Position numbers and translations under genes: made by a program
Notes under the pieces: generated by a model
Told to the model about the DNA's origin: nothing
What the model saw: the letters and a program-made list of their open reading frames with translations, nothing else
Databases searched by the model: none
Shown: one piece after another, positions 1 through 64,000 of the stretch
Layout of the letters: each line of letters begins with the position of its first letter
Position numbering within the stretch: position 1 is the first letter of the stretch
DNA from: Alkalibacillus almallahensis
GTDB taxonomy: Bacteria; Bacillota; Bacilli; Bacillales; Alkalibacillaceae
NCBI RefSeq assembly: GCF_011761495.1
Contig: NZ_JAASRU010000002.1
Coordinates: forward strand, 211,612 to 275,611
Length of the DNA: 64,000 bases
Direction of reading: 5' to 3'

Positions 1-108
1 TTTGAATACCTACCTTCTCAAACATAAGAAATTCCGATACAATAATTTATATGCTTGTCTATTCGTATAACATGTTAAACGTGTGTAAGTTTTTCGATTA
101 GTTAGGTA

Positions 109-138
109 TTGATTGTGACAGCACCTTTAAAATATAAA
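109..138 (+). promoter_or_regulatory. Possible sigma-A promoter for comN-secDF
   Basis: TTGATT at 109-114 and TATAAA at 133-138, 18 bases apart, lie about 45 bases upstream of the first gene. Both boxes deviate from consensus, so this is a weak candidate. The rest of bases 1-108 shows no gene I can support; the upstream neighbour lies outside the window. Confidence 0.35.
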
Positions 139-180
139 GCGAGATTTATTATGTTTAATGGGAATTGAGGAGGGTTCTTA

Positions 181-489
181 GTGGAACCGATAAAAAAACA
201 CGTAGAAACGTGGCGCCCTGAATTAGATCATGTCATTCAAAGTAAAGTAGATGAATTAACGCTACTAGGGTATGATGACGTAACACATGAAGATGTATGG
301 GTTTGCCTGAATCAAAAAGTTTGGCGTAAAAATAAAGAAGTAACGTTACATCAAGTTGTACAAGACATTTTACATATGAGTGATCAATTATTTATGAGTT
401 ATTTAACAGTACAAGCTCAAAAAGACACAGGCGATTTAATGGAAAATATAGAAGCCTTAACAAATGGAGAACCTGAACAAACTAAATAA
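181..489 (+). CDS. comN: ComN-type post-transcriptional regulator
   Basis: A 102-residue soluble acidic protein starting at GTG with a strong GAGGAGGG ribosome site six bases upstream. Sequence and position directly before secDF match the YrzD/ComN family, known in B. subtilis to promote comE operon expression post-transcriptionally and to interact with DivIVA. It has no membrane segment. The comE genes that it would control are in this same window near 43-47 kb. The function is taken from the family; the sequence itself shows only a small helical protein. Length is close to that of the B. subtilis protein. Confidence 0.8.
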   Translation: MEPIKKHVETWRPELDHVIQSKVDELTLLGYDDVTHEDVWVCLNQKVWRKNKEVTLHQVVQDILHMSDQLFMSYLTVQAQKDTGDLMENIEALTNGEPEQTK

Positions 490-529
490 AGAGTAAGCGT
501 TGGATTGATAAAAGGAGGATACGAGAAAA

Positions 530-2800
530 ATGAAAAGGAAGGGTAGAATAGTCGGGTTCTTTTTAATTGTAATATTATTAGGAACAATTATTGGAACCAC
601 GACAACTTCAATAACGAAAGACATTCCCCTTGGTTTAGACTTACAAGGTGGTTTTGAAGTTCTATATGAAGTGGAACCATTAAACGAGGGGGACGAAGTA
701 ACTGATGACACGCTCGATGCCGTGGTAGAGAGCTTGTACCAACGTGTTGACGTATTAGGCGTTAATGAGCCTTCGATTAATATTGAAGGGGATAATCGGA
801 TTCGTGTTCAGCTAGCAGGTGTAAGTGATCAAAACGAAGCAAGAGAATTGCTCTCAACTACCGCTAGTATTTCGTTTCGTGGTGTTGATGATGAGCTCTA
901 CTTCGACGGTAATCAATTAGTTGGAAATAGTGCTTCACAAGACTTCAGTGAAACTAATCAACCGATTGTCACATTAGAGACAAAGCGTCAATTCGAAGAT
1001 AGTGAATACGAAAACTTTCGTGATGTAACTGAAGAAGTTGCAGCTAAACCACGTGGAGAGAATCTACTTGTGATTTGGCTCGATTATGAAGAAGGTGATT
1101 CTTTCTCTGAAGAAAGGCAGAAAGAAGATCCGAAATACTTGTCTGCACCCCGTGTTCAGCAGCCAATTCCAGGCAATGATGTGATGATTGAGGGTAACTT
1201 CACGATTGAAGAAGCCAAACAGTTAGCAGATTTATTAAATGCTGGCTCATTACCGGCTGATTTGAATGAAGTATATTCAGTCTCTGTGGGTGCTCAATTT
1301 GGTGAACAAGCCTTAGATAAGACGGTTATTGCAGGTGCCTTAGGTGTCCTATTAATCCTTCTTTATATCATAGGTTATTATCGTTTCCCTGGTATTATTT
1401 CTGCGGTAACGTTAAGTGTTTATATTTATCTTATTTTATTAGTCTTTAACTTGATTAATGGTGTATTAACATTACCAGGCATAGCGGCCTTAGTGTTAGG
1501 TGTTGGTATGGCTGTCGATGCGAATATAATCACCTTTGAGAGAATTAAAGAAGAATTAAAAGCAGGTAAAACCTTAAAATCAGCTTTTAAAGCAGGTAAT
1601 AAACGGTCGCTAGCCACCATTTTAGACGCTAACGTCACAACCATTATTGCCGCAACTGTACTCTTTATCTTCGGGACGAGTTCAGTTAAAGGCTTTGCGA
1701 CAATGTTAATCATTAGTATTGTTTTAAGCTTTATAACAGCCGTGTATTTAACTCGTCTGTTGTTAAATCTTTGGGTCAATAGTAAAGCCCTTAATAATAA
1801 GCCGAAATTATTCGGGGTTAAACCAGAAGAAATTAAGGATATATCTGAAGGTGAAGAAGTTGAGCCGCATGTATTTGGTAAAACATTTGATTTTGTTAAA
1901 CACCGGAAGAAGTTTTTCGGTATATCTATAGCTCTGATTACAGCCGGTGCCATCTTTTTAATGACAGCTGGGTTAAACCTAGGCATTGATTTTGAAAGTG
2001 GTTCGCGTGTACAAGTCTTATCAGATGATACGTTAACAACGGAAGAGGTCGAATCAGAATTTGATTCACTTGGCTTAAATCCAATACAAGTTGTGATGGC
2101 TGGTGATGAGAATGATATGGCCATGGCGCGTTTTGATAAGGTATTGGATCAGGATCAAATTGCAGAAGTTAACAATCATTTCACAGAACAATATGGTAAC
2201 GAACCGAGTGTGAGTACAGTGACACCACAAATCGGAAGAGAACTGGCAATGAATGCTATTTATGCAGTTTTATATGCATCTATTGCGATTATCATCTATG
2301 TCACATTCCGATTCGAAATGTTCTTTGCCATCACGGCTATTTTAGCATTGCTACATGATGCGTTCTTTATTTTAGCATTGTTCAGTATCTTCCAATTTGA
2401 GTTTGATGTCACGATTATAGCTGCGATACTGACCATTGTAGGTTATTCGGTCAATGATACGATTGTCACCTATGACCGAATACGTGAAAATCTAAGATTA
2501 GAACAACGGGTGAAATCATTCAGCCAATTAGCCTCCATTGTTAATAAGAGCTTGATGCAAACATTAGCACGTAGCTTTAACACCGTTATTACGGTTGTGT
2601 TTGCTGCTGTCATGCTGTTTGTATTCGGCGCACAAGCCATTACCTACTTCTCGTTCGCCTTAATTGTAGGGTTAATTGCTGGTACGTACTCATCATTATT
2701 CTTGGGTGCTCAATTATGGCTTGTAACTCGTGGTCGAAATATCAAAGATAAGCCAATTGATTACCGCAAGAAGAAAAAACAAGAAGGACCACAAGTATAA
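530..2800 (+). CDS. secDF: Fused protein-export membrane protein SecDF
   Basis: A 756-residue fusion of SecD and SecF, accessory subunits of the Sec translocase that use proton motive force to help pull proteins across the membrane. The first transmembrane helix is near residues 7-27, followed by the SecD motif DLQGGFEVLYEV. An extracytoplasmic domain and a block of five helices (about 265-425) follow. The SecF half starts near 450 with its own helix, GIDFESGS motif and a second five-helix block (about 580-740). Length fits the Bacillus fused form. An AAAGGAGG site lies 11 bases upstream and a terminator follows, so comN and secDF may form a two-gene unit. Confidence 0.97.
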   Translation: MKRKGRIVGFFLIVILLGTIIGTTTTSITKDIPLGLDLQGGFEVLYEVEPLNEGDEVTDDTLDAVVESLYQRVDVLGVNEPSINIEGDNRIRVQLAGVSDQNEARELLSTTASISFRGVDDELYFDGNQLVGNSASQDFSETNQPIVTLETKRQFEDSEYENFRDVTEEVAAKPRGENLLVIWLDYEEGDSFSEERQKEDPKYLSAPRVQQPIPGNDVMIEGNFTIEEAKQLADLLNAGSLPADLNEVYSVSVGAQFGEQALDKTVIAGALGVLLILLYIIGYYRFPGIISAVTLSVYIYLILLVFNLINGVLTLPGIAALVLGVGMAVDANIITFERIKEELKAGKTLKSAFKAGNKRSLATILDANVTTIIAATVLFIFGTSSVKGFATMLIISIVLSFITAVYLTRLLLNLWVNSKALNNKPKLFGVKPEEIKDISEGEEVEPHVFGKTFDFVKHRKKFFGISIALITAGAIFLMTAGLNLGIDFESGSRVQVLSDDTLTTEEVESEFDSLGLNPIQVVMAGDENDMAMARFDKVLDQDQIAEVNNHFTEQYGNEPSVSTVTPQIGRELAMNAIYAVLYASIAIIIYVTFRFEMFFAITAILALLHDAFFILALFSIFQFEFDVTIIAAILTIVGYSVNDTIVTYDRIRENLRLEQRVKSFSQLASIVNKSLMQTLARSFNTVITVVFAAVMLFVFGAQAITYFSFALIVGLIAGTYSSLFLGAQLWLVTRGRNIKDKPIDYRKKKKQEGPQV

Positions 2801-2807
2801 TGTGATT

Positions 2808-2845
2808 AAAAGATGGCAGATCCAAAGTCTGTCATCTTTTTATTT
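2808..2845 (+). terminator. Rho-independent terminator after secDF
   Basis: A stem of GATGGCAGA paired with TCTGTCATC around a short loop (2812-2838), extended by A/T pairs and followed by TTTTTATTT. Confidence 0.8.
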
Positions 2846-2916
2846 CGCTTGAAGATTACAAAATATTGTTAAAGGGAATAAAATAACAAATACTATTCTG
2901 GAATAGGAGAGATTAT

Positions 2917-3246
2917 ATGAAACAACAAACGATGATTATTTTATCGATTATTTTCACGCTAATCATTGCGATTTTTGCAGTTATTAATGTGGAATCAGTG
3001 CCCGTCGATTTTCTGTTTACACAAACTGAAGCACCATTAATTCTTGTTATTTTAATATCGGTTCTTTTAGGTGCATTAGTTGTCGCTGGTGGTAGTTTTG
3101 CAAAAATTTATCAACTACAAAGACAACTCAAACAAGCTAAGACTCATTCAGAGCACGAATCATCGCAAACTCAACATGAAAGTACTGACTTTGAGTCTGA
3201 TCAGACCACAGAAAATATAGATACAAATACAGAAAATAATAAATAG
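2917..3246 (+). CDS. yrvD: LapA-domain (DUF1049) membrane protein, YrvD-like
   Basis: A 109-residue protein with two hydrophobic helices (about residues 5-25 and 40-62), the hallmark of the small LapA/DUF1049 family. A charged, Gln/Glu/Thr-rich cytoplasmic tail of about 40 residues follows. Position between secDF and recJ matches B. subtilis yrvD. In other bacteria LapA family members are linked to lipopolysaccharide assembly, which a Gram-positive lacks, so the role here is unknown. A GGAGAG ribosome site precedes the ATG. The gene stands alone between the secDF terminator and the recJ promoter. Confidence 0.75.
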   Translation: MKQQTMIILSIIFTLIIAIFAVINVESVPVDFLFTQTEAPLILVILISVLLGALVVAGGSFAKIYQLQRQLKQAKTHSEHESSQTQHESTDFESDQTTENIDTNTENNK

Positions 3247-3261
3247 ACACGTAATCGTCAA

Positions 3262-3290
3262 TTGATACCCCTGGCAAGCTCTTGTATAAT
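3262..3290 (+). promoter_or_regulatory. Sigma-A promoter for recJ-apt
   Basis: TTGATA (3262-3267) and a perfect TATAAT (3285-3290) are 17 bases apart. Transcription would begin near 3297, just ahead of the AGGGGTGA ribosome site. This rules out a recJ start upstream of about 3300. Confidence 0.7.
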
Positions 3291-3311
3291 GAGTGGGTCA
3301 GGGGTGAAGTT

Positions 3312-5630
3312 ATGTTAGAGAGTAAAATGAACTGGCAATTAAATAATATTGAAAATCAAACACAATTGAATGTGCCTGTTTCCCCCGTTATTAAACGAAT
3401 GTTAGCAAAACGAGGAATCTATACTGATGAACAGGCACAGCAATTTTTATACCCAAACATAAATGATTTACATAATCCATTTTTATTTGAAGATATGGAT
3501 AAAACGGTTCAACGCATTCAACAGGCGATTGATACAGGTGAACAGATTGTTATTTATGGCGACTATGACGCAGATGGGGTGACATCAACATCTGTTTTAG
3601 TGTCAACATTACAGTCGTTAGGGGCTGTTGTTGATTATTATATTCCGAGTCGCTTTTCAGAAGGCTATGGGCCCAATGAAGAGGCTTTTCGAATGTTGGG
3701 TGAATCTGGTTGTACACTTATTATTACAGTGGACAATGGGATTGCAGCGCCTCATGAAGCGACAGTCGCAAAAGAATTAGGCATTGATCTAATTATTACG
3801 GATCACCACGAACCACAAGATACCATGCCCGACGCATTTGCGATTATTCATCCTAATTTATCGGAACAATACCCGTTTGATGATTTAGCCGGAGTAGGCG
3901 TTGCTTTTAAATTAGCCCATGCGTTAATTGGTGAAGTCCCAACATGGTTGACAAGCTATGTCGCGATTGGAACTGTTGCAGACCTTGTTCCTTTACGAGG
4001 TGAAAATCGTCTGCTCGTCAAGCAAGGGTTATCCATTTTATCTAAAGAGTGTCAACCAGGCATTGAAGCATTAAAACAACTAGGGAAACTAGAAGGGGAT
4101 TTGACCGCTGAGAATATCGGTTTTGTTATTGCGCCAAGATTAAATGCGGTAGGACGATTACAAGATGCTGACTTAGCTGTTGATTTATTGCTAGAAGAAG
4201 ATGCTGTTCTGGCAGAAGATATGGCCAAAGAAATTGATCAATTGAATCAAGAACGGCAACAACTCGTTAAAGCAATAGCTGAAGAAGCTTTTGAACAAAT
4301 CGAAAACTATTATCGTGATGATTCCGTTATAGTTGTATCAGGTGAAGGATGGAATCCAGGTGTTTTAGGGATTGTTGCATCACGGATTGTAAATAAATAT
4401 TATCGTCCGACACTTGTTCTTGGCGAGGACCCAGAATCGGGAATTGCTAAAGGAAGTGGCCGTAGTATTCCAGCATTTGACTTGTTTCAAGAGGGAATGC
4501 AGATTAGAGATTATTTCAAACAGTTCGGTGGACATGCCCAAGCAGCTGGGATGACAGTGGATCTTAATCAAGTCAGTCTGCTAAGAGAAGCCTTTAATGA
4601 ACGAGCACAGGAAGTCATGAGCCCTGAAGATTATATCCCTACTTTACCGATTGAGGATGACGTTGACTGGGCCGAAATCGATCTCAATTTTCCTAAAGAG
4701 CTTGAATTGTTAGCACCATTTGGAATGGAAAACGAAAAGCCGATTTTTCAGGTTTCTAATATCACCTTATCTCAAATCAAGCGAATCGGAGCTAATCAGA
4801 ATCATATTAAGATGATGGGCACGAAAGATCAAGTTTCGATCGAAATGATTGGTTTTCAACTAGGTGAAATTGCAGAGAGATTGACACCAGGTGTTGAAAT
4901 TGATGTAGCTGGTGAAATAGAAGTGAATGAATGGAATGGTCACCGAAAACTACAAATCAAGTTAAAAGATGTTCGTTGTCAAGAATGGCAATTGTTTGAT
5001 TATCGTGGTAAAGTTTTACCAGACACAGTTAAGCATCAATTAATGAATGATCAAGAAACATTGTTTGTCTATTTCAATCATGAAATGAAACTGGATATGG
5101 ACGGCGCTGTTTATTATGAACAGTTAATAAATGAGAGCGATCGTGAACATAAGCATATCGTCTGTCTTGATTTACCTCAAAATTTACAAGCTTTTGAAGA
5201 CATACTGAAACAAGGCGATATCGGTTCTGTATATTTATGTTTTCATCAAGAACAATCACATTTTTTATCGGTCATTCCAACACGAGATGACTTTAAACAG
5301 CTATACGGATTATTAAAAAAACATAAACAAATTACTGCTGAGCAAAAAGCACAGCTTGCCCAAGCTAAAAATTGGTCAATTGACAAACTTGATTTCATGC
5401 TGGACGTGTTTTTTGATTTAGATTTTGTTAAAATAACTAATGGTTTGATTGTCTTTCAAGAAAGTGTCTCATATAAACCACTTGATCAATCAACCACATA
5501 CCAACGTAAGTTAGACGCAGTAAAAGTAGATGAGATTTTATATTATTCAACTTATCGTGATTTGAAAGAATGGATTGATTCTAAAATTCATTCCCGCGAA
5601 ATGGAAGGAGAAGTTGTACATGAATTTTAA
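3312..5630 (+). CDS. recJ: Single-stranded-DNA-specific exonuclease RecJ
   Basis: A 772-residue 5'-3' exonuclease for single-stranded DNA that acts in recombination and repair. The DHH-family metal-binding motif DYDADGVTS lies near residue 84, DHHEPQ near 160, and the DHHA1 motif GGHAQAAGM near 410. An OB-like region and a Firmicutes-type C-terminal extension follow. I place the start at the ATG at 3312 because AGGGGTGA is five bases upstream; the longer TTG-initiated frame at 3282 would overlap the promoter -10 box. The gene overlaps apt by 11 bases, so the two are translationally linked. Confidence 0.95.
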
Positions 5631-6132
5631 AGACTATGTAACGATTGTTGAGGATTGGCCGAAGGAAGGCATTAAATTCAAGGATATTACTACATTAATG
5701 GATAATGGTCCTGCATTCAAAGCAGCTGTAGATGAAATCGTGGCTTATGCTAAAGAGCAAGAGGTTGATGTGATCGTCGGACCTGAAGCACGCGGCTTTA
5801 TTGTGGGCTGTCCCGTTTCGTATGCACTTGAGGTAGGATTTGCTCCTGTTCGTAAGGAAGGCAAATTACCACGCGAAACGATTAAAATGGATTATGGTTT
5901 GGAATATGGATCAGATGTCTTAACGATTCATAAAGATGCGATCAAGCCAGGTCAACGCGTGTTATTTGTTGATGATTTACTAGCGACAGGTGGCACTGTT
6001 CAAGCGACAATAGATCTTGTTGAACAACTTGGTGGTAATGTCGTTGGCTGTGCTTTCCTTATCGAATTATCTTACTTAAACGGTCGTGAAAAATTACAAG
6101 ACTATGATATACTTAAATTAATGGAGTATTAA
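5620..6132 (+). CDS. apt: Adenine phosphoribosyltransferase
   Basis: A 170-residue cytosolic enzyme that converts adenine and PRPP to AMP in purine salvage. The PRPP-binding motif [13 protein letters not shown] lies near residues 116-128, and the family segment GPEARGF lies near 57. The start MNFKDYV has GGAGAAG upstream and gives the usual family length; an in-frame extension to 5575 would lie wholly inside recJ. The overlap with recJ and the terminator right after it suggest a recJ-apt transcript, with relA transcribed separately. Confidence 0.96.
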
Positions 6133-6138
6133 AGAAAT

Positions 6139-6180
6139 TTTGGCTGACCCACATTTCGGGCAGCCAAGTTTTATTATTTT
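6139..6180 (+). terminator. Terminator after apt
   Basis: TTGGCTG and CCC pair with GGG and CAGCCAA (about 6140-6167, one bulged base), followed by a T-rich tract. Confidence 0.75.
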
Positions 6181-6276
6181 ATAGCGTTTGTGATTGTATA
6201 ATCGTGATTTTCTACTTTACAATTTCTCTTATATTCTAAATAATAAAGACAAATTATTTTACACCTAGGTGATGTT

Positions 6277-8466
6277 ATGGCTAAGCATGAAGAAAAAACA
6301 ATAGATGAAGTCATTGAAGAAGCGAGTCATTATTTAAATGAAGAACACACGACGTTTCTTCGACTTGCCTATGAATACGCTAAAGACGCACATGAGGGAC
6401 AAACTCGTAAATCGGGAGAACCTTATATTACACACCCTGTTCAAGTCGCTGGCATTCTAATTGAGTTGGAAATGGATCCTTCTACGATTGCGAGCGGATT
6501 TTTGCATGATGTATTAGAGGACACTGAAGCAACGTATGAAAACTTGACAGAAGAGTTTGGTGAAGAAGTCGCATCACTTGTTGAAGGTGTAACAAAATTA
6601 GGTAAGATTAAATATAAATCCAAAGAAGAACAGCAAGCCGAGAATCACCGTAAAATGTTCATCGCGATGGCCAAGGATATTCGTGTGATTCTCATTAAAC
6701 TAGCAGACCGCTTGCATAATATGCGCACACTTGATCACCTCCCAGAGGACAAGCAACGTCGCATTGCCAATGAAACACTAGAGATTTTTGCACCTCTTGC
6801 TCATCGACTTGGTATTTCCACAATCAAATGGGAATTAGAAGATGTGTCATTACGTTATCTTAATCCGCAACAATATTATCGGATTGTTAATTTGATGAAA
6901 CAGAAGCGGGATGAGCGTGTCTATTATATTGATCAGGTCATTGATGACATCCAAGATCAATTGCAGGATGTCAGCATAACAGCAGAGATTTCAGGACGAC
7001 CAAAGCATATTTATAGTATTTATAAAAAAATGGCTTATCAGAAAAAAGATTTTAATGAGATTTATGACCTTTTAGCTGTACGCGTCATTGTGAAAAGTAT
7101 TAAAGAATGCTACGCGGTGTTAGGTATTATTCATACTTGCTGGAAGCCAATGCCTGGACGTTTTAAAGACTATATTGCAATGCCGAAACCAAACCTTTAC
7201 CAATCGCTTCACACAACAGTGATTGGACCAAAAGGTGACCCGTTAGAAGTTCAAATCAGAACGCAGGAAATGCATGAAATCGCTGAATATGGTATCGCAG
7301 CGCATTGGGCTTATAAAGAAGGCACTACGAATACACAAGAAGATATGTCGAAGCAACTGGCTTGGTTCCGCGAAATACTTGAATGGCAGAATGAAACGAA
7401 TGATGCCGAAGAGTTTATGGAATCTCTTAAAGTTGATTTCTTCTCTGATATGGTATATGTTTTCACGCCAAACGGTGACGTAATTGAGCTGCCGAGTGGC
7501 TCCGTACCTCTAGATTTTGCTTTCCGAATCCATACTGAAGTGGGGAATAAAACCGTCGGCGCCAAAGTGAACGGGAAGATTGAACCTTTAGATTATGAGC
7601 TACAAACAGGCGACATCGTTGAAATGCTGACTTCGAAACATTCATATGGCCCATCAGAAGACTGGGTGAAAATAACGCAAACAACACAAGCTAAGAATAA
7701 AATTAAACAGTTTTTCAAAAAACAACGTCGTGAAGAAAATGTTGAACGCGGTAAAGAATTAATAGAAAAAGAACTAAAGAACTTAGGTCTATCACCTAAG
7801 GAAGTATTAGTTGACGATAATATTCAAAATGCTGTTGATAAATTACACATTAATTCATTAGAAGATCTCTATTCTGCTGTTGGTTATCAAGGGGTAACAA
7901 CTCAACAGGCTGTCAATCGATTAACAGAAAAAATCGTCAAAGAAGAGCGCGCTGAAGATCTAGAGAACTCTATTTTGGAAGCCCAACAAGAAGTAGAATC
8001 GAAACGTAAAAAAACCACAGGTATGGGTGTTAATGTTAAAGGTATGGACAACTTGATGGTCCGACTATCTAAATGTTGTAATCCTGTACCAGGTGATCCC
8101 ATTATCGGCTTTATTACAAAAGGTCGTGGTGTTTCCGTACACCGAGAAGACTGTCCAAACATGAAAAATGAGGACGAAAATAGGCTGATTGAAGTTGAAT
8201 GGGAAGACGTAAGCAGTCAACGTAAGAATTATAGTGTTGATTTAGAAATCTCAGGATTCGATCGAAATGGTTTATTAAATGAAATTTTACAAGTCGTGAA
8301 TGAAACAAATACGGATATTGTGGCAGTAAATGGAAAATCTGATAAGAATAAAATGGCTACTATTAATTTAACGATTTTAATTCAAAATGTGGATCATTTA
8401 AAACGAATTGTTGAACGAATAAAACATATAAGAGATGTCTTTACTGTCCAACGAACGATTCAATAA
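6277..8466 (+). CDS. relA: Bifunctional (p)ppGpp synthetase/hydrolase RelA
   Basis: A 729-residue long RSH enzyme that makes and degrades the stringent-response alarmone (p)ppGpp in response to uncharged tRNA at the ribosome. The hydrolase HD site is visible (H53, H77-D78 in FLHDVLEDT). The synthetase core contains GRFKDYIAMPKPNLYQSLH near 290-310. A TGS domain (about 395-455), a Cys-containing segment (SKCCNPVPGD, about 590) and a C-terminal ACT domain follow. Intact motifs suggest both activities. The AGGTGATGTT ribosome site precedes the ATG. dtd follows after 16 bases, so the two are probably cotranscribed. Confidence 0.97.
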   Translation: MAKHEEKTIDEVIEEASHYLNEEHTTFLRLAYEYAKDAHEGQTRKSGEPYITHPVQVAGILIELEMDPSTIASGFLHDVLEDTEATYENLTEEFGEEVASLVEGVTKLGKIKYKSKEEQQAENHRKMFIAMAKDIRVILIKLADRLHNMRTLDHLPEDKQRRIANETLEIFAPLAHRLGISTIKWELEDVSLRYLNPQQYYRIVNLMKQKRDERVYYIDQVIDDIQDQLQDVSITAEISGRPKHIYSIYKKMAYQKKDFNEIYDLLAVRVIVKSIKECYAVLGIIHTCWKPMPGRFKDYIAMPKPNLYQSLHTTVIGPKGDPLEVQIRTQEMHEIAEYGIAAHWAYKEGTTNTQEDMSKQLAWFREILEWQNETNDAEEFMESLKVDFFSDMVYVFTPNGDVIELPSGSVPLDFAFRIHTEVGNKTVGAKVNGKIEPLDYELQTGDIVEMLTSKHSYGPSEDWVKITQTTQAKNKIKQFFKKQRREENVERGKELIEKELKNLGLSPKEVLVDDNIQNAVDKLHINSLEDLYSAVGYQGVTTQQAVNRLTEKIVKEERAEDLENSILEAQQEVESKRKKTTGMGVNVKGMDNLMVRLSKCCNPVPGDPIIGFITKGRGVSVHREDCPNMKNEDENRLIEVEWEDVSSQRKNYSVDLEISGFDRNGLLNEILQVVNETNTDIVAVNGKSDKNKMATINLTILIQNVDHLKRIVERIKHIRDVFTVQRTIQ

Positions 8467-8482
8467 GGAGTTCTGAAGAAAG

Positions 8483-8926
8483 ATGAGAGCAGTCGTACAA
8501 CGAACTGTAAACGGAGAAGTAGAAGTGGACCAAACGATTACAGGTGAGATTGATTTTGGATTAGTGGTTTTACTCGGGGTCACACATGAAGATACCGAAA
8601 AAGATCTTGAATATATCGCTGATAAAGTGACTAATTTACGGATCTTTGAAGATGAAGCGGGTAAGATGAATTTATCATTAAAAGATGTAGGCGGAAAGAT
8701 ATTGTCGATTTCGCAGTTCACTCTCTACGGTGATACGAGGAAAGGTCGTCGTCCAAGCTTTATGCAAGCAGCTAAACCAGAACAAGCAAACACGCTGTAT
8801 GAACAATTTAACGATAAAGTTCGTTCATTAGGAGTGCCTGTAGAAACAGGAGCTTTCGGCGAACATATGAAAGTTTCCCTAACAAATGATGGCCCAGTAA
8901 CATTGATTATAGACTCCAATGAATGA
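8483..8926 (+). CDS. dtd: D-aminoacyl-tRNA deacylase Dtd
   Basis: A 147-residue homodimeric enzyme that frees tRNA mischarged with D-amino acids or glycine. The two active-site signatures are visible: SQFTLYG near residue 77 and TNDGPVT near 134, which carries the Gly-Pro pair typical of the family. AAGGAG lies upstream of the ATG. The gene is placed directly behind relA as in B. subtilis. The yrvJ cell-wall hydrolase that follows in B. subtilis is absent here; a repeat and the hisS leader come next. Confidence 0.96.
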
Positions 8927-8931
8927 TAAAC

Positions 8932-8960
8932 TTGACAGTCGTATGAAATATGGATATGAT
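8932..8960 (+). promoter_or_regulatory. Sigma-A promoter of the hisS-aspS leader
   Basis: A perfect TTGACA (8932-8937) and TATGAT (8955-8960) are 17 bases apart. It points at hisS, but the T-box begins only about 230 bases downstream because a repeat element lies in between. A TATAAT at 9178-9183 has no acceptable -35 box. Confidence 0.7.
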
Positions 8961-8982
8961 AATAAAAACATTTTAATAAGTA

Positions 8983-9175
8983 GCTATGTTAAAGTATAGT
9001 GTTGATTTAAGAATAGTTTAGCACTGAGTTGTTGAATTGTGAGAAACGAAGGTGGCGACTCCTGCGGGAACAGCACGAGTCTCGAGACCCCGCAGGAAGC
9101 GTTTTTCTTCCGAGGAGGCTCGAGCCGTGCCCGCGGAAAGCGTCCACCGATAGTGGATCACAATATCAACAACGG
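8983..9175 (+). repeat. Palindromic intergenic repeat, copy A
   Basis: Imperfect terminal inverted repeats (9028-9042 and 9158-9173) bracket a GC-rich core (65 of 98 bases in 9051-9148) in otherwise AT-rich DNA. Inner arms include CCTGCGGG pairing with CCCGCAGG and a GGCTCGAGCC palindrome. A left flank starting GCTATGTTAAAG is shared with copies B and D. It has no ORF of its own. It lies between the hisS promoter and T-box. Confidence 0.85.
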
Positions 9176-9194
9176 AATATAATATAACTTAATA

Positions 9195-9453
9195 AGTAAA
9201 ACCGACGAAGGAAAAAGTAGTGGAAACCGAACGATTGCAGAGAAGGTTTATCGTGGCTGAAAATAAACCTATCCGTTCATTTCATGAAAGACATTCTGGA
9301 GGTGTCGTGCTGAACCACACTTGTCTAGTAAGTACGATCGCGATTAAGCGTTATGTTAACGAAGCGAAAGCATATGACAATATGCTTTAATCAGGGTGGC
9401 AACACGGGTGAACCTCGTCCCTATCAAATAATCATTTGATAGGGACGTTTTTT
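9195..9453 (+). promoter_or_regulatory. T-box leader of hisS-aspS, aspartate-type
   Basis: A T-box riboswitch that would sense uncharged tRNA and control read-through. It has the stem I AGAGA element (9240-9244) and a specifier region TGAAAGACATTCTGGAG in which the codon aligned with the alaS leader is GAC (9290-9292), aspartate. The T-box motif AGGGTGGCAACACGGG starts at 9393. Its TGGC (9397-9400) would pair with a tRNA ending GCCA, the usual tRNA-Asp end; bacterial tRNA-His usually ends CCCA. A terminator (stem 9416-9447 plus T-run) competes with the antiterminator. A histidine CAT codon overlaps the specifier in another register. Confidence 0.85.
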
Positions 9454-9495
9454 ATATTTAATGCGTATTAAGGAAAACTTAAGGAGGGACTTTAT

Positions 9496-10764
9496 ATGAA
9501 CATCCATATTCCTAGAGGGACGGAAGACTTACTTCCAGAACAAACGAAAACTTGGCAAATCATTGAAGATACATTAAAACAATTATCTGAACGCTATCAT
9601 TATCACGAAATTCGCACACCAATGTTTGAACGAACCGAATTATTCCAACGTGGTGTTGGTGATACAACGGATATTGTTCAAAAAGAGATGTACACGTTTA
9701 CCGATCGCGGAGGCCGTAGTTTAACACTACGTCCAGAAGGGACCGCGTCAGTCGCACGTTCTTATGTTCAAAATAAAATGCACGGGAATCCTGAACAGCC
9801 GACTAAATTATATTATTTAGGGCCGATGTTCCGTTACGAACGCCCACAACAAGGCCGTACACGCCAATTCACACAATTTGGAATTGAGGCGATTGGGAGT
9901 GCTGATCCAGCAATCGACGCAGAAGTCATTGCTTTTGCGATGGATTGTTATCAAGATCTCGGTTTAAAATCGCTAAAACTCGTCTTGAACAGCTTAGGTG
10001 ACCATGAGAGTCGCGAAGCTCATAGACAAGCATTGGTTGATCATTTCAAACCACACGAAGATGAATTATGTTCAGATTGTCAGATGCGTTTAGAACAAAA
10101 TCCACTTCGATTATTAGATTGTAAAGTGGATCAAGATCACCCTTCTATGCAGAATGCTCCGTCAATCTTGGATTACTTAAATGATTATTCTCAACAGTAT
10201 TTCAATGACGTCAAAAAGCATTTAGATGTGATGGGGATCGATTATGTGGTTGATGATGCATTAGTGCGTGGCTTGGATTATTACACACATACAGCATTTG
10301 AAATTATGAGTGAAGCGGATGGTTTTGGTTCAATCACAACTTTATCTGGAGGCGGACGTTACAACGGGCTTATTCAAGATATTGGCGGTCCGGAAATTTC
10401 CGGTATCGGTTTTGCTTTAAGTATTGAGCGATTAATTATGGCTCTTGAAGCAGAAGGTATTAATTTGAATAGCGAAGACGAACTGGATTGTTATGTGATT
10501 ACAATGGGCGATGAGGCCAAATTTGCAGGATCAAAACTCGTTTACCAATTAAGAAAAGCGGGATTCATTGTCGATCAAGACTATTTAGATAAGAAAATGA
10601 AAGCCCAATTTAAAGCGGCTGACCGTTACCAAGCGTCTTATGCAATAGTTATTGGTGAGTCAGAGGTAGAACAAGGCGTAGCTAATATTAAGCGATTAGA
10701 AGATGGCGAACAGAAAACGATAGCCATTGATGACGTCAAGGCCCAAATTGAACAAGGATTGTAA
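9496..10764 (+). CDS. hisS: Histidyl-tRNA synthetase
   Basis: A 422-residue class II synthetase that charges tRNA-His. Motif 1 lies near residues 40-60, and motif 2 is represented by [23 protein letters not shown]. The HisA signature [15 protein letters not shown] and motif 3 [11 protein letters not shown] are intact, with a C-terminal anticodon-binding domain (about 330-422). An AAGGAGGG ribosome site precedes the ATG. It is the first gene of an operon with aspS (12-base gap), under the T-box leader upstream. Confidence 0.97.
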
Positions 10765-10775
10765 GGAGGTACACC

Positions 10776-12542
10776 ATGGAAAAACGAACACATAGTGGGC
10801 AGGTAACAACTGCATTAGTTGATGAATCTGTACTGTTAAAAGGCTGGGTACAGAAACGCCGTGATCTAGGAGGCTTAATTTTTATTGATCTCCGTGATCG
10901 TTCTGGTATTGTTCAGACTGTTTTCAGCCCCGAACATAATCAAGAAGCACTTGAAACAGCAGAAAACTTACGTAGTGAATATGTTGTTGAAATTAAAGGG
11001 ACTGTTAAGCGTCGTGATGAACAAACCGTAAATCCTAATATGGTTACAGGTGAAGTTGAAGTGCTTGTTGATGAGGTAACGCTTGTTAATAGTTCAAAAG
11101 CTTTGCCAATTAAAGTGGACGATGCCAACGATCTGAATGAGGATACAAGATTAAAATATCGTTATCTTGACTTACGACGTGAAACGATGCAAAACACGTT
11201 GAAACTAAGACATCAGACGGCTCAAGCCATACGTCATTATTTAAATAATCAAGACTTTTTAGAAATGGAAACACCGATCCTAACGAAAAGCACGCCTGAA
11301 GGAGCACGTGACTATTTAGTGCCAAGTCGAGTTCATCCAGGAGAATTCTATGCACTGCCACAATCTCCTCAGATCTTTAAGCAGCTCATTATGGTGTCTG
11401 GATTTGAAAAGTATTATCAGATCACCCGTTGTTTCCGTGATGAGGATTTACGTGCTGATAGACAACCAGAATTTACCCAAGTCGATATTGAAACGTCATT
11501 TATGTCTCAAGAGGAAATCATGGAAATGACTGAGGAAATGTTGGCATCTGTCGTTAAAGATGTTAAAGAAGTAGATGTACCTTTACCGTTTCCACGCTTG
11601 ACTTACGAAGAAGCTATGGAGCGATACGGTTCGGACAAGCCAGATACACGATTTGATTTAGAACTAATTAATTTAAATGAAGTTGTGAAAAATAGTGGCT
11701 TTAAAGTATTTAGACAAGCAATAGAGTCTGGCGGTAAAGTCAGTGCAATTAATGTTAAAGGTTATGCCGATCAATTCTCTCGTAAAGATATTGATCAGTT
11801 GACTGAATTTGTCGCTATATACGGAGCTAAAGGCTTGGCGTGGATGAAAGTGGATGAAGGTCAACTCACTGGGCCAATTGCTAAATTCTTTGAAGAAGAA
11901 GATGCTAATGCAATCTTGAACGCTACAAATGGTGAATCAAATGATTTAATATTATTTGTTGCAGACCAAGCTGAAGTCGTCTACGACAGTTTAGGTGCTT
12001 TACGCCAAAAATTAGCTAAAGACTTAGACTTAATTGATGATAGCCAATATAATTTCTTATGGGTCACAGATTGGCCATTATTTGAATATGATGAAGATGA
12101 CGGTCGCTACCATGCAGCACATCATCCGTTTACAATGCCTCAAACTGATGACCTAAGCGAGCTTCAAAATAATCCAGCAGATGTGAAGGCGCGTGCTTAT
12201 GATATCGTATTAAATGGATACGAATTGGGTGGAGGCTCATTACGTATTTATAAGAAAGACATGCAAGAAAAAATGTTTGAAGCATTAGGATTTACACAGG
12301 AAGAAGCTCAAGACCAATTTGGTTTCTTACTTGAAGCTTTAGAGTTTGGTGCACCGCCTCATGGTGGTATTGCATTAGGCTTTGATCGTTTAGTGATGCT
12401 TTTAGCTGGAAAAACAAACTTACGTGATACGATTGCGTTTCCGAAAACAGCTTCTGCATCAGACTTGTTGACGCAAGCGCCTGATGCAGTAGACGAAAGC
12501 CAACTAGATGAACTTTATTTAAAAACAACTAAAAAAAAATGA
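10776..12542 (+). CDS. aspS: Aspartyl-tRNA synthetase
   Basis: A 588-residue class II synthetase. It has an N-terminal OB anticodon-binding domain (about 1-105), motif 2 ([20 protein letters not shown] near 220), a GAD insertion domain (about 290-420) and motif 3 ([15 protein letters not shown] near 535). This is the long bacterial type; whether it is strictly Asp-specific or also charges tRNA-Asn cannot be judged here. AAGGAGG lies upstream of the ATG. It shares the hisS T-box leader, and 6S RNA follows with its own promoter. Confidence 0.97.
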
Positions 12543-12599
12543 AAACCCTTCAGAGTAACAATCGGAAAAAATTACTACAAAAAACGACGATTTCTAAGC

Positions 12600-12628
12600 T
12601 TGAAACACAGTGATGTTCATGCTATGAT
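12600..12628 (+). promoter_or_regulatory. Sigma-A promoter of 6S RNA
   Basis: TTGAAA (12600-12605) and TATGAT (12623-12628) are 17 bases apart, predicting a start near 12635, just ahead of the first 6S stem. Confidence 0.65.
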
Positions 12629-12635
12629 TTAAATA

Positions 12636-12838
12636 CAAAATAAGATGAAGCAATCCTAATGTGTTCGTCTTACTCCTAATACGTTTTGACCGAACACTTA
12701 TATAAAATGGGAGTCTGACGTTTCCATGGTGCGTAAATGCCTTTTGAGGACTTACAACAAACATGGAACAAGACACCCACCTGCCTTGAGCGGGTTCAAA
12801 ACAAAATGGAGAGACGGCACAATTGGGATTGTTACATA
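12636..12838 (+). ncRNA. ssrS: 6S RNA (SsrS/BsrA type)
   Basis: A roughly 200-base noncoding RNA that folds to mimic an open promoter and binds sigma-A RNA polymerase. The closing stem CAATCCTAAT (12651-12660) pairs with ATTGGGATTG (12822-12831). An inner GTGTTCG/CGAACAC hairpin and a long rod (TTCCATG with CATGGAA; TGGG with CCCA) surround a single-stranded central region. Its place downstream of aspS is that of B. subtilis bsrA. No conserved ORF covers it. A strong promoter precedes and a strong terminator follows. Confidence 0.85.
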
Positions 12839-12840
12839 TA

Positions 12841-12887
12841 AGAAAAGCGGTTATTTCCAAATCAGGAAATAACCGCTTTTCTTTATT
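12841..12887. terminator. Bidirectional terminator between 6S RNA and the rsfA homologue
   Basis: A perfect 18-base-pair stem (12841-12858 with 12865-12882) around a six-base loop, with T-rich tracts in both directions. It ends at the stop codon of the convergent minus-strand gene. Confidence 0.85.
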
Positions 12888-13521
12888 TAGCAATTTGCTG
12901 TAAATTACCGTTTTTCTCCATTTGAAATGCTGGAGATTCTTGTCCATCTTCGAGAATCATCATTTTACGAGCACGATCCATGATTGTAATAAATGTCTGA
13001 TAATCCTCTTGTAGACTATTGTACTGCGCTTTTAAAGATTGAAGTTCTTCTTTCAGTAGATCATTCTCTTCACGCAATTGCTGATTATCAGTTTTGATGA
13101 TATCAATATCACTTTGATCACGCATTTGAGTCTTTAATGTCTCTAATTGTTGAATAATTCCATCGAGCATAGAATCATTGACTGTCTCACTTGTCGTTTG
13201 GACAGATGGTGACTCAACAGTGACTGGAAGTTTGGAACTTTCACCTTGTTCAGGAAGTTTCTCTGAATGAGTTTGAGTTTGATTTTTAGCTCGCTTCCGT
13301 TCCTTCCGTTGTCTCTTAGCTAAATCTACTGCTTTTTCATAGTTTTGTCTCACTTCGGCATTCCAACGAAAGCCACAAGCAGCCGCTGTGCGATTTAAAG
13401 CATCCCCGACTTCTTCAAAAGCGTTTAATTGTGTACTACCTTCTCGTATGTGTCTGAGAACGGTTTCGGCTAGTAATAGATCATCTTCATGTGACCAAGC
13501 ATCTTGACGTACTTTCACCAT
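12883..13521 (-). CDS. RsfA-family (SANT/Myb-like) transcription factor
   Basis: A 212-residue protein. The N-terminal 60 residues, with RQDAWSHEDDLLLAETVLRHIREG and GFRWNAEVR, form the SANT/Myb-like DNA-binding domain of the RsfA/YlbO family. B. subtilis RsfA fine-tunes prespore sigma-F-dependent genes. A basic linker (KRQRKERKRAK), a low-complexity middle and a predicted coiled coil (about 140-190, rich in Gln, Leu and Glu) follow. It occupies the place where B. subtilis has tcdA (yrvM), on the opposite strand. Its targets are not known from sequence; a sporulation role is inferred from the family. Confidence 0.8.
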   Translation of the reverse strand: MVKVRQDAWSHEDDLLLAETVLRHIREGSTQLNAFEEVGDALNRTAAACGFRWNAEVRQNYEKAVDLAKRQRKERKRAKNQTQTHSEKLPEQGESSKLPVTVESPSVQTTSETVNDSMLDGIIQQLETLKTQMRDQSDIDIIKTDNQQLREENDLLKEELQSLKAQYNSLQEDYQTFITIMDRARKMMILEDGQESPAFQMEKNGNLQQIAK

Positions 13522-13688
13522 AGTCGCATCGATCCTTTCGTTTATATCATTATTAAAAGTTGATTATAGATTTCGATATCTATCATATACAAAATATGAA
13601 CGCTTTATACATGGTGAGAAAGAATGTTCGTCACAATATGTCCTAATCATGTAAAATAGTATTAGAGCTAGATTAAAGGAGTTATGCT

Positions 13689-14987
13689 ATGTTAGTACAA
13701 GAACCTTTAGCGTATCGTATGCGACCAGAAAAAATAGAAGATGTCATCGGACAAGACGATGTTATTGGAGAGCACACCCCACTATATAAAATGATTAAGC
13801 AAAATCATGTGCCCTCCATGATCTTGTATGGTCAACCAGGAACAGGAAAAACATCGTTAGCTTTTGCTATTGCTGGTTCGACTAATCAAGATTTTTATGC
13901 CATTAATGCAACGACCGCAAGTAAGAAAGATATAGAGGAGATTATTGCCAAGGCAAAAATGAGTGGCGGAGCTATTTTATTCATAGATGAGATTCATCGT
14001 TTTAATAAGAGTCAACAAGACTATTTATTGAAAGCATTGGAAGAAGGGGTTATTACCCTAGTAGGAGCTACGACAGAGAATCCATATCACAGTGTGAACA
14101 ATGCCATTCGATCACGATGTGGTCAAATTAAACAACTATCATTATTAGACCAAGATGCGATCATGACTTTACTTCATCAAGCCTTAAATGATGACATGAA
14201 AGGTCTGGGTCATTTATCAATCAATATCTCAGATGAACAATTACAACAGATTGCATCTGTGACAGGTGATGCAAGAACAGCTTTAACATTGTTAGAGGAT
14301 ATTGTTTTTGCATCAGACCAAGACGAAAATGGAACGTATATCGTACACCATGACACGGTTTCGTATTGCATCAAAAATAAAGGTTTCTCACATGATAAGA
14401 AAGGTGATATATACTATAACCTTTTGTCGAGTTTTCAAAAAAGTATACGTGGAAGTGATGTGAATGCTGCTTTACATTATTTAGCCAGATTATTAGAAGG
14501 TGGCGACTTAGAAGCAATCACCCGTCGTTTACTTGTCATTGCTTATGAAGATATTGGATTAGCTAATCCACCTTTAACGGCTCGTGTTTTGCCAGCCATC
14601 CAATCAGTAGAGAGACTAGGCTTACCTGAAGGTAGAATTCCTTTATCTGTTGTAACTGTCGAATTATGCTTATCACCTAAATCTAATACCGCATATAAGG
14701 CTTTAGACCAAGCAATCGCCCATGTTCAAAAAGGGATCACTGATGATATTCCAGATCATTTGAAAGATACACATTACCAAGGCGCCCAAGACTTAGGGCA
14801 TGGTCTAGAATATAAATATCCACATAACTACCAAGGTTCTTGGGTTTATCAAGAGTATCTTCCTGAGCGACTAAAGGATGCGAAGTATTATAAACCAAAA
14901 GAAATCGGGGAAGAAAAACGATTAGCCCAAACTTACGAGAAGTTAAATTCTTTAAAAGAAAAAGGACGACAAAATCAATCAGATTAA
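13689..14987 (+). CDS. rarA: Replication-associated recombination AAA+ ATPase RarA (MgsA)
   Basis: A 432-residue homologue of the clamp-loader-like ATPase that acts at stalled replication forks. Walker A GQPGTGKTSLAF lies near residues 45-56 and Walker B ILFIDEIHRFNKSQQD near 95-110, followed by a sensor segment (GATTENPYHS). The C-terminal MgsA-type domain ends near 420. An AAAGGAG site lies upstream. As in B. subtilis (yrvN), it precedes cymR and is probably monocistronic. Confidence 0.95.
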   Translation: MLVQEPLAYRMRPEKIEDVIGQDDVIGEHTPLYKMIKQNHVPSMILYGQPGTGKTSLAFAIAGSTNQDFYAINATTASKKDIEEIIAKAKMSGGAILFIDEIHRFNKSQQDYLLKALEEGVITLVGATTENPYHSVNNAIRSRCGQIKQLSLLDQDAIMTLLHQALNDDMKGLGHLSINISDEQLQQIASVTGDARTALTLLEDIVFASDQDENGTYIVHHDTVSYCIKNKGFSHDKKGDIYYNLLSSFQKSIRGSDVNAALHYLARLLEGGDLEAITRRLLVIAYEDIGLANPPLTARVLPAIQSVERLGLPEGRIPLSVVTVELCLSPKSNTAYKALDQAIAHVQKGITDDIPDHLKDTHYQGAQDLGHGLEYKYPHNYQGSWVYQEYLPERLKDAKYYKPKEIGEEKRLAQTYEKLNSLKEKGRQNQSD

Positions 14988-15113
14988 ATGCATTTAGGCT
15001 TTAAAACATGCTATAATATCCTGTGGTTTTTATACGACTTAATCGGCAAGCCAATTTGACCGTGTTATAATAAATTTAGATAAGAATAAAAGAAAAGATA
15101 GGAGGCGCTTTGT

Positions 15114-15533
15114 TTGAAAATCTCAACAAAAGGTCGTTATGGATTAACTATTATGATCGCATTAGCCAAAAATTATGGCGACAAACCGATTCCATTAAAA
15201 TCCATTGCGGCAGATTATGAATTATCAGAGCATTATTTAGAGCAATTAATTGCGCCTTTAAGAAATGAGCGTTTAGTGAAAAGTGTTCGTGGTGCTAAGG
15301 GTGGTTATTTACTGACACGCGAACCAAAACAAATCACGGCTGCAGATATTATTCGGACATTAGAAGGTCCTATTCGTCCTGTTGAAGAAATGGACGATGA
15401 AGAACCTGCAAAACGTGAGCTATGGAAACGAATTCGTGATGCAGTTAAAGATGTTTTAGAACAAACAACCCTTGAAGACTTGGCAGAATATGACCAAGAT
15501 TTATATCAAGAAGAGTATATGTTTTATATTTAA
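15114..15533 (+). CDS. cymR: Rrf2-family cysteine metabolism repressor CymR
   Basis: A 139-residue Rrf2-type winged-helix regulator starting at TTG behind AGGAGGCG. It contains no cysteine at all, so it cannot carry the Fe-S cluster seen in IscR or NsrR. This fits CymR, which senses cysteine supply through a complex with the O-acetylserine sulfhydrylase CysK. Helix-turn-helix residues lie about 25-60 (SIAADYELSEHYLEQL). The location immediately before a cysteine desulfurase and mnmA matches B. subtilis. The gap to the next gene is about 20 bases, so cotranscription is likely. Confidence 0.88.
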   Translation: MKISTKGRYGLTIMIALAKNYGDKPIPLKSIAADYELSEHYLEQLIAPLRNERLVKSVRGAKGGYLLTREPKQITAADIIRTLEGPIRPVEEMDDEEPAKRELWKRIRDAVKDVLEQTTLEDLAEYDQDLYQEEYMFYI

Positions 15534-15554
15534 GAATCAAAGAAGGTGACGATT

Positions 15555-16706
15555 TTGGCTTCAATTTATTTAGATCATGCGGCAACAACGCCCATTCATA
15601 AAGAAGTGCAAGAGAGAATGATGGCTGTGATGAATCAACAATATGGAAACCCATCTAGCATCCATGCATTTGGTCGTGAGGGCCGTAAGATAGTCGATCA
15701 AGCACGAACAACAGTAGCTAAAGCGATCAACGCAGCTTTTTCGACAATTGTTTTTACTAGTGGAGGAACAGAGGCTAATAATCTAGCTATTTTTGGTTCA
15801 GCTTATGCTTACCAGACTCAAGGTAAACACATTATAACAACAGCTATTGAGCACCATGCTGTTCTCCACCCATGTGAACAATTAGAAAAGGACGGCTTTG
15901 ACGTCACTTATTTACCTGTTGATGAATTAGGCAGAGTTAAAGTTGAAGATGTGAAAGCTGCGTTACGTGACGATACGATTTTGGTAACGATTATGTCTGT
16001 GAATAATGAAATAGGTGTTACTCAACCTATCCAAGAAATTGGTGTATTATTAGACGAACATCAAGCGATCTTCCATACAGATGCTGTTCAATCATTTGGT
16101 GTTTATAAAATGGATGTTCAAAATCTAGGCGTTGATTTATTAACTGCCTCAAGCCATAAGATTTACGGACCTAAAGGAGTTGGGTTCCTGTATAAGAAGG
16201 AAGATCTTCATTTACAACAACAATTACATGGTGGAGAGCAAGAGAGAAAGTGGCGTTCTGGTACGGAAAACACTTTAGCTATTGCTGGATTTGATGAGGC
16301 TATACAGGTGTTAGAAAGTGAACGAGAAAGACGCTACCATCATTATGAAGCATTGCAAAATCGTTTGTTGACAGAATTAGAGCAACAAGGTATAACCTTT
16401 ACTTTAAATGGCGATTTAAACGACCGTGTGCCTAATATTATCAATATAAGTTTTCCTAACACAGAAGTTGAGATGTTTTTAACGAACTTGGATTTAGCAG
16501 GAGTAGCTGTCTCTTCAGGTTCTGCTTGTACAGCTGGTTCTATTGATCCATCCCATGTATTAAAAGCCATGTACGGTGAAGAAGATCCTCGCTTAACCAA
16601 TTCGATTCGTTTTAGTTTCGGAATTCATAATACAGAAGAAGAAATGGCTACTGTAGCTGAAAAAATTAAGCCGATTATTGATCGGTTAAAGAAGGTGGTG
16701 ACATAA
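15555..16706 (+). CDS. Cysteine desulfurase (YrvO/NifS-like)
   Basis: A 383-residue PLP enzyme that removes sulfur from cysteine as an enzyme-bound persulfide. The PLP lysine is in SSHKIYGPKG near residue 205, and the catalytic cysteine is in SSGSACTAGS near 325. Short spacing and adjacency to mnmA point to the YrvO type, dedicated to 2-thiouridine formation in tRNA. I place the start at TTG 15555 (MASIYLDHAATTPI) because AGAAGGTGA is five bases upstream; a GTG at 15546 would overlap that site. The stop abuts the mnmA start directly. Confidence 0.93.
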   Translation: MASIYLDHAATTPIHKEVQERMMAVMNQQYGNPSSIHAFGREGRKIVDQARTTVAKAINAAFSTIVFTSGGTEANNLAIFGSAYAYQTQGKHIITTAIEHHAVLHPCEQLEKDGFDVTYLPVDELGRVKVEDVKAALRDDTILVTIMSVNNEIGVTQPIQEIGVLLDEHQAIFHTDAVQSFGVYKMDVQNLGVDLLTASSHKIYGPKGVGFLYKKEDLHLQQQLHGGEQERKWRSGTENTLAIAGFDEAIQVLESERERRYHHYEALQNRLLTELEQQGITFTLNGDLNDRVPNIINISFPNTEVEMFLTNLDLAGVAVSSGSACTAGSIDPSHVLKAMYGEEDPRLTNSIRFSFGIHNTEEEMATVAEKIKPIIDRLKKVVT

Positions 16707-17819
<1,113 letters not shown>

Positions 17820-17831
17820 TTAAATTATAGG

Positions 17832-17863
17832 AAGTGTCATCAAACGAATGATGGCACTTTTAA
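17832..17863 (+). terminator. Terminator after mnmA
   Basis: AAGTGTCATC (17832-17841) pairs with GATGGCACTT (17850-17859), followed by TT and A/T-rich DNA. It ends the cymR-desulfurase-mnmA unit. Confidence 0.7.
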
Positions 17864-17893
17864 TGCATGTGATTAGAAGAAAGGGATTTATTT

Positions 17894-18562
17894 ATGAGTG
17901 AATTACAAAAAGGCATAGAATTCATGCAAAATCACCAATTTGAAGAAGCGGCCCAAGCGTTTAACGATTATATTGAAGCTAACCCTGAGGACCCAGTCGG
18001 TTTCATTAATTTCGCTAACTTACTTGTTCATTTGCAAGAATTTGAATCAGCAGAGCGTTTTTATCGTAAAGCATTGGAGTTAGAAAAAGAGATTCCAGCA
18101 GCCCATTACGGATTAGGCAGCTTATTTTATGAACAAGAACAATATGCTGAGGCAACAGAACAATTTCAGGAAGCGATGAAGCAAGGGTTAGCGGATGAGG
18201 ATGTTTATTTTATGCTTGGCATGTCCTTGTTAAATCAAGAACAACCTAAGCTTGCTCTTCCTTATTTGCAACGAGCGAGTGAATTGAATCATGAAGATGT
18301 CGACATTCAATTTCAATATGGCTTAACTTTAGCGTATGCGAATATGATTGACGATGCTGAAAAGCAAATGGATCATGTCTTGTCATTAACAAATGATCAT
18401 AGTGACGCCCATTATAACAAAGCTGTTTGTCTATTATATCGCGAGAAGCCTGAAGAAGCGTTAAAACAATTTGATCAGGCGTTGGCCATTCAACCTGAGC
18501 ATGTGCTAGCAAGCAATGGTAAAAAGCAAGTTGAAGAGTTATTAAAACAGGACGATTCTTAA
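17894..18562 (+). CDS. yrrB: TPR-repeat protein (YrrB-like)
   Basis: A 222-residue soluble protein built almost entirely of about six tetratricopeptide repeats, with the characteristic small and aromatic residues (for example AHYGLGSLFYEQEQYAEA and AHYNKAVCLLYREKPEEA). TPR arrays mediate protein-protein contacts, but the partner is unknown. Position between mnmA and recD2 matches B. subtilis yrrB. The gap to recD2 is 14 bases, suggesting one transcript. No signal peptide or membrane segment is visible. Confidence 0.85.
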   Translation: MSELQKGIEFMQNHQFEEAAQAFNDYIEANPEDPVGFINFANLLVHLQEFESAERFYRKALELEKEIPAAHYGLGSLFYEQEQYAEATEQFQEAMKQGLADEDVYFMLGMSLLNQEQPKLALPYLQRASELNHEDVDIQFQYGLTLAYANMIDDAEKQMDHVLSLTNDHSDAHYNKAVCLLYREKPEEALKQFDQALAIQPEHVLASNGKKQVEELLKQDDS

Positions 18563-18576
18563 GGGAGATACTTGAT

Positions 18577-20889
18577 ATGGCTGAACAATACTTTGTCAAA
18601 GGACAGCTGAATCAAATGATTTTCCAAAATCAACAGACGCAATTTTCAATTGCGTCTATTTCTGTTGCGGATACGGATTTAGAATTGGATGAGCAAGAAT
18701 TAGTGGTTAAAGGTCATTTCCCTGCATTGACGCATGGAAATGACTATATTTTTTACGGTCAGATGCAAACACATCCTAAATTTGGTGAGCAATTAAGTGT
18801 TTTTACATACGAAAAAGAATTGCCGAAAACTGAAGACAGTTTAGTTAAGTACTTATCAAGCGATTTATTTTATGGAATTGGTCAGAAAACAGCAAAGAAA
18901 ATAGTCGATACATTAGGCATGAATGCAGTCGATGACATATTACGTGATGAATCAAAACTCGACGAAGTCATTGGATTAAAAAGTGAAACTAAGAAGCAGT
19001 TTATTGCTGATCTAAGATTACATCAAGGCTTTGAACAGGTCACCGTAGAGTTAGCTAAATACGGTGTTGGTTTGCAATTAGCTCGGAAATTGTATGAAGC
19101 TTATGCAGAAAGAACAATTCAACAACTTCAAGGTAATCCTTACGACTTCGTTTTTCACGTAGATGGTTTCGGTTTTCAGCGCGCTGATGAAATTGCAAAA
19201 TCCCTAGGCATTATAGATGAACACCCGACACGAGTACAAGCTGGTATTCTTCATGTTTTGGATGAAGAAGCGTCAAATGGACATGTCTATACGGAATTGG
19301 CTCCTTTAATTGATCGTCTTAACCAGTTGTTATTCCAAGGTCAGGTAATAGAAGATGCAGAATCATTATTAGATCATCTTAATCATTTAGTCGAAGAAAG
19401 CTTAGTTGTATTAGAAAATCAACGGTTGTATTTACCTCAATTGTATTTTGCTGAAGAAGGTGTTGCTTCACAGTTAACTCGATTACTGGAAACGGAAGAA
19501 GAGGCTTCTTATGATGAAAGTGAATTGTTAGCAACAATCGGTGAAATTGAAGAGCAGGAAGGCATTGCTTACGGCGAAGAACAATATGAAGCAGTCAAAA
19601 AAGCTTTAGATCATAAAGTCATGTTATTAACAGGTGGCCCTGGTACAGGTAAAACAACCGTTGTTAAAGGAATCCTCCATTGCTACGAAACTTTATTTCA
19701 GAAAAACAAACCGAAACGACAAAGTGATTTTATTCTGGCTGCACCAACGGGACGAGCTGCTAAGCGTTTAACAGAATCAACAGGACTTAAAGCGAAGACG
19801 ATACACAGTTTACTTGGCTGGTCTGGTGAAGAAGAATTTGAATTCAACGGTTCAAATCAGTTGAGTGGCAAGATGATTATTGTTGATGAATTTTCGATGG
19901 TGGATATTTGGTTAGCCAATCGATTGCTTAAAGCTGTGCCGACAGACATGAAAGTGATTTTTGTTGGTGATGAAGATCAATTACCTTCAGTTGGCCCAGG
20001 ACAAGTCTTAGCTGATTTGCTTACATCCAAAGCAGTTCCTGTTTGTCGATTACAAGAGATCTATCGTCAAAAAAATGACTCTTATATTGTTAAATTAGCT
20101 CATGATATTAAACATGACCAATTACCTGAACAAGCAGTAGGGAAAAAGGCAGATTTCAATTTCATTGATACATCAAGTGACCATGCAATTGATACGATTG
20201 AACAAATTGTAACAAAGGCATTGGATAAAGGTTATACGATGCGCGATATTCAAGTGTTGGCCCCTATGTACCGGACGAAAGTGGGGATTCATGAATTAAA
20301 TCAGTCCTTGCAACATATTTTTAATCCTAAAATGGAGAAGAAGCGGGAAATCGAGCATTTTCAATCGATCTTTCGCACGGGTGATAAAGTCATTCAGTTA
20401 GTTAATCAGCCTGAAAAAGATGTCTTTAATGGGGATATAGGAGAAATTATTGCCGTTAAATATGCGAAAGAAGCAGAGTCCAAAAAAGACGAACTAATTA
20501 TTGATTTTGAAGGATTAGAAGTATCTTATACGCGACAAGATTTTAATCAAATCATGTTGGCCTATGCCATCTCAATTCATAAATCACAAGGCAGTGAATT
20601 TCCGATTGTTATTTTACCCATCGTTCGGCCGTTTAAACGAATGCTTGTTAAAAACTTAATTTATACGGCTGTGACACGTGGTAAATCATCACTAATTATT
20701 TGTGGACACTACGATATCTTCTTAGAAGGTCTGCAAAAAGGTGATGCCTTTAAACGTCAGACGACATTAGTTGAAAGAATTCATGCTTTTCACGGTAAGA
20801 CGACTGAGCCTGTTTCTACAGCTGCTACAAATTTAGATCATATGGAAGTTGATGAAAAGGAAGATTTTTCGCCTTATGATTTTATGTAA
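18577..20889 (+). CDS. recD2: ATP-dependent DNA helicase RecD2
   Basis: A 770-residue superfamily 1B 5'-3' helicase. The extended N-terminal region with helix-hairpin-helix segments (YGIGQKTAKKIVDTLG near 95) marks the RecD2 type, which works without RecBC. Walker A LLTGGPGTGKTTVV lies near residue 350 and Walker B IVDEFSMVD near 435. A GDEDQLPSVGPG motif and a C-terminal AYAISIHKSQGSEF motif follow. It is linked to replication-fork repair and mismatch handling in B. subtilis. GGGAG lies upstream of the ATG. Confidence 0.95.
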   Translation: MAEQYFVKGQLNQMIFQNQQTQFSIASISVADTDLELDEQELVVKGHFPALTHGNDYIFYGQMQTHPKFGEQLSVFTYEKELPKTEDSLVKYLSSDLFYGIGQKTAKKIVDTLGMNAVDDILRDESKLDEVIGLKSETKKQFIADLRLHQGFEQVTVELAKYGVGLQLARKLYEAYAERTIQQLQGNPYDFVFHVDGFGFQRADEIAKSLGIIDEHPTRVQAGILHVLDEEASNGHVYTELAPLIDRLNQLLFQGQVIEDAESLLDHLNHLVEESLVVLENQRLYLPQLYFAEEGVASQLTRLLETEEEASYDESELLATIGEIEEQEGIAYGEEQYEAVKKALDHKVMLLTGGPGTGKTTVVKGILHCYETLFQKNKPKRQSDFILAAPTGRAAKRLTESTGLKAKTIHSLLGWSGEEEFEFNGSNQLSGKMIIVDEFSMVDIWLANRLLKAVPTDMKVIFVGDEDQLPSVGPGQVLADLLTSKAVPVCRLQEIYRQKNDSYIVKLAHDIKHDQLPEQAVGKKADFNFIDTSSDHAIDTIEQIVTKALDKGYTMRDIQVLAPMYRTKVGIHELNQSLQHIFNPKMEKKREIEHFQSIFRTGDKVIQLVNQPEKDVFNGDIGEIIAVKYAKEAESKKDELIIDFEGLEVSYTRQDFNQIMLAYAISIHKSQGSEFPIVILPIVRPFKRMLVKNLIYTAVTRGKSSLIICGHYDIFLEGLQKGDAFKRQTTLVERIHAFHGKTTEPVSTAATNLDHMEVDEKEDFSPYDFM

Positions 20890-20954
20890 TTGTTAAACAC
20901 TAAAAATGTTCGTACCCTTCGGTATAGAACAGCGTCTAACTCATAAGGTTGGTG

Positions 20955-21098
20955 ATGACAGTGGGTCGTGTCATGTCGACTGGTGTTCTCGGTGCTGCAG
21001 TCGTTTATGCTATGCGTAACAATCGATTTTTTCGTCGAAATAAATCGATGAAGCAGCTTCGAAAATCGGGTCGAAAGCTAATGAAACGCTTTCGTTAA
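20955..21098 (+). CDS. yrzQ: Small DUF3918-like protein (YrzQ family)
   Basis: A 47-residue ORF. The sequence starts MTVGRVMSTGVLGAAVVYAM, a small Gly/Ala-rich hydrophobic helix, and ends in a strongly basic tail (RRNKSMKQLRKSGRKLMKRF). This pattern and the recD2-alaS location match the YrzQ/DUF3918 small proteins of Bacillaceae. The start could be ATG 20955 (AAGG upstream) or GTG 20961 (GGTGATG upstream). The function is unknown; membrane or membrane-surface association is inferred. Confidence 0.7.
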   Translation: MTVGRVMSTGVLGAAVVYAMRNNRFFRRNKSMKQLRKSGRKLMKRFR

Positions 21099-21105
21099 AA
21101 AAATG

Positions 21106-21133
21106 TCTAGTCACCACCGCTGTGGTGGCTAGA
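21106..21133. terminator. Strong hairpin between yrzQ and alaS
   Basis: TCTAGTCACCAC pairs with GTGGTGGCTAGA around a four-base loop. Only the minus-strand reading is followed by a T-run, yet no minus-strand gene is seen here. It may still end yrzQ transcripts. Confidence 0.5.
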
Positions 21134-21149
21134 CTACATAAGTTATAAG

Positions 21150-21178
21150 TTGACATGAGTATTCGGTTTCACTATAAT
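21150..21178 (+). promoter_or_regulatory. Sigma-A promoter of the alaS leader
   Basis: Perfect TTGACA (21150-21155) and perfect TATAAT (21173-21178) with a 17-base spacer; the start would be near 21185, at the beginning of the T-box leader. Confidence 0.8.
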
Positions 21179-21184
21179 TACGAC

Positions 21185-21433
21185 AGGTAATCATAAATTA
21201 GACGTAAATCAATGAAGGAACGAATAGGTGACAGGCCACTTACAGAGAAGTGTTTCATAAGCTGGAAGAAACGCTAAGTGAAGGGTCACTGAAGCTATTC
21301 TGGAGAGCGGTTAACCCCCGACGTTTGCACAGCGTTATTGTGTCACTAAAGTGGATAGGCACTAAGTAGCCTATAATTAGGGTGGTACCGCGGAAAAACC
21401 GTCCCTACATGTTACATGTAGGGACGGTTTTTT
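21185..21433 (+). promoter_or_regulatory. T-box leader of alaS, alanine-type
   Basis: A T-box riboswitch of about 250 bases. It has AGAGA in stem I (21244-21248) and the specifier codon GCT (21294-21296, alanine) in TGAAGCTATTCTGGAG. The canonical T-box AGGGTGGTACCGCG is at 21379-21392, whose TGGT would pair with a tRNA ending ACCA as tRNA-Ala does. A terminator stem (AAAACCGTCCCTACATG with CATGTAGGGACGG, 21395-21431) ends in a T-run. It is a useful internal control for reading the hisS leader. Confidence 0.95.
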
Positions 21434-21476
21434 CTATCATTGATTAGACTGTACATAAACTGAAGGAGGAGTAAGC

Positions 21477-24119
21477 GTGCAACGACTACAATCACATGAA
21501 GTGAGACAAATGTTTTTAGATTTTTTCAAAGAAAAAGGTCATGGCGTTGAACCCAGTCGTTCTCTTGTTCCACAAGAAGACCCGACATTATTATGGATTA
21601 ATAGTGGAGTTGCGACATTAAAAAAATATTTTGACGGTCGGATCATTCCAGAGAATCCACGAATCGTAAATGCGCAAAAATCAATTCGTACTAATGATAT
21701 TGAAAACGTAGGATTCACTGCGCGTCACCACACATTTTTTGAAATGCTTGGCAATTTTTCAATTGGTGATTATTTTAAAGAAAAAGCTATTGAATGGGCA
21801 TGGGAGTTTTTGACGAGTGATCAATGGATTGGTTTTGATCCTGAGCGCTTATCAGTAACTGTTCATCCAGAAGACGAAGAAGCTTACGAGATTTGGAAGA
21901 CTAAAGTGGGAATCCCTGTTGAACGGATTATTCGTATTGAAGAGAATTTCTGGGATATTGGAGAAGGCCCTAGTGGACCGAATACTGAAATCTTCTATGA
22001 TCGAGGCGAAGATTATGGTCATAACCCAGAAGACCCTGAGCTTTATCCAGGTGGTGAAAACGAGCGTTATTTAGAAATTTGGAACTTAGTGTTTTCGCAG
22101 TTTAATCATAATCCAGATCATACTTATACACCGCTTCCGAAGAAAAATATTGATACTGGAATGGGATTAGAACGTATTGTATCTGTGATTCAAGATACGA
22201 GAACTAACTTTGAAACAGATCTATTTAAACCGATAATTGAGAGAACGGAAAAATTATCAGGCATGACCTATGGCACGCATAATCGCCAAGATGTAGCTTT
22301 TAAAGTTATTGCCGATCATGTTCGTACCGTTGCTTTTGCGATTGGTGATGGTGCCTTACCTTCGAATGAGGGGCGCGGCTATGTACTAAGACGTTTATTA
22401 AGACGTGCGATTCGTTTTTCTAAAGATCTAAACTTGAATGAGCCTTTTATGTATCATTTAGTTAATCAGGTGGCGGACATTATGTATGACTTCTATCCTG
22501 AAGTTTATAATAAAAAGGATTTTGTCCAAGAAGTCATGAAAAAGGAAGAAGAACGTTTCCATGAAACATTGCAAGATGGACTGGCGATCTTAGAAAAAGT
22601 GATGCAAACAGAAAAAGCGAAGCAAAGCACGATTTTCCCAGGAGAAGAAGTATTCACTTTGTATGATACGTATGGCTTCCCGAAAGAATTAACAGAAGAG
22701 TATGTTCAAGCTGAAGGTTTTACAATTGATGAAGCAGGATTCGAGAAAGAAATGACGAAACAACGTGAGCGTGCGCGCCAAGCACGTCAAAAAGTTGATT
22801 CTATGCAAGTCCAAGATGAAGTCTTACAACAAATTCATGTCCCAAGTCATTTTATTGGCTATGACAATTTGTCGACGACAACGACGTTAACAGCGATGGT
22901 AAAAGATCAAGCTGAAGCAACAGAATTACAAGCTGGTGATCTAGCGACGGTCGTTCTAACTGAAACGCCGTTTTATGCAGAAAGCGGTGGACAAATCGCA
23001 GATAAAGGCCGTATTCAATCTGAAACAGGCTCTGCAAAAGTAAAAGACGTTCAGAAAGGGCCGAACGGTCAGAATTTACATCAAATTGAAGTCGTAGAAG
23101 GTTCTTTAACCCTAGATCAAGCTGTGAAGGCAGAGGTTAATGCATATGAACGCAAACAAATTGTTAAAAACCATACGGCTACACATCTCTTGCATCAAGC
23201 TTTAAAAGATGTTTTAGGTGATCATGTGAATCAGGCAGGTTCACTTGTTGCTCCTGATCGTTTACGATTTGATTTTTCCCATTTCAATGCCTTAACAGAT
23301 GACGAGCTTCAACGGATCGAGCAAATCGTTAATGAAAAGGTGTGGGAATCAATTCAAGTTCAAATTTCACACCATACATTAGAAGAAGCGAAGTCAATGG
23401 GTGCGATGGCTCTGTTTGACGCAAAATATGGTGAAGAGGTTCGAGTAGTTTTTGTGGATGATTACAGCATCGAACTTTGCGGGGGTTGCCATGTTAATAA
23501 TACCGCTGAAATTGGATTATTCAAGATTACTCAAGAAACAGGAATTGGTGCAGGAACTCGTCGAATCGAAGCATGTACTGCTAAAGGTGCGTATGAGTAT
23601 TACGAAGAACGTGAACAATTATTAAATGACGCTGCATCAAAATTAAAGACGAAATCAGAGCAAGTTCCACAACGAATCGATGGTCTTTATCAAGAATTAA
23701 AAGATTTACAACGTGAAAATGAATCATTAACTCAGAAACTAGCTAACGTGGAGTCAGCTAATATTTTAGAGCAAATCGAATATATTGATGATGTGCCTCT
23801 ACTTGCCCAAAAAGTAGATGTTAGTGACATGAATGCGCTTCGAAATATGGTGGATGATTTGAAACAGCAGCTTAATTCTGGCATCATTTTGTTAGCAATG
23901 GAAAATGAGGGCAAAGTTCAATTAGCATCAGGCGTTTCCCAAGATTTAATTGACCGTGATTTCCATGCCGGTCACTTAATTAAAGAAGCAGCAACCCAGT
24001 GTGGTGGCGGCGGTGGAGGTCGCCCAGATATGGCACAAGCTGGCGGTAAACAGCCTGAAAAAATTGAACAAGCACTCGCTGCTGCTAAAGATTATGTCAA
24101 AACGGTTTTATCTTCATAG
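21477..24119 (+). CDS. alaS: Alanyl-tRNA synthetase
   Basis: An 880-residue class II synthetase. The catalytic core occupies the first 440 residues ([19 protein letters not shown]). The editing domain has both zinc-site parts, [11 protein letters not shown] near 565 and CGGCHVNNT near 670. The C-terminal glycine-rich DHHA1-type domain ([15 protein letters not shown] near 850) completes it. The start is GTG behind AAGGAGGAG. It is regulated by the alanine T-box upstream. ireB-ruvX-yrzB follow closely, and read-through is possible. Confidence 0.97.
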
Positions 24120-24165
24120 CATTTCGGTATATAATGAAGATAAAGTCATACGAGGGGGATTGTAC

Positions 24166-24429
24166 ATGTCAAACGATCATACTATGAAGTACCAGTTTTC
24201 TGATGACTCTCAAGCTAATCAGGTGAATGAAACACTGCACCAAGTTTATGAGTCATTAGAGGAGAAAGGTTATAATCCGATCAATCAGATTGTAGGCTAC
24301 TTATTATCAGGTGATCCGGCTTATATCCCTCGTCATAATGACGCACGTAATTTAATGTCTCAATTAGAACGTGATGAGATCATTGAAGAAGTGGTCAAGA
24401 ATTACTTGAAAACAACGAAAGACTCTTGA
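24166..24429 (+). CDS. ireB: IreB family regulatory phosphoprotein (UPF0297)
   Basis: An 87-residue protein of the UPF0297/YrzL family. In Enterococcus the family is a substrate of the PASTA kinase IreK and affects cephalosporin resistance. The conserved segment [25 protein letters not shown] is intact. The start MSNDHTMKY has GAGGGGGA upstream; a longer in-frame extension lies in alaS and is rejected. The N-terminal threonine (T6) is in the region where family phosphorylation sites occur. It is followed nine bases later by ruvX, the conserved Firmicutes pair. Confidence 0.9.
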
Positions 24430-24438
24430 GGACATGTT

Positions 24439-24855
24439 ATGAAAATTTTAGGTTTGGATGTCGGTGAGAAAACAATCGGTATTGCTGTTTCTGATGCTTT
24501 ACATTTAACAGCCCAGGGTATTAAAACATTACACTGGACAGAAACGGATTATTCATCTGTTAAGGATCAAATGTCGCAAATTATTCAGGAACACGAGATT
24601 AGCAGAATCGTTGTTGGATTACCGAAAAATATGAACGGATCAATTGGTGAACGTGGTGAAGCGAGTGAAGAATTTGCTTCATATTTAGAAGATACCTTTG
24701 ATTTACCAGTTGTTTTATGGGATGAGCGGTTAACCACAATGGCTGCTGAACGAGTGCTTTTGGACGCTGATATGAGCCGACAAAAACGTAAACAAGTAAT
24801 TGATAAAATGGCAGCTGTCATGATATTACAAAGTTATCTTGACGCTAACCGCTAA
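24439..24855 (+). CDS. ruvX: Putative pre-16S rRNA nuclease / Holliday junction resolvase RuvX (YqgF)
   Basis: A 138-residue RNase H-fold protein (YrrK in B. subtilis). The metal-binding residues are in MKILGLDVGEKTIGIAVSDA at the start (D7), in VVGLPKNMNGSIG near 56 and in LWDERLTTMAAERV near 95. Homologues have been assigned both Holliday junction cleavage and 16S rRNA 5' maturation. It lies in an ireB-ruvX-yrzB cluster with gaps under 20 bases. Confidence 0.93.
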   Translation: MKILGLDVGEKTIGIAVSDALHLTAQGIKTLHWTETDYSSVKDQMSQIIQEHEISRIVVGLPKNMNGSIGERGEASEEFASYLEDTFDLPVVLWDERLTTMAAERVLLDADMSRQKRKQVIDKMAAVMILQSYLDANR

Positions 24856-24872
24856 TAAAAGGAGTGGACACA

Positions 24873-25157
24873 ATGCAGGAAAAAGAACGTATTATCATAC
24901 CTGATGAATCAGGTGAAGAACATTTATTTGATGTGTTATTCACATTTGACGTGGATCATACTGAAAAATCGTATTTAGTCGCTGTACCTGCTGAACAAGA
25001 AGAAGAAGAGGAAGTCGAAGTATTTGCTTTTCGTTATGAAGAAGCTGAAGGTGATTCAGACGATCTAACCCTATTCCAAATTGAAACAGAAGAAGAGTGG
25101 AATATGGTCGAAGAGATGCTTGCCACCTTTACTGAATCAGATGAAGAAAGCGAATAA
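24873..25157 (+). CDS. yrzB: DUF1292 protein (YrzB)
   Basis: A 94-residue, very acidic small protein. Alternating hydrophobic residues around IIIPDESGEEHLFDVLFTF, FAFRYEE and an acidic C-terminal tail are typical of the DUF1292 family. The function is unknown; conservation with ireB and ruvX suggests coexpression. AAAGGAG is eight bases from the ATG at 24873; the upstream GTG at 24864 overlaps that site and is rejected. A terminator follows. Confidence 0.88.
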   Translation: MQEKERIIIPDESGEEHLFDVLFTFDVDHTEKSYLVAVPAEQEEEEEVEVFAFRYEEAEGDSDDLTLFQIETEEEWNMVEEMLATFTESDEESE

Positions 25158-25166
25158 TGATGACCA

Positions 25167-25197
25167 AGACCATGTGACTTCACATGGTCTGTTTTTT
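25167..25197 (+). terminator. Terminator after yrzB
   Basis: AGACCATGTGA (25167-25177) pairs with TCACATGGTCT (25180-25190), then GTTTTTTG. Confidence 0.85.
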
Positions 25198-25298
25198 GAC
25201 TTAAGATAAAATTTTCGACAAATTTAAAACAAAGATAGAAAAATGACGCATTTTATTTTATACTTTATTTGGTATAAAGAAAGTTAGGGGGAAGTTAT

Positions 25299-26432
25299 TT
25301 GTCATCTTCCAAAAATCCAGAAGACATTAAAGCTGAACGAATAAAGGAAGCAAGCATGGCCAGAAGGATCATTGTAATTGCGATTTTAGCACTTATTGTT
25401 ATATTCCTAGTTGGCGGTTACTTTCTTTACAATTATATAGAAGAGGGGTTGAGCCCAGTTGACCCTGACAATGACGAACTGATCGAGGTCAGTGTGCCAC
25501 TCGGTTCAAGTGTTGAAGACATTGCTAATATATTAGAAGAAAATAATATCATAAGCAATGCAACCATCTTTGATTACTACGTCACGTTCAAAAACGAGAC
25601 AGGCTTCCAAGCTGGTGACTATCAAATGTCAAAAAGTCTTAGCATGAACGAAATAGTAGAAACATTAAAGACAGGTACGATTATGGTAGAACCACAATTT
25701 ACTGTTACCATACCTGAAGGAACAACACTTGAAGAGATAGCCGAAATCTATGGTGAAGAAACGTCAATTGATGCTGAAGAGTTTATGAATAAAATGACGG
25801 ATGAAGAGTTCATTCAAACGCTTATGGAAGAATATCCTGATTTATTATCAGATGATATTTTAAATGAAGACGTTCGTTACCCATTAGAAGGTTATCTGAA
25901 TGCTTTAACCTATTCCTTCTATGAAGAAGATCCGACAATTGATCAAGTGGTACGAATGATGTTAGATGAAACAAGAACACAAGTGTTTAATTATATTGAT
26001 CAAATTGAAAGTCGCGATCTAACAATTCATGAAGCGTTAACTATGGCTTCAATTATTGAAAATGAAGCACCTAAAGCAGATACTCGATTTATGGTATCAG
26101 GCGTCTTTTATAACCGTTTGAGACCTGAAGAAGGCAGAGAAGAAATGCCACTACAAACTGATCCAACCGTTTTATATGCAAAAGGTGAACATCAAGAGCG
26201 AGTACTTAACGAAGACTTAGAAATTGAGCACCCGTATAACACGTATCAAAACCGTGGTTTACCACCAGGGCCAATTTCTAATTATCGAGAAAATGCATTA
26301 GAAGCCGCAGTTGATCCTGAGTATCATAATTATAGGTATTTCTTACATGGCGATGATGGAGATATACATTATGCCGAAACATTAGAAGAGCATCAAGCTA
26401 ATATTGATGAACACCGTCCATCGAATGATTAG
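25299..26432 (+). CDS. mltG: Endolytic murein transglycosylase MltG
   Basis: A 377-residue membrane-anchored enzyme that cuts nascent peptidoglycan strands. There is a charged N-terminus and one transmembrane helix (about residues 23-45), then a LysM-like segment and the YceG/MltG catalytic domain. The catalytic glutamate is in ASIIENEAPKAD near 250, followed by LQTDPTVLYAKG and NTYQNRGLPPGPISN. It starts at TTG behind AGGGGGAAG. Position after yrzB matches B. subtilis yrrL. A terminator follows. Confidence 0.94.
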   Translation: MSSSKNPEDIKAERIKEASMARRIIVIAILALIVIFLVGGYFLYNYIEEGLSPVDPDNDELIEVSVPLGSSVEDIANILEENNIISNATIFDYYVTFKNETGFQAGDYQMSKSLSMNEIVETLKTGTIMVEPQFTVTIPEGTTLEEIAEIYGEETSIDAEEFMNKMTDEEFIQTLMEEYPDLLSDDILNEDVRYPLEGYLNALTYSFYEEDPTIDQVVRMMLDETRTQVFNYIDQIESRDLTIHEALTMASIIENEAPKADTRFMVSGVFYNRLRPEEGREEMPLQTDPTVLYAKGEHQERVLNEDLEIEHPYNTYQNRGLPPGPISNYRENALEAAVDPEYHNYRYFLHGDDGDIHYAETLEEHQANIDEHRPSND

Positions 26433-26440
26433 TTTGAAGA

Positions 26441-26476
26441 AGGAGTGCGATTAAACATCGCATTCCTCTCTTTTTG
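26441..26476 (+). terminator. Terminator after mltG
   Basis: AGGAGTGCGAT (26441-26451) pairs with ATCGCATTCCT (26457-26467) with one wobble, followed by CTCTTTTTG. Confidence 0.8.
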
Positions 26477-26523
26477 TCGATTTCTTTACGTAAAAGAATA
26501 TGCAATAGGTGTCTAATTATAGT

Positions 26524-26954
26524 GCTATGTTAAAATTTAGTGTCGATTTCCAATGATTTAGCAGTTAGTTGTTGGATTGTGTGAAGCGAAGGTGGCGACT
26601 CCTGGTCGACTAAGAGCGGTCACGTCCTGCGCCTGCGAGTACTCGGCGCAGAATAGTCGAAGAAGCTTAGGAAATCAGCTTTTGTGACCAACGTCGACAT
26701 TAGGCCGTCCGGGCCGTCACGGGAAAAGCACGTGTCTCGAGCCCCCCAGAGGCCCACAGGATGTGGGTCACTTCGGCGTTTGTGATTGACGTCCGGCACT
26801 TAGCCGAAGTTCATTTAGCGGCCGAGGAGGCTCGAGCCGTGCCCCTGCATAGAAAACACTGTGAAAAACGAACGTAGTGAGATTGAACAGATGTTGCACC
26901 TGTGCCCTATGGGTAAAAGCGTCCACCGGTAGCGAAACACAATATCAACAACGG
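26524..26954 (+). repeat. Palindromic intergenic repeat, copy B (composite, enlarged)
   Basis: The outer parts match copy A: left flank GCTATGTTAAAA, inverted-repeat ends (about 26568-26583 and 26941-26952), the GGTGGCGACTCCTG arm, the GAGGAGGCTCGAGCCGTGCCC arm and the AAAGCGTCCACC arm. Three extra blocks interrupt it, about 26605-26719, 26750-26818 and 26844-26915. The first begins and nearly ends with GTCGAC; the second contains ACTTCGGC with GCCGAAGT as inverted arms. No ORF is evident. It fills the mltG-yrrM gap. Confidence 0.8.
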
Positions 26955-27012
26955 ACTTTTAGGAAGCCATGTAATAAATTAGACAACATTTGAAGTACTG
27001 ACGGAGGTCATT

Positions 27013-27645
27013 ATGGGAAAAACGAAACAATATATTCAATCGTTGAATCAACACAATGACTCATTATTATTAGAGATGGAAAAGTATGCAGAAGAACATC
27101 GAGTTCCAATTATGGAGCTAGATGGAATCGCTTTTTTGAAACAACTAATACGTATTTACCAGCCTCAACAATTGTTAGAAATTGGAACAGCTATCGGGTA
27201 TTCAGCCATACAAATGGCTAATGCTAGTTCTAATGTTCATATCACAACGATTGAACGCGATTCAACACGGTATCAAGATGCGGCTCACTATGTGAAACAA
27301 GCAGGTTTAACCGAACAAATATCAATCGTTTTTGATGATGCATTGGAATGGCTTGAGCAAATTCCGTATGAACAAGAATATGATTTTATCTTTGTTGATG
27401 CAGCTAAAGGACAGTATCAAGCTTTCGTAGAAAAAATAAATTCTCATCTAAAATCAGGTGGAATCCTAGTGGTTGACAATGTTCTGTTTAAGGGGTATGT
27501 TGCTAAAGAGGTAAATGATGACTCTCGTTGGCAATCCATTGGAGAAAAAATTAATCATTTTAATCAATGGCTTGTGAATCACATTGATTATGATACTACA
27601 ATAGTGGAAACAGGTGATGGAGTAGCAATTGCCGTTAAAAAATAA
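27013..27645 (+). CDS. yrrM: SAM-dependent O-methyltransferase (YrrM/TrmR)
   Basis: A 210-residue class I methyltransferase of the O-methyltransferase family 3 (catechol/caffeoyl-CoA type). The SAM motif LLEIGTAIGYSAIQMA lies near residue 55, and the metal-site segment DFIFVDAAKGQYQAF near 127 with VVDNVLFKG near 155. B. subtilis YrrM is reported to methylate 5-hydroxyuridine in tRNA (TrmR). The peptidase-U32 genes that normally follow (yrrN, yrrO), linked to making that hydroxyuridine, are not here. GGAGGT lies upstream of the ATG. Confidence 0.88.
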   Translation: MGKTKQYIQSLNQHNDSLLLEMEKYAEEHRVPIMELDGIAFLKQLIRIYQPQQLLEIGTAIGYSAIQMANASSNVHITTIERDSTRYQDAAHYVKQAGLTEQISIVFDDALEWLEQIPYEQEYDFIFVDAAKGQYQAFVEKINSHLKSGGILVVDNVLFKGYVAKEVNDDSRWQSIGEKINHFNQWLVNHIDYDTTIVETGDGVAIAVKK

Positions 27646-27681
27646 ATTTATTGAGCTTCAGAAGAAGGGAGTTTACGGGTT

Positions 27682-28314
27682 TTGAATGACAAACCAATCA
27701 TCATAGGGGTTGCAGGGGGAACAGGATCGGGAAAAACGACTGTTACGCGTTCTATTTGTGACCAATTTGAAAATACATCTATTCTTATGCTAGAACAAGA
27801 TTCATATTATAAAGATCAATCACATATACCATTTGAAGAACGATTGAATACAAATTATGACCATCCATTAGCTTTTGATAATGATTTGTTAATTGATCAT
27901 TTGGATCGTCTCTCTAGGCGAGAAACTGTGCAAAAACCAGTGTACAATTATGAATTGCATACACGATCAGATGAATCGATTACAGTAGAACCTCAAGAAG
28001 TGATTATTTTAGAAGGAATTTTGATCTTAGAGGACGAACAATTACGTAATATGATGGATATTAAAGTGTTTGTTGATACAGATGCAGATATACGGATTAT
28101 TCGTCGTATGATGCGCGACATTAAAGAACGTGGCCGTACCCTAGAATCAGTGATGGATCAGTACATGAACGTCGTTCGACCAATGCATTTGCAATTCGTC
28201 GAACCAGCTAAGCGCTATGCTGATATTATTATTCCAGAAGGTGGCGAAAACCACGTGGCAATCGATTTATTATCAACAAAAATTAAAAGTATTATTGACA
28301 AAAAACAAATTTAA
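27682..28314 (+). CDS. udk: Uridine kinase
   Basis: A 210-residue enzyme that phosphorylates uridine and cytidine in pyrimidine salvage. Walker [17 protein letters not shown] lies at residues 9-24. The substrate-site segments [16 protein letters not shown] and [12 protein letters not shown] are all present. It starts at TTG behind AAGGGAG. It lies 37 bases from yrrM and 54 from greA, as part of the conserved yrrM-udk-greA block. Confidence 0.96.
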
Positions 28315-28367
28315 CCATTATGATTATCGCTAATGCAGATATATGAATTAAGAAGGAGTGTCCAAGC

Positions 28368-28844
28368 ATGGCTGAAGAACAAAGCTATTATATGACAGAA
28401 GATGGTAAGCGCAAATTAGAAGAAGAATTAGAAGAGTTAAAGACCGTAAGACGACCAGAAGTCGTTGAACGCATAAAAATTGCCCGTGACTTTGGTGACT
28501 TATCAGAGAACTCAGAGTATGATTCAGCTAAAGATGAACAAGCATTTGTCGAGGCTCGTATCTCACAAATTGAAAACATGATTCGCTACGCAGTTATTAT
28601 TGAAAATGATGACGATAATAACGAAATTGTACAATTAGGGAAAACGGTTGTATTTGAAGAAATCCCAGATGGCGACGTTGAAGAATATCAAATTGTTGGT
28701 AGTGCAGAAGCGGATCCGTTTGAAGGGCGCATTTCAAATGACTCACCAATGGCACAGAGTTTGCTAGGTAAGAAAATTGGCGATCAAGTCATGGTCCAAA
28801 CACCAGGTGGCGAATTCGAAGTCAAAATTAAAGAAGTGAAGTAA
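28368..28844 (+). CDS. greA: Transcription elongation factor GreA
   Basis: A 158-residue factor that reactivates backtracked RNA polymerase by stimulating transcript cleavage. The N-terminal coiled coil (about 5-75) carries the acidic tip [18 protein letters not shown]. The C-terminal FKBP-like domain ends with [32 protein letters not shown] lies upstream of the ATG. A weak terminator follows. Confidence 0.97.
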
Positions 28845-28851
28845 TATATAG

Positions 28852-28880
28852 GTCCTACACGAATCGGTGTAGGACTGTTT
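28852..28880 (+). terminator. Hairpin after greA
   Basis: GTCCTACAC (28852-28860) pairs with GTGTAGGAC (28867-28875); only a short TGTTT tract follows, so termination may be partial. Confidence 0.55.
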
Positions 28881-28907
28881 AAGATAATGGGTTAGGAGGA
28901 ACTGTTA

Positions 28908-29624
28908 ATGGATCATAGTCGCTCAGAACGTTTTGAAAAAAGACGAAAAAATACAAGACTAATGAATGTATTAATTTGGACGGTCATACTACTTATTATT
29001 GTGTTGATTGGTTTCTGGTTTTTTGGTGGGGATGATTCAGAAGAACAGCAAGATAATCAAACGGCTGATCAGTCTACAGAGTCAAATGAAGACGATGAAT
29101 CTAACAATGAAAACACAGATGGTGCCAATGAGTCAGGTGAGAATAATGAGTCTGAGTCCAATAATGAAGAAGAACAAGGTGGGCAAGAAGGCGATGAGAA
29201 TTCTGATGATTCTTCAGAAGAAAACTCAGAATCAAATAACGAAGAAGAGACAGAATCTGATTCACCTGAGGAGCCAACGGATGAAACCGTCACTGAATCT
29301 GATAAAGAAAATGTAACGCGTGTTATTGAGCAGGATTGGGAACCAATTGGTACTGAACAGGAAGAGCCTCATAACTCAGAGTTTTCTGAAGGCACACAAG
29401 ACCGTGCTGAGATGGAAGATGCGATTGAGTATGCAACTGGCCTAAGTGAAGACAATATTATTTTCTGGCGATTAGAAAGTGGTGGCATGGCTAATCATGT
29501 TATTGGTACCGTAACAGATAGTAATCAAGAAGAGGTGTATCGTGTCTATCTAGATTGGATTGAGGGTGAAGGTTGGCAACCTCAAAAGATCGAAGAATTA
29601 GAAGTAAACGATGAGGCATCCTGA
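28908..29624 (+). CDS. yrrS: YrrS-like membrane protein (DUF1510)
   Basis: A 238-residue bitopic protein. It has a basic N-terminus, one transmembrane helix (about residues 22-42), then a roughly 85-residue linker made almost only of Glu, Asp, Asn, Ser and Gln. A folded C-terminal DUF1510 domain (about 135-235, with ENIIFWRLESGGMANHVIGTV) follows. The B. subtilis homologue sits with the penicillin-binding protein gene pbpI and is expressed in sporulation; pbpI is not present here. The acidic linker is longer than I would expect and looks like a spacer in the wall. The exact function is unknown. Confidence 0.82.
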   Translation: MDHSRSERFEKRRKNTRLMNVLIWTVILLIIVLIGFWFFGGDDSEEQQDNQTADQSTESNEDDESNNENTDGANESGENNESESNNEEEQGGQEGDENSDDSSEENSESNNEEETESDSPEEPTDETVTESDKENVTRVIEQDWEPIGTEQEEPHNSEFSEGTQDRAEMEDAIEYATGLSEDNIIFWRLESGGMANHVIGTVTDSNQEEVYRVYLDWIEGEGWQPQKIEELEVNDEAS

Positions 29625-29683
29625 TTATAGCGAAAACAGTGACGAAACAAATGAGGATACCGAGTAAGAATAGGAGAATAAAT

Positions 29684-30385
29684 ATGCGATATGGCTTAAT
29701 CGGTGCAATGGACGAAGAAGTGTCTTGGTTAAAATCGCAGATGACAGTTGAACGAGAAGAAACAATTGCTCATTGTCATTTTATAATTGGACATCTACAC
29801 GGTCATGAAGTAGTGCTGTTAAGATCAGGCATTGGGAAAGTGAATGCAGCTATTTCGACGACGATTTTACATGAAAGATTTCAACCTGATTATGTGATTA
29901 ATACAGGCTCAAGTGGGGGTGTTGACCAGGCTTTGCGAGTTGGCGATCTAGTTATAGGAATAGAAACTTTGCATCATGATGCTGATGCAACAGCATTCGG
30001 TTATACGTATGGTCAAATTCCACAAATGCCTGCAAGGTTTTACTCAGATGAACAGTTAGTCAAACAAGCCCAAAGTGCGAAAAGTATTCTTCCTGAAGAC
30101 ATTACAGTTGTAGAAGGATTAATTGGAACAGGTGATTCGTTTATGTCTGATTACGAACGCGTGTTACAAGTGGCTGAGCGTTTTTCGGATGTGAAAGCGC
30201 TAGAAATGGAAGCTGTTTCAATTGCACAGGTCTGTCACCAATATCAAACACCTTATTTAATTATTCGGTCATTATCAGATATTGCAGGCCAATCTTCAGA
30301 TATTTCATTTGAAGCATACTTGGATAAGGCAGCTAAACATAGCGCCTTACTTATAGCCGAAATCCTAAAACTGAATCAGAAATAA
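29684..30385 (+). CDS. mtnN: 5'-methylthioadenosine/S-adenosylhomocysteine nucleosidase
   Basis: A 233-residue enzyme that hydrolyses MTA and SAH, recycling methionine and adenine. It starts MRYGLIGAMDEEVSWL with the catalytic-site acid in MDEE (about residue 12). Nucleoside-binding segments VINTGSSGG, ALEMEAVSIAQVCHQ and IRSLSDIAG (catalytic Asp) are intact. AGGAGAATAA lies upstream of the ATG at 29684; the in-frame extension to 29639 has no ribosome site. It lies 59 bases after yrrS and is followed by a terminator. Confidence 0.95.
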   Translation: MRYGLIGAMDEEVSWLKSQMTVEREETIAHCHFIIGHLHGHEVVLLRSGIGKVNAAISTTILHERFQPDYVINTGSSGGVDQALRVGDLVIGIETLHHDADATAFGYTYGQIPQMPARFYSDEQLVKQAQSAKSILPEDITVVEGLIGTGDSFMSDYERVLQVAERFSDVKALEMEAVSIAQVCHQYQTPYLIIRSLSDIAGQSSDISFEAYLDKAAKHSALLIAEILKLNQK

Positions 30386-30390
30386 TTATG

Positions 30391-30425
30391 ACAGCTACCT
30401 ATGTTGATTAGGTAGCTGTTTTTGG
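30391..30425. terminator. Terminator between mtnN and sigK
   Basis: ACAGCTACCTA (30391-30401) pairs with TAGGTAGCTGT (30409-30419), followed by TTTTTGG. It separates convergent genes. Confidence 0.85.
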
Positions 30426-30430
30426 TTGAG

Positions 30431-31147
30431 TTAGGATGAACTTTTACTCTTTTTGTGGTCACGATAAAACGCGTGGAACATTTTCATAAGTGCTCTTTTT
30501 TCAATTCGTGATACATAACTACGTGAAATTTGTAATAAGTCAGCGATTTCTCTTTGCGTATATTCTTTTTGCTTATTTAATCCATACCTTTTTACAATAA
30601 CTTCACGTTCACGGTCATCTAATAAATGTAAGTAATTGAAAATATGTTCAATATCTATTGCTGTTTGAATTGTTTCTGTTAAGTCAGGATGATCAGCTTT
30701 TAATACATCGATCAAGCTGATTTCATTACCTTCTTTGTCATGGCCAATGGGGTCCTGTAATGACACATCCTTATGTGTTTTTTTAGCTGATCTTAAAAAC
30801 ATTAAAATTTCATTGTCGATACATCTTGCCACATAGGTTGCTAATTTAGTCCCTTTATTAAGGGAATAACTTTCAACTCCTTTAATAAGACCAACTGTTC
30901 CAATTGAGATAAGATCTTCTTGTTCCTCTTTGTTTTGTTCGTATTTTTTAGCAATATGTGCAACGAGTCGTAAGTTATGTTCAATTAATTTGTTCCTCGC
31001 TTCTTCATCTCCTTCTTGCCATCGTTCTAAATAGTAATGTTCCTCTTTAGAGGATAAAGGTTGGGGAAAAGCATTTCCTTTAACGTAAGCAAAAAACAAA
31101 TAAGGGTTGTGTAAAAAGGTGAATAGAAGCTTCATGAGGCTTAACAC
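30431..31147 (-). CDS. sigK: RNA polymerase sporulation sigma factor SigK
   Basis: A 238-residue late mother-cell sigma factor. A hydrophobic N-terminal pro-sequence of about 20 residues ([20 protein letters not shown]) precedes [12 protein letters not shown], matching the processed junction region of pro-SigK. Region 2 ([32 protein letters not shown]) and region 4 ([26 protein letters not shown]) are intact in one frame. There is no skin-type insertion. I prefer the GTG at 31147, with GGGAG nine bases upstream; a TTG at 31156 abuts that site. Confidence 0.94.
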
Positions 31148-31221
31148 ATGTATCAACTCCCTAAGTAAGGGTTATGAGTCTATACATGTAATATATGCCT
31201 ATATAAAGCGAATGTGCCTGT

Positions 31222-31257
31222 ACATAAAAAATCGCCCTATTAAATCATAGGACGATT
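31222..31257 (-). terminator. Terminator of the Mrp operon
   Basis: Read on the minus strand, AATCGTCCTAT (31257-31247) pairs with ATAGGGCGATT (31240-31230), followed by TTTTTATG. Confidence 0.75.
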
Positions 31258-31262
31258 GCTGA

Positions 31263-31598
31263 TTAAGACGATTGATCCTTTTCTAATTGATCATGACGAG
31301 TTTCTTCTGTGAGTTCCACACCCGAGTTATAAGCTGCACGCGAAATCATATGGGCACTAATAGGTGCTGTTATTAAGACGAAGAAGATACCTAAGATAAG
31401 CTTGCCACTTATAATACCAATATCAAATACTAAGAAAATAAAGGCTCCTAACAAGACGCCAGCAACACCCAGCGTTGCAGCTTTAGTTGCGGCATGTAAA
31501 CGATTGAATACATCTGGGAATCTCACGATGCCTAGTGAACCAGAAAAGGTAAAAAATGTACCGATCAATATAAGTAAACTAACGATGATCTCGATCAA
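31263..31598 (-). CDS. mnhG: Mrp Na+/H+ antiporter subunit G
   Basis: A small membrane protein of 111 residues, the last gene of the Mrp operon. Three hydrophobic helices surround the family segment GSLGIVRFPDVFNRLHAATKAATLG, and the C-terminus is charged and soluble. I choose TTG 31598 because AAAAGGGTG is six bases upstream; GTG 31607 overlaps that site but would also be possible. It overlaps mnhF by about 20 bases, indicating translational coupling. All Mrp subunits are normally needed for antiport. Confidence 0.88.
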   Translation of the reverse strand: MIEIIVSLLILIGTFFTFSGSLGIVRFPDVFNRLHAATKAATLGVAGVLLGAFIFLVFDIGIISGKLILGIFFVLITAPISAHMISRAAYNSGVELTEETRHDQLEKDQSS

Positions 31599-31884
31599 TG
31601 ATAACACCCTTTTCGAGAAATTTTGCGATGGCTATGGTACCAATGAAAAGTAGAATACCACTTAATAAAATAACGTCATTTAATTTGTCTGTAGCTAAAT
31701 TAATCGCTTGTAATCCGATTAAGGCCATCATATTGACACCAATAGCATCTAAAGCTACAGCACGGTCAGGATTTGTCGGACCTTTAATGGTTCGATAAAC
31801 AAGTAAGGCAATGGATAAAGTGACACCAACGAAGCTAATCCATAATGCTATATCTAGAAATTGATTACCAAATTCTTTTAACAT
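31579..31884 (-). CDS. mnhF: Mrp Na+/H+ antiporter subunit F
   Basis: A 101-residue membrane protein with three predicted helices and the family motif KGPTNPDRAVALDAIGVN near residue 34. GGAGGTGAC precedes the ATG, which overlaps the mnhE stop as TAATG. Family members are part of the hetero-oligomeric Mrp complex; B. subtilis MrpF has also been linked to cholate efflux. Confidence 0.92.
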   Translation of the reverse strand: MLKEFGNQFLDIALWISFVGVTLSIALLVYRTIKGPTNPDRAVALDAIGVNMMALIGLQAINLATDKLNDVILLSGILLFIGTIAIAKFLEKGVIIDRDHR

Positions 31885-32363
31885 TAACGTGTCACCTCCA
31901 TAATTGCCTTTTCAAACGTAACTTTAATATCATTGATTGATTCTTCGATATCAGGTAAATCCATCGCATGGACGTAAATACTACTTTGATCTTCTGCAAC
32001 AGCAACACTCAATGTTCCAGGTGTCAGTGAAATCAAAGATGATAACAAAGTAATTTCCCAGCTACTTTTAAGTTCGACTGGTAGTTTGAAAATGCCTGGT
32101 TCGACATTCAATTTTGGCTTATAAGCTAAAGCAACAATATTAACACTCGACATAATCAGTTCTTTAATGAAGATAAACACAAACAATTTGAAAATCCGAT
32201 ATAACCGCACAATGTAGAAGATATCAGGAAGAAAACGTCTGAGTAAAAATAACAAACCAATCCCTATAATGAAACCGACAATGAATGTCGAGGCTGTGTA
32301 ACCTTCTCTTAAGAACATCCACATTAGCGCGATTAACAAGTTTAAAATAATTTGTATCGACAT
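31884..32363 (-). CDS. mnhE: Mrp Na+/H+ antiporter subunit E
   Basis: A 159-residue protein with two to three N-terminal helices (about 1-80) and a soluble C-terminal region. The family motif SLTPGTLSVAVAEDQSSIYVHAMD lies near residue 112. The gene is packed between mnhD (six-base gap) and mnhF (stop/start overlap). It contributes to assembly and activity of the Mrp complex. Confidence 0.92.
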   Translation of the reverse strand: MSIQIILNLLIALMWMFLREGYTASTFIVGFIIGIGLLFLLRRFLPDIFYIVRLYRIFKLFVFIFIKELIMSSVNIVALAYKPKLNVEPGIFKLPVELKSSWEITLLSSLISLTPGTLSVAVAEDQSSIYVHAMDLPDIEESINDIKVTFEKAIMEVTR

Positions 32364-32369
32364 AGGTCA

Positions 32370-33851
32370 CTACTCCTTTAAAACAGAACTGATATAATCA
32401 GTACGTTCATATAACATATTCGAAATAGACTCGATTTGAGGATAGACAAATTCAGCACCTATTCCTAAGAAGATTGCGAGTCCGACTAGAACTACACCAG
32501 GAATGGTTAGTTGTCGAATACGTTTTCGTTCGTTAGATAATCCATCCATAAGCTCACCCCAAAAGCCATAAACGAAAATGCGCATCATCGATAGCAAGAT
32601 GAGTAAGCTTGATAATAGGGCAACGATCACCAGGAGGAATTCCTCTTGTCGTAAACCACCTTCCAGTAATAAGATCTTACCGATGAAACCACTAAAAGGT
32701 GGCACTCCTGCTAGTATGAGAGAAGCAATAAAGAAGACCCAACCGAGCAACGGATATTTTTGGATGACACCACTCATTTGCCGCAAATCTTTTGTGCCTG
32801 CAGCAATAACAAGTGCTCCAATTAAAAAGAATAAAGCTCCTTTTATAACCATATCGTGCATTAGATAATACACAGAACCAGCGATTGCTTCAGGTGTATA
32901 TAAACCGATTCCCATTAACATAAAACCAACGGCCGGTATAATGTTATAAGTAACGATTAACTTAACATTATGAGTTGATAAAGCTCCAATCACACCGAAT
33001 ATCATCGTGAACATGGCTAACCAGATAAAGATGCTGTGTGTAATAGCCGTCTCATGAACGAAGATGAGCGTGTAAACGCGAATAATGGAGTAAATCCCTA
33101 CTTTAGTTAATAAAGCACCAAAAAGTGCTGAAACGACTGGATTTGGCACTACATATGAATTAGGTAACCAATAATAAAGTGGGAAAACGGCCGCTTTAAC
33201 AGCAAAAACAAAGAATAAAATCATTCCTACAGCTGTTAAAACCCCTTGTTGTTCAACCGTTTCGACTCGTTCTGCTAAATGCGCTAAGTTAACCGTTCCA
33301 GTAATAGCATAAATGTACGCTACCGAAACAATAAATAACATGGATGAGAATAGATTAAATAACACATATTTAAATGATTCTCTTAGCTGGGCTTTGCCAT
33401 TTCCAAGCACGATTAAACCATAGGAAGCCATCAGTAGAACTTCGAAAAAGACAAATAAGTTAAACAAGTCTCCAGTCATGAACGCACCAGAAACACCGGC
33501 GATCAGTAAGAAATATAAAGCGTAGAAGTAAAATCGCTCTTGTTTCTCTTCTAAAATCCTAGGTGCGTAGAAGATGGCAGCTGTTCCAATAATGTTTGTT
33601 GTTAGAACCAACAAGATGGCTAACGGGTCCCCAACTATGGATATTCCGTAGGGTGCTGCCCACCCACCAGCTTGGCCAACGATTGATCCATTTTGAAATA
33701 TGTAGAAGGCTAAACCTCCAACAAATATTAAAAACACAACTGAAGTTATTTGTGAGAACAGACGTGTTATTTTTATTTTTTTAGTTAGTAGAGCCGCAAT
33801 TACACTTGCTAATAACGGTAGGACAATGGGTAAAAAGATTAAATTAATCAT
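32370..33851 (-). CDS. mnhD: Mrp Na+/H+ antiporter subunit D
   Basis: A 493-residue, roughly 14-helix membrane protein homologous to the proton-translocating NuoN/NuoM subunits of complex I. The conserved FFEVLLMASYGLIVLG (about 137-152), the lysine in FAVKAAVFPLYYWLPN (about 218) and GALLTKVGIYSIIRV (about 245) are present. I choose ATG 33851 behind GAGAGGT; the GTG at 33857 is closer to that site than usual. It overlaps mnhC by eight bases. Confidence 0.95.
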   Translation of the reverse strand: MINLIFLPIVLPLLASVIAALLTKKIKITRLFSQITSVVFLIFVGGLAFYIFQNGSIVGQAGGWAAPYGISIVGDPLAILLVLTTNIIGTAAIFYAPRILEEKQERFYFYALYFLLIAGVSGAFMTGDLFNLFVFFEVLLMASYGLIVLGNGKAQLRESFKYVLFNLFSSMLFIVSVAYIYAITGTVNLAHLAERVETVEQQGVLTAVGMILFFVFAVKAAVFPLYYWLPNSYVVPNPVVSALFGALLTKVGIYSIIRVYTLIFVHETAITHSIFIWLAMFTMIFGVIGALSTHNVKLIVTYNIIPAVGFMLMGIGLYTPEAIAGSVYYLMHDMVIKGALFFLIGALVIAAGTKDLRQMSGVIQKYPLLGWVFFIASLILAGVPPFSGFIGKILLLEGGLRQEEFLLVIVALLSSLLILLSMMRIFVYGFWGELMDGLSNERKRIRQLTIPGVVLVGLAIFLGIGAEFVYPQIESISNMLYERTDYISSVLKE

Positions 33852-34182
33852 AATCACTACCTCTCATTTCTTCCATATTGTCAGTCTTATTTAAGGTGTA
33901 TGTTCGGTAAGCTAAGACAAGTAGGAAACTTGTCACACCAAAACTAATAACGATCGCTGTTAGTATTAATGCTTGAGGCAATGGATCAGTGTAGCTCGAA
34001 ACATCATCTACTAGTAGTGGTGGTGCGCCTCGTTTAACTTGAGACATTGTTAATAAAAACAAATGAGCTCCATGTGATATTAGCACTGTGCCAACAATGA
34101 TACGTAAAAGTTGCTTTTGTAATAAGTTATAGATTCCTGTGCTGAACAATATAGATGCCAGCACAGTTAAGATAATTTCCAT
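33844..34182 (-). CDS. mnhC: Mrp Na+/H+ antiporter subunit C
   Basis: A 112-residue, three-helix membrane protein homologous to NuoK. The motif GTVLISHGAHLFLLTM (about 30-45) and DPLPQALILTAIVISFGVTSFLLVL (about 67-92) are typical. Its ATG lies one base after the mnhA stop and its AAGGGGGCG ribosome site is inside the end of mnhA. No space exists between A and C for a separate mrpB. Confidence 0.94.
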   Translation of the reverse strand: MEIILTVLASILFSTGIYNLLQKQLLRIIVGTVLISHGAHLFLLTMSQVKRGAPPLLVDDVSSYTDPLPQALILTAIVISFGVTSFLLVLAYRTYTLNKTDNMEEMRGSDYD

Positions 34183-34183
34183 C

Positions 34184-36514
34184 TTAATTCGCCCCCTTAT
34201 TTCGGCGAAGTTTGATCATACCAATAATCGCCAATGCAGCCCCGAATAGTACGGCAACTTCAAATAAAGTATCAATTCCACGAAAGTCAACGAGAATGAC
34301 GTTAACCATATTATCTCCGCCACCAAGTTTATACGTGTTATCAATGAAATATTGGGCAATTGTATCGAACGAGCGACTATTGTATGCACTAATACCAACC
34401 ACCATCATTAATAAACCGAACGCAACCGAAATGATAACGTTGGTTGACTTCGTAAACCAAGACGATGTGTCTTTTTTAAGATTTGGTAAATGGTAAAAGC
34501 AAAGCATAAATAATGTTACAGTTACCGTTTCAACAATCAATTGAGTTAATGCTAAATCTGGAGCACGATATAGGACGAATAAAATAGCTAAACCATACCC
34601 AACAACTCCTACAATAAGTATGATTGCTATCCGATTACGTGCAAAGATCGTAGCAATTGCAGCTACAGCAATTAACAAGGTGACAATGACTTCTGTTGTT
34701 GTGATACTAGCTGTTTCAGCCATGTCGAAATTGATTCCATTCGTTTTGACTAAAACACCTGCCACAATCACGGTAATCGCTGTTAATAATAAAACCATAT
34801 ATTGACGTAGAGACCCAGTCATATATGTGTTCGTAATCCGTTGTGAAGCTGTTTCAGATTTTTCAACCATCCAATCGTATACACGATTCATACTCAAGCG
34901 ACCAGGTAATACTTGGTAAATTCTTGACCATTTAGATTTCGTAAGATACATAATGGCACCAATGACGACAACGGCAATGGACATATAAAATGCTGGTATT
35001 AAACCGTGCCAGAAGTATATTTCTTTATTAGCCTCCCCGCCATAAACCGCATCAGCGGCATGCGTGATTAGAGACTCATTGAAGATCGTTGGGAATAAAC
35101 CAATGATTAGGACGCCTAAAACTAATATAAATGGTGGAACTAGCATCATTTTAGGTGCTTCATGCGGATGTTTTGGTAACTCTTCAACTTGTGACTTTCC
35201 AGTAAAGGTGTTAAAGAATAAGTACATTGAATAAATAAATGTAAAAATACTCCCAACTACAGCTAATACTGGTATGATAGTTACTAATGTTTCAGCGAAA
35301 GCTCCAGATGCTGTGTTATCTAAAGATGCTTGGAAAAACATTTCTTTACTATAGAATCCGTTTAAAAACGGAAGTGGGACACCCGCCATAGAAAACGTCC
35401 CGAAGATCGCTAAAGTGGCTGATATAGGCATAAATGTAAATAAGCCACCTAGCTTGCGTATATCACGGCTACCTGTTTCATGATCGACAATACCAGCGAT
35501 CATAAAGAGACTACCTTTAAAAGTAGCGTGGTTTAAGATGTGGAAAACAGCTGCAAAAAGCCCAACTTTAGTACCGAAACCGAGCATAGCCATAATCATA
35601 CCAAGTTGACTGATTGTTGAATATGCCAGGATACCTTTTAGGTCCGTCTGACGAACAGCCATATAAGAGCCCCAAGTTAATGTCACAAGCCCGAATAGAC
35701 TTAATGCAATAAATACATAAGGCTCACCAGCTAGTATGGGTGAAAACCGAGCCATTAGGTAAATACCGGCTTTTACCATAGTAGCTGAATGTAAGTAGGC
35801 ACTGACTGGTGTAGGTGCTTCCATAGCATCTGGTAACCATATATGAAATGGAAATTGAGCAGATTTTGTGAATGCACCGAGTAATAAAAAGATTAAAATG
35901 AACGGGAAGTATTCGCTATTTACAATGACATCAGATTGTTCAACCATTCCTTGAATACTTGTCGTACCCGTTACAATGGATAATAAGATGATACCAGCTA
36001 GTAAGCTGAAACCACCAAACACGGTGATTAACATAGATTTTAATGCACCATAACGTGAACGTTCACGATGGTGCCAATAACCAATTAGTAAAAAGGATGA
36101 AATGGATGTGAATTCCCAGAAGGCATACAATCCAAATACGTTGTCAGAAAGAACAACCCCTAACATAGCTGTCATGAAGATATAAAGGTATGTATAAAAA
36201 TGACCAAGTTGTTCTTTGTGATCCAAATAGTAAATGGAATACAAAACAACTAACGTTCCAATTCCACTAATTAATAAAGCAAAAAGCAAACTAAGTCCGT
36301 CAAGATGAAAGCTTAATGCAATATCGAGAGAAGGAATCCAATCAACCGAAACCATTTGTGGTTGAAAGTCAGCTCCGACATATTGTAAGAAATAAAGAAA
36401 GACAGCAAATGGAATAGGCAAGATTAGCCAACCTGTATGTACTTTATGTTTCCATTTACTCAATAACGGTATTATAAATGCTAATAATAGCGGAGCAAAT
36501 ATAGCAAAAATCAT
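34184..36514 (-). CDS. mnhA: Mrp Na+/H+ antiporter subunit A
   Basis: A 776-residue, about 20-helix protein, the NuoL-like proton-pumping subunit and first gene of the operon. NuoL-type motifs include FWEFTSISSFLLIGYW (about 130), KSAQFPFHIWLPDAMEAPTPVSAYLHSATMVKAG-type residues (216-249) and GVPLPFLNGFYSKEMFF (about 380). The C-terminal MbhE-like domain ends with NMVNVILVDFRGIDTLFE. The length is slightly below the roughly 800 residues of B. subtilis MrpA, so it is not an A-B fusion. Export of Na+ in exchange for H+ supports salt and alkali tolerance. GAAAGGATGAAC precedes the ATG. Confidence 0.95.
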   Translation of the reverse strand: MIFAIFAPLLLAFIIPLLSKWKHKVHTGWLILPIPFAVFLYFLQYVGADFQPQMVSVDWIPSLDIALSFHLDGLSLLFALLISGIGTLVVLYSIYYLDHKEQLGHFYTYLYIFMTAMLGVVLSDNVFGLYAFWEFTSISSFLLIGYWHHRERSRYGALKSMLITVFGGFSLLAGIILLSIVTGTTSIQGMVEQSDVIVNSEYFPFILIFLLLGAFTKSAQFPFHIWLPDAMEAPTPVSAYLHSATMVKAGIYLMARFSPILAGEPYVFIALSLFGLVTLTWGSYMAVRQTDLKGILAYSTISQLGMIMAMLGFGTKVGLFAAVFHILNHATFKGSLFMIAGIVDHETGSRDIRKLGGLFTFMPISATLAIFGTFSMAGVPLPFLNGFYSKEMFFQASLDNTASGAFAETLVTIIPVLAVVGSIFTFIYSMYLFFNTFTGKSQVEELPKHPHEAPKMMLVPPFILVLGVLIIGLFPTIFNESLITHAADAVYGGEANKEIYFWHGLIPAFYMSIAVVVIGAIMYLTKSKWSRIYQVLPGRLSMNRVYDWMVEKSETASQRITNTYMTGSLRQYMVLLLTAITVIVAGVLVKTNGINFDMAETASITTTEVIVTLLIAVAAIATIFARNRIAIILIVGVVGYGLAILFVLYRAPDLALTQLIVETVTVTLFMLCFYHLPNLKKDTSSWFTKSTNVIISVAFGLLMMVVGISAYNSRSFDTIAQYFIDNTYKLGGGDNMVNVILVDFRGIDTLFEVAVLFGAALAIIGMIKLRRNKGAN

Positions 36515-36564
36515 GTTCTGTTCATCCTTTCAATCAAACTAACCCAACAATAAATACAGTAACC

Positions 36565-36592
36565 ATTATAACGATATTATAAGCTTTTTGAA
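36565..36592 (-). promoter_or_regulatory. Possible promoter of the Mrp operon
   Basis: On the minus strand TTCAAA (36592-36587) and TATAAT (36570-36565) are 16 bases apart; a second TATAAT lies at 36581-36576. The -35 box is weak. Confidence 0.35.
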
Positions 36593-36619
36593 AAGAAAAA
36601 CTATATGTTGCAAGCCAAT

Positions 36620-36651
36620 AAAAAAACTAGACACTCGGTAAAATGTCTAGT
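36620..36651 (-). terminator. Terminator of sda
   Basis: Minus strand: ACTAGACA pairs with TGTCTAGT (36651-36626, perfect eight base pairs), followed by a run of Ts. It lies before the Mrp operon promoter. Confidence 0.8.
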
Positions 36652-36675
36652 CTTAAATATAGGTAGAAACTCAAA

Positions 36676-36816
36676 TTATGACGATTCTTTTAACGCCGTA
36701 AATAATTTGCGTTTTTTAAGTTCTCTCTCAAACAATTGAATAAAATCTTCATTGAGTTGAAGTGCTTTGGCTTTCTGATAGGATTCGATTAATAATTGGT
36801 TAGATAAATATTCCAT
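36676..36816 (-). CDS. sda: Sporulation checkpoint inhibitor Sda
   Basis: A 46-residue helical-hairpin protein that binds the sporulation kinase KinA and blocks phosphorelay entry when replication is disturbed. The sequence MEYLSNQLLIESYQKAKALQ, followed by DFIQLFERELKKR, matches B. subtilis Sda (LSDELLIESY, DFIELIENEIKRR) at equal length. It is divergent from yqeG, as in B. subtilis. There is no good ribosome site immediately before the ATG. A strong AGGGGGTGA lies 20-odd bases upstream, with a CAGCC/GGCTG hairpin between. Confidence 0.9.
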   Translation of the reverse strand: MEYLSNQLLIESYQKAKALQLNEDFIQLFERELKKRKLFTALKESS

Positions 36817-36820
36817 AAGT

Positions 36821-36852
36821 TTTCAGCCGTTAATGGCTGTCACCCCCTGGGA
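36821..36852 (-). promoter_or_regulatory. sda ribosome site separated from the ATG by a hairpin
   Basis: Minus strand reading: CCAGGGGGTGA, then CAGCC-ATTAAC-GGCTG, then AAAACTT and the sda ATG. Folding of the five-base-pair hairpin would bring the strong Shine-Dalgarno to about seven bases from the ATG. A GTG in the site opens a six-codon reading frame that ends in the hairpin (TGA). Confidence 0.55.
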
Positions 36853-36870
36853 ATTACTATTGTATGAGTA

Positions 36871-36899
36871 ATCCTATCATTGCTTTGTCATTTGGACAA
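36871..36899 (-). promoter_or_regulatory. Possible sda promoter
   Basis: Minus strand TTGTCC (36899-36894) and TAGGAT (36876-36871), spacer 17. Each box has four of six consensus bases. The DnaA boxes lie just upstream, an arrangement suited to an activator. Confidence 0.35.
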
Positions 36900-36910
36900 C
36901 TTGAATAAAA

Positions 36911-37006
36911 TGTGTGTAACTTGTTGATAACCTGTTAGTATATTCGCTTAAACACCTTTAGAATATTGTCAAATCAAGGTGCATCTTGTGAATTATTTTA
37001 TCCACA
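36911..37006. promoter_or_regulatory. DnaA-box cluster upstream of sda
   Basis: TTATCCACA (36998-37006) is a perfect DnaA box. Near matches with one mismatch each are TTATCAACA (minus, 36930-36922), TTACACACA (minus, 36919-36911) and TAATTCACA (minus, 36995-36987). In B. subtilis DnaA is known to bind and control sda, linking replication status to sporulation. The four sites and the position fit that model. Confidence 0.65.
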
Positions 37007-37120
37007 AACGTGAAAAATGATAGGAATTGTCGAACGAAAGTGTTCATATAACAAAGATGATCTCTGAATTAGGATCCAAAAACGCTATAGAATCAGAGAA
37101 GAATTATAACAAGAATATCT

Positions 37121-37149
37121 TTGAAAGATGTCGCTTGATTGTATATGAT
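37121..37149 (+). promoter_or_regulatory. Sigma-A promoter for the yqeG operon
   Basis: TTGAAA (37121-37126) and TATGAT (37144-37149) with a 17-base spacer, about 35 bases upstream of the yqeG start. The stretch 37007-37120 otherwise holds only a TCTCTGA/TCAGAGA hairpin (37061-37099). Confidence 0.6.
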
Positions 37150-37184
37150 GTAAATTAGTGAGAAAATGTTATGAGGTGACTGTA

Positions 37185-37700
37185 TTGTTAAAGAGGTTTC
37201 TACCAAATGATTATGTGGAATCGATCCACAATGTTACACCAGAAATGTTAAAACAGCACAATATAAAAGGTGTTATTACTGATTTAGATAATACATTAGT
37301 TGCATGGGATGAACCTGATGCGACCCAAGCAGTTATTGACTGGATTCAAAGCTTACAAAGTCATGATATTCAAGTGGTTATTATTTCAAACAATAGTGAA
37401 GATCGTGTATCAACTTTTAGTACTCCACTTAATGTGTCGTTTATTTCAAAAGCAAGAAAACCAATGCAAAAAGCATTTAATAAAGCCAGGATAGATATGG
37501 GGTTAAATCGTAATGACGTCGCTGTAGTCGGCGATCAAGTATTAACGGATGTGTTTGGTGGTAATCGCTCTAATTTTTATACGATTTTGGTTGTGCCGAT
37601 TGTAAAAACTGACGGGTTTTTTACGCGATTTAATCGTATTGTCGAACGTCGTTTATTAAAATACTTTAGACGAAAAGGTTATTTACACTGGGAGGATTAA
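37185..37700 (+). CDS. yqeG: HAD-family phosphatase YqeG
   Basis: A 171-residue class IIIA HAD phosphatase. The nucleophile motif DLDNTLV lies near residue 32, IISNNS near 66, the lysine in KARKPMQKAF near 88 and GDQVLTDVFGGNR near 112. The start is TTG 37185 (MLKRFLPNDYV), with GAGGTGAC five bases upstream, matching the family N-terminus. A GTG at 37158 gives an unlikely extension. The gene heads the yqeG-yqeH cluster; its physiological substrate is unknown. Confidence 0.9.
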   Translation: MLKRFLPNDYVESIHNVTPEMLKQHNIKGVITDLDNTLVAWDEPDATQAVIDWIQSLQSHDIQVVIISNNSEDRVSTFSTPLNVSFISKARKPMQKAFNKARIDMGLNRNDVAVVGDQVLTDVFGGNRSNFYTILVVPIVKTDGFFTRFNRIVERRLLKYFRRKGYLHWED

Positions 37701-37701
37701 T

Positions 37702-38808
37702 ATGGAAACAATATACTGCCAAGGCTGTGGTGCTAAGATCCAAACGGAAGATGAAAATAAAGTAGGTTATGCGCCAGTTTCAGCTTTAGAACGAGAAGAT
37801 GTTATTTGTAAACGATGCTTTCGCTTGAAACATTATAATGAAGTACAAGATGTTGACTTGACGGATGATGATTTCCTTAACTTATTACATGAAATCGGGG
37901 ACCAAGACGGATTAGTTGTTAATATTGTTGATTTGTTTGATGTACATGGCAGCTTTGTCAATGGTCTAAATCGTTTTGTCGGCCAAAACGAGATTATATT
38001 AGTAGGGAATAAAGTGGATTTATTACCTAGCTCGATTAATTTAAATAAAGTAAAACATTGGATGAAACGCGTAGCAAAAGAATTCGGATTAAAAGTAAAA
38101 GATGTTTACCTAGTCAGTTCTAAGACAGGTACGAATATGGAAGAATGCGCTTTTGAACTAGAACGATTAAGACAAGGTAGAGATATCTTTGTTGTAGGCT
38201 GTACGAATGTCGGTAAATCGACTTTTATTAACTATTTAATTAACCGTTCGATTGAACAAGAACAAGTTATTACCACATCTTATTTCCCTGGAACTACCCT
38301 TGGGTTTATTGATATACCATTAGATGATCAGTCATCACTTATTGATACACCAGGAATCATCAATCGTCATCAGATGGCTCACTATTTATCGAAAAAAGAT
38401 TTAAAAGTTATTACACCTGATAAAGAGGTTAAACCGAAAGTCTTTCAATTAGAGTCAGATCAAACACTGTTTTTTGGTGCTTTAGCACGTTTGGATATTG
38501 ATAAAGTAGATGAACGTAAAGGCTTTGTTTGTTATGTCTCTAATGATATTCATATCCATCGTACGAAGACAGATAAAGCTGACTTATTATATGATCAACA
38601 TGCTGGGGAGCTATTATCACCTCCATCAGATGAGACGTTAGATGAGATGCCTCCTTTAGAACCACAGACGTTGCAGTTAAATGGAAATCACAAACAAGAT
38701 ATTGTGTTTTCTGGACTTGGCTGGGTTACAGTGCCGAAGGGGCAAACATCTGTAACTGCCTACGCCCCTAAGGGTGTAAGAATCATTGTACGCGATGCGA
38801 TTATATAA
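37702..38808 (+). CDS. yqeH: Circularly permuted GTPase YqeH, 30S ribosome assembly
   Basis: A 368-residue GTPase with permuted motif order. An N-terminal zinc finger (CQGCG then CKRCFRLKHYNEV) comes first, then G4 GNKVDLL near 110, G5 SSKTG near 140, G1 GCTNVGKSTFIN near 168, G2 and G3 DTPG near 215. It is known to be required for 30S assembly in B. subtilis. It begins one base after the yqeG stop, with GGGAGG inside yqeG. A repeat element separates it from aroE. Confidence 0.95.
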   Translation: METIYCQGCGAKIQTEDENKVGYAPVSALEREDVICKRCFRLKHYNEVQDVDLTDDDFLNLLHEIGDQDGLVVNIVDLFDVHGSFVNGLNRFVGQNEIILVGNKVDLLPSSINLNKVKHWMKRVAKEFGLKVKDVYLVSSKTGTNMEECAFELERLRQGRDIFVVGCTNVGKSTFINYLINRSIEQEQVITTSYFPGTTLGFIDIPLDDQSSLIDTPGIINRHQMAHYLSKKDLKVITPDKEVKPKVFQLESDQTLFFGALARLDIDKVDERKGFVCYVSNDIHIHRTKTDKADLLYDQHAGELLSPPSDETLDEMPPLEPQTLQLNGNHKQDIVFSGLGWVTVPKGQTSVTAYAPKGVRIIVRDAII

Positions 38809-38828
38809 GTAATCGGCTATATTTATTT

Positions 38829-38994
38829 CCGTTGTTGATATTGTGATCCGCTAACGGTGGACGCTTTCCGCGGGCACGGCTCGAGCCTCCTCGGCCGAAA
38901 AGCATGGCCTGCGGGGTCTCGAGACACGTGCTATTCCCGCAGGAGTCGCCACCTTCGCTCCTCACAATTCAACAACTCAGCGCTAAATCAATAT
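38829..38994 (-). repeat. Palindromic intergenic repeat, copy C (inverted)
   Basis: The reverse complement closely matches copy A through the GC-rich core. Terminal inverted repeats GTTGTTGATATTGTGA (38831-38846) and TCACAATTCAACAAC (38962-38976) enclose it. The CCTGCGGG/CCCGCAGG hairpin, the GGCTCGAGCC palindrome and the AAAGCGTCCACC arm are all kept. The outer left flank is shortened. It sits inside the yqeH-aroE gap of an otherwise compact operon. A 71-codon frame across it is judged spurious. Confidence 0.85.
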
Positions 38995-39037
38995 TTAATT
39001 ATAAAAATAAAGAAGCTAAACAAAGGGTGTTACGTTT

Positions 39038-39820
39038 ATGTACAAGCTTGGTTTAATTGGGAGATCTGTTGAGCATTCAAAGTCACCTGAAATCCATCAC
39101 AAATTGCTAGCGGAGAATGGTTTAGAGGGAGAATATCATCTATTCTCAATAGATGAATCGATGATCGCAGAAACGCTCGAGTATTTTAAAACCAATGAGT
39201 ATACAGGTTTTAACGTAACAGTCCCGTATAAAGAAACGATTATTCCGTATTTAGATGCTTTAGAAACGTCCGCAGAAGTCATGCAATCCGTAAACACCGT
39301 TAAAATAGTGGATGGACAATTGATTGGCTACAATACAGATGGATTAGGCTATATAGAGTCTCTTAAACAAAACTATCCAGATTGGTTTAATAATAGACAG
39401 GAGAAAACTGTTTTAGTGCTCGGTGCTGGTGGAGCAGCTAAAGGGATTACTCACCAATTAGTGAATCACCAGTTAGGACGTATCTTTATCGCTAATCGAA
39501 CGCAATCGAAAGCTTTAGAATTAGCATCTATATTTCCTGAAGTAGAAACGATCCAATGGTCAGAGGTGACACATGCTTTAACTCAAGTTGATTTAGCTAT
39601 AAATACAACGACTGTCGGTATGGCACCGAATGATCATCAATCTATCATTTCGTTAAAAGGGCTGAAGTCTAATCCGATCGTAAGTGATATTGTTTATCAG
39701 CCGACGTGGACTAAATTGTTAATAGAAGCCCACGAGGAAGGTTGTCCCTTACTTTTTGGAGAATCCATGTTATACTACCAAGCGGTCAAAGCATTTGAAA
39801 TATGGACAATGAAAGAATAA
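39038..39820 (+). CDS. aroE: Shikimate dehydrogenase
   Basis: A 260-residue NADPH enzyme that reduces 3-dehydroshikimate to shikimate in aromatic amino acid synthesis. The N-terminal LIGRSVEHSKSPEIH carries the substrate serines, the catalytic lysine is in NVTVPYKETI near residue 66, and the dinucleotide motif VLGAGGAAKGI lies near 128. GNYNTDG-like residues appear as GYNTDGLGY. It is somewhat shorter than B. subtilis AroE. It follows the repeat and is closely linked to yhbY. Confidence 0.95.
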   Translation: MYKLGLIGRSVEHSKSPEIHHKLLAENGLEGEYHLFSIDESMIAETLEYFKTNEYTGFNVTVPYKETIIPYLDALETSAEVMQSVNTVKIVDGQLIGYNTDGLGYIESLKQNYPDWFNNRQEKTVLVLGAGGAAKGITHQLVNHQLGRIFIANRTQSKALELASIFPEVETIQWSEVTHALTQVDLAINTTTVGMAPNDHQSIISLKGLKSNPIVSDIVYQPTWTKLLIEAHEEGCPLLFGESMLYYQAVKAFEIWTMKE

Positions 39821-39838
39821 CTTGAGGAGGACACCACT

Positions 39839-40129
39839 GTGTTAACTGGAAAACAAAAACGATTTTTGCGTAAACATGCTCACCATTTAACGCCTGTTTT
39901 TCAAATTGGTAAAAATGGTTTGAACGAAAATATGATTGATCAAATCGATGAAACGTTGGAAAAACGAGAACTCATTAAAGTTTCTGTTTTACAAAATAAT
40001 TTCGAAAGTAAAGAGGATTTAGCTGAACAAATAGCTAATGGTACAGATGCTTATATCGTTCAAATCATCGGAAATGTCATTATTTTATATCGTGAATCAC
40101 GTGAATATAAACAAATTGATCTCCCATAA
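39839..40129 (+). CDS. yhbY: CRM-domain RNA-binding protein YhbY/YqeI
   Basis: A 96-residue single CRM domain protein. The RNA-binding loop GKNGL is near residue 24, with LTGKQKRFLRKHAHHLTPVFQ before it. Homologues associate with pre-50S ribosomal particles. It starts at GTG behind GAGGAGG. It lies 18 bases after aroE and 13 before nadD, the conserved yqeI position. Confidence 0.92.
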   Translation: MLTGKQKRFLRKHAHHLTPVFQIGKNGLNENMIDQIDETLEKRELIKVSVLQNNFESKEDLAEQIANGTDAYIVQIIGNVIILYRESREYKQIDLP

Positions 40130-40142
40130 AGGTGTGACGAGG

Positions 40143-40703
40143 ATGCGTCGTATAGGAATTTTTGGTGGTACATTTGATCCACCTCATCAAGGTCATTTGG
40201 AAATATGTCAATCGGTGTTAGAACAATTAATGCTTGATGAAATATGGTTAATGCCGACGTATCAACCCCCTCATAAAGAGCCTGCTAATGTCACATTTGA
40301 ACATCGGGTCAATATGCTTCACGCATTAATTGAAGACGAAACTAATTTTTTTGTGACTGAAATTGAGAGTCAAAGAGAAGGTCGCTCCTATACATTAGAG
40401 ACTGTTAAAGAATTGAAAGAACGATATCCTAATACACAATTCTATTTCATTATTGGCGGTGACATGGTTGATTACTTACCCAATTGGTACGGAATTGATG
40501 AATTAAAGACATTGATTCAGTTTATCGGTGTTTCAAGACATGGTTCTAACTTTGATGACTCATCAGTATTACGTATTGAAATGGAAGAAGTCAATGTATC
40601 GTCAAGCGATATTAGAAACCAACTACACGCGCATAATAAACCTGATGGACTAACTCAGTCTGTGTTTGATTATATAAAGGAGTATCGACTTTATGAATAT
40701 TGA
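40143..40703 (+). CDS. nadD: Nicotinate-nucleotide adenylyltransferase NadD
   Basis: A 186-residue enzyme that makes deamido-NAD from nicotinate mononucleotide and ATP. The nucleotidyltransferase motif GIFGGTFDPPHQGH lies at residues 5-18 and the second motif VSSSDIRNQL near 160. The true start is ATG 40143, with GACGAGG upstream; the frame extends back into yhbY without support. It overlaps yqeK by 11 bases. Confidence 0.95.
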   Translation: MRRIGIFGGTFDPPHQGHLEICQSVLEQLMLDEIWLMPTYQPPHKEPANVTFEHRVNMLHALIEDETNFFVTEIESQREGRSYTLETVKELKERYPNTQFYFIIGGDMVDYLPNWYGIDELKTLIQFIGVSRHGSNFDDSSVLRIEMEEVNVSSSDIRNQLHAHNKPDGLTQSVFDYIKEYRLYEY

Positions 40704-41277
40704 ACAAGCTTTAGCAGAGACACAAAAGACATTATCGGTTAAGCGATATGAACATGTAGAACGCGTAACTGAGACAGCTTTAGACTTGGCGGATTATTAT
40801 GGTGCTGACCGTTATCAAGTTGGATTGGCAGCTGCTTTGCATGATTATGCCAAGCATATGGACGTTTCTTTGCTAAAACATTGGATTGTCACGTCAACCA
40901 ATTTACCGAAAGATTTACTTCAATATCATCATGAGTTATGGCATGGTCCAGTTGGTGCTGAAATGGCTCGTTATTGGTTTCAAATCAATGATCAAGAAGT
41001 CTTAAACGCCATTAAATCGCACACAACAGGACATATGCATATGAGTCTGATCGAAAAAATTATTTTTATAGCTGATTATATTGAGCCAGGAAGAAACTTT
41101 GAAGCTGTGCATGAGGCTAGACGATTAGCTAAGATCGATTTAAATCAAGCTTGTCACTATGCATTAAAGCAAACGATATTTTTCTTAATGAGCCAAGGAC
41201 AACCGGTTTATCCTGATACGTTTCAAGCATATAATGGATTAACGAAAGTTATTAACCAAAATGGAGGTTACAATTAA
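40693..41277 (+). CDS. yqeK: HD-domain hydrolase YqeK (Ap4A hydrolase)
   Basis: A 194-residue HD-superfamily protein. H20 in RYEHVERV, the HD pair in AALHDYAKHM near residue 51, H-rich HHELWHGPVGAEMA and the distal aspartate in IADYIEPGRNF are all present. The family cleaves diadenosine tetraphosphate symmetrically to ADP. The overlap with nadD and near contact with rsfS suggest translation coupling. Confidence 0.92.
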   Translation: MNIEQALAETQKTLSVKRYEHVERVTETALDLADYYGADRYQVGLAAALHDYAKHMDVSLLKHWIVTSTNLPKDLLQYHHELWHGPVGAEMARYWFQINDQEVLNAIKSHTTGHMHMSLIEKIIFIADYIEPGRNFEAVHEARRLAKIDLNQACHYALKQTIFFLMSQGQPVYPDTFQAYNGLTKVINQNGGYN

Positions 41278-41278
41278 T

Positions 41279-41626
41279 ATGGAAAGTAAAGAGTTATTAA
41301 ATATTGCGGCTCAAGCATGTGATGATAAACGTGCTGAAAATTTAGTCGCACTAGATATGAGAGAAGTTTCCCTTATGGCTGATTATTTCCTAATCTGTCA
41401 CGGTTCAAATGAACGCCAAGTAGATGCCATTAGTAAGGGGATAAAAGATGCTGTTGAAGAACAGGGTGTTGAAGTCAAAAAAATAGAAGGTAAAGATGAT
41501 GCACGCTGGGTTTTAGTCGATTTAGACGATGTGGTTGTTCATGTTTTCCATGCTGAAGAGCGTCAATATTATAACTTAGAAAAGCTATGGGGCGACGCCG
41601 ATGAAGTGTCGTTATCTGTTTCATAA
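41279..41626 (+). CDS. rsfS: Ribosomal silencing factor RsfS
   Basis: A 115-residue protein that binds uL14 and stops 50S from joining 30S in poor nutrition. The signature DKRAENLVALDMREVSLMADYFLICHGSNERQV is covered by key residues D17, D27 and Y37-F38. The chosen ATG at 41279 gives the family N-terminus; GGAGG lies 11 bases upstream, inside the end of yqeK. It is followed three bases later by yqeM. Confidence 0.94.
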   Translation: MESKELLNIAAQACDDKRAENLVALDMREVSLMADYFLICHGSNERQVDAISKGIKDAVEEQGVEVKKIEGKDDARWVLVDLDDVVVHVFHAEERQYYNLEKLWGDADEVSLSVS

Positions 41627-41629
41627 GCT

Positions 41630-42379
41630 ATGATTTATGAGAACATGGCCTATGTTTATGATGAATTGATGGATGATGTGCCTTATAATCAGTGGGTTCA
41701 ATTTACACAAAGTCTACTGGGAGAATCGTCAAGTCACTCTTCAATGAAGTTATTAGACCTTGGTTGTGGTACAGGGACATTAACCCTTTCATTAGCTCAT
41801 TTATTTGATGAAATGGTAGGCGTTGATCAATCTAAGACGATGATTGATGTTGCTAAAGAAAAGACGCAATACACTGATCAAAAAGTGTCATGGATTGAAA
41901 GCGATATTCGTGAACTGCGGTTAGAACAGTCTTATGATATCATTACGAGTTATTGTGATGTCGTTAATTATTTAACAGATTATACTAGCTTAGAGCAAAT
42001 GTTTGATACTGTCTATCAACATCTTAATCCTGATGGCTTGTTTATTTTTGATAGTCACAGTTTGTCTTATATTGAAGGGCTGATTAATGCTGAAATGTTT
42101 ACTGAAATACGTGAAGATTTAAGTTATGTTTGGCTTTGTGAGGCAGGAGAGCAACCAGGAGAAATCATTCATGACTTAACTTTTTTTGTTGAAGAATCAG
42201 ACGGATTATACCGCCGATTTGATGAAACGCATACGCAACGTGTATTCCCAGTGAATGAGGTTAGACAATTACTTGAATCTAAAGGATTATCAATAAAAAC
42301 AATCACAGGCGATTGGGGAGAGACAAATATTGAAGATGCTGATCGGATCTTTTATGTTTGTCAAAAAACTTCATGTTAA
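41630..42379 (+). CDS. yqeM: SAM-dependent methyltransferase YqeM
   Basis: A 249-residue class I methyltransferase with LLDLGCGTGTLTLSLA near residue 43 and GVDQSKTMIDVAKEK near 64. The start MIYENMAYVYDELMDDVPY is typical of the YqeM group. The substrate is not established. No clear ribosome site is visible, so translation may be coupled to rsfS. It ends the yqeG-yqeM cluster at a strong terminator. Confidence 0.9.
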   Translation: MIYENMAYVYDELMDDVPYNQWVQFTQSLLGESSSHSSMKLLDLGCGTGTLTLSLAHLFDEMVGVDQSKTMIDVAKEKTQYTDQKVSWIESDIRELRLEQSYDIITSYCDVVNYLTDYTSLEQMFDTVYQHLNPDGLFIFDSHSLSYIEGLINAEMFTEIREDLSYVWLCEAGEQPGEIIHDLTFFVEESDGLYRRFDETHTQRVFPVNEVRQLLESKGLSIKTITGDWGETNIEDADRIFYVCQKTSC

Positions 42380-42418
42380 AAGCAACCGATGAGCGAACTT
42401 ATCGGTTGCTTTTTTTGT
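42380..42418. terminator. Bidirectional terminator between yqeM and comER
   Basis: AAGCAACCGAT (42380-42390) pairs with ATCGGTTGCTT (42401-42411), with a T-run after it. Confidence 0.88.
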
Positions 42419-42446
42419 TAAATGAAGTAAAATAATAGTAATCACT

Positions 42447-43274
42447 TTAAATTAATTGATTAATCCATTCATCAACATGGCCTTTTTCTCGATTAAATTT
42501 AGTGTGTGTTTTAATAAACACTTCATTAAAGCCTGCAGGTACACTCTGCTCTAAGCCTTTCATGCCAACTCCGGTGATTCCACCTTTAACCATCACTTTT
42601 TCTTTCAAAGATGTTAAATCAAAATGGTCTTGTTTGAGTAATTCTCCGTATCCAATCATCATGGACTCCACTAATTCCGTGGCTAATTCCTTACCAATAT
42701 CAGCTTCACTTGTAGCAGCTTCTATTAATTCTTCAAGAAGATAACTGACAAATGCAGGTCCACACGATACTAAATCTGATGCAATTCTTACTTGTGACTC
42801 ACTAATTTCCACTGGTGTTGAGAACAATTTACATGTTTGCCATAGAATATATTTCATTTCGTCACTTATGGAATCATTAAATGTTAACAATGTCTTTCCA
42901 CGAAGCGCACTATTGGTAATACTCGGTATTAACCTTGCCGTTTGACAGCTTAGAATATGATTCAGGTGGTCTAAAGAAATGGAACTTGTGATGGAAACAA
43001 CTAGTTGGTCCTCTGATAATTTTTGATCGAGTCGATTAGCAACTGAAATAATATCTTTCGGTTTAGTGCAAATAAATATAATGTCACATGAAGCAGCCAT
43101 GGCATCAACAGTTTGTAAAATATGAACATCAGGGTAAGTTTCTTTTAGGCGATAAGCTTTGAGTAGTGTTCGGTTGTGAATGTAAATGTTTCTTTGGTCG
43201 ACTGCACGACTATCGACTAAAGCGTTTAATAATACTGTTCCCATATTACCTGTTCCGATTATTCCCCAATTCAT
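42447..43274 (-). CDS. comER: ComER, pyrroline-5-carboxylate reductase-like protein
   Basis: A 275-residue homologue of ProC. The NAD(P)-binding motif WGIIGTGNMGTVLLNAL is at the N-terminus, FICTKPKDI near residue 70, and the C-terminal dimer domain has VSCGPAFVSYLLEEL near 165. It is transcribed divergently from comEA, as in B. subtilis. It is not needed for competence there, but has been linked to biofilm and sporulation in other Bacillus. I use ATG 43274, six bases from GAGGAGG; the ATG at 43280 touches that site. Confidence 0.9.
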   Translation of the reverse strand: MNWGIIGTGNMGTVLLNALVDSRAVDQRNIYIHNRTLLKAYRLKETYPDVHILQTVDAMAASCDIIFICTKPKDIISVANRLDQKLSEDQLVVSITSSISLDHLNHILSCQTARLIPSITNSALRGKTLLTFNDSISDEMKYILWQTCKLFSTPVEISESQVRIASDLVSCGPAFVSYLLEELIEAATSEADIGKELATELVESMMIGYGELLKQDHFDLTSLKEKVMVKGGITGVGMKGLEQSVPAGFNEVFIKTHTKFNREKGHVDEWINQLI

Positions 43275-43329
43275 AATCATCCTCCTCTAAACCAACTTAA
43301 CTCTATGTATATGAAAGAAGGTTCAAAAC

Positions 43330-43923
43330 ATGTTAGTTCCAAAAAAATGGATTGTTGCAACTGTGATGATTTTAATCATTATTGGTATTAGCATTTATCA
43401 GTCAAGTTCCTCAGAAAATGATGGACAACCCGTTATAGTCGAAGAAAGTTCATCTGAAATTGAAAGTGCTGAAAAAGTTAGTGAAGTAAGTGATACCCTT
43501 CTAGTTGTCGATATTAAGGGAGCAGTACATGACGCGGGTGTATATGAAATGTCAGAAGGTGACAGAGTGGTTGATGCCATCGAGAATGCTGGAGGACTAA
43601 CATCTGATGCAGATGAACACCAAATTAATTTAGCTGAATTGGTTTATGATGAAATGATTATTATGATACCTGAAGTAAGTGATGGTCAACATTCTCCTGA
43701 TTTATCTATAGATCACAATCAACAAGACGGGAAAATCAGAATTAATCAAGCTACAGCAGAAGAATTGACATCGTTATCAGGAATAGGTGAGAAGAAAGCA
43801 CAAACAATTATTGATTACAGAGAAGAAAACGGAGCATTTAAATCTTTAGATGAATTATTAAATATAAGCGGAATAGGGGAGAAGACATTAGAACAGATCG
43901 AAGAAGACCTCATTGTTCCATAA
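43330..43923 (+). CDS. comEA: Competence DNA receptor ComEA
   Basis: A 197-residue membrane-anchored DNA-binding protein. One N-terminal transmembrane helix (about 7-24) is followed by a Ser/Glu-rich linker. An SLBB domain (about 57-110, VVDIKGAVHDAGVYEM) and a C-terminal helix-hairpin-helix pair (INQATAEELTSLSGIGEKKAQTI and LLNISGIGEKTLEQI, 139-190) complete it. It binds incoming double-stranded DNA and delivers it to ComEC. AGAAGG lies upstream of the ATG. Confidence 0.95.
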   Translation: MLVPKKWIVATVMILIIIGISIYQSSSSENDGQPVIVEESSSEIESAEKVSEVSDTLLVVDIKGAVHDAGVYEMSEGDRVVDAIENAGGLTSDADEHQINLAELVYDEMIIMIPEVSDGQHSPDLSIDHNQQDGKIRINQATAEELTSLSGIGEKKAQTIIDYREENGAFKSLDELLNISGIGEKTLEQIEEDLIVP

Positions 43924-43995
43924 TCATGCTCTTTACGGAGTTAGAACGGTTCTATACAATGAAGATAAGGTATTTGCAGTCTTAAGGAGGCAACA

Positions 43996-44568
43996 ATGAT
44001 GGAACGTATTTCTTGGGATCAATATTATATGTCACAAAGCCATTTGCTTTCGTTACGTAGTACGTGTGAACGCTTAGCTGTTGGTGCTACGATTGTACGT
44101 GATAAACGAGTTATTGCTGGAGGGTATAACGGTAGCCCTTCAGGTAGTGTCCATTGTATCGATGAAGGGTGTAAACTCATTGATGGACATTGTGTGAGAA
44201 CGATTCACGCAGAAGTTAATGCGATTTTACAATGTGCTAAGTTTGGTGTAGCAACAGAAGGAGCAGAAATATATGTCACGCATTTTCCGTGTTTAAATTG
44301 TTGTAAAACCATTATTCAGAGTGGTATCCAAAAAATATATTACGCTCATGATTACAAAAATCACCCTTATGCAATTGAATTGTTACAAGAAGCGGGTGTC
44401 GAGTTTGAGAAGGTTGAATTAGATTATTTACATATCGATACCAACACAAAAGATAAATTATATTTCATGACGTCACTTATTGAAAAGTTAGAAGAACGAG
44501 GTGCGAGTGAAGAGGAGCTAAAAGATTTACGAATGAAAGCGAATCAATTGTTTACGTATTCCGAATAA
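43996..44568 (+). CDS. comEB: dCMP deaminase family protein ComEB
   Basis: A 190-residue zinc deaminase. Zinc-site residues are visible in HAEVNAILQCA near residue 71 and FPCLNCCKTIIQSG near 97. The enzyme converts dCMP to dUMP for thymidylate synthesis; in B. subtilis ComEB also has a role in localising competence proteins. AAGGAGG precedes two tandem ATG codons, so the start may be 43996 or 43999. comEC follows with a four-base gap. Confidence 0.94.
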   Translation: MMERISWDQYYMSQSHLLSLRSTCERLAVGATIVRDKRVIAGGYNGSPSGSVHCIDEGCKLIDGHCVRTIHAEVNAILQCAKFGVATEGAEIYVTHFPCLNCCKTIIQSGIQKIYYAHDYKNHPYAIELLQEAGVEFEKVELDYLHIDTNTKDKLYFMTSLIEKLEERGASEEELKDLRMKANQLFTYSE

Positions 44569-44572
44569 GTCC

Positions 44573-46801
44573 ATGCGTGGAAAACTTTATATTGTTGCAC
44601 TTTTTTATGTAGCAGGTTATTTATCAACAGGCCTCGGTATTCTTGTAGTCAGTATCTTAATTTATTTGTTTTTAGAACAATTGACTAAGAACCGAGGTTT
44701 GCTAATAACTTCTCTCGTTTTATTTACTCTATCTCTTCACATGACACCCACTCCTCAATCATTAACTTCAATTCAGGAAATAAAGAATTATCAGAGTACT
44801 GTTACAATCAAATCGGACCAAAATAGTCATGCTCAATCTTATTCTTATATTGGAGAATTAGAAGACGGGCAGCGAGTACAGTTGTTCTTTGACCAAGAAG
44901 CGGATTCAAGTCATGTTGTTCATGGAGCTACTTGTGATTTAGCAGCCGAACTATCCCCACCTGATCCTGCCACTAATCCAGGTCAGTTTGACTATCATTC
45001 ATTTTTACAAAATCAAGGAATCATAGCCATTAGTTATAACCCCGCGCTCACCAACTGCGAAGGAAATAGTATATTTTCCCATTTATATCAATACCGAGCG
45101 ATTTTGATGGATGGGATAAATGAAACCTTTCAAACTGATACAATCGCTTGGTTAAATGCCTTAATATTTGGTGACAGACAAGGATTAGATGAAGAAGTTT
45201 TAGGCGCTTATCAATTTTGGAACATTACTCATTTATTAGCTATTTCAGGCCTTCATGTCGGTTTGACCTTAGGGTTGATTTATTATGTATTATTGTATGG
45301 ATTAAAATTATCCAAAGAACGTATTAACCTCATATTACTAGTCTTTATCCCACTTTATATTGTCATCGCAGGAGCGAATCCTCCAGTCATTCGAGCTGGA
45401 TTAATGGCTGCGCTTTTTATACTCTTGTCCTTTTTTAAAAAACGATTAGATACAACGGATGTTCTTTCGTTTATATTTTTAATTGTATTGTGGATTGATC
45501 CTTATTTAATTTATCAGCTAGGTTTTCAATTTTCATTTGTTGTGACGTTTTCACTTGTGTTATCTAAGTCGTTATTAGCTCAATCTAATCATTGGTTGAC
45601 TCAATCCTTGATTATCAGCTTGGTAAGCCAGCTCGCCATTTTACCAATCCAGTTAACCCATTTTCATTTCACGAATGTATTATCCATTTTAATCAACTTA
45701 ATCATGGTTCCTATTTATTCTGTATTAATTATTCCATTAAGTTTATTATTGCTGATTAGTGTCTGGTTACCTCAATCCATTTCGTTTTTATTAGAACGTG
45801 TATTTTTAGGTATGCAAGAAATAATTCAGTCCATTTTTTCCATTATGGGACAACCTCATTTTGCAGCTTGGGTGACTGGTGAACCACCTATGATTGCAAT
45901 CGTGTTATTCTACATAACTTGGTTAGTTATGATGCGTTTGTGGGAATTAAAAGAACTCGGAAAAGCAGCCTTAGCCAGTTGTGTGATGATTAGTATTTTG
46001 TTAATTGCACAATATAGTGTGTACTTTGATAAAAATCTTTATTTAACGATGTTAGATGTCGGTCAGGCTGAAGCAGTGGTGTTGGAGTTACCTCATCGTA
46101 AAGGTGTACTTTTGTTTGATGCAGGTGAAGAGGTGTCTTTCTCTGAAGTTCAGTCGCATGATAATTATGAGAATATTATTAAGCCGTTTTTATGGTCGCG
46201 GGGGATTAAGCATCTTGATGGACTATGGATTAGTCATGCTGATTATGATCATATTGGATCTGCATCACAAGTCATTCATGATTTTCACCCTGAATTGTTA
46301 TTTCGATATCCTCTGGAACACTCAGAATTAGACTCCTTGATTGTACCGACATTAACAGTAGAAAAAGGAGACGTAATCGAGTGGAAAGACGCAACATTTA
46401 CTGTTTTGGCCCCTAATGTTGAAAAAGTATCAGATGATGAAAACGAACGTTCTGTTGTAGTTTTAGTTGAATATGATGATTTTTCAATACTCATGACTGG
46501 AGACATCACTAATTCGGTGGAAGAAGAGCTAATCAATGCAGAAAAATTAGGGGAAGTTGATATCTTAAAAGTAGCACATCACGGGAGTGATACCTCTACA
46601 TCTGAACTGTTTTTACAGCACGTAAAACCAACTGCAGCTCTTATTTCAGTAGGCCACAACAATCCATATAATCATCCAAGCCCAGAAGTTTATGACCGTT
46701 TAGTTAAGCATGGTATTGCTGTTTATCGTACAGATGAAAATGGCGCCATTACAATAAAATTCATCAATGGACAACACACGGCAGACCCATTTATCCCATA
46801 A
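44573..46801 (+). CDS. comEC: Competence DNA channel ComEC/Rec2
   Basis: A 742-residue polytopic protein that forms the single-stranded DNA uptake channel. An N-terminal helix cluster precedes an OB-like soluble region (about 60-160). The Competence membrane domain (about 190-480) includes LLAISGLHVGLTLGL. A C-terminal metallo-beta-lactamase-type domain has SHADYDHIGSA near 560 and VAHHGSDTSTSELF near 665. The HxDxDH form is normal for ComEC. No ribosome site is evident, so coupling to comEB is likely. Confidence 0.95.
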   Translation: MRGKLYIVALFYVAGYLSTGLGILVVSILIYLFLEQLTKNRGLLITSLVLFTLSLHMTPTPQSLTSIQEIKNYQSTVTIKSDQNSHAQSYSYIGELEDGQRVQLFFDQEADSSHVVHGATCDLAAELSPPDPATNPGQFDYHSFLQNQGIIAISYNPALTNCEGNSIFSHLYQYRAILMDGINETFQTDTIAWLNALIFGDRQGLDEEVLGAYQFWNITHLLAISGLHVGLTLGLIYYVLLYGLKLSKERINLILLVFIPLYIVIAGANPPVIRAGLMAALFILLSFFKKRLDTTDVLSFIFLIVLWIDPYLIYQLGFQFSFVVTFSLVLSKSLLAQSNHWLTQSLIISLVSQLAILPIQLTHFHFTNVLSILINLIMVPIYSVLIIPLSLLLLISVWLPQSISFLLERVFLGMQEIIQSIFSIMGQPHFAAWVTGEPPMIAIVLFYITWLVMMRLWELKELGKAALASCVMISILLIAQYSVYFDKNLYLTMLDVGQAEAVVLELPHRKGVLLFDAGEEVSFSEVQSHDNYENIIKPFLWSRGIKHLDGLWISHADYDHIGSASQVIHDFHPELLFRYPLEHSELDSLIVPTLTVEKGDVIEWKDATFTVLAPNVEKVSDDENERSVVVLVEYDDFSILMTGDITNSVEEELINAEKLGEVDILKVAHHGSDTSTSELFLQHVKPTAALISVGHNNPYNHPSPEVYDRLVKHGIAVYRTDENGAITIKFINGQHTADPFIP

Positions 46802-46812
46802 ATTAAAATATA

Positions 46813-46936
46813 GGCTCTATTAAAGCTTAGTGTCGATTTTTAAATTGTGTAGCAGAGAGTTGTTGAATTGTAAGTAGCGAAGTTGTCGTCTCCTGTGGAA
46901 AGCGTCCACTGACAGCGGATCACAGGACTTTAACAA
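46813..46936 (+). repeat. Palindromic intergenic repeat, copy D (core deleted)
   Basis: The left flank GCTCTATTAAAG and the GTTGTTGAATTGTA end match copies A and B. The arm then jumps from CTCCTG straight to GGAAAGCGTCCACT, so both inner GC-rich hairpins are missing. The right end has decayed to GGATCACAGGACTTTAAC. It lies directly after comEC. Confidence 0.75.
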
Positions 46937-46945
46937 AGCCAAAAT

Positions 46946-46972
46946 AAAAAGAGGCTCTAATGGCCCCTTTTT
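46946..46972. terminator. Bidirectional terminator between comEC and yqzM
   Basis: AAAAAGAGGC pairs with GCCCCTTTTT (one mismatch) around a seven-base loop; T-rich runs occur in both directions. Confidence 0.65.
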
Positions 46973-46990
46973 AATCAAATCATATAACAC

Positions 46991-47125
46991 TTAGTTAGCA
47001 AAAATTGTGAAAATGGTACCGATCGCAAAGATCACAAAGAAGAAAATGAACGAAAAGCCAAATCCTTTAATTGAATCAACCACGTCGTTATTTTTGGATT
47101 GCACATCGTGTTCGAAATCGTTCAT
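46991..47125 (-). CDS. yqzM: YqzM-like small membrane protein
   Basis: A 44-residue ORF on the minus strand. It reads MNDFEHDVQSKNNDVVDSIK followed by one strongly hydrophobic helix (FGFSFIFFFVIFAIGTIFTIF). This matches B. subtilis YqzM (MNEFEKNVQSKRNDAIDS) in length, sequence and position between comEC and holA. The minus-strand CTAGGAGGGATGGTC gives a clear ribosome site. The function is unknown. Confidence 0.85.
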   Translation of the reverse strand: MNDFEHDVQSKNNDVVDSIKGFGFSFIFFFVIFAIGTIFTIFAN

Positions 47126-47225
47126 GACCATCCCTCCTAGTCCAATAATAGTATAAGCGATTCATTCAAAAAAATCTATAGGTTTTGTTGAATGTCAAAA
47201 ATTTGTGACTGTTGTTAATCCTTGA

Positions 47226-47242
47226 TTGTTAAGAACTAACAA
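47226..47242. repeat. Perfect inverted repeat upstream of yqzM and holA
   Basis: TTGTTA-AGAAC-TAACAA, six base pairs with a five-base centre. It resembles an operator or short hairpin. It is the first of four dyads in this gap. Confidence 0.6.
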
Positions 47243-47253
47243 CGATAATTCGA

Positions 47254-47278
47254 TTATAATTACACACACTAATTATAA
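47254..47278. repeat. Perfect AT-rich inverted repeat
   Basis: TTATAATT (47254-47261) and AATTATAA (47271-47278) are separated by nine bases. Each arm contains a TATAAT on one strand. Confidence 0.6.
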
Positions 47279-47300
47279 CAACAAATAACACTAAAAACAA
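47272..47300 (-). promoter_or_regulatory. Possible yqzM promoter
   Basis: Minus strand TTGTTT (47300-47295) and TATAAT (47277-47272) with a 17-base spacer, pointing towards yqzM with a 5' leader of about 140 bases. Confidence 0.35.
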
Positions 47301-47366
47301 AGAACCCCGGGTATTTGTTTTTAGTGTTTATATAGATGCTGGGAGGAGACTTTTCTGGGTCTCCTC
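47287..47366 (+). other. Two strong hairpins in the yqzM-holA gap, possible small RNA or leader
   Basis: A perfect 15-base-pair stem AACACTAAAAACAAA with TTTGTTTTTAGTGTT (47287-47301, 47314-47328) has a 12-base loop containing CCCGGG. A second stem GAGGAGAC with GTCTCCTC (47343-47350, 47359-47366) is followed by TCTTTAC, like a weak plus-strand terminator. No ORF covers them and no plus-strand gene precedes them to be terminated. Confidence 0.5.
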
Positions 47367-47384
47367 TCTTTACATGATTTACTC

Positions 47385-47413
47385 TTGTGAAAAAGCGATG
47401 TTCAGTATAGGAT
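47385..47413 (+). promoter_or_regulatory. Possible holA promoter
   Basis: TTGTGA (47385-47390) and TAGGAT (47408-47413), spacer 17, about 25 bases upstream of the holA ATG. Confidence 0.4.
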
Positions 47414-47436
47414 AGCTATAGAGAGGAGAACGAGTC

Positions 47437-48462
47437 ATGCATGCACAACAATTTGTTGAACAGAAGAAAATCACAGTAGCCCCTATTTATTTACTCTATG
47501 GCGATGAGCCTTTTTTTATACAACAATCGACAGAAAAAATTATCAATCAGATTCGTGAAAAAGATCCTGAAGTCGACCAACAGAATTATGATATGGAAAC
47601 AGTTTCGGTTCAGGAAGCGATTCATGATGCTGAAACATTTCCTTTCTTTAGTGATCATAAAATAGTTAGTTTAAATCGAGCAAGCTTCTTAACAGGACAA
47701 GCTAAAAGTGAAATAGAACATGATCTTGATGTGTTAACTGAGTATGTTAAACAACCAACAGAGTTTACAACACTCATCATTATAGCTCCATACGAGAAAC
47801 TGGATCAACGCCGTAAAATTGTAAAAACTTTAAAAGAACATTGTGAACTGATTGATTGTTCACCACCTGATTTACGTCAAATGAATGATGTGATTAAACA
47901 GATGGCAGATTCATTCGAATTAAGTTTGTCTGAGCCAGTCATTGACTTATTGGTGGAACGAGTAGGAGATCATTTAGAAGCTTTACAATCAGAATTACAT
48001 AAACTGTCTCTTTACTTTGGTACAAGCGATGTCAATTATAATGAGGCCGAACCATTAGTGAGCACTTACGCTGAAACGAGTACGTTTTCTTTGATCGATG
48101 CCTTAGTAGACAATCGATTAGGGGAGGCTTTAAATATTTTGAAAGCTTTGCGTAAGCAAAATGAGGAACCAATCGCATTATTAGCTCTTGTTACATCTCA
48201 AATCAGATTGATCTTACAATGCAAACTTTTAAAACGAAGGGGTTATCAACAACAACAAATAGCTAAGCAGATGCGTGTACACCCTTATGCGGTAAAAATG
48301 GCGTTAAAACGTGAGCGATCTTTTAGTGAAACGGCACTTAAATCAGCGTTAAGTGATGGTGCGGAAACTGATGAAAAATTAAAGACTGGTCAAATGGACA
48401 AGTGGTTATCAATTGAAATGTATTTACAATCGATCATGCGTCACTTATCACAGACGAGATAA
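47437..48462 (+). CDS. holA: DNA polymerase III delta subunit
   Basis: A 341-residue clamp-loader subunit that opens the beta clamp. The N-terminal IYLLYGDEPFFIQQSTEKI, the degenerate AAA+ region and the C-terminal collar helices (about 210-340, with QQQQIAKQMRVHPYAVKMALKR) match YqeN/HolA. GAGAGGAGAA precedes the ATG. It is monocistronic, ending in a perfect palindromic terminator shared with rpsT. Confidence 0.93.
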   Translation: MHAQQFVEQKKITVAPIYLLYGDEPFFIQQSTEKIINQIREKDPEVDQQNYDMETVSVQEAIHDAETFPFFSDHKIVSLNRASFLTGQAKSEIEHDLDVLTEYVKQPTEFTTLIIIAPYEKLDQRRKIVKTLKEHCELIDCSPPDLRQMNDVIKQMADSFELSLSEPVIDLLVERVGDHLEALQSELHKLSLYFGTSDVNYNEAEPLVSTYAETSTFSLIDALVDNRLGEALNILKALRKQNEEPIALLALVTSQIRLILQCKLLKRRGYQQQQIAKQMRVHPYAVKMALKRERSFSETALKSALSDGAETDEKLKTGQMDKWLSIEMYLQSIMRHLSQTR

Positions 48463-48497
48463 AAAAACGTTCGCTAATATTAGCGAACGTTTTTTGC
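48462..48497. terminator. Bidirectional terminator between holA and rpsT
   Basis: AAAAAACGTTCGCTAAT is followed by its own reverse complement, forming an almost loopless 17-base-pair stem with A and T runs on both sides. Confidence 0.9.
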
Positions 48498-48498
48498 A

Positions 48499-48765
48499 TT
48501 AATTAATAAGTTTGTTTACTTTTTGTGTTAATCTGCTCTTCTTACGGTCACCATTGTTTTTATGAATAATACCGCGCTGAACAGCTTTATCAATTTTGCT
48601 TGTAGCAGTTGTAAGCAAACGTTTTGCTTCATCAACATCTTTATTACGAACTGCTTTTTCAACACGCTTTGCAGCTGAACGCATATCAGAACGAGGTTCT
48701 TGATTACGCTCGCGCTTATCAGCATTAATGCGAATTCGTTTTTCACCTTGTGGGTTATTAGCCAT
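48499..48765 (-). CDS. rpsT: Ribosomal protein S20 (bS20)
   Basis: An 88-residue basic protein of the 30S subunit. The C-terminal half (DKAVQRGIIHKNNGDRKKSRLTQKVNKL) is a clear S20 match. The N-terminus reads MANNPQGEKRIRINADKRER and departs from the usual NIKSAIKR pattern. AGGAGGTGA precedes this ATG at 48765; an in-frame extension to 48819 is rejected. The orientation opposite to holA and gpr matches B. subtilis. Confidence 0.95.
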   Translation of the reverse strand: MANNPQGEKRIRINADKRERNQEPRSDMRSAAKRVEKAVRNKDVDEAKRLLTTATSKIDKAVQRGIIHKNNGDRKKSRLTQKVNKLIN

Positions 48766-48824
48766 TTCCTTCACCTCCTGATGAGTATATCCGTACCAAT
48801 TCATTCGTATCTTGGACAAAGGTC

Positions 48825-48853
48825 ATTTTATCAAAGCAAGCATTAGTTTTCAA
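48825..48853 (-). promoter_or_regulatory. Sigma-A promoter of rpsT
   Basis: Minus strand TTGAAA (48853-48848) and TAAAAT (48830-48825) with a 17-base spacer, about 60 bases upstream of the ATG. Confidence 0.55.
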
Positions 48854-48870
48854 TAGATAATAGTTAAGAA

Positions 48871-48901
48871 GCATACTCCATCGTTTAAAATTTACGTTAT
48901 T
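48871..48901 (+). promoter_or_regulatory. Possible sigma-G-type promoter of gpr
   Basis: GCATA (48871-48875) and CGTTATT (48895-48901) resemble the forespore sigma-G -35 and -10 boxes, but the spacer is about 19 and the -10 match is partial. It is suggested mainly because gpr is forespore-expressed in relatives. Confidence 0.3.
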
Positions 48902-48944
48902 TGGAGATGATAATGGGTAGTTTATTAATTGATGGAGGTATTGT

Positions 48945-50039
48945 ATGACTAAGATTAATGCTAATCGCCGAACGGACCTAGCTTTAGAGGCGAGAGATAT
49001 GTTTGTTGAACAAAATCCGGACCGGAAAGAAGAATTAGACGGCATTACGATTAAGACGTTTGAAGAAGATAATATTAAATTAACGCGAGTAAAAATTGAC
49101 TCAAAAGGTGCTGAACGAGTAGGCAAAGCACCTGGACATTATACAACCATTGAATCTCAGTTGATGCGCCGACTAGATGATGAGTTCGAGAAGCAATTAG
49201 GGACTCTATTAGCTGGTGAATTAGAAAGATTGTTGGAGTTCCATGATATTCACCCAGATGCGATGGGGCTTATTGTCGGTTTGGGAAATGATTATGTAAC
49301 ACCTGATGCATTAGGACCTCAAGTGACGAAGAAAGTCTATGTGACCAACCATTTATTTAAATTACAACCAGAACGTGTAGAAAAAGGCTTTCGACCTTTG
49401 ACTGCTTTTACGCCAAGTGTAATGGGACTTACTGGAGTGGAAACAACGGACCTTATTTTTGGTGTGGTCGAAAAAGTGAAACCTGATTTTATTATTGCGA
49501 TTGATGCTTTAGCAGCAAGGTCAATCGATCGAGTGAATACGACAATACAATTGTCTGATACAGGCGTTCACCCAGGCTCAGGAGTTGGTAATGATCGTAA
49601 GGAAGTAAGTGAATCAACGTTAAATGTACCTGTTTTTTCAATTGGCATACCGACAGTGGTCGATGCTGTTACTATCACGAGTGATACGATTGACTATCTA
49701 TTAAAACATTTCGGACGCGAGGTTGATGAACAAGACAAAGCCAGTAAAGCTTTAACGCCGAGTGGGATGACTTTTGGGGAAAGAAAAGAACTTACAAATG
49801 AAGATTTACCTGAAGAAGAAGAGAGAAAACGTTACTTAGGCTTAGTCGGACAGTTGGGCGAAGATGAAAAAAGACAATTAATAGAAGAAGTATTGAGCCC
49901 GATTGGACACAATTTAATAGTCACACCCAAAGAGGTAGATGACGTTATTGTTCATATGGCTAAATTAGTCGCATCAGGCATTAATCAAGGTCTTCATCAA
50001 CGAATAGAACAAAATAATACGAAAGATTTTCTCGGTTAG
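48945..50039 (+). CDS. gpr: Germination protease GPR
   Basis: A 364-residue zymogen that degrades small acid-soluble spore proteins during germination. The N-terminal pro-segment contains RRTDLALEARD, resembling the GPR cleavage site in SASPs and in the B. subtilis pro-enzyme. The A25 peptidase core has GLGNDYVTPDALGPQV near 107 and IIAIDALAARS near 184, with the catalytic aspartates of the family. GATGGAGGT precedes the ATG. It heads a gpr-spoIIP-yqxA group. Confidence 0.95.
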   Translation: MTKINANRRTDLALEARDMFVEQNPDRKEELDGITIKTFEEDNIKLTRVKIDSKGAERVGKAPGHYTTIESQLMRRLDDEFEKQLGTLLAGELERLLEFHDIHPDAMGLIVGLGNDYVTPDALGPQVTKKVYVTNHLFKLQPERVEKGFRPLTAFTPSVMGLTGVETTDLIFGVVEKVKPDFIIAIDALAARSIDRVNTTIQLSDTGVHPGSGVGNDRKEVSESTLNVPVFSIGIPTVVDAVTITSDTIDYLLKHFGREVDEQDKASKALTPSGMTFGERKELTNEDLPEEEERKRYLGLVGQLGEDEKRQLIEEVLSPIGHNLIVTPKEVDDVIVHMAKLVASGINQGLHQRIEQNNTKDFLG

Positions 50040-50104
50040 AGGTTCTACCTTTTCAACTTAACACATACGGTTTAATAGAGTGTTAATAGAAAGGTTGAAA
50101 AGGT

Positions 50105-51229
50105 ATGAACAGACCATTGTATATTCTAAGATCTATCGTTAAAGCCGTTAAACATAATCCAATGTTAATCTTTGTTGTACTATTTATATGTTTATGGCTA
50201 GTGATTCCATTGTTTTCAAAAGGGTCACCAGAATCATCAACCAATTTAATGCACGAATGGATTCAAGAGATTGACGGATCCACATTAACGACGTTGATGT
50301 CCTTTGATCAACCAGTATTAGCGGACTTACAATCTGATCACGATCAAACACTATCTTTTTCAAATATCATAATACCCCTCATAACTAATTCACCGTATCA
50401 AGACTTAAGGTTGTTATTTGGACATGAGTTGCCTAATTTCCCTGGAAACCAAGGACGTATTGCGATAGCTGGGAGTGGGACAAACCAATTCACGACATCA
50501 GTTGAATCAGCACCACCTGATTATATATTTGAACAAGAAGAAGAGATTGATGAATCTGAACAAAGAAGTACAGATGTTTATGAAGATGAAACGGTTTATA
50601 TTTATAACACTCATAACCGTGAAGCGTTTTTACCATATTTAGACGAAGATGCCACGAGCAATGAAGCATTCAATCACGTCGATAATGTTGTGGATTTGAG
50701 TGTATCTTTAAAAGAAAGGTTACAAGAACGAGGGATAGACTCTTATGTAGAGAAAACAGACTTTTATAAAATATTACAGCAAAAAGGGCTTGAATACCAT
50801 GAATCATACGATGTGGCGCGTGAAGTTGTGGCAGATTACCACGAAGAAGAACCAACAGAGTATTTCATAGACATCCACCGTGATGCTCAACCTCACCGAA
50901 TCACCACAACAACAATCAATGACAAACCAGCCGCTAAGCTTATGTTTGTTGTTGGGGGAGAACACGAGGATTATAAAGCGAATTTAGAGTTTGCGGCAGA
51001 ATTACATGAAATGCTAGAGAAACGTTACCCATCCTTGAGTCGTGGCGTTCAAATTAGTGAAGGTGAAGGGACAAATGGTGTATTTAATCAAGATTTATCT
51101 GAACAGAAGTTGTTGCTAGAAGTAGGTGGCGTCGATAATGACTTTGAAGAGATGAATTATAGCTTAGATCTGTTTGCTGATGTGCTAGCGGATTATATTG
51201 CTGAAGATAATCAATCAGAGGGTGAATAG
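50105..51229 (+). CDS. spoIIP: Stage II sporulation protein P (SpoIIP)
   Basis: A 374-residue membrane-anchored amidase and endopeptidase of the DMP engulfment complex. One transmembrane helix (about 17-37) is followed by an extracellular domain with YIYNTHNREAFLPY near residue 163 (zinc histidine), an internal glutamate region, DIHRDAQPHR near 258 and LLEVGGVDND near 338. It is expressed in the mother cell in relatives. GAAAGG lies before the ATG. yqxA starts one base after its stop. Confidence 0.95.
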   Translation: MNRPLYILRSIVKAVKHNPMLIFVVLFICLWLVIPLFSKGSPESSTNLMHEWIQEIDGSTLTTLMSFDQPVLADLQSDHDQTLSFSNIIIPLITNSPYQDLRLLFGHELPNFPGNQGRIAIAGSGTNQFTTSVESAPPDYIFEQEEEIDESEQRSTDVYEDETVYIYNTHNREAFLPYLDEDATSNEAFNHVDNVVDLSVSLKERLQERGIDSYVEKTDFYKILQQKGLEYHESYDVAREVVADYHEEEPTEYFIDIHRDAQPHRITTTTINDKPAAKLMFVVGGEHEDYKANLEFAAELHEMLEKRYPSLSRGVQISEGEGTNGVFNQDLSEQKLLLEVGGVDNDFEEMNYSLDLFADVLADYIAEDNQSEGE

Positions 51230-51230
51230 A

Positions 51231-51503
51231 ATGCGGTTAATTGGTTTATTATTTGTATTATTACTCATCTTTCAATTCGGATTTCAGATGGGTGATCAAG
51301 ATAACTCAGACGTTGTCCAAAACGAACAGCAAATAAGTGAGCAAGACTCATCTTTTCAGGAACAACATCAACAACTAACTCAGGATGAAGCGGAAGATGA
51401 AGAAGGTTTGTTTTATTTAGCTTCAAGAGCTGAGCATTATATTAAAGAACTATTTACTCTATTATTTCACTTTGTTTATCGTTTAGCTGTGAGCTTCGGA
51501 TAA
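51231..51503 (+). CDS. yqxA: YqxA-like small membrane protein (DUF3679)
   Basis: A 90-residue protein. An N-terminal hydrophobic segment (MRLIGLLFVLLLIFQFGFQMG) is followed by a Gln/Glu/Asp-rich stretch and a second weakly hydrophobic C-terminal region (YIKELFTLLFHFVYRLAVSF). It lies directly behind spoIIP as in B. subtilis. GAGGGTGA precedes the ATG at 51231. The role is unknown; expression with spoIIP suggests sporulation. Confidence 0.82.
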   Translation: MRLIGLLFVLLLIFQFGFQMGDQDNSDVVQNEQQISEQDSSFQEQHQQLTQDEAEDEEGLFYLASRAEHYIKELFTLLFHFVYRLAVSFG

Positions 51504-51522
51504 AGGGAATAACAGATTTGAA

Positions 51523-51551
51523 TTGAATATCACGCTTGGTATTGCTATAAT
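51523..51551 (+). promoter_or_regulatory. Sigma-A promoter of lepA
   Basis: TTGAAT (51523-51528) and a perfect TATAAT (51546-51551) with a 17-base spacer, about 36 bases upstream of the lepA start. Confidence 0.6.
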
Positions 51552-51587
51552 CGAGCTAGCGAATGGACGTATACAGGAGTGGTAATT

Positions 51588-53402
51588 TTGACTAATGATA
51601 GACAACAACGCATTCGAAACTTTTCGATTATAGCTCACATCGATCATGGTAAATCGACATTAGCTGATCGAATTCTAGAGAAAACAAAGGCTTTAACTGA
51701 TCGTGAAATGAAGGAACAATTTCTTGATGGGATGGATTTAGAACGTGAACGTGGCATTACCATCAAATTAAATTCAGTTCAGTTAGAATATGGAGCCAAT
51801 GATGGTGAAAACTATATATTTCATTTAATTGATACACCAGGGCACGTCGACTTTACATATGAAGTGTCACGAAGTTTAGCAGCTTGTGAAGGAGCAATCC
51901 TAGTCGTTGATGCTGCACAAGGAATTGAAGCTCAAACATTAGCCAATGTTTATTTAGCGTTGGATAATGATTTAGAAATCATTCCCGTTATTAATAAGGT
52001 CGATCTCCCAAGTGCGGATGTCGATCGAGTTAAACAAGAAATTGAAGATGTGATTGGCATTGACAGTGATGAAGCAATATTGGCATCTGCTAAAGATGGT
52101 AAAGGGATCGAAGAAATTATGGAACGGATTGTGACGGATGTACCAGCACCATCTGGTGGTCTCGAAGATCCAACACGAGGATTAATTTTCGATTCATTAT
52201 ATGACCCTTACCGTGGTGTTATTGCGTATACATGTGTTAAAGAAGGTTCAATTAAAATTGGCGATAAGATCCAAATGATGCAGACAGGAAAAGAGTTCGA
52301 AGTGAATGATATGGGTGTTTTCACCCCTAATGCTGTGCGTAAAAAAGAATTATCAGTAGGTGACGTTGGCTTTTTAACTGCATCGATCAAAAATGTTAAA
52401 GACACGCGTGTGGGTGATACAATCACACTCGCCAATCGACCGGCTGAAGAACCATTACCAGGTTATCGACGTTTGAATCCTATGGTATTCTGCGGTCTTT
52501 TCCCAGTTAGTGCTGATGATTATAATGACTTAAGAGAAGCTTTAGAACGCCTTGAACTAAATGATTCATCATTACAATATGAACCAGAATCATCTCAAGC
52601 TTTAGGGTTCGGTTTCCGTTGTGGATTCTTAGGATTATTACACATGGAAATTATTCAAGAACGAATTGAACGTGAATTTAATATTCAATTAATTACAACC
52701 GCACCAAGCGTTATTTATGAGGTTGAATTAACAGGCGGTGAAACTACTGAAATTGAGAATCCAGCTCACATGCCTGATTCACAACAAATTAATGAAGTAA
52801 GAGAACCGTTTGTGACAGCTTCAATTATGGTGCCGAATGAATATGTTGGTCCAGTAATGGAAATTTGTCAGAAGAAGCGTGGCGAATATTCCGATATGAG
52901 ATATATGGACGAAAACCGCGTAAACATTGTCTATGATATTCCATTATCTGAGATTGTTTATGATTTCTTTGACCGATTGAAATCACAGACAAAAGGGTAT
53001 GCTTCATTTGATTATGAGCTTAAAGGCTATAAGCCATCTAATCTCGTGAAAATGGATATATTATTGAACGGCGAGACGATCGATGCTTTATCTTTTATTG
53101 TTCACCGCGACTTTGCTTATCACCGAGGTAAACAAATCGCAGAAAAATTAAAAGACTTAATTCCAAGACAACAGTTTGAAGTGCCGGTGCAAGCGGCTAT
53201 TGGTAATAGTGTCATCGCAAGGTCTACCATTAAGGCAATGCGTAAAAACGTGCTATCAAAATGTTATGGCGGTGACGTTACCCGAAAACGTAAGTTGTTA
53301 GAAAAGCAAAAAGAAGGTAAACAGCGCATGAAAATGGTTGGTAAAGTGGAAATTCCACAAGAAGCCTTCATGTCTGTATTAGAAATGAATGATGATGATT
53401 AG
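51588..53402 (+). CDS. lepA: Elongation factor 4 (LepA), back-translocase GTPase
   Basis: A 604-residue translational GTPase. G1 [10 protein letters not shown] lies at about 13-22, G2 with RERGITIK near 50, G3 DTPGHVDF near 80 and G4 NKVD near 134. Domains II, III and V and the LepA-specific C-terminal domain ([32 protein letters not shown]) follow. The start is TTG 51588 behind AGGAGTGG; the GTG at 51579 overlaps that site. It has its own promoter and terminator. Confidence 0.96.
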
Positions 53403-53413
53403 AAAGATGATTG

Positions 53414-53441
53414 AAGGCCAGCCTTTAGGACTGGCCTTTTC
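53414..53441 (+). terminator. Terminator after lepA
   Basis: AAGGCCAG (53414-53421) pairs with CTGGCCTT (53431-53438), followed by TTCATTGTTTT. Confidence 0.7.
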
Positions 53442-53480
53442 ATTGTTTTGGTATAATATGATTAAGAAAGAAGGATAACT

Positions 53481-54659
53481 ATGGAAGCTAGAGCAGTCTA
53501 TATCCATATACCATTTTGCCATGAAATATGTCATTACTGTGATTTTGCTAAGATGTATTATGATGAGGAAACAGCTGAACAATACTTATCTTCACTTCAT
53601 AAAGAAATTGGAATGTATGTAGAAAATGGTCCCTTAGAAGTCGATACTATTTATATAGGTGGCGGAACACCAACAAGTCTAACGCCTCCGCAATTAGAAC
53701 GCTTATTCGAAACAATTTCGTATTATTTTAATACAGATCTCGTAAAAGAATGGACAATTGAAGCTAATCCTGGGGAATTTGAAGAAGAACATGTTCAATT
53801 AATGGCTAGGTATGGTGTTAATCGTGTCTCACTAGGCGTGCAAGTTTTGGATGATGAATATTTGCAAGAACTCAATCGCATTCATTCAGTAGATGATGTT
53901 AGTCGTTCAGTTGATCTGCTTAAGCAATACGGTTTAACGAATATCAGTATGGATTTCATATATGCACTTCCTAATCAATCGATTGACCATTTCCGACGAA
54001 CTTTAGAACAAGCTTTATCCTATGATTTACCGCATTATTCTTCCTATGCTTTGCAGATTGAACCGAAAACCGTTTTTTATATGCGTTATCAAAAAGGGCA
54101 ATTAACCAAGCCTCCTGAAGAGGATGAAGCGGCTATGTTTCATACATTAGTTGACCTTATGGAAGAGCATGGTTTAAATCATTATGAGATTAGTAACTTT
54201 TCGAAACCAGGTTATGAAAGCCAGCATAATTTGACGTACTGGGCAAATGTTCCTTATTATGCATTTGGAGCAGGGGCACACGGTTATTTGAATGACGAGC
54301 GTTATGTGAATTTACGGCCAGTTAATCATTATAATGATTATATTCAACAAGATACGAAGCCAGTTGTGCACCGTGAACCAACGTCGCTTAAAGAACAGAT
54401 TGAAGAGGAAATGTTTTTAGGTCTCCGCCGTCAATCAGGAGTCTCTGATGATGAATTTCAAAAACGCTATGGCTTTTCATTTTTTGATTTATATAAAGAA
54501 GAGATTGATCGTTTGAAGCAAAAAGGATGGTTAATCCATAAAAACGATCGAATAGCTTTGACCCGAGACGGCATGTTGTTCGGCAATGATGCCTTTGCAT
54601 CGTTTTTAATTGACGACTCGACATGGAATAAAAAGTTTTCAATTGACAGCCCTAAATGA
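53481..54659 (+). CDS. hemW: HemW, radical-SAM heme chaperone (HemN-like)
   Basis: A 392-residue radical SAM protein. The Fe-S motif CHEICHYCDFAK lies near residues 14-25, and the GGGTPT motif near 62. Family proteins were first named oxygen-independent coproporphyrinogen oxidase, but the short HemW type binds heme and lacks the N-terminal extension of true HemN. GAAGGATAAC precedes the ATG. It is the conserved gene between lepA and hrcA. Confidence 0.93.
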   Translation: MEARAVYIHIPFCHEICHYCDFAKMYYDEETAEQYLSSLHKEIGMYVENGPLEVDTIYIGGGTPTSLTPPQLERLFETISYYFNTDLVKEWTIEANPGEFEEEHVQLMARYGVNRVSLGVQVLDDEYLQELNRIHSVDDVSRSVDLLKQYGLTNISMDFIYALPNQSIDHFRRTLEQALSYDLPHYSSYALQIEPKTVFYMRYQKGQLTKPPEEDEAAMFHTLVDLMEEHGLNHYEISNFSKPGYESQHNLTYWANVPYYAFGAGAHGYLNDERYVNLRPVNHYNDYIQQDTKPVVHREPTSLKEQIEEEMFLGLRRQSGVSDDEFQKRYGFSFFDLYKEEIDRLKQKGWLIHKNDRIALTRDGMLFGNDAFASFLIDDSTWNKKFSIDSPK

Positions 54660-54681
54660 TTTTGATAACTTATACTTAGCA

Positions 54682-54708
54682 TTAGCACTCGGAACCACCA
54701 AGTGCTAA
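54682..54708 (+). promoter_or_regulatory. CIRCE operator of hrcA
   Basis: TTAGCACTC (54682-54690), nine bases, then AAGTGCTAA (54700-54708): the HrcA-binding CIRCE element with a single mismatch. It lies 14 bases before the hrcA start and would make hrcA autoregulated. Confidence 0.9.
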
Positions 54709-54722
54709 CAGGAGTGATGCAG

Positions 54723-55751
54723 ATGCTAACAGATCGACAAGCACTCATTTTGCAAGTGATCATCGATGAGTTCATCGAAACAGCTCAACCGATCGGGTCA
54801 CGTAATATTGCTAAAAAAGATCATATTTCATACAGTCCAGCTACCATTCGTAATGACATGGCTGACTTAGAAGATGCGGGTTATTTAGTTAAAACCCACA
54901 GTTCATCTGGTCGAGTTCCATCCGAAAAAGGATATCGATTTTATGTCGATCATATGTTATCACCATTCAGTTTATCGACTGAAGAGATGCAGGTGATTAA
55001 GTCTCAATTTAATGATCGCATGATTGAAATGGAAAAGGTCATGCAAAATTCTGCGCACATCTTATCTGAATTAACTCAATATACGACGCTTGTGTTGGGT
55101 CCAGAAGTGTATGAAACCAAATTGAAACAACTACAGATTGTTCCAATTAATAAACAATCTGCCATTGCTATTTTGGTGACGGATACTGGACATGTTGAAC
55201 ACCGTTCATTTGCTGTCCCGCATACAATTGATCATAGTGATCTAGAAAAAGTCGTCAATATTTTAAACCAAAAACTTGTTGGCGTCCCGATTATTTATCT
55301 CGACCGTATGATTGAAAGTGAAGTTTTAGACTTACTTAATCAATATACGTCCAATTATCAAAAGTCCTATGATCTGATTCATAATGCTTTATTTGGTCAT
55401 CAAACAACAAGTTTATATGTGAGTGGAAAATCGAATATTTTAATGCAACCAGAATTTAATGACATTGAGAAAGCGCGTTCGTTATTTAATGTGCTAGAAA
55501 ATGAAGAAAAGATGGCACCTATGCTTAAAGCTGACGAAGAAGGAATTCATATTTCTATTGGACATGAGAATGCCATGGAAGCTATGAACCATTCTACTTT
55601 AATTACAGCAACTTATACGGTCGGCAATGAGCAGTTCGGAACCATTGCATTATTAGGTCCAACACGGATGGAATACGCTAAAGCCGTTTCACTACTTGAT
55701 GTGTGGTCAAGGCATATGAGTCAGTCATTGCACAAGTGGTTTAAAGATTAA
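54723..55751 (+). CDS. hrcA: Heat-inducible repressor HrcA
   Basis: A 342-residue repressor of class I heat-shock genes. The N-terminal winged helix (about 1-75) contains PIGSRNIAKK and SPATIRNDMADLEDAGYL with HSSSGRVPSEKGYR. The GAF-like domain follows. I choose ATG 54723 (MLTDRQALILQ), with AGGAG eight bases upstream; earlier in-frame ATG and GTG codons overlap that site or CIRCE. The operator upstream indicates feedback. Confidence 0.96.
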   Translation: MLTDRQALILQVIIDEFIETAQPIGSRNIAKKDHISYSPATIRNDMADLEDAGYLVKTHSSSGRVPSEKGYRFYVDHMLSPFSLSTEEMQVIKSQFNDRMIEMEKVMQNSAHILSELTQYTTLVLGPEVYETKLKQLQIVPINKQSAIAILVTDTGHVEHRSFAVPHTIDHSDLEKVVNILNQKLVGVPIIYLDRMIESEVLDLLNQYTSNYQKSYDLIHNALFGHQTTSLYVSGKSNILMQPEFNDIEKARSLFNVLENEEKMAPMLKADEEGIHISIGHENAMEAMNHSTLITATYTVGNEQFGTIALLGPTRMEYAKAVSLLDVWSRHMSQSLHKWFKD

Positions 55752-55795
55752 GATAGCGGGTAAAATGGTCTGTGGCTAAGATATCCAACATGATT

Positions 55796-55824
55796 CTTGG
55801 TGATAAAATATTACCAAGTTTCTT
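55796..55824 (+). terminator. Hairpin terminator after hrcA
   Basis: CTTGGT...ACCAAG with additional inner A/T pairs (55796-55818), then TTTCTT. A second perfect hairpin CTTTTGTT-ACAAG-AACAAAAG lies at 55834-55854, just before grpE. Confidence 0.6.
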
Positions 55825-55902
55825 CATGTGAGTCTTTTGTTACAAGAACAAAAGTGATATATTAAACAATTGGTGAAAATGATCAAGTAGGAGGTGACTG
55901 TA

Positions 55903-56463
55903 ATGAGCGAAGAAACAAATCGACAGTCTACAGTCGAAGAAGAAGAATTTGAACAAACTGAAACACCTAATGAAGGTGAAGACAACAATCAAGAAGAAAC
56001 AGCGACTGAAGAGTTATCTGAGGTTGAGCAGTTAAAAGAAGAAAACGCTGCTGTACAAGACCGTTTAGCACGTCTACAAGCTGATTTTGATAACTTCCGT
56101 CGTCGCTCGCAAAAAGAGCGTGAAGCGGATTTGAAATATAAGGCTCAAGACATTGTGAATGACCTCATTCCAGTTGTAGATAACTTTGAACGAGCATTAC
56201 AAGTAGATGTTCAAGATGAAGCAACCGAATCTTATGCAGAAGGTATGCGAATGGTTTATAACCAGTTAAAACAAGCATTAATTGACCATGGTGTTGAAGA
56301 GATTGAAGCTGAAGGAGCTGAATTCGATCCTCAAAAACACCAAGCTGTTATGCAAGTTAGTGAAGAAGGTTATGAATCCAATCAAATCATTGAAGTGATG
56401 CAAAAAGGTTATCTACTAAAAGACCGCGTTATTCGACCAGCTATGGTTAAAGTTAACGAATAA
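55903..56463 (+). CDS. grpE: Nucleotide exchange factor GrpE
   Basis: A 186-residue co-chaperone that releases ADP from DnaK. A very acidic N-terminal tail (about 1-45) is followed by a long dimeric helix (VEQLKEENAAVQDRLARLQADFDNFRRRSQ) and a C-terminal beta domain (DPQKHQAVMQV, GYLLKDRVIRPAMVKV). The ATG at 55903 has AGGAGGTGA upstream; the GTG at 55894 overlaps that site. dnaK follows 36 bases later. Confidence 0.96.
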   Translation: MSEETNRQSTVEEEEFEQTETPNEGEDNNQEETATEELSEVEQLKEENAAVQDRLARLQADFDNFRRRSQKEREADLKYKAQDIVNDLIPVVDNFERALQVDVQDEATESYAEGMRMVYNQLKQALIDHGVEEIEAEGAEFDPQKHQAVMQVSEEGYESNQIIEVMQKGYLLKDRVIRPAMVKVNE

Positions 56464-58317
<1,854 letters not shown>

Positions 58318-58335
58318 CGCGTCATTTTAACCTAA

Positions 58336-58380
58336 AAAGTCAAAGCCAAGCGTAGCTATTCTTGGCTTTGACTTTATTTA
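58336..58380 (+). terminator. Terminator after dnaK
   Basis: A perfect 15-base-pair stem, AAAGTCAAAGCCAAG (58336-58350) with CTTGGCTTTGACTTT (58361-58375), followed by ATTTAT. Confidence 0.85.
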
Positions 58381-58473
58381 TGAATGATATGGAACAAAAG
58401 CCGAATTGCAGAAACAAAGATAATAATGTTAAGATAAACTTTATGCGAGAAGATACGGGAGTGTGATCTTCAA

Positions 58474-59589
58474 TTGAGTAAACGAGACTATTATGACGTG
58501 TTGGGTGTATCCCAAGACGCTTCAAAAGATGAAATTAAAAAAGCATATCGCAAACTAGCTAGACAATATCACCCAGACGTCAGTGAAGAAGAAAATGCTG
58601 ATGAGAAGTTTAAGGAAGCTAAAGAAGCCTATGAAACCTTAAGTGATGAACAAAAACGTCAACAATATGATCGTTTTGGCCATGCTGGTGCCCAACAAGG
58701 CCAAGGTGGTTTCGGTGCTGAAGGCTTCGGTGACTTTAGTGATATATTTGATATGTTCTTCGGTGGTGGCGGACGCCGTGATCCAAATGCGCCTCGCCAA
58801 GGTCAAGACTTACAATATACGATGGAAATCGATTTTGAAGAAGCGATTTTCGGAAAAGAAACGACGATCCAAATTCCGAAAGACGAAGACTGCGAAACAT
58901 GTGATGGCTCAGGTGCTAAGCCTGGTTCAAATGTTTCGACTTGTTCCCATTGTGGCGGTTCAGGTCAAATGAACGTCGAACAAAATACTCCATTTGGACG
59001 TGTTGTAAACCGTCGCGTTTGTCAACATTGTTCAGGTACTGGTCAATTTGTTGAAGAGAAATGTTCAACATGTGGTGGCGACGGCAAAGTTCGTAAGCAC
59101 CAAAAAATCGATATTAATATTCCTGGCGGGATTGAAGACGGTCAACAAATCCGTGTGACTTCTCAAGGTCGTGCTGGTGTTAATGGTGGACCTCCAGGAG
59201 ACTTATTTGTTTTAGTTCGAGTCAAACGTCATGAATTCTTTGAACGTGATGGAGATGATATTTTATGTGAAATTCCAATCACGTTTACACAAGCTACACT
59301 TGGTGATGAACTTGAAGTCCCAACTGTTCATGGTCGTGTGAAATTAAAAGTACCTGCAGGCACACAAACTGGAACGCATTTCCGTTTGAAAGGCAAAGGC
59401 GCTCCAAATGTTCATGGTTACGGTCAAGGTGACCAACACATCTTAGTTAAAGTGATGGTACCGAAAAACTTAAGCGACCGACAAAAAGAACTACTACGCG
59501 AATTCCATGAATTAAGCGGTGAAGATTCATTAGATGAGCAGCATGATAATTTATTTACTCGTTTCAAACGTGCATTTAAAGGTGACTAA
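58474..59589 (+). CDS. dnaJ: Chaperone protein DnaJ (Hsp40)
   Basis: A 371-residue type I Hsp40. The J domain (1-70) has YHPDVS with the HPD motif. A Gly/Phe-rich linker ([17 protein letters not shown]) is followed by four CxxCxGxG-type zinc repeats ([32 protein letters not shown]) and the C-terminal client domain. It starts at TTG behind GGGAG. The terminator upstream suggests a separate promoter or read-through from dnaK. Confidence 0.97.
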
Positions 59590-59613
59590 TGAAATTAAAG
59601 TGAGCTGATATGA

Positions 59614-60558
59614 GTGAAATGGTCTGAAATTAAAATTCATACGACAAATGAGGCGATTGAACCTGTTTCAAACATTCTACATGAATCAGGTGCAAGTGGT
59701 GTCGTTATTGAAGATCGTAATGACTTAAATAAAGATTGGTCGACGATGTACGGTACGATTTATGAGTTGGATCCTGACAACTATCCAGAAGAAGGGGTAT
59801 ATATTAAAGCGTACCTACCAGTCAATAGTTTCTTGGGTGAAACTGTAGATGAGATTAAACAAGCTGTTAGTAACCTCGTAACCTTTGATATAGATATTGG
59901 TCATAACCATGTAACTATTTCTGAAATTAATGAAGAAGAATGGGCTACAGCTTGGAAAAAGTACTATAAGCCTGTAAAAATTTCAGATCGTATTACAATA
60001 ACGCCGACTTGGGAAGAATATGAACCTGTTAGCAGTGATGAAATTATCATCGAACTCGATCCTGGTATGGCATTCGGAACAGGGACTCACCCGACAACTG
60101 TTCTTAGCTTGCAAGCTTTAGAACGTTATATTCAAACAGGCGATCATGTGGTTGATGTAGGTTCTGGCTCAGGCGTTTTATCAATTGGTGCTATTCTTTT
60201 AGGTGCCAGTAACGTTCAAGCATATGATCTTGATGAAGTCGCCGTAAAAAGCACGACGATTAACGTTAAGTTAAATCAAGTTCAAGATCGCGTGACATCT
60301 TTGCAAAACGATTTATTAAAAGGCATCGAAACTCAGGCTGATGTCATTGTTTCGAATATATTAGCTGAAATAATTGTTCAAACCACTGAGGAAGCTTACC
60401 AATTGCTTAAACCAGGTGGCTATTTCATCACTTCAGGTATTATTAACGCCAAAAAAGACCTTGTTAGATCAGATCTTGAAGACAAAGGGTTTGAAGTGAT
60501 TGAAGTTAATAAGATGGAAGAATGGATTTCAATGATTGCGAAGAAACCTGAATCATGA
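59614..60558 (+). CDS. prmA: Ribosomal protein L11 methyltransferase PrmA
   Basis: A 314-residue enzyme that trimethylates ribosomal protein L11. The N-terminal substrate-recognition domain (KWSEIKIHTTNEAIEPVSNIL) is joined to a SAM domain with DPGMAFGTGTHPTT near 150, VVDVGSGSGVLSIGA near 178 and the NILAE motif (VSNILAEIIV) near 248. It starts at GTG 59614 with a weak ribosome site. It is probably cotranscribed with dnaJ and rsmE. Confidence 0.95.
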   Translation: MKWSEIKIHTTNEAIEPVSNILHESGASGVVIEDRNDLNKDWSTMYGTIYELDPDNYPEEGVYIKAYLPVNSFLGETVDEIKQAVSNLVTFDIDIGHNHVTISEINEEEWATAWKKYYKPVKISDRITITPTWEEYEPVSSDEIIIELDPGMAFGTGTHPTTVLSLQALERYIQTGDHVVDVGSGSGVLSIGAILLGASNVQAYDLDEVAVKSTTINVKLNQVQDRVTSLQNDLLKGIETQADVIVSNILAEIIVQTTEEAYQLLKPGGYFITSGIINAKKDLVRSDLEDKGFEVIEVNKMEEWISMIAKKPES

Positions 60559-60567
60559 GGGATGACG

Positions 60568-61341
60568 ATGCAAAGATACTTTATTTCAAATGATCAATGG
60601 GATTATAATAAGGGTCAAGTAACGATTAGTGGTGAGGATTACCATCACATTAACAAGGTCATGCGTATGACATCAGGTGATATCGTTATTGGTTGTAATG
60701 AGAACGAAGAAAGTTTTGAATTAGAATTGATTCAGTTTGATGACGCAACGCAATCAGTGGTTGCGACAATCAAACAAACATTAAGTGAACAAGTAGAGTT
60801 ACCAGCACATATTACATTGGCTCAAGGTTTACCCAAAGGCGATAAGCTGGAAACCATTGTTCAAAAAGGTACGGAATTAGGAATGCGTTCGTTCATCCCA
60901 TTACAAATGGATCGATCTATAGTTAAATGGGATCGTAAGAAACAGGATAAAAAAGTAAATCGTTTGCAAAAAATAGCAAAAGAAGCGAGTGAACAATCCC
61001 ATCGCCTCATGATTCCGACCATTCAACCATTACAATCATTATCTCAGGTGTTGGATTCTGGTGAGTTTGATTTATTGATTGTGGCAAGTGAATACGAAGC
61101 AAAAGGTGATGATGAACCTGAGTGGACATTGTCAGATATTATGAATCAAATCGGTTCAGACCAGCGAGTCCTATTAATTATAGGTCCAGAAGGTGGTATT
61201 TCACCTCATGAATTAACCCTTTGTGAACAAGCTGGTGTTTTGCCGGCTAGATTAGGCCGTCGTATATTAAGAACGGAAACAGCTTCACTTTATGCATTAT
61301 CTGTATTATCCTATTGTTTAGAGGAAAGTCATAAGGATTGA
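60568..61341 (+). CDS. rsmE: 16S rRNA m3U1498 methyltransferase RsmE
   Basis: A 257-residue SPOUT-family enzyme. The N-terminal PUA-like domain (MQRYFISN) is followed by the trefoil-knot domain with IGPEGGISPHEL near 206 and LGRRILRTETASLYALSVL near 232. I choose ATG 60568 behind GAGG with spacing seven; ATG 60562 is too near. In B. subtilis mtaB follows; here deoC follows instead after about 50 bases. Confidence 0.95.
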   Translation: MQRYFISNDQWDYNKGQVTISGEDYHHINKVMRMTSGDIVIGCNENEESFELELIQFDDATQSVVATIKQTLSEQVELPAHITLAQGLPKGDKLETIVQKGTELGMRSFIPLQMDRSIVKWDRKKQDKKVNRLQKIAKEASEQSHRLMIPTIQPLQSLSQVLDSGEFDLLIVASEYEAKGDDEPEWTLSDIMNQIGSDQRVLLIIGPEGGISPHELTLCEQAGVLPARLGRRILRTETASLYALSVLSYCLEESHKD

Positions 61342-61390
61342 TATTCCAAATCAGCGTTATAAATTGTATATTTAATAAGGAGAGATCACA

Positions 61391-62062
61391 ATGAGTCAAT
61401 CATTAGCAAGTAAAATTGATCACACACAACTTAAACCAGATACACAAACAGAGAAAATTAACGAGATTTGCCAAGAAGCAAAAGACAATGCATTTGCATC
61501 TGTTTGTGTAACACCGACATGGGTAGTACATTGCTATGAACTGTTAAAAGATACTGATGTTAAGGTTTGTACTGTTATTGGTTTTCCGTTAGGTGCAACT
61601 ACACCTGAAACAAAAGTATTTGAAACGAACCAAGCAATTGAAAACGGAGCAACGGAAGTCGATATGGTGATTAATATTGGCTCATTAAAAGATGGTCAAT
61701 ATGAAGAGGTAGAGCGTGATATTCAAGCTGTTGTAGATGAAGCAAAAGATCGCGCACTAGTTAAAGTCATTATTGAAACATCTTTATTAACTCAAGATGA
61801 GAAAGTGAAAGCATGTGAACTAGCAAAACGTGCTGGAGCTGATTATGTGAAAACGTCAACTGGTTTTTCAGGCGGAGGAGCGACTGTTGAAGATATCAAA
61901 CTTATGCGTTCAACAGTTGGGCCTGAAATGGGAGTGAAAGCATCAGGTGGCGTGAAAAGCCTTGAAGATGCTAATGCCATGATTAATTCTGGCGCTACAC
62001 GAATTGGCGCATCATCTGGAGTTGAAATTGTTAAAGGTGAACAATCTAACGCTGATTATTAA
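61391..62062 (+). CDS. deoC: Deoxyribose-phosphate aldolase
   Basis: A 223-residue class I aldolase that splits 2-deoxyribose 5-phosphate into glyceraldehyde 3-phosphate and acetaldehyde in nucleoside breakdown. The Schiff-base lysine is in [16 protein letters not shown] near residue 155. Supporting residues lie in EVDMVINIG near 93 and VKASGGVKS near 185. AAGGAGAG precedes the ATG. Its place between rsmE and the Na/Pi transporter differs from B. subtilis. A strong terminator follows. Confidence 0.96.
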
Positions 62063-62063
62063 T

Positions 62064-62094
62064 AAAAAACCGCTGGTAACCCAGCGGTTTTTTA
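62064..62094. terminator. Bidirectional terminator between deoC and the Na/Pi transporter gene
   Basis: AAAAAACCGCTGG (62064-62076) and CCAGCGGTTTTTT (62081-62093) form a perfect stem around TAAC, with T-runs both ways. The minus-strand stop codon lies in its edge. Confidence 0.9.
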
Positions 62095-63027
62095 AGTTGG
62101 TCTATAGAATAATTTCATAAATGAAGCAAATGGTTTTAAGAAAATCAGGATGACTAAACCAATGATTATATTGTAAAATAATGCGATGAAAACGATTTGT
62201 TGTTCGATCGATGTAATCATATTCGTAATAGCATCAATCATATAGGTCTCAAACAAAACCGGAAAAGCGAGAACCAATAATAATCCAACTGAATTTATGC
62301 CAATATGACTATAAGCCACTAATTTAGCTAAATGGTTTTGTCCAATTGAAAAAAACAACACTGTAATACAAGTTCCTAGGTTAGCTCCAACAATCAAGTA
62401 TAAAATATGATGTAATAAAATCGGCCCTTCTTCTATAAAGCCAATTAATAGTGCTGTGAAAGTCGTTGAAGATTGTAATATAGCTGTTATAGCAAAACCT
62501 GAAAACAAAAGTTGAAATGGTGACGTATCTGGTGACTCTAGCCAAGAATCAATCTGAGACATAGATAAGGCATGAGTTAAGTTTCCAAAACCATTTAATG
62601 TGGCAAAAATAACACCGATACCTAGTAAAACAGAACCGATACTAAACCAACTATAATGTTTAAAAGGAAGAAGCACAAAGATAAAGCCAACAATTAGACA
62701 TCCAATCATTATGACATCATTGTTCCATACAAAAAGTTGCGTAGTTAACGTGGTGCTAATATTCGCACCGATCAAATAACACAAAATAAACGGAATTGAC
62801 CTTTTCATTGAACCGATAAAGGTCATTAGCATGGCAATGGATACTGAACTACTTTGAAAAAGTAATGTCATAACAAAACCAAACAGAAAACCATTTCTTT
62901 TGGAAAGTTTTGATTCTAATTGGCCAATGTACTGTTCTGTTAAGGTTTGAAAACCTATTTTCATCAACGTTAAGCCAAAAATTAATAAACCAATTAAGAC
63001 AAAGATGAGCAACAACAGTGAATACAT
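62092..63027 (-). CDS. yqeW: Na/Pi-cotransporter family protein (YqeW-like)
   Basis: A 311-residue membrane protein with about nine helices and the two inverted QSSS-type motifs of the NaPi-II family: LLFQSSSVSIAML near residue 57 and ILQSSTTFTALLIG near 183. Conserved GANISTTLTTQL and GANLGTCITVLFF flank them. It probably moves phosphate or another anion with sodium. GAGGTG precedes the ATG on the minus strand. In B. subtilis yqeW occupies the same place before rpsU. Confidence 0.9.
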   Translation of the reverse strand: MYSLLLLIFVLIGLLIFGLTLMKIGFQTLTEQYIGQLESKLSKRNGFLFGFVMTLLFQSSSVSIAMLMTFIGSMKRSIPFILCYLIGANISTTLTTQLFVWNNDVIMIGCLIVGFIFVLLPFKHYSWFSIGSVLLGIGVIFATLNGFGNLTHALSMSQIDSWLESPDTSPFQLLFSGFAITAILQSSTTFTALLIGFIEEGPILLHHILYLIVGANLGTCITVLFFSIGQNHLAKLVAYSHIGINSVGLLLVLAFPVLFETYMIDAITNMITSIEQQIVFIALFYNIIIGLVILIFLKPFASFMKLFYRPT

Positions 63028-63169
63028 ACGAACACCTCAATTCATCATATGTCAATTTGGACAAGTGATGTCTAAAACATTGACCAATGCGAAAATATTT
63101 AATATAATGACTTAAGATGTGCTAAGGCACATATTGATTTATGCGTTTTATTTGGAGGGAGGGTAGAGC

Positions 63170-63349
63170 ATGTCAAATCAAACGAACGTTAGAAAGAATG
63201 AGTCTATTGAAGATGCTCTTCGACGCTTTAGAAAATCGGTTTCTAAGAATGGCACGCTTTCAGAATATCGTAAGCGCGAATTCTACGAAAAACCGAGCGA
63301 ACGTCGTAAGAAGCAAAAAGCAGAAGCTGCTAAAAAGAATAAAAAGTAA
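63170..63349 (+). CDS. rpsU: Ribosomal protein S21 (bS21)
   Basis: A 59-residue basic 30S protein. It reads [20 protein letters not shown], then [28 protein letters not shown] and a lysine-rich tail. The ATG follows GGAGGGAGGG. A frame overlapping it on the same strand is a shadow. It lies 18 bases before yqeY, the usual Firmicutes pair. Confidence 0.95.
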
Positions 63350-63367
63350 GAAGAGGGTGTAACTCTA

Positions 63368-63814
63368 ATGGCTTTGCTTGATCGTTTAAACGAAGACATG
63401 AAACAAGCTATGCGTAACAAAGAGAAAGATAAGCTTACAGTCATTCGTGGCATTAAATCTTCATTACAAAATGAAGCAATTAATAAAAAGGGTGGAGAGC
63501 TCACAGATGAAGAGGAGCTCCAAGTTCTAATGCGGGAAGTAAAGCAAAGAAAAGACTCCCTCCAAGAGTTCAAGGATGCTAATCGTGAAGATTTAGTCGA
63601 AAAAACGGAGCAGGAATTAGCTCTTGTTGAATCATATTTACCACAACAATTATCTGATGATGAATTGGTGGAGGTTATCGATGAAACCATTCAAGAAGTC
63701 GGAGCAACGTCTAAACAAGATATGGGCACAGTCATGAGTGCTGTCATGCCTAAAGTTAAAGGTAAAACTGACGGTTCAAAAGTCAATAAACTTGTTATAG
63801 AACGATTGCAGTAG
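63368..63814 (+). CDS. yqeY: GatB/YqeY domain protein
   Basis: A 148-residue helical protein matching the C-terminal tRNA-contacting domain of GatB ([60 protein letters not shown]). The free-standing YqeY form is common next to rpsU; its role is not established, but a tRNA-binding function is inferred. GAGGGTG precedes the ATG. Confidence 0.94.
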
Positions 63815-63829
63815 GTAAAAGAAAGATAG

Positions 63830-63904
63830 GTGCTTTGCATGTCAATGAGATCATCATGAAAGATTTTAGAAATGATGCATTGATTTGCTTAGCACTTATT
63901 TTTT
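63830..63904 (+). terminator. Long imperfect terminator hairpin after yqeY
   Basis: GTGCTTTGCATGTCAATG pairs imperfectly with CATTGATTTGCTTAGCAC (63874-63895), enclosing an A/T-rich loop, followed by TTATTTTTTA. Confidence 0.6.
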
Positions 63905-63962
63905 AGGCTCTAAAATATTTGTTGGGGTAGATACACAATTTAGCGTGAAGGTTTGATGGTGG

Positions 63963-64000
63963 CCGTTGGCATCATGTGATCCGCTTACGGTGGATGCTTG
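63963..64000 (-). repeat. Palindromic intergenic repeat, copy E (partial, cut by window end)
   Basis: CCGTTGGCATCATGTGATCC followed by GCTTACGGTGGATGCTTG matches, with several changes, the outer end of copy C (ATTGTGATCCGCTAACGGTGGACGCTTTCC). The rest lies beyond the window. Confidence 0.6.

Follow-up and report, generated by a model that had tools for sequence, protein, structure and literature searches.

Which element accounts for the near-identical GC-rich blocks that recur in the intergenic DNA of this stretch, and how are they maintained? The whole stretch analysed, hereafter the window, comprises 64 000 nucleotides of Alkalibacillus almallahensis (bases 211612–275611 of contig C2, itself 275611 bases long). 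From its letters alone, five copies (A to E) of one non-autonomous, MITE-like or structured-RNA element had been described. The shared blocks were found in all five places, far above chance: BLAST of copy A against the own genome (2.71 Mb) gave at least 46 matches (40 of 106 candidates were scored), and the arm motif, at up to three mismatches, occurred 110 times versus 15 times for a reversed-pattern control.

Copies, outer ends and target sites

The genome was found to hold at least 92 copies, namely 72 with arms of the window type (paired left and right arms in the fetched stretches and the window) and 20 others; copies D and E are additional to these, and a marginal match at C1:8630 also lies outside the count. 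Further copies, as expected by the sequence-only reading, were thus present, and its figure of hundreds genome-wide was too high. The covariance model of the core matched 76 cores in the genome at E≤1e-3; 21 of them did not belong to the 72 elements, and of those 21 all but one (20) were fetched. Elements of the kind represented by copies A to D (type I) measured 205–472 bp where seen, the plain ones about 153 bases from arm to arm, and the copies read contained no long ORF (the ORF scan covered the window).

The shared blocks had been placed correctly, and the limits of all five copies were redrawn. Copy A (8982–9189, plus strand) is a plain IS1595-type MITE of 208 bp without modules, bordered on the left (8974–8981) and on the right (9190–9197) by the 8-bp target duplication TAATAAGT, as judged from the sequence and from comparison with the empty site in a relative (G005); its conserved core (9053–9148, plus strand; G000:C2:220664–220759) was the genome's best match to model R1 (101.7 bits). 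Copy A lies directly upstream of a T-box leader (9196–9425), which is followed by a histidyl-tRNA synthetase gene; in G005 the copy A site is empty, yet another plain element is located directly downstream of the T-box leader. Copy B (26523–26968, plus strand) is a MITE carrying modules M1, M1b, M2 and M4. M1 (26605–26719, plus strand) is split by the nested M1b (26630–26682, plus strand, assigned from the sequence), and unsplit M1 of other copies matches Rfam family RF01690 on the same strand; M2 (26753–26819) lies on the minus strand, and M4 (26845–26916, plus strand) was delimited by eye. Copy C (38815–39017, minus strand) is a plain MITE with much decayed ends, whose core (38856–38951, minus strand) corresponds to the model match G000:C2:250467–250562 and whose G005 ortholog carries M1, M3 and M4. 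Copy D (46813–46940, plus strand) is a MITE from which most of the core has been deleted; its flanks AAAATATA and AAAATAAA agree at 7 of 8 positions. These four belong to one element, as had been proposed; copy E (63906–64000, minus strand) does not. It is the right part of a different (type III) vehicle cut by the contig end, shares the inner blocks, and ends in GGCTCTAAAATATTTGTTGGGG, the ISL3-like vehicle end, which was also matched in ISL3-family loci.

The GTTGTTGAATTGTGA arms, taken earlier for terminal inverted repeats of about 15 bases, proved to be internal. The true outer ends of elements such as copies A to D lie outside them and read GGCTCTGTTAAAG... and ...CTTTAACAGAGCC, both being present within five mismatches in 54 of the 72 elements. 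The 8-bp flanks of these 54 agreed at 5.59 of 8 positions on average, versus 3.31 when flanks were re-paired (highest of 5000 re-pairings: 4.04), and perfect flank repeats numbered 13 for a length of 8 bp, with no more than one for lengths of 5, 6, 7, 9 or 10 bp. A transposase sharing the ends was found in relatives: GGCTCTGTTAAAG stands at both ends of the IS1595-like elements L115, L122, L125 and L127, and L115, L122 and L127, autonomous relatives with a homologous transposase, combine the same ends with perfect 8-bp repeats. An intact homologue of the transposase from the same genus (L131) scored 202.7 bits for NF033547 (cut-off 75), and the same ends were present in an Alkalibacillus genome (L159). 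The own genome holds a decayed copy (L071) with transposase remnants between type I ends, and L072 shares its tail; a small ORF with a DUF4190 domain (L071, 1480–1752) is a possible passenger gene. An IS6-like origin of the ends, which had been our presumption, was dropped because the IS1595-like partners carry identical ends.

Empty sites were sought in G005, where 34 of 93 elements (one without flanks) were located in the fetched stretches, which are part of that genome; 30 of the 34 were of type I. Fifteen of these 30 sites were empty, and the joined flanks aligned to the empty site without gaps in five of the 15. The sites of copies A (61 of 62 flank positions, no gaps) and B (53 of 63, the target duplication having decayed) were among these 15; the site of copy D (gap of 2) was also empty.

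The description as non-autonomous and MITE-like is thereby borne out by the inverted ends, by target duplications that measure exactly 8 bp, by the empty sites and by IS1595-like autonomous elements whose ends match. As a vehicle, type I is an ordinary MITE that probably depends for its movement on an IS1595-family transposase acting in trans, and it resembles IS1595-family MITEs (NF033547/PF12762) in its outer ends, its 8-bp target duplications, its shortness and its lack of a long ORF. Unlike these, it holds an order-wide folded core and plug-in modules that also occur in differently ended elements. Profile searches of the own genome with PF12762, IS1182 and ISL3 models gave no match and no intact transposase, so that current mobility is only putative.

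The folded core, its modules and its vehicles

The core folds as a long hairpin with branches. Covariation was strong in a set of 84 distinct sequences drawn from 78 loci: pairing holds in 93.9% of cells, both sides have changed in 16 of 20 pairs, and 301 double-change cells were counted versus 78 in shuffles. This recount used loci that did not come from the exact-match search with the core's right half, although BLAST or the model itself had served to fetch them. Alignment A1 comprised 56 and the model alignment A2 52 of 78 diverse sequences (from 104 candidates among 127 found). In the exact search, conservation of the right half is partly due to selection of the matches, and the matches listed include a few metagenome bins of other phyla. 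By eye, the base stem is wholly different between genomes with its complementarity kept. In genome G101 (L280, L284, L288) a divergent core retains the GACTCC, GAGACCCC, GAGGAGGCTC and GGAAAGC blocks, and its second helix differs (TAGAGCA..TGCTC). Of the earlier term "structured-RNA element", the structure is supported by this covariation; an RNA function is only likely.

With 14 candidates scored in each genome, the covariance model had matches at E≤1e-5 in 235 of the 299 genomes sampled from the order and in 95 of 116 genera. A BLAST search with copy A matched 97 of 149 relatives; what relatives beyond the closest ones share is the core alone, without the ends. In a sample of 398 genomes of the phylum the model matched four: the own genome, two others from its order and a fourth that belongs to its class.

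Within the own genome the core was also found in vehicles with other ends. The 20 fetched cores outside the 72 elements were sorted by eye into 14 of type II and six of type III. Type II copies show IS1182-like ends (seen by eye), and their end GAGGCTGGGACAAAA stands at both ends of four of 30 IS1182-family loci (L361, L363, L364, L371). The type III end was found in 11 of 30 ISL3-family loci, at one end only per locus, six of these loci having above-cut-off transposase matches. In two genomes of the same genus, decayed ISL3 transposase fragments (L410, L412) lie no more than a few hundred bases from core elements (G002:C1:65008 and G003:C1:592131). Near-identical cores were present in the IS1182-like and ISL3-like vehicles of the own genome, and we infer that each of the three vehicles is moved by a transposase of the corresponding type (IS1595, IS1182 or ISL3).

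The modules M1, M1b (nested in M1), M2, M3, M4 and M5 occupy fixed internal sites, M5 consisting of 21-base-spaced repeats. Plain elements made up 34 of the 72 and module-bearing ones 38, in 18 combinations with plain counted as one. M1 to M4 also occur in type II and type III vehicles (L353, L350, L355, L356); a further module beginning CCCGGTAAAGGAAACAC has so far been seen only in the type II copies L351, L352 and L355. Two modules exceed the gathering threshold (35 bits) of Rfam RF01690, the Bacillaceae-1 RNA introduced by a 2010 paper (PMC2864571): M1 on the forward strand (40.7 and 43.0 bits) and M2 on the reverse strand (51 bits in the window). The chassis itself gave no RF01690 match. 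RF01690 differs from the repeat in that here it supplies only a plug-in part, which may lie on either strand, and in that it is found outside the chassis as well: it was present in 84 of 149 relatives, and among 21 RF01690 loci examined, four lay within a recognisable chassis (one of them in the own genome) and L262 probably did (by eye).

Comparison of orthologous sites

The 15 occupied type I sites located in G005 comprised nine with the element in the same orientation and six in the opposite one. At all nine same-orientation sites the two copies differ in their modules, the richer copy being now that of the own genome, now that of G005. Two copies drawn at random at the observed module frequencies would be alike in roughly one case in four (our own arithmetic), and the absence of agreement in nine sites is therefore compatible with complete loss of memory. 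The core was closest to its own ortholog at none of the nine sites, the ortholog ranking between 5 and 63 of 72 by a measure that disregards gaps; the arms, re-measured with normal gap costs, were closest to their ortholog at seven of nine sites on the left and at seven of nine on the right, two of the latter being ties. One of the nine, C2:170826, has arms that were not best matches and may have arisen by a separate insertion. Of the six opposite copies, that at C2:207299 shares its mutated left end with its counterpart, which suggests that the element was inverted in place; C6:148402 represents a different insertion point, and the other four share their position (by eye).

The account preferred, at a probability of about 0.6, is that of a MITE family, likely moved by an IS1595-family transposase, with a modular folded core that is conserved across the order and appears to be passed in place from copy to copy by gene conversion. 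An IS1595-family transposase would likely supply movement of the miniature transposons in trans, homologous recombination between dispersed copies would swap their cores, and such swapping would probably also cross from one transposon family to another. Gene conversion between copies would be the simplest process. The unusual feature would be one folded modular core common to differently ended mobile elements and rewritten in place.

A bolder version is advanced only tentatively, as possible rather than probable: the core would be a folded, modular, gene-free cassette without ends of its own, which hitchhikes on three unrelated transposon families, overwrites in place the cores of other copies, and is assembled from interchangeable hairpins, some of them catalogued as separate ncRNAs.

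Function of the core and rival explanations

An RNA-level function of the core is likely, to judge from comparative evidence: the core would be kept because it folds as RNA on the GGTGG...CCACC strand, probably within longer host transcripts. The chief rival, which we regard as rather doubtful, has the hairpin act as DNA, the near-palindrome folding on single strands or extruding, being cut, and being repaired from another copy, so that biased gene conversion spreads the core without any RNA function; an SbcCD-type nuclease is a candidate for the cutting. Replacement of the core at every same-orientation shared site would follow from this, as would the six opposite copies among 15 occupied sites together with the apparent inversion at C2:207299. 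Half-changed pairs are few within the genome, which also suits repair from a template. The RF01690 modules, lying on both strands of one chassis, fit badly with a single functional RNA strand and speak on the same side. So does the lack of a signal relative to genes: the neighbour classes (42 tandem, 11 convergent and 8 divergent, leaving out nine of 71 elements that overlap a predicted ORF and one without neighbours) resembled the background of the window; 27 elements were oriented like the gene and 15 oppositely, likewise without a clear signal, so that no cis role is evident.

Three observations weigh against a purely DNA-level hairpin. Conservation between families extends to unpaired bases and internal loops. 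Order-wide, the wobble pairs favour one strand, with 44 G–U versus 26 A–C cells on the GGTGG...CCACC strand, and 43 versus 13 without one pair that is mis-registered in divergent rows (a post hoc omission); p-values for these counts are indicative only because the rows are related, and within the own genome wobble and A–C cells stood at 7 versus 5, with no strand signal. Finally, tsr24 (Rfam RF02577), a small RNA of S. aureus whose expression is given in its Rfam entry, aligns with the core on the wobble-favoured strand, including GACUCC...GGAAAGCG, in three of ten loci scanned, at 32.1, 29.2 and 25.4 bits, which is below the threshold of 50.

Independent mobility of the modules, with site-specific recombination taking them into and out of the chassis at fixed sites, is considered improbable. 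By eye, M1 adds exactly 60 nt at a single point; the scaffold around the modules has hardly changed at C2:64407 and C1:75534, and RF01690 occurs in many other contexts, all as expected of mobile parts. At most sites, however, scaffold bases differ together with the modules, the core is never closest to its ortholog, and M2 and M4 replace chassis bases with no clean insertion (by eye). Very improbable is the view that these are ordinary MITEs whose hairpin is kept perfect by templated repair and whose core serves neither host nor transposon: ends, target duplications and copy number are typical of MITEs and double changes with few intermediates agree with it, but relatives other than the closest share the core without the ends, most of the order's genomes contain the core, and the internal loops have persisted where templated repair would have removed them.

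Among known systems, the REP/BIME elements of enterobacteria are likewise mosaic, palindromic intergenic repeats in many copies; they are tied to a Y1-type transposase and are not known to have transposon ends of the present kind. A search of the open-access literature by text terms found no description of the repeat or of its core, a result that speaks for those terms only. The nearest described kind, going by description, is that of the bcr1–bcr18 repeats of the Bacillus cereus group, which two papers (PMC3446304, PMC6542083) present as high-copy and intergenic, some being MITE-like, transcribed or of conserved structure; the latter (PMC6542083) describes bcr repeats as specific to the B. 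cereus group, with TTTAT-linked mobility.

The repeat links RNAs that are catalogued and unexplained (Bacillaceae-1, possibly tsr24) to one mobile, order-wide architecture and suggests that some ncRNA families of Bacillales are parts of shuffled transposon cargo. Genome annotation, the reading of RNA-seq data and structure-based RNA discovery in Bacillales would be affected. The repeat also provides a natural setting for the study of dispersed copies that appear to overwrite one another, and quickly enough that at none of the nine sites compared is the core closest to its ortholog.

The core was also sought in extrachromosomal DNA. No match was obtained with the exact core string against viral contigs or with the BLAST query against phages, and the plasmid searches returned three and two records. 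Five core matches without annotated features were found on a 66.6-kb plasmid of Radiobacillus kanasensis (NZ_CP088021.1).
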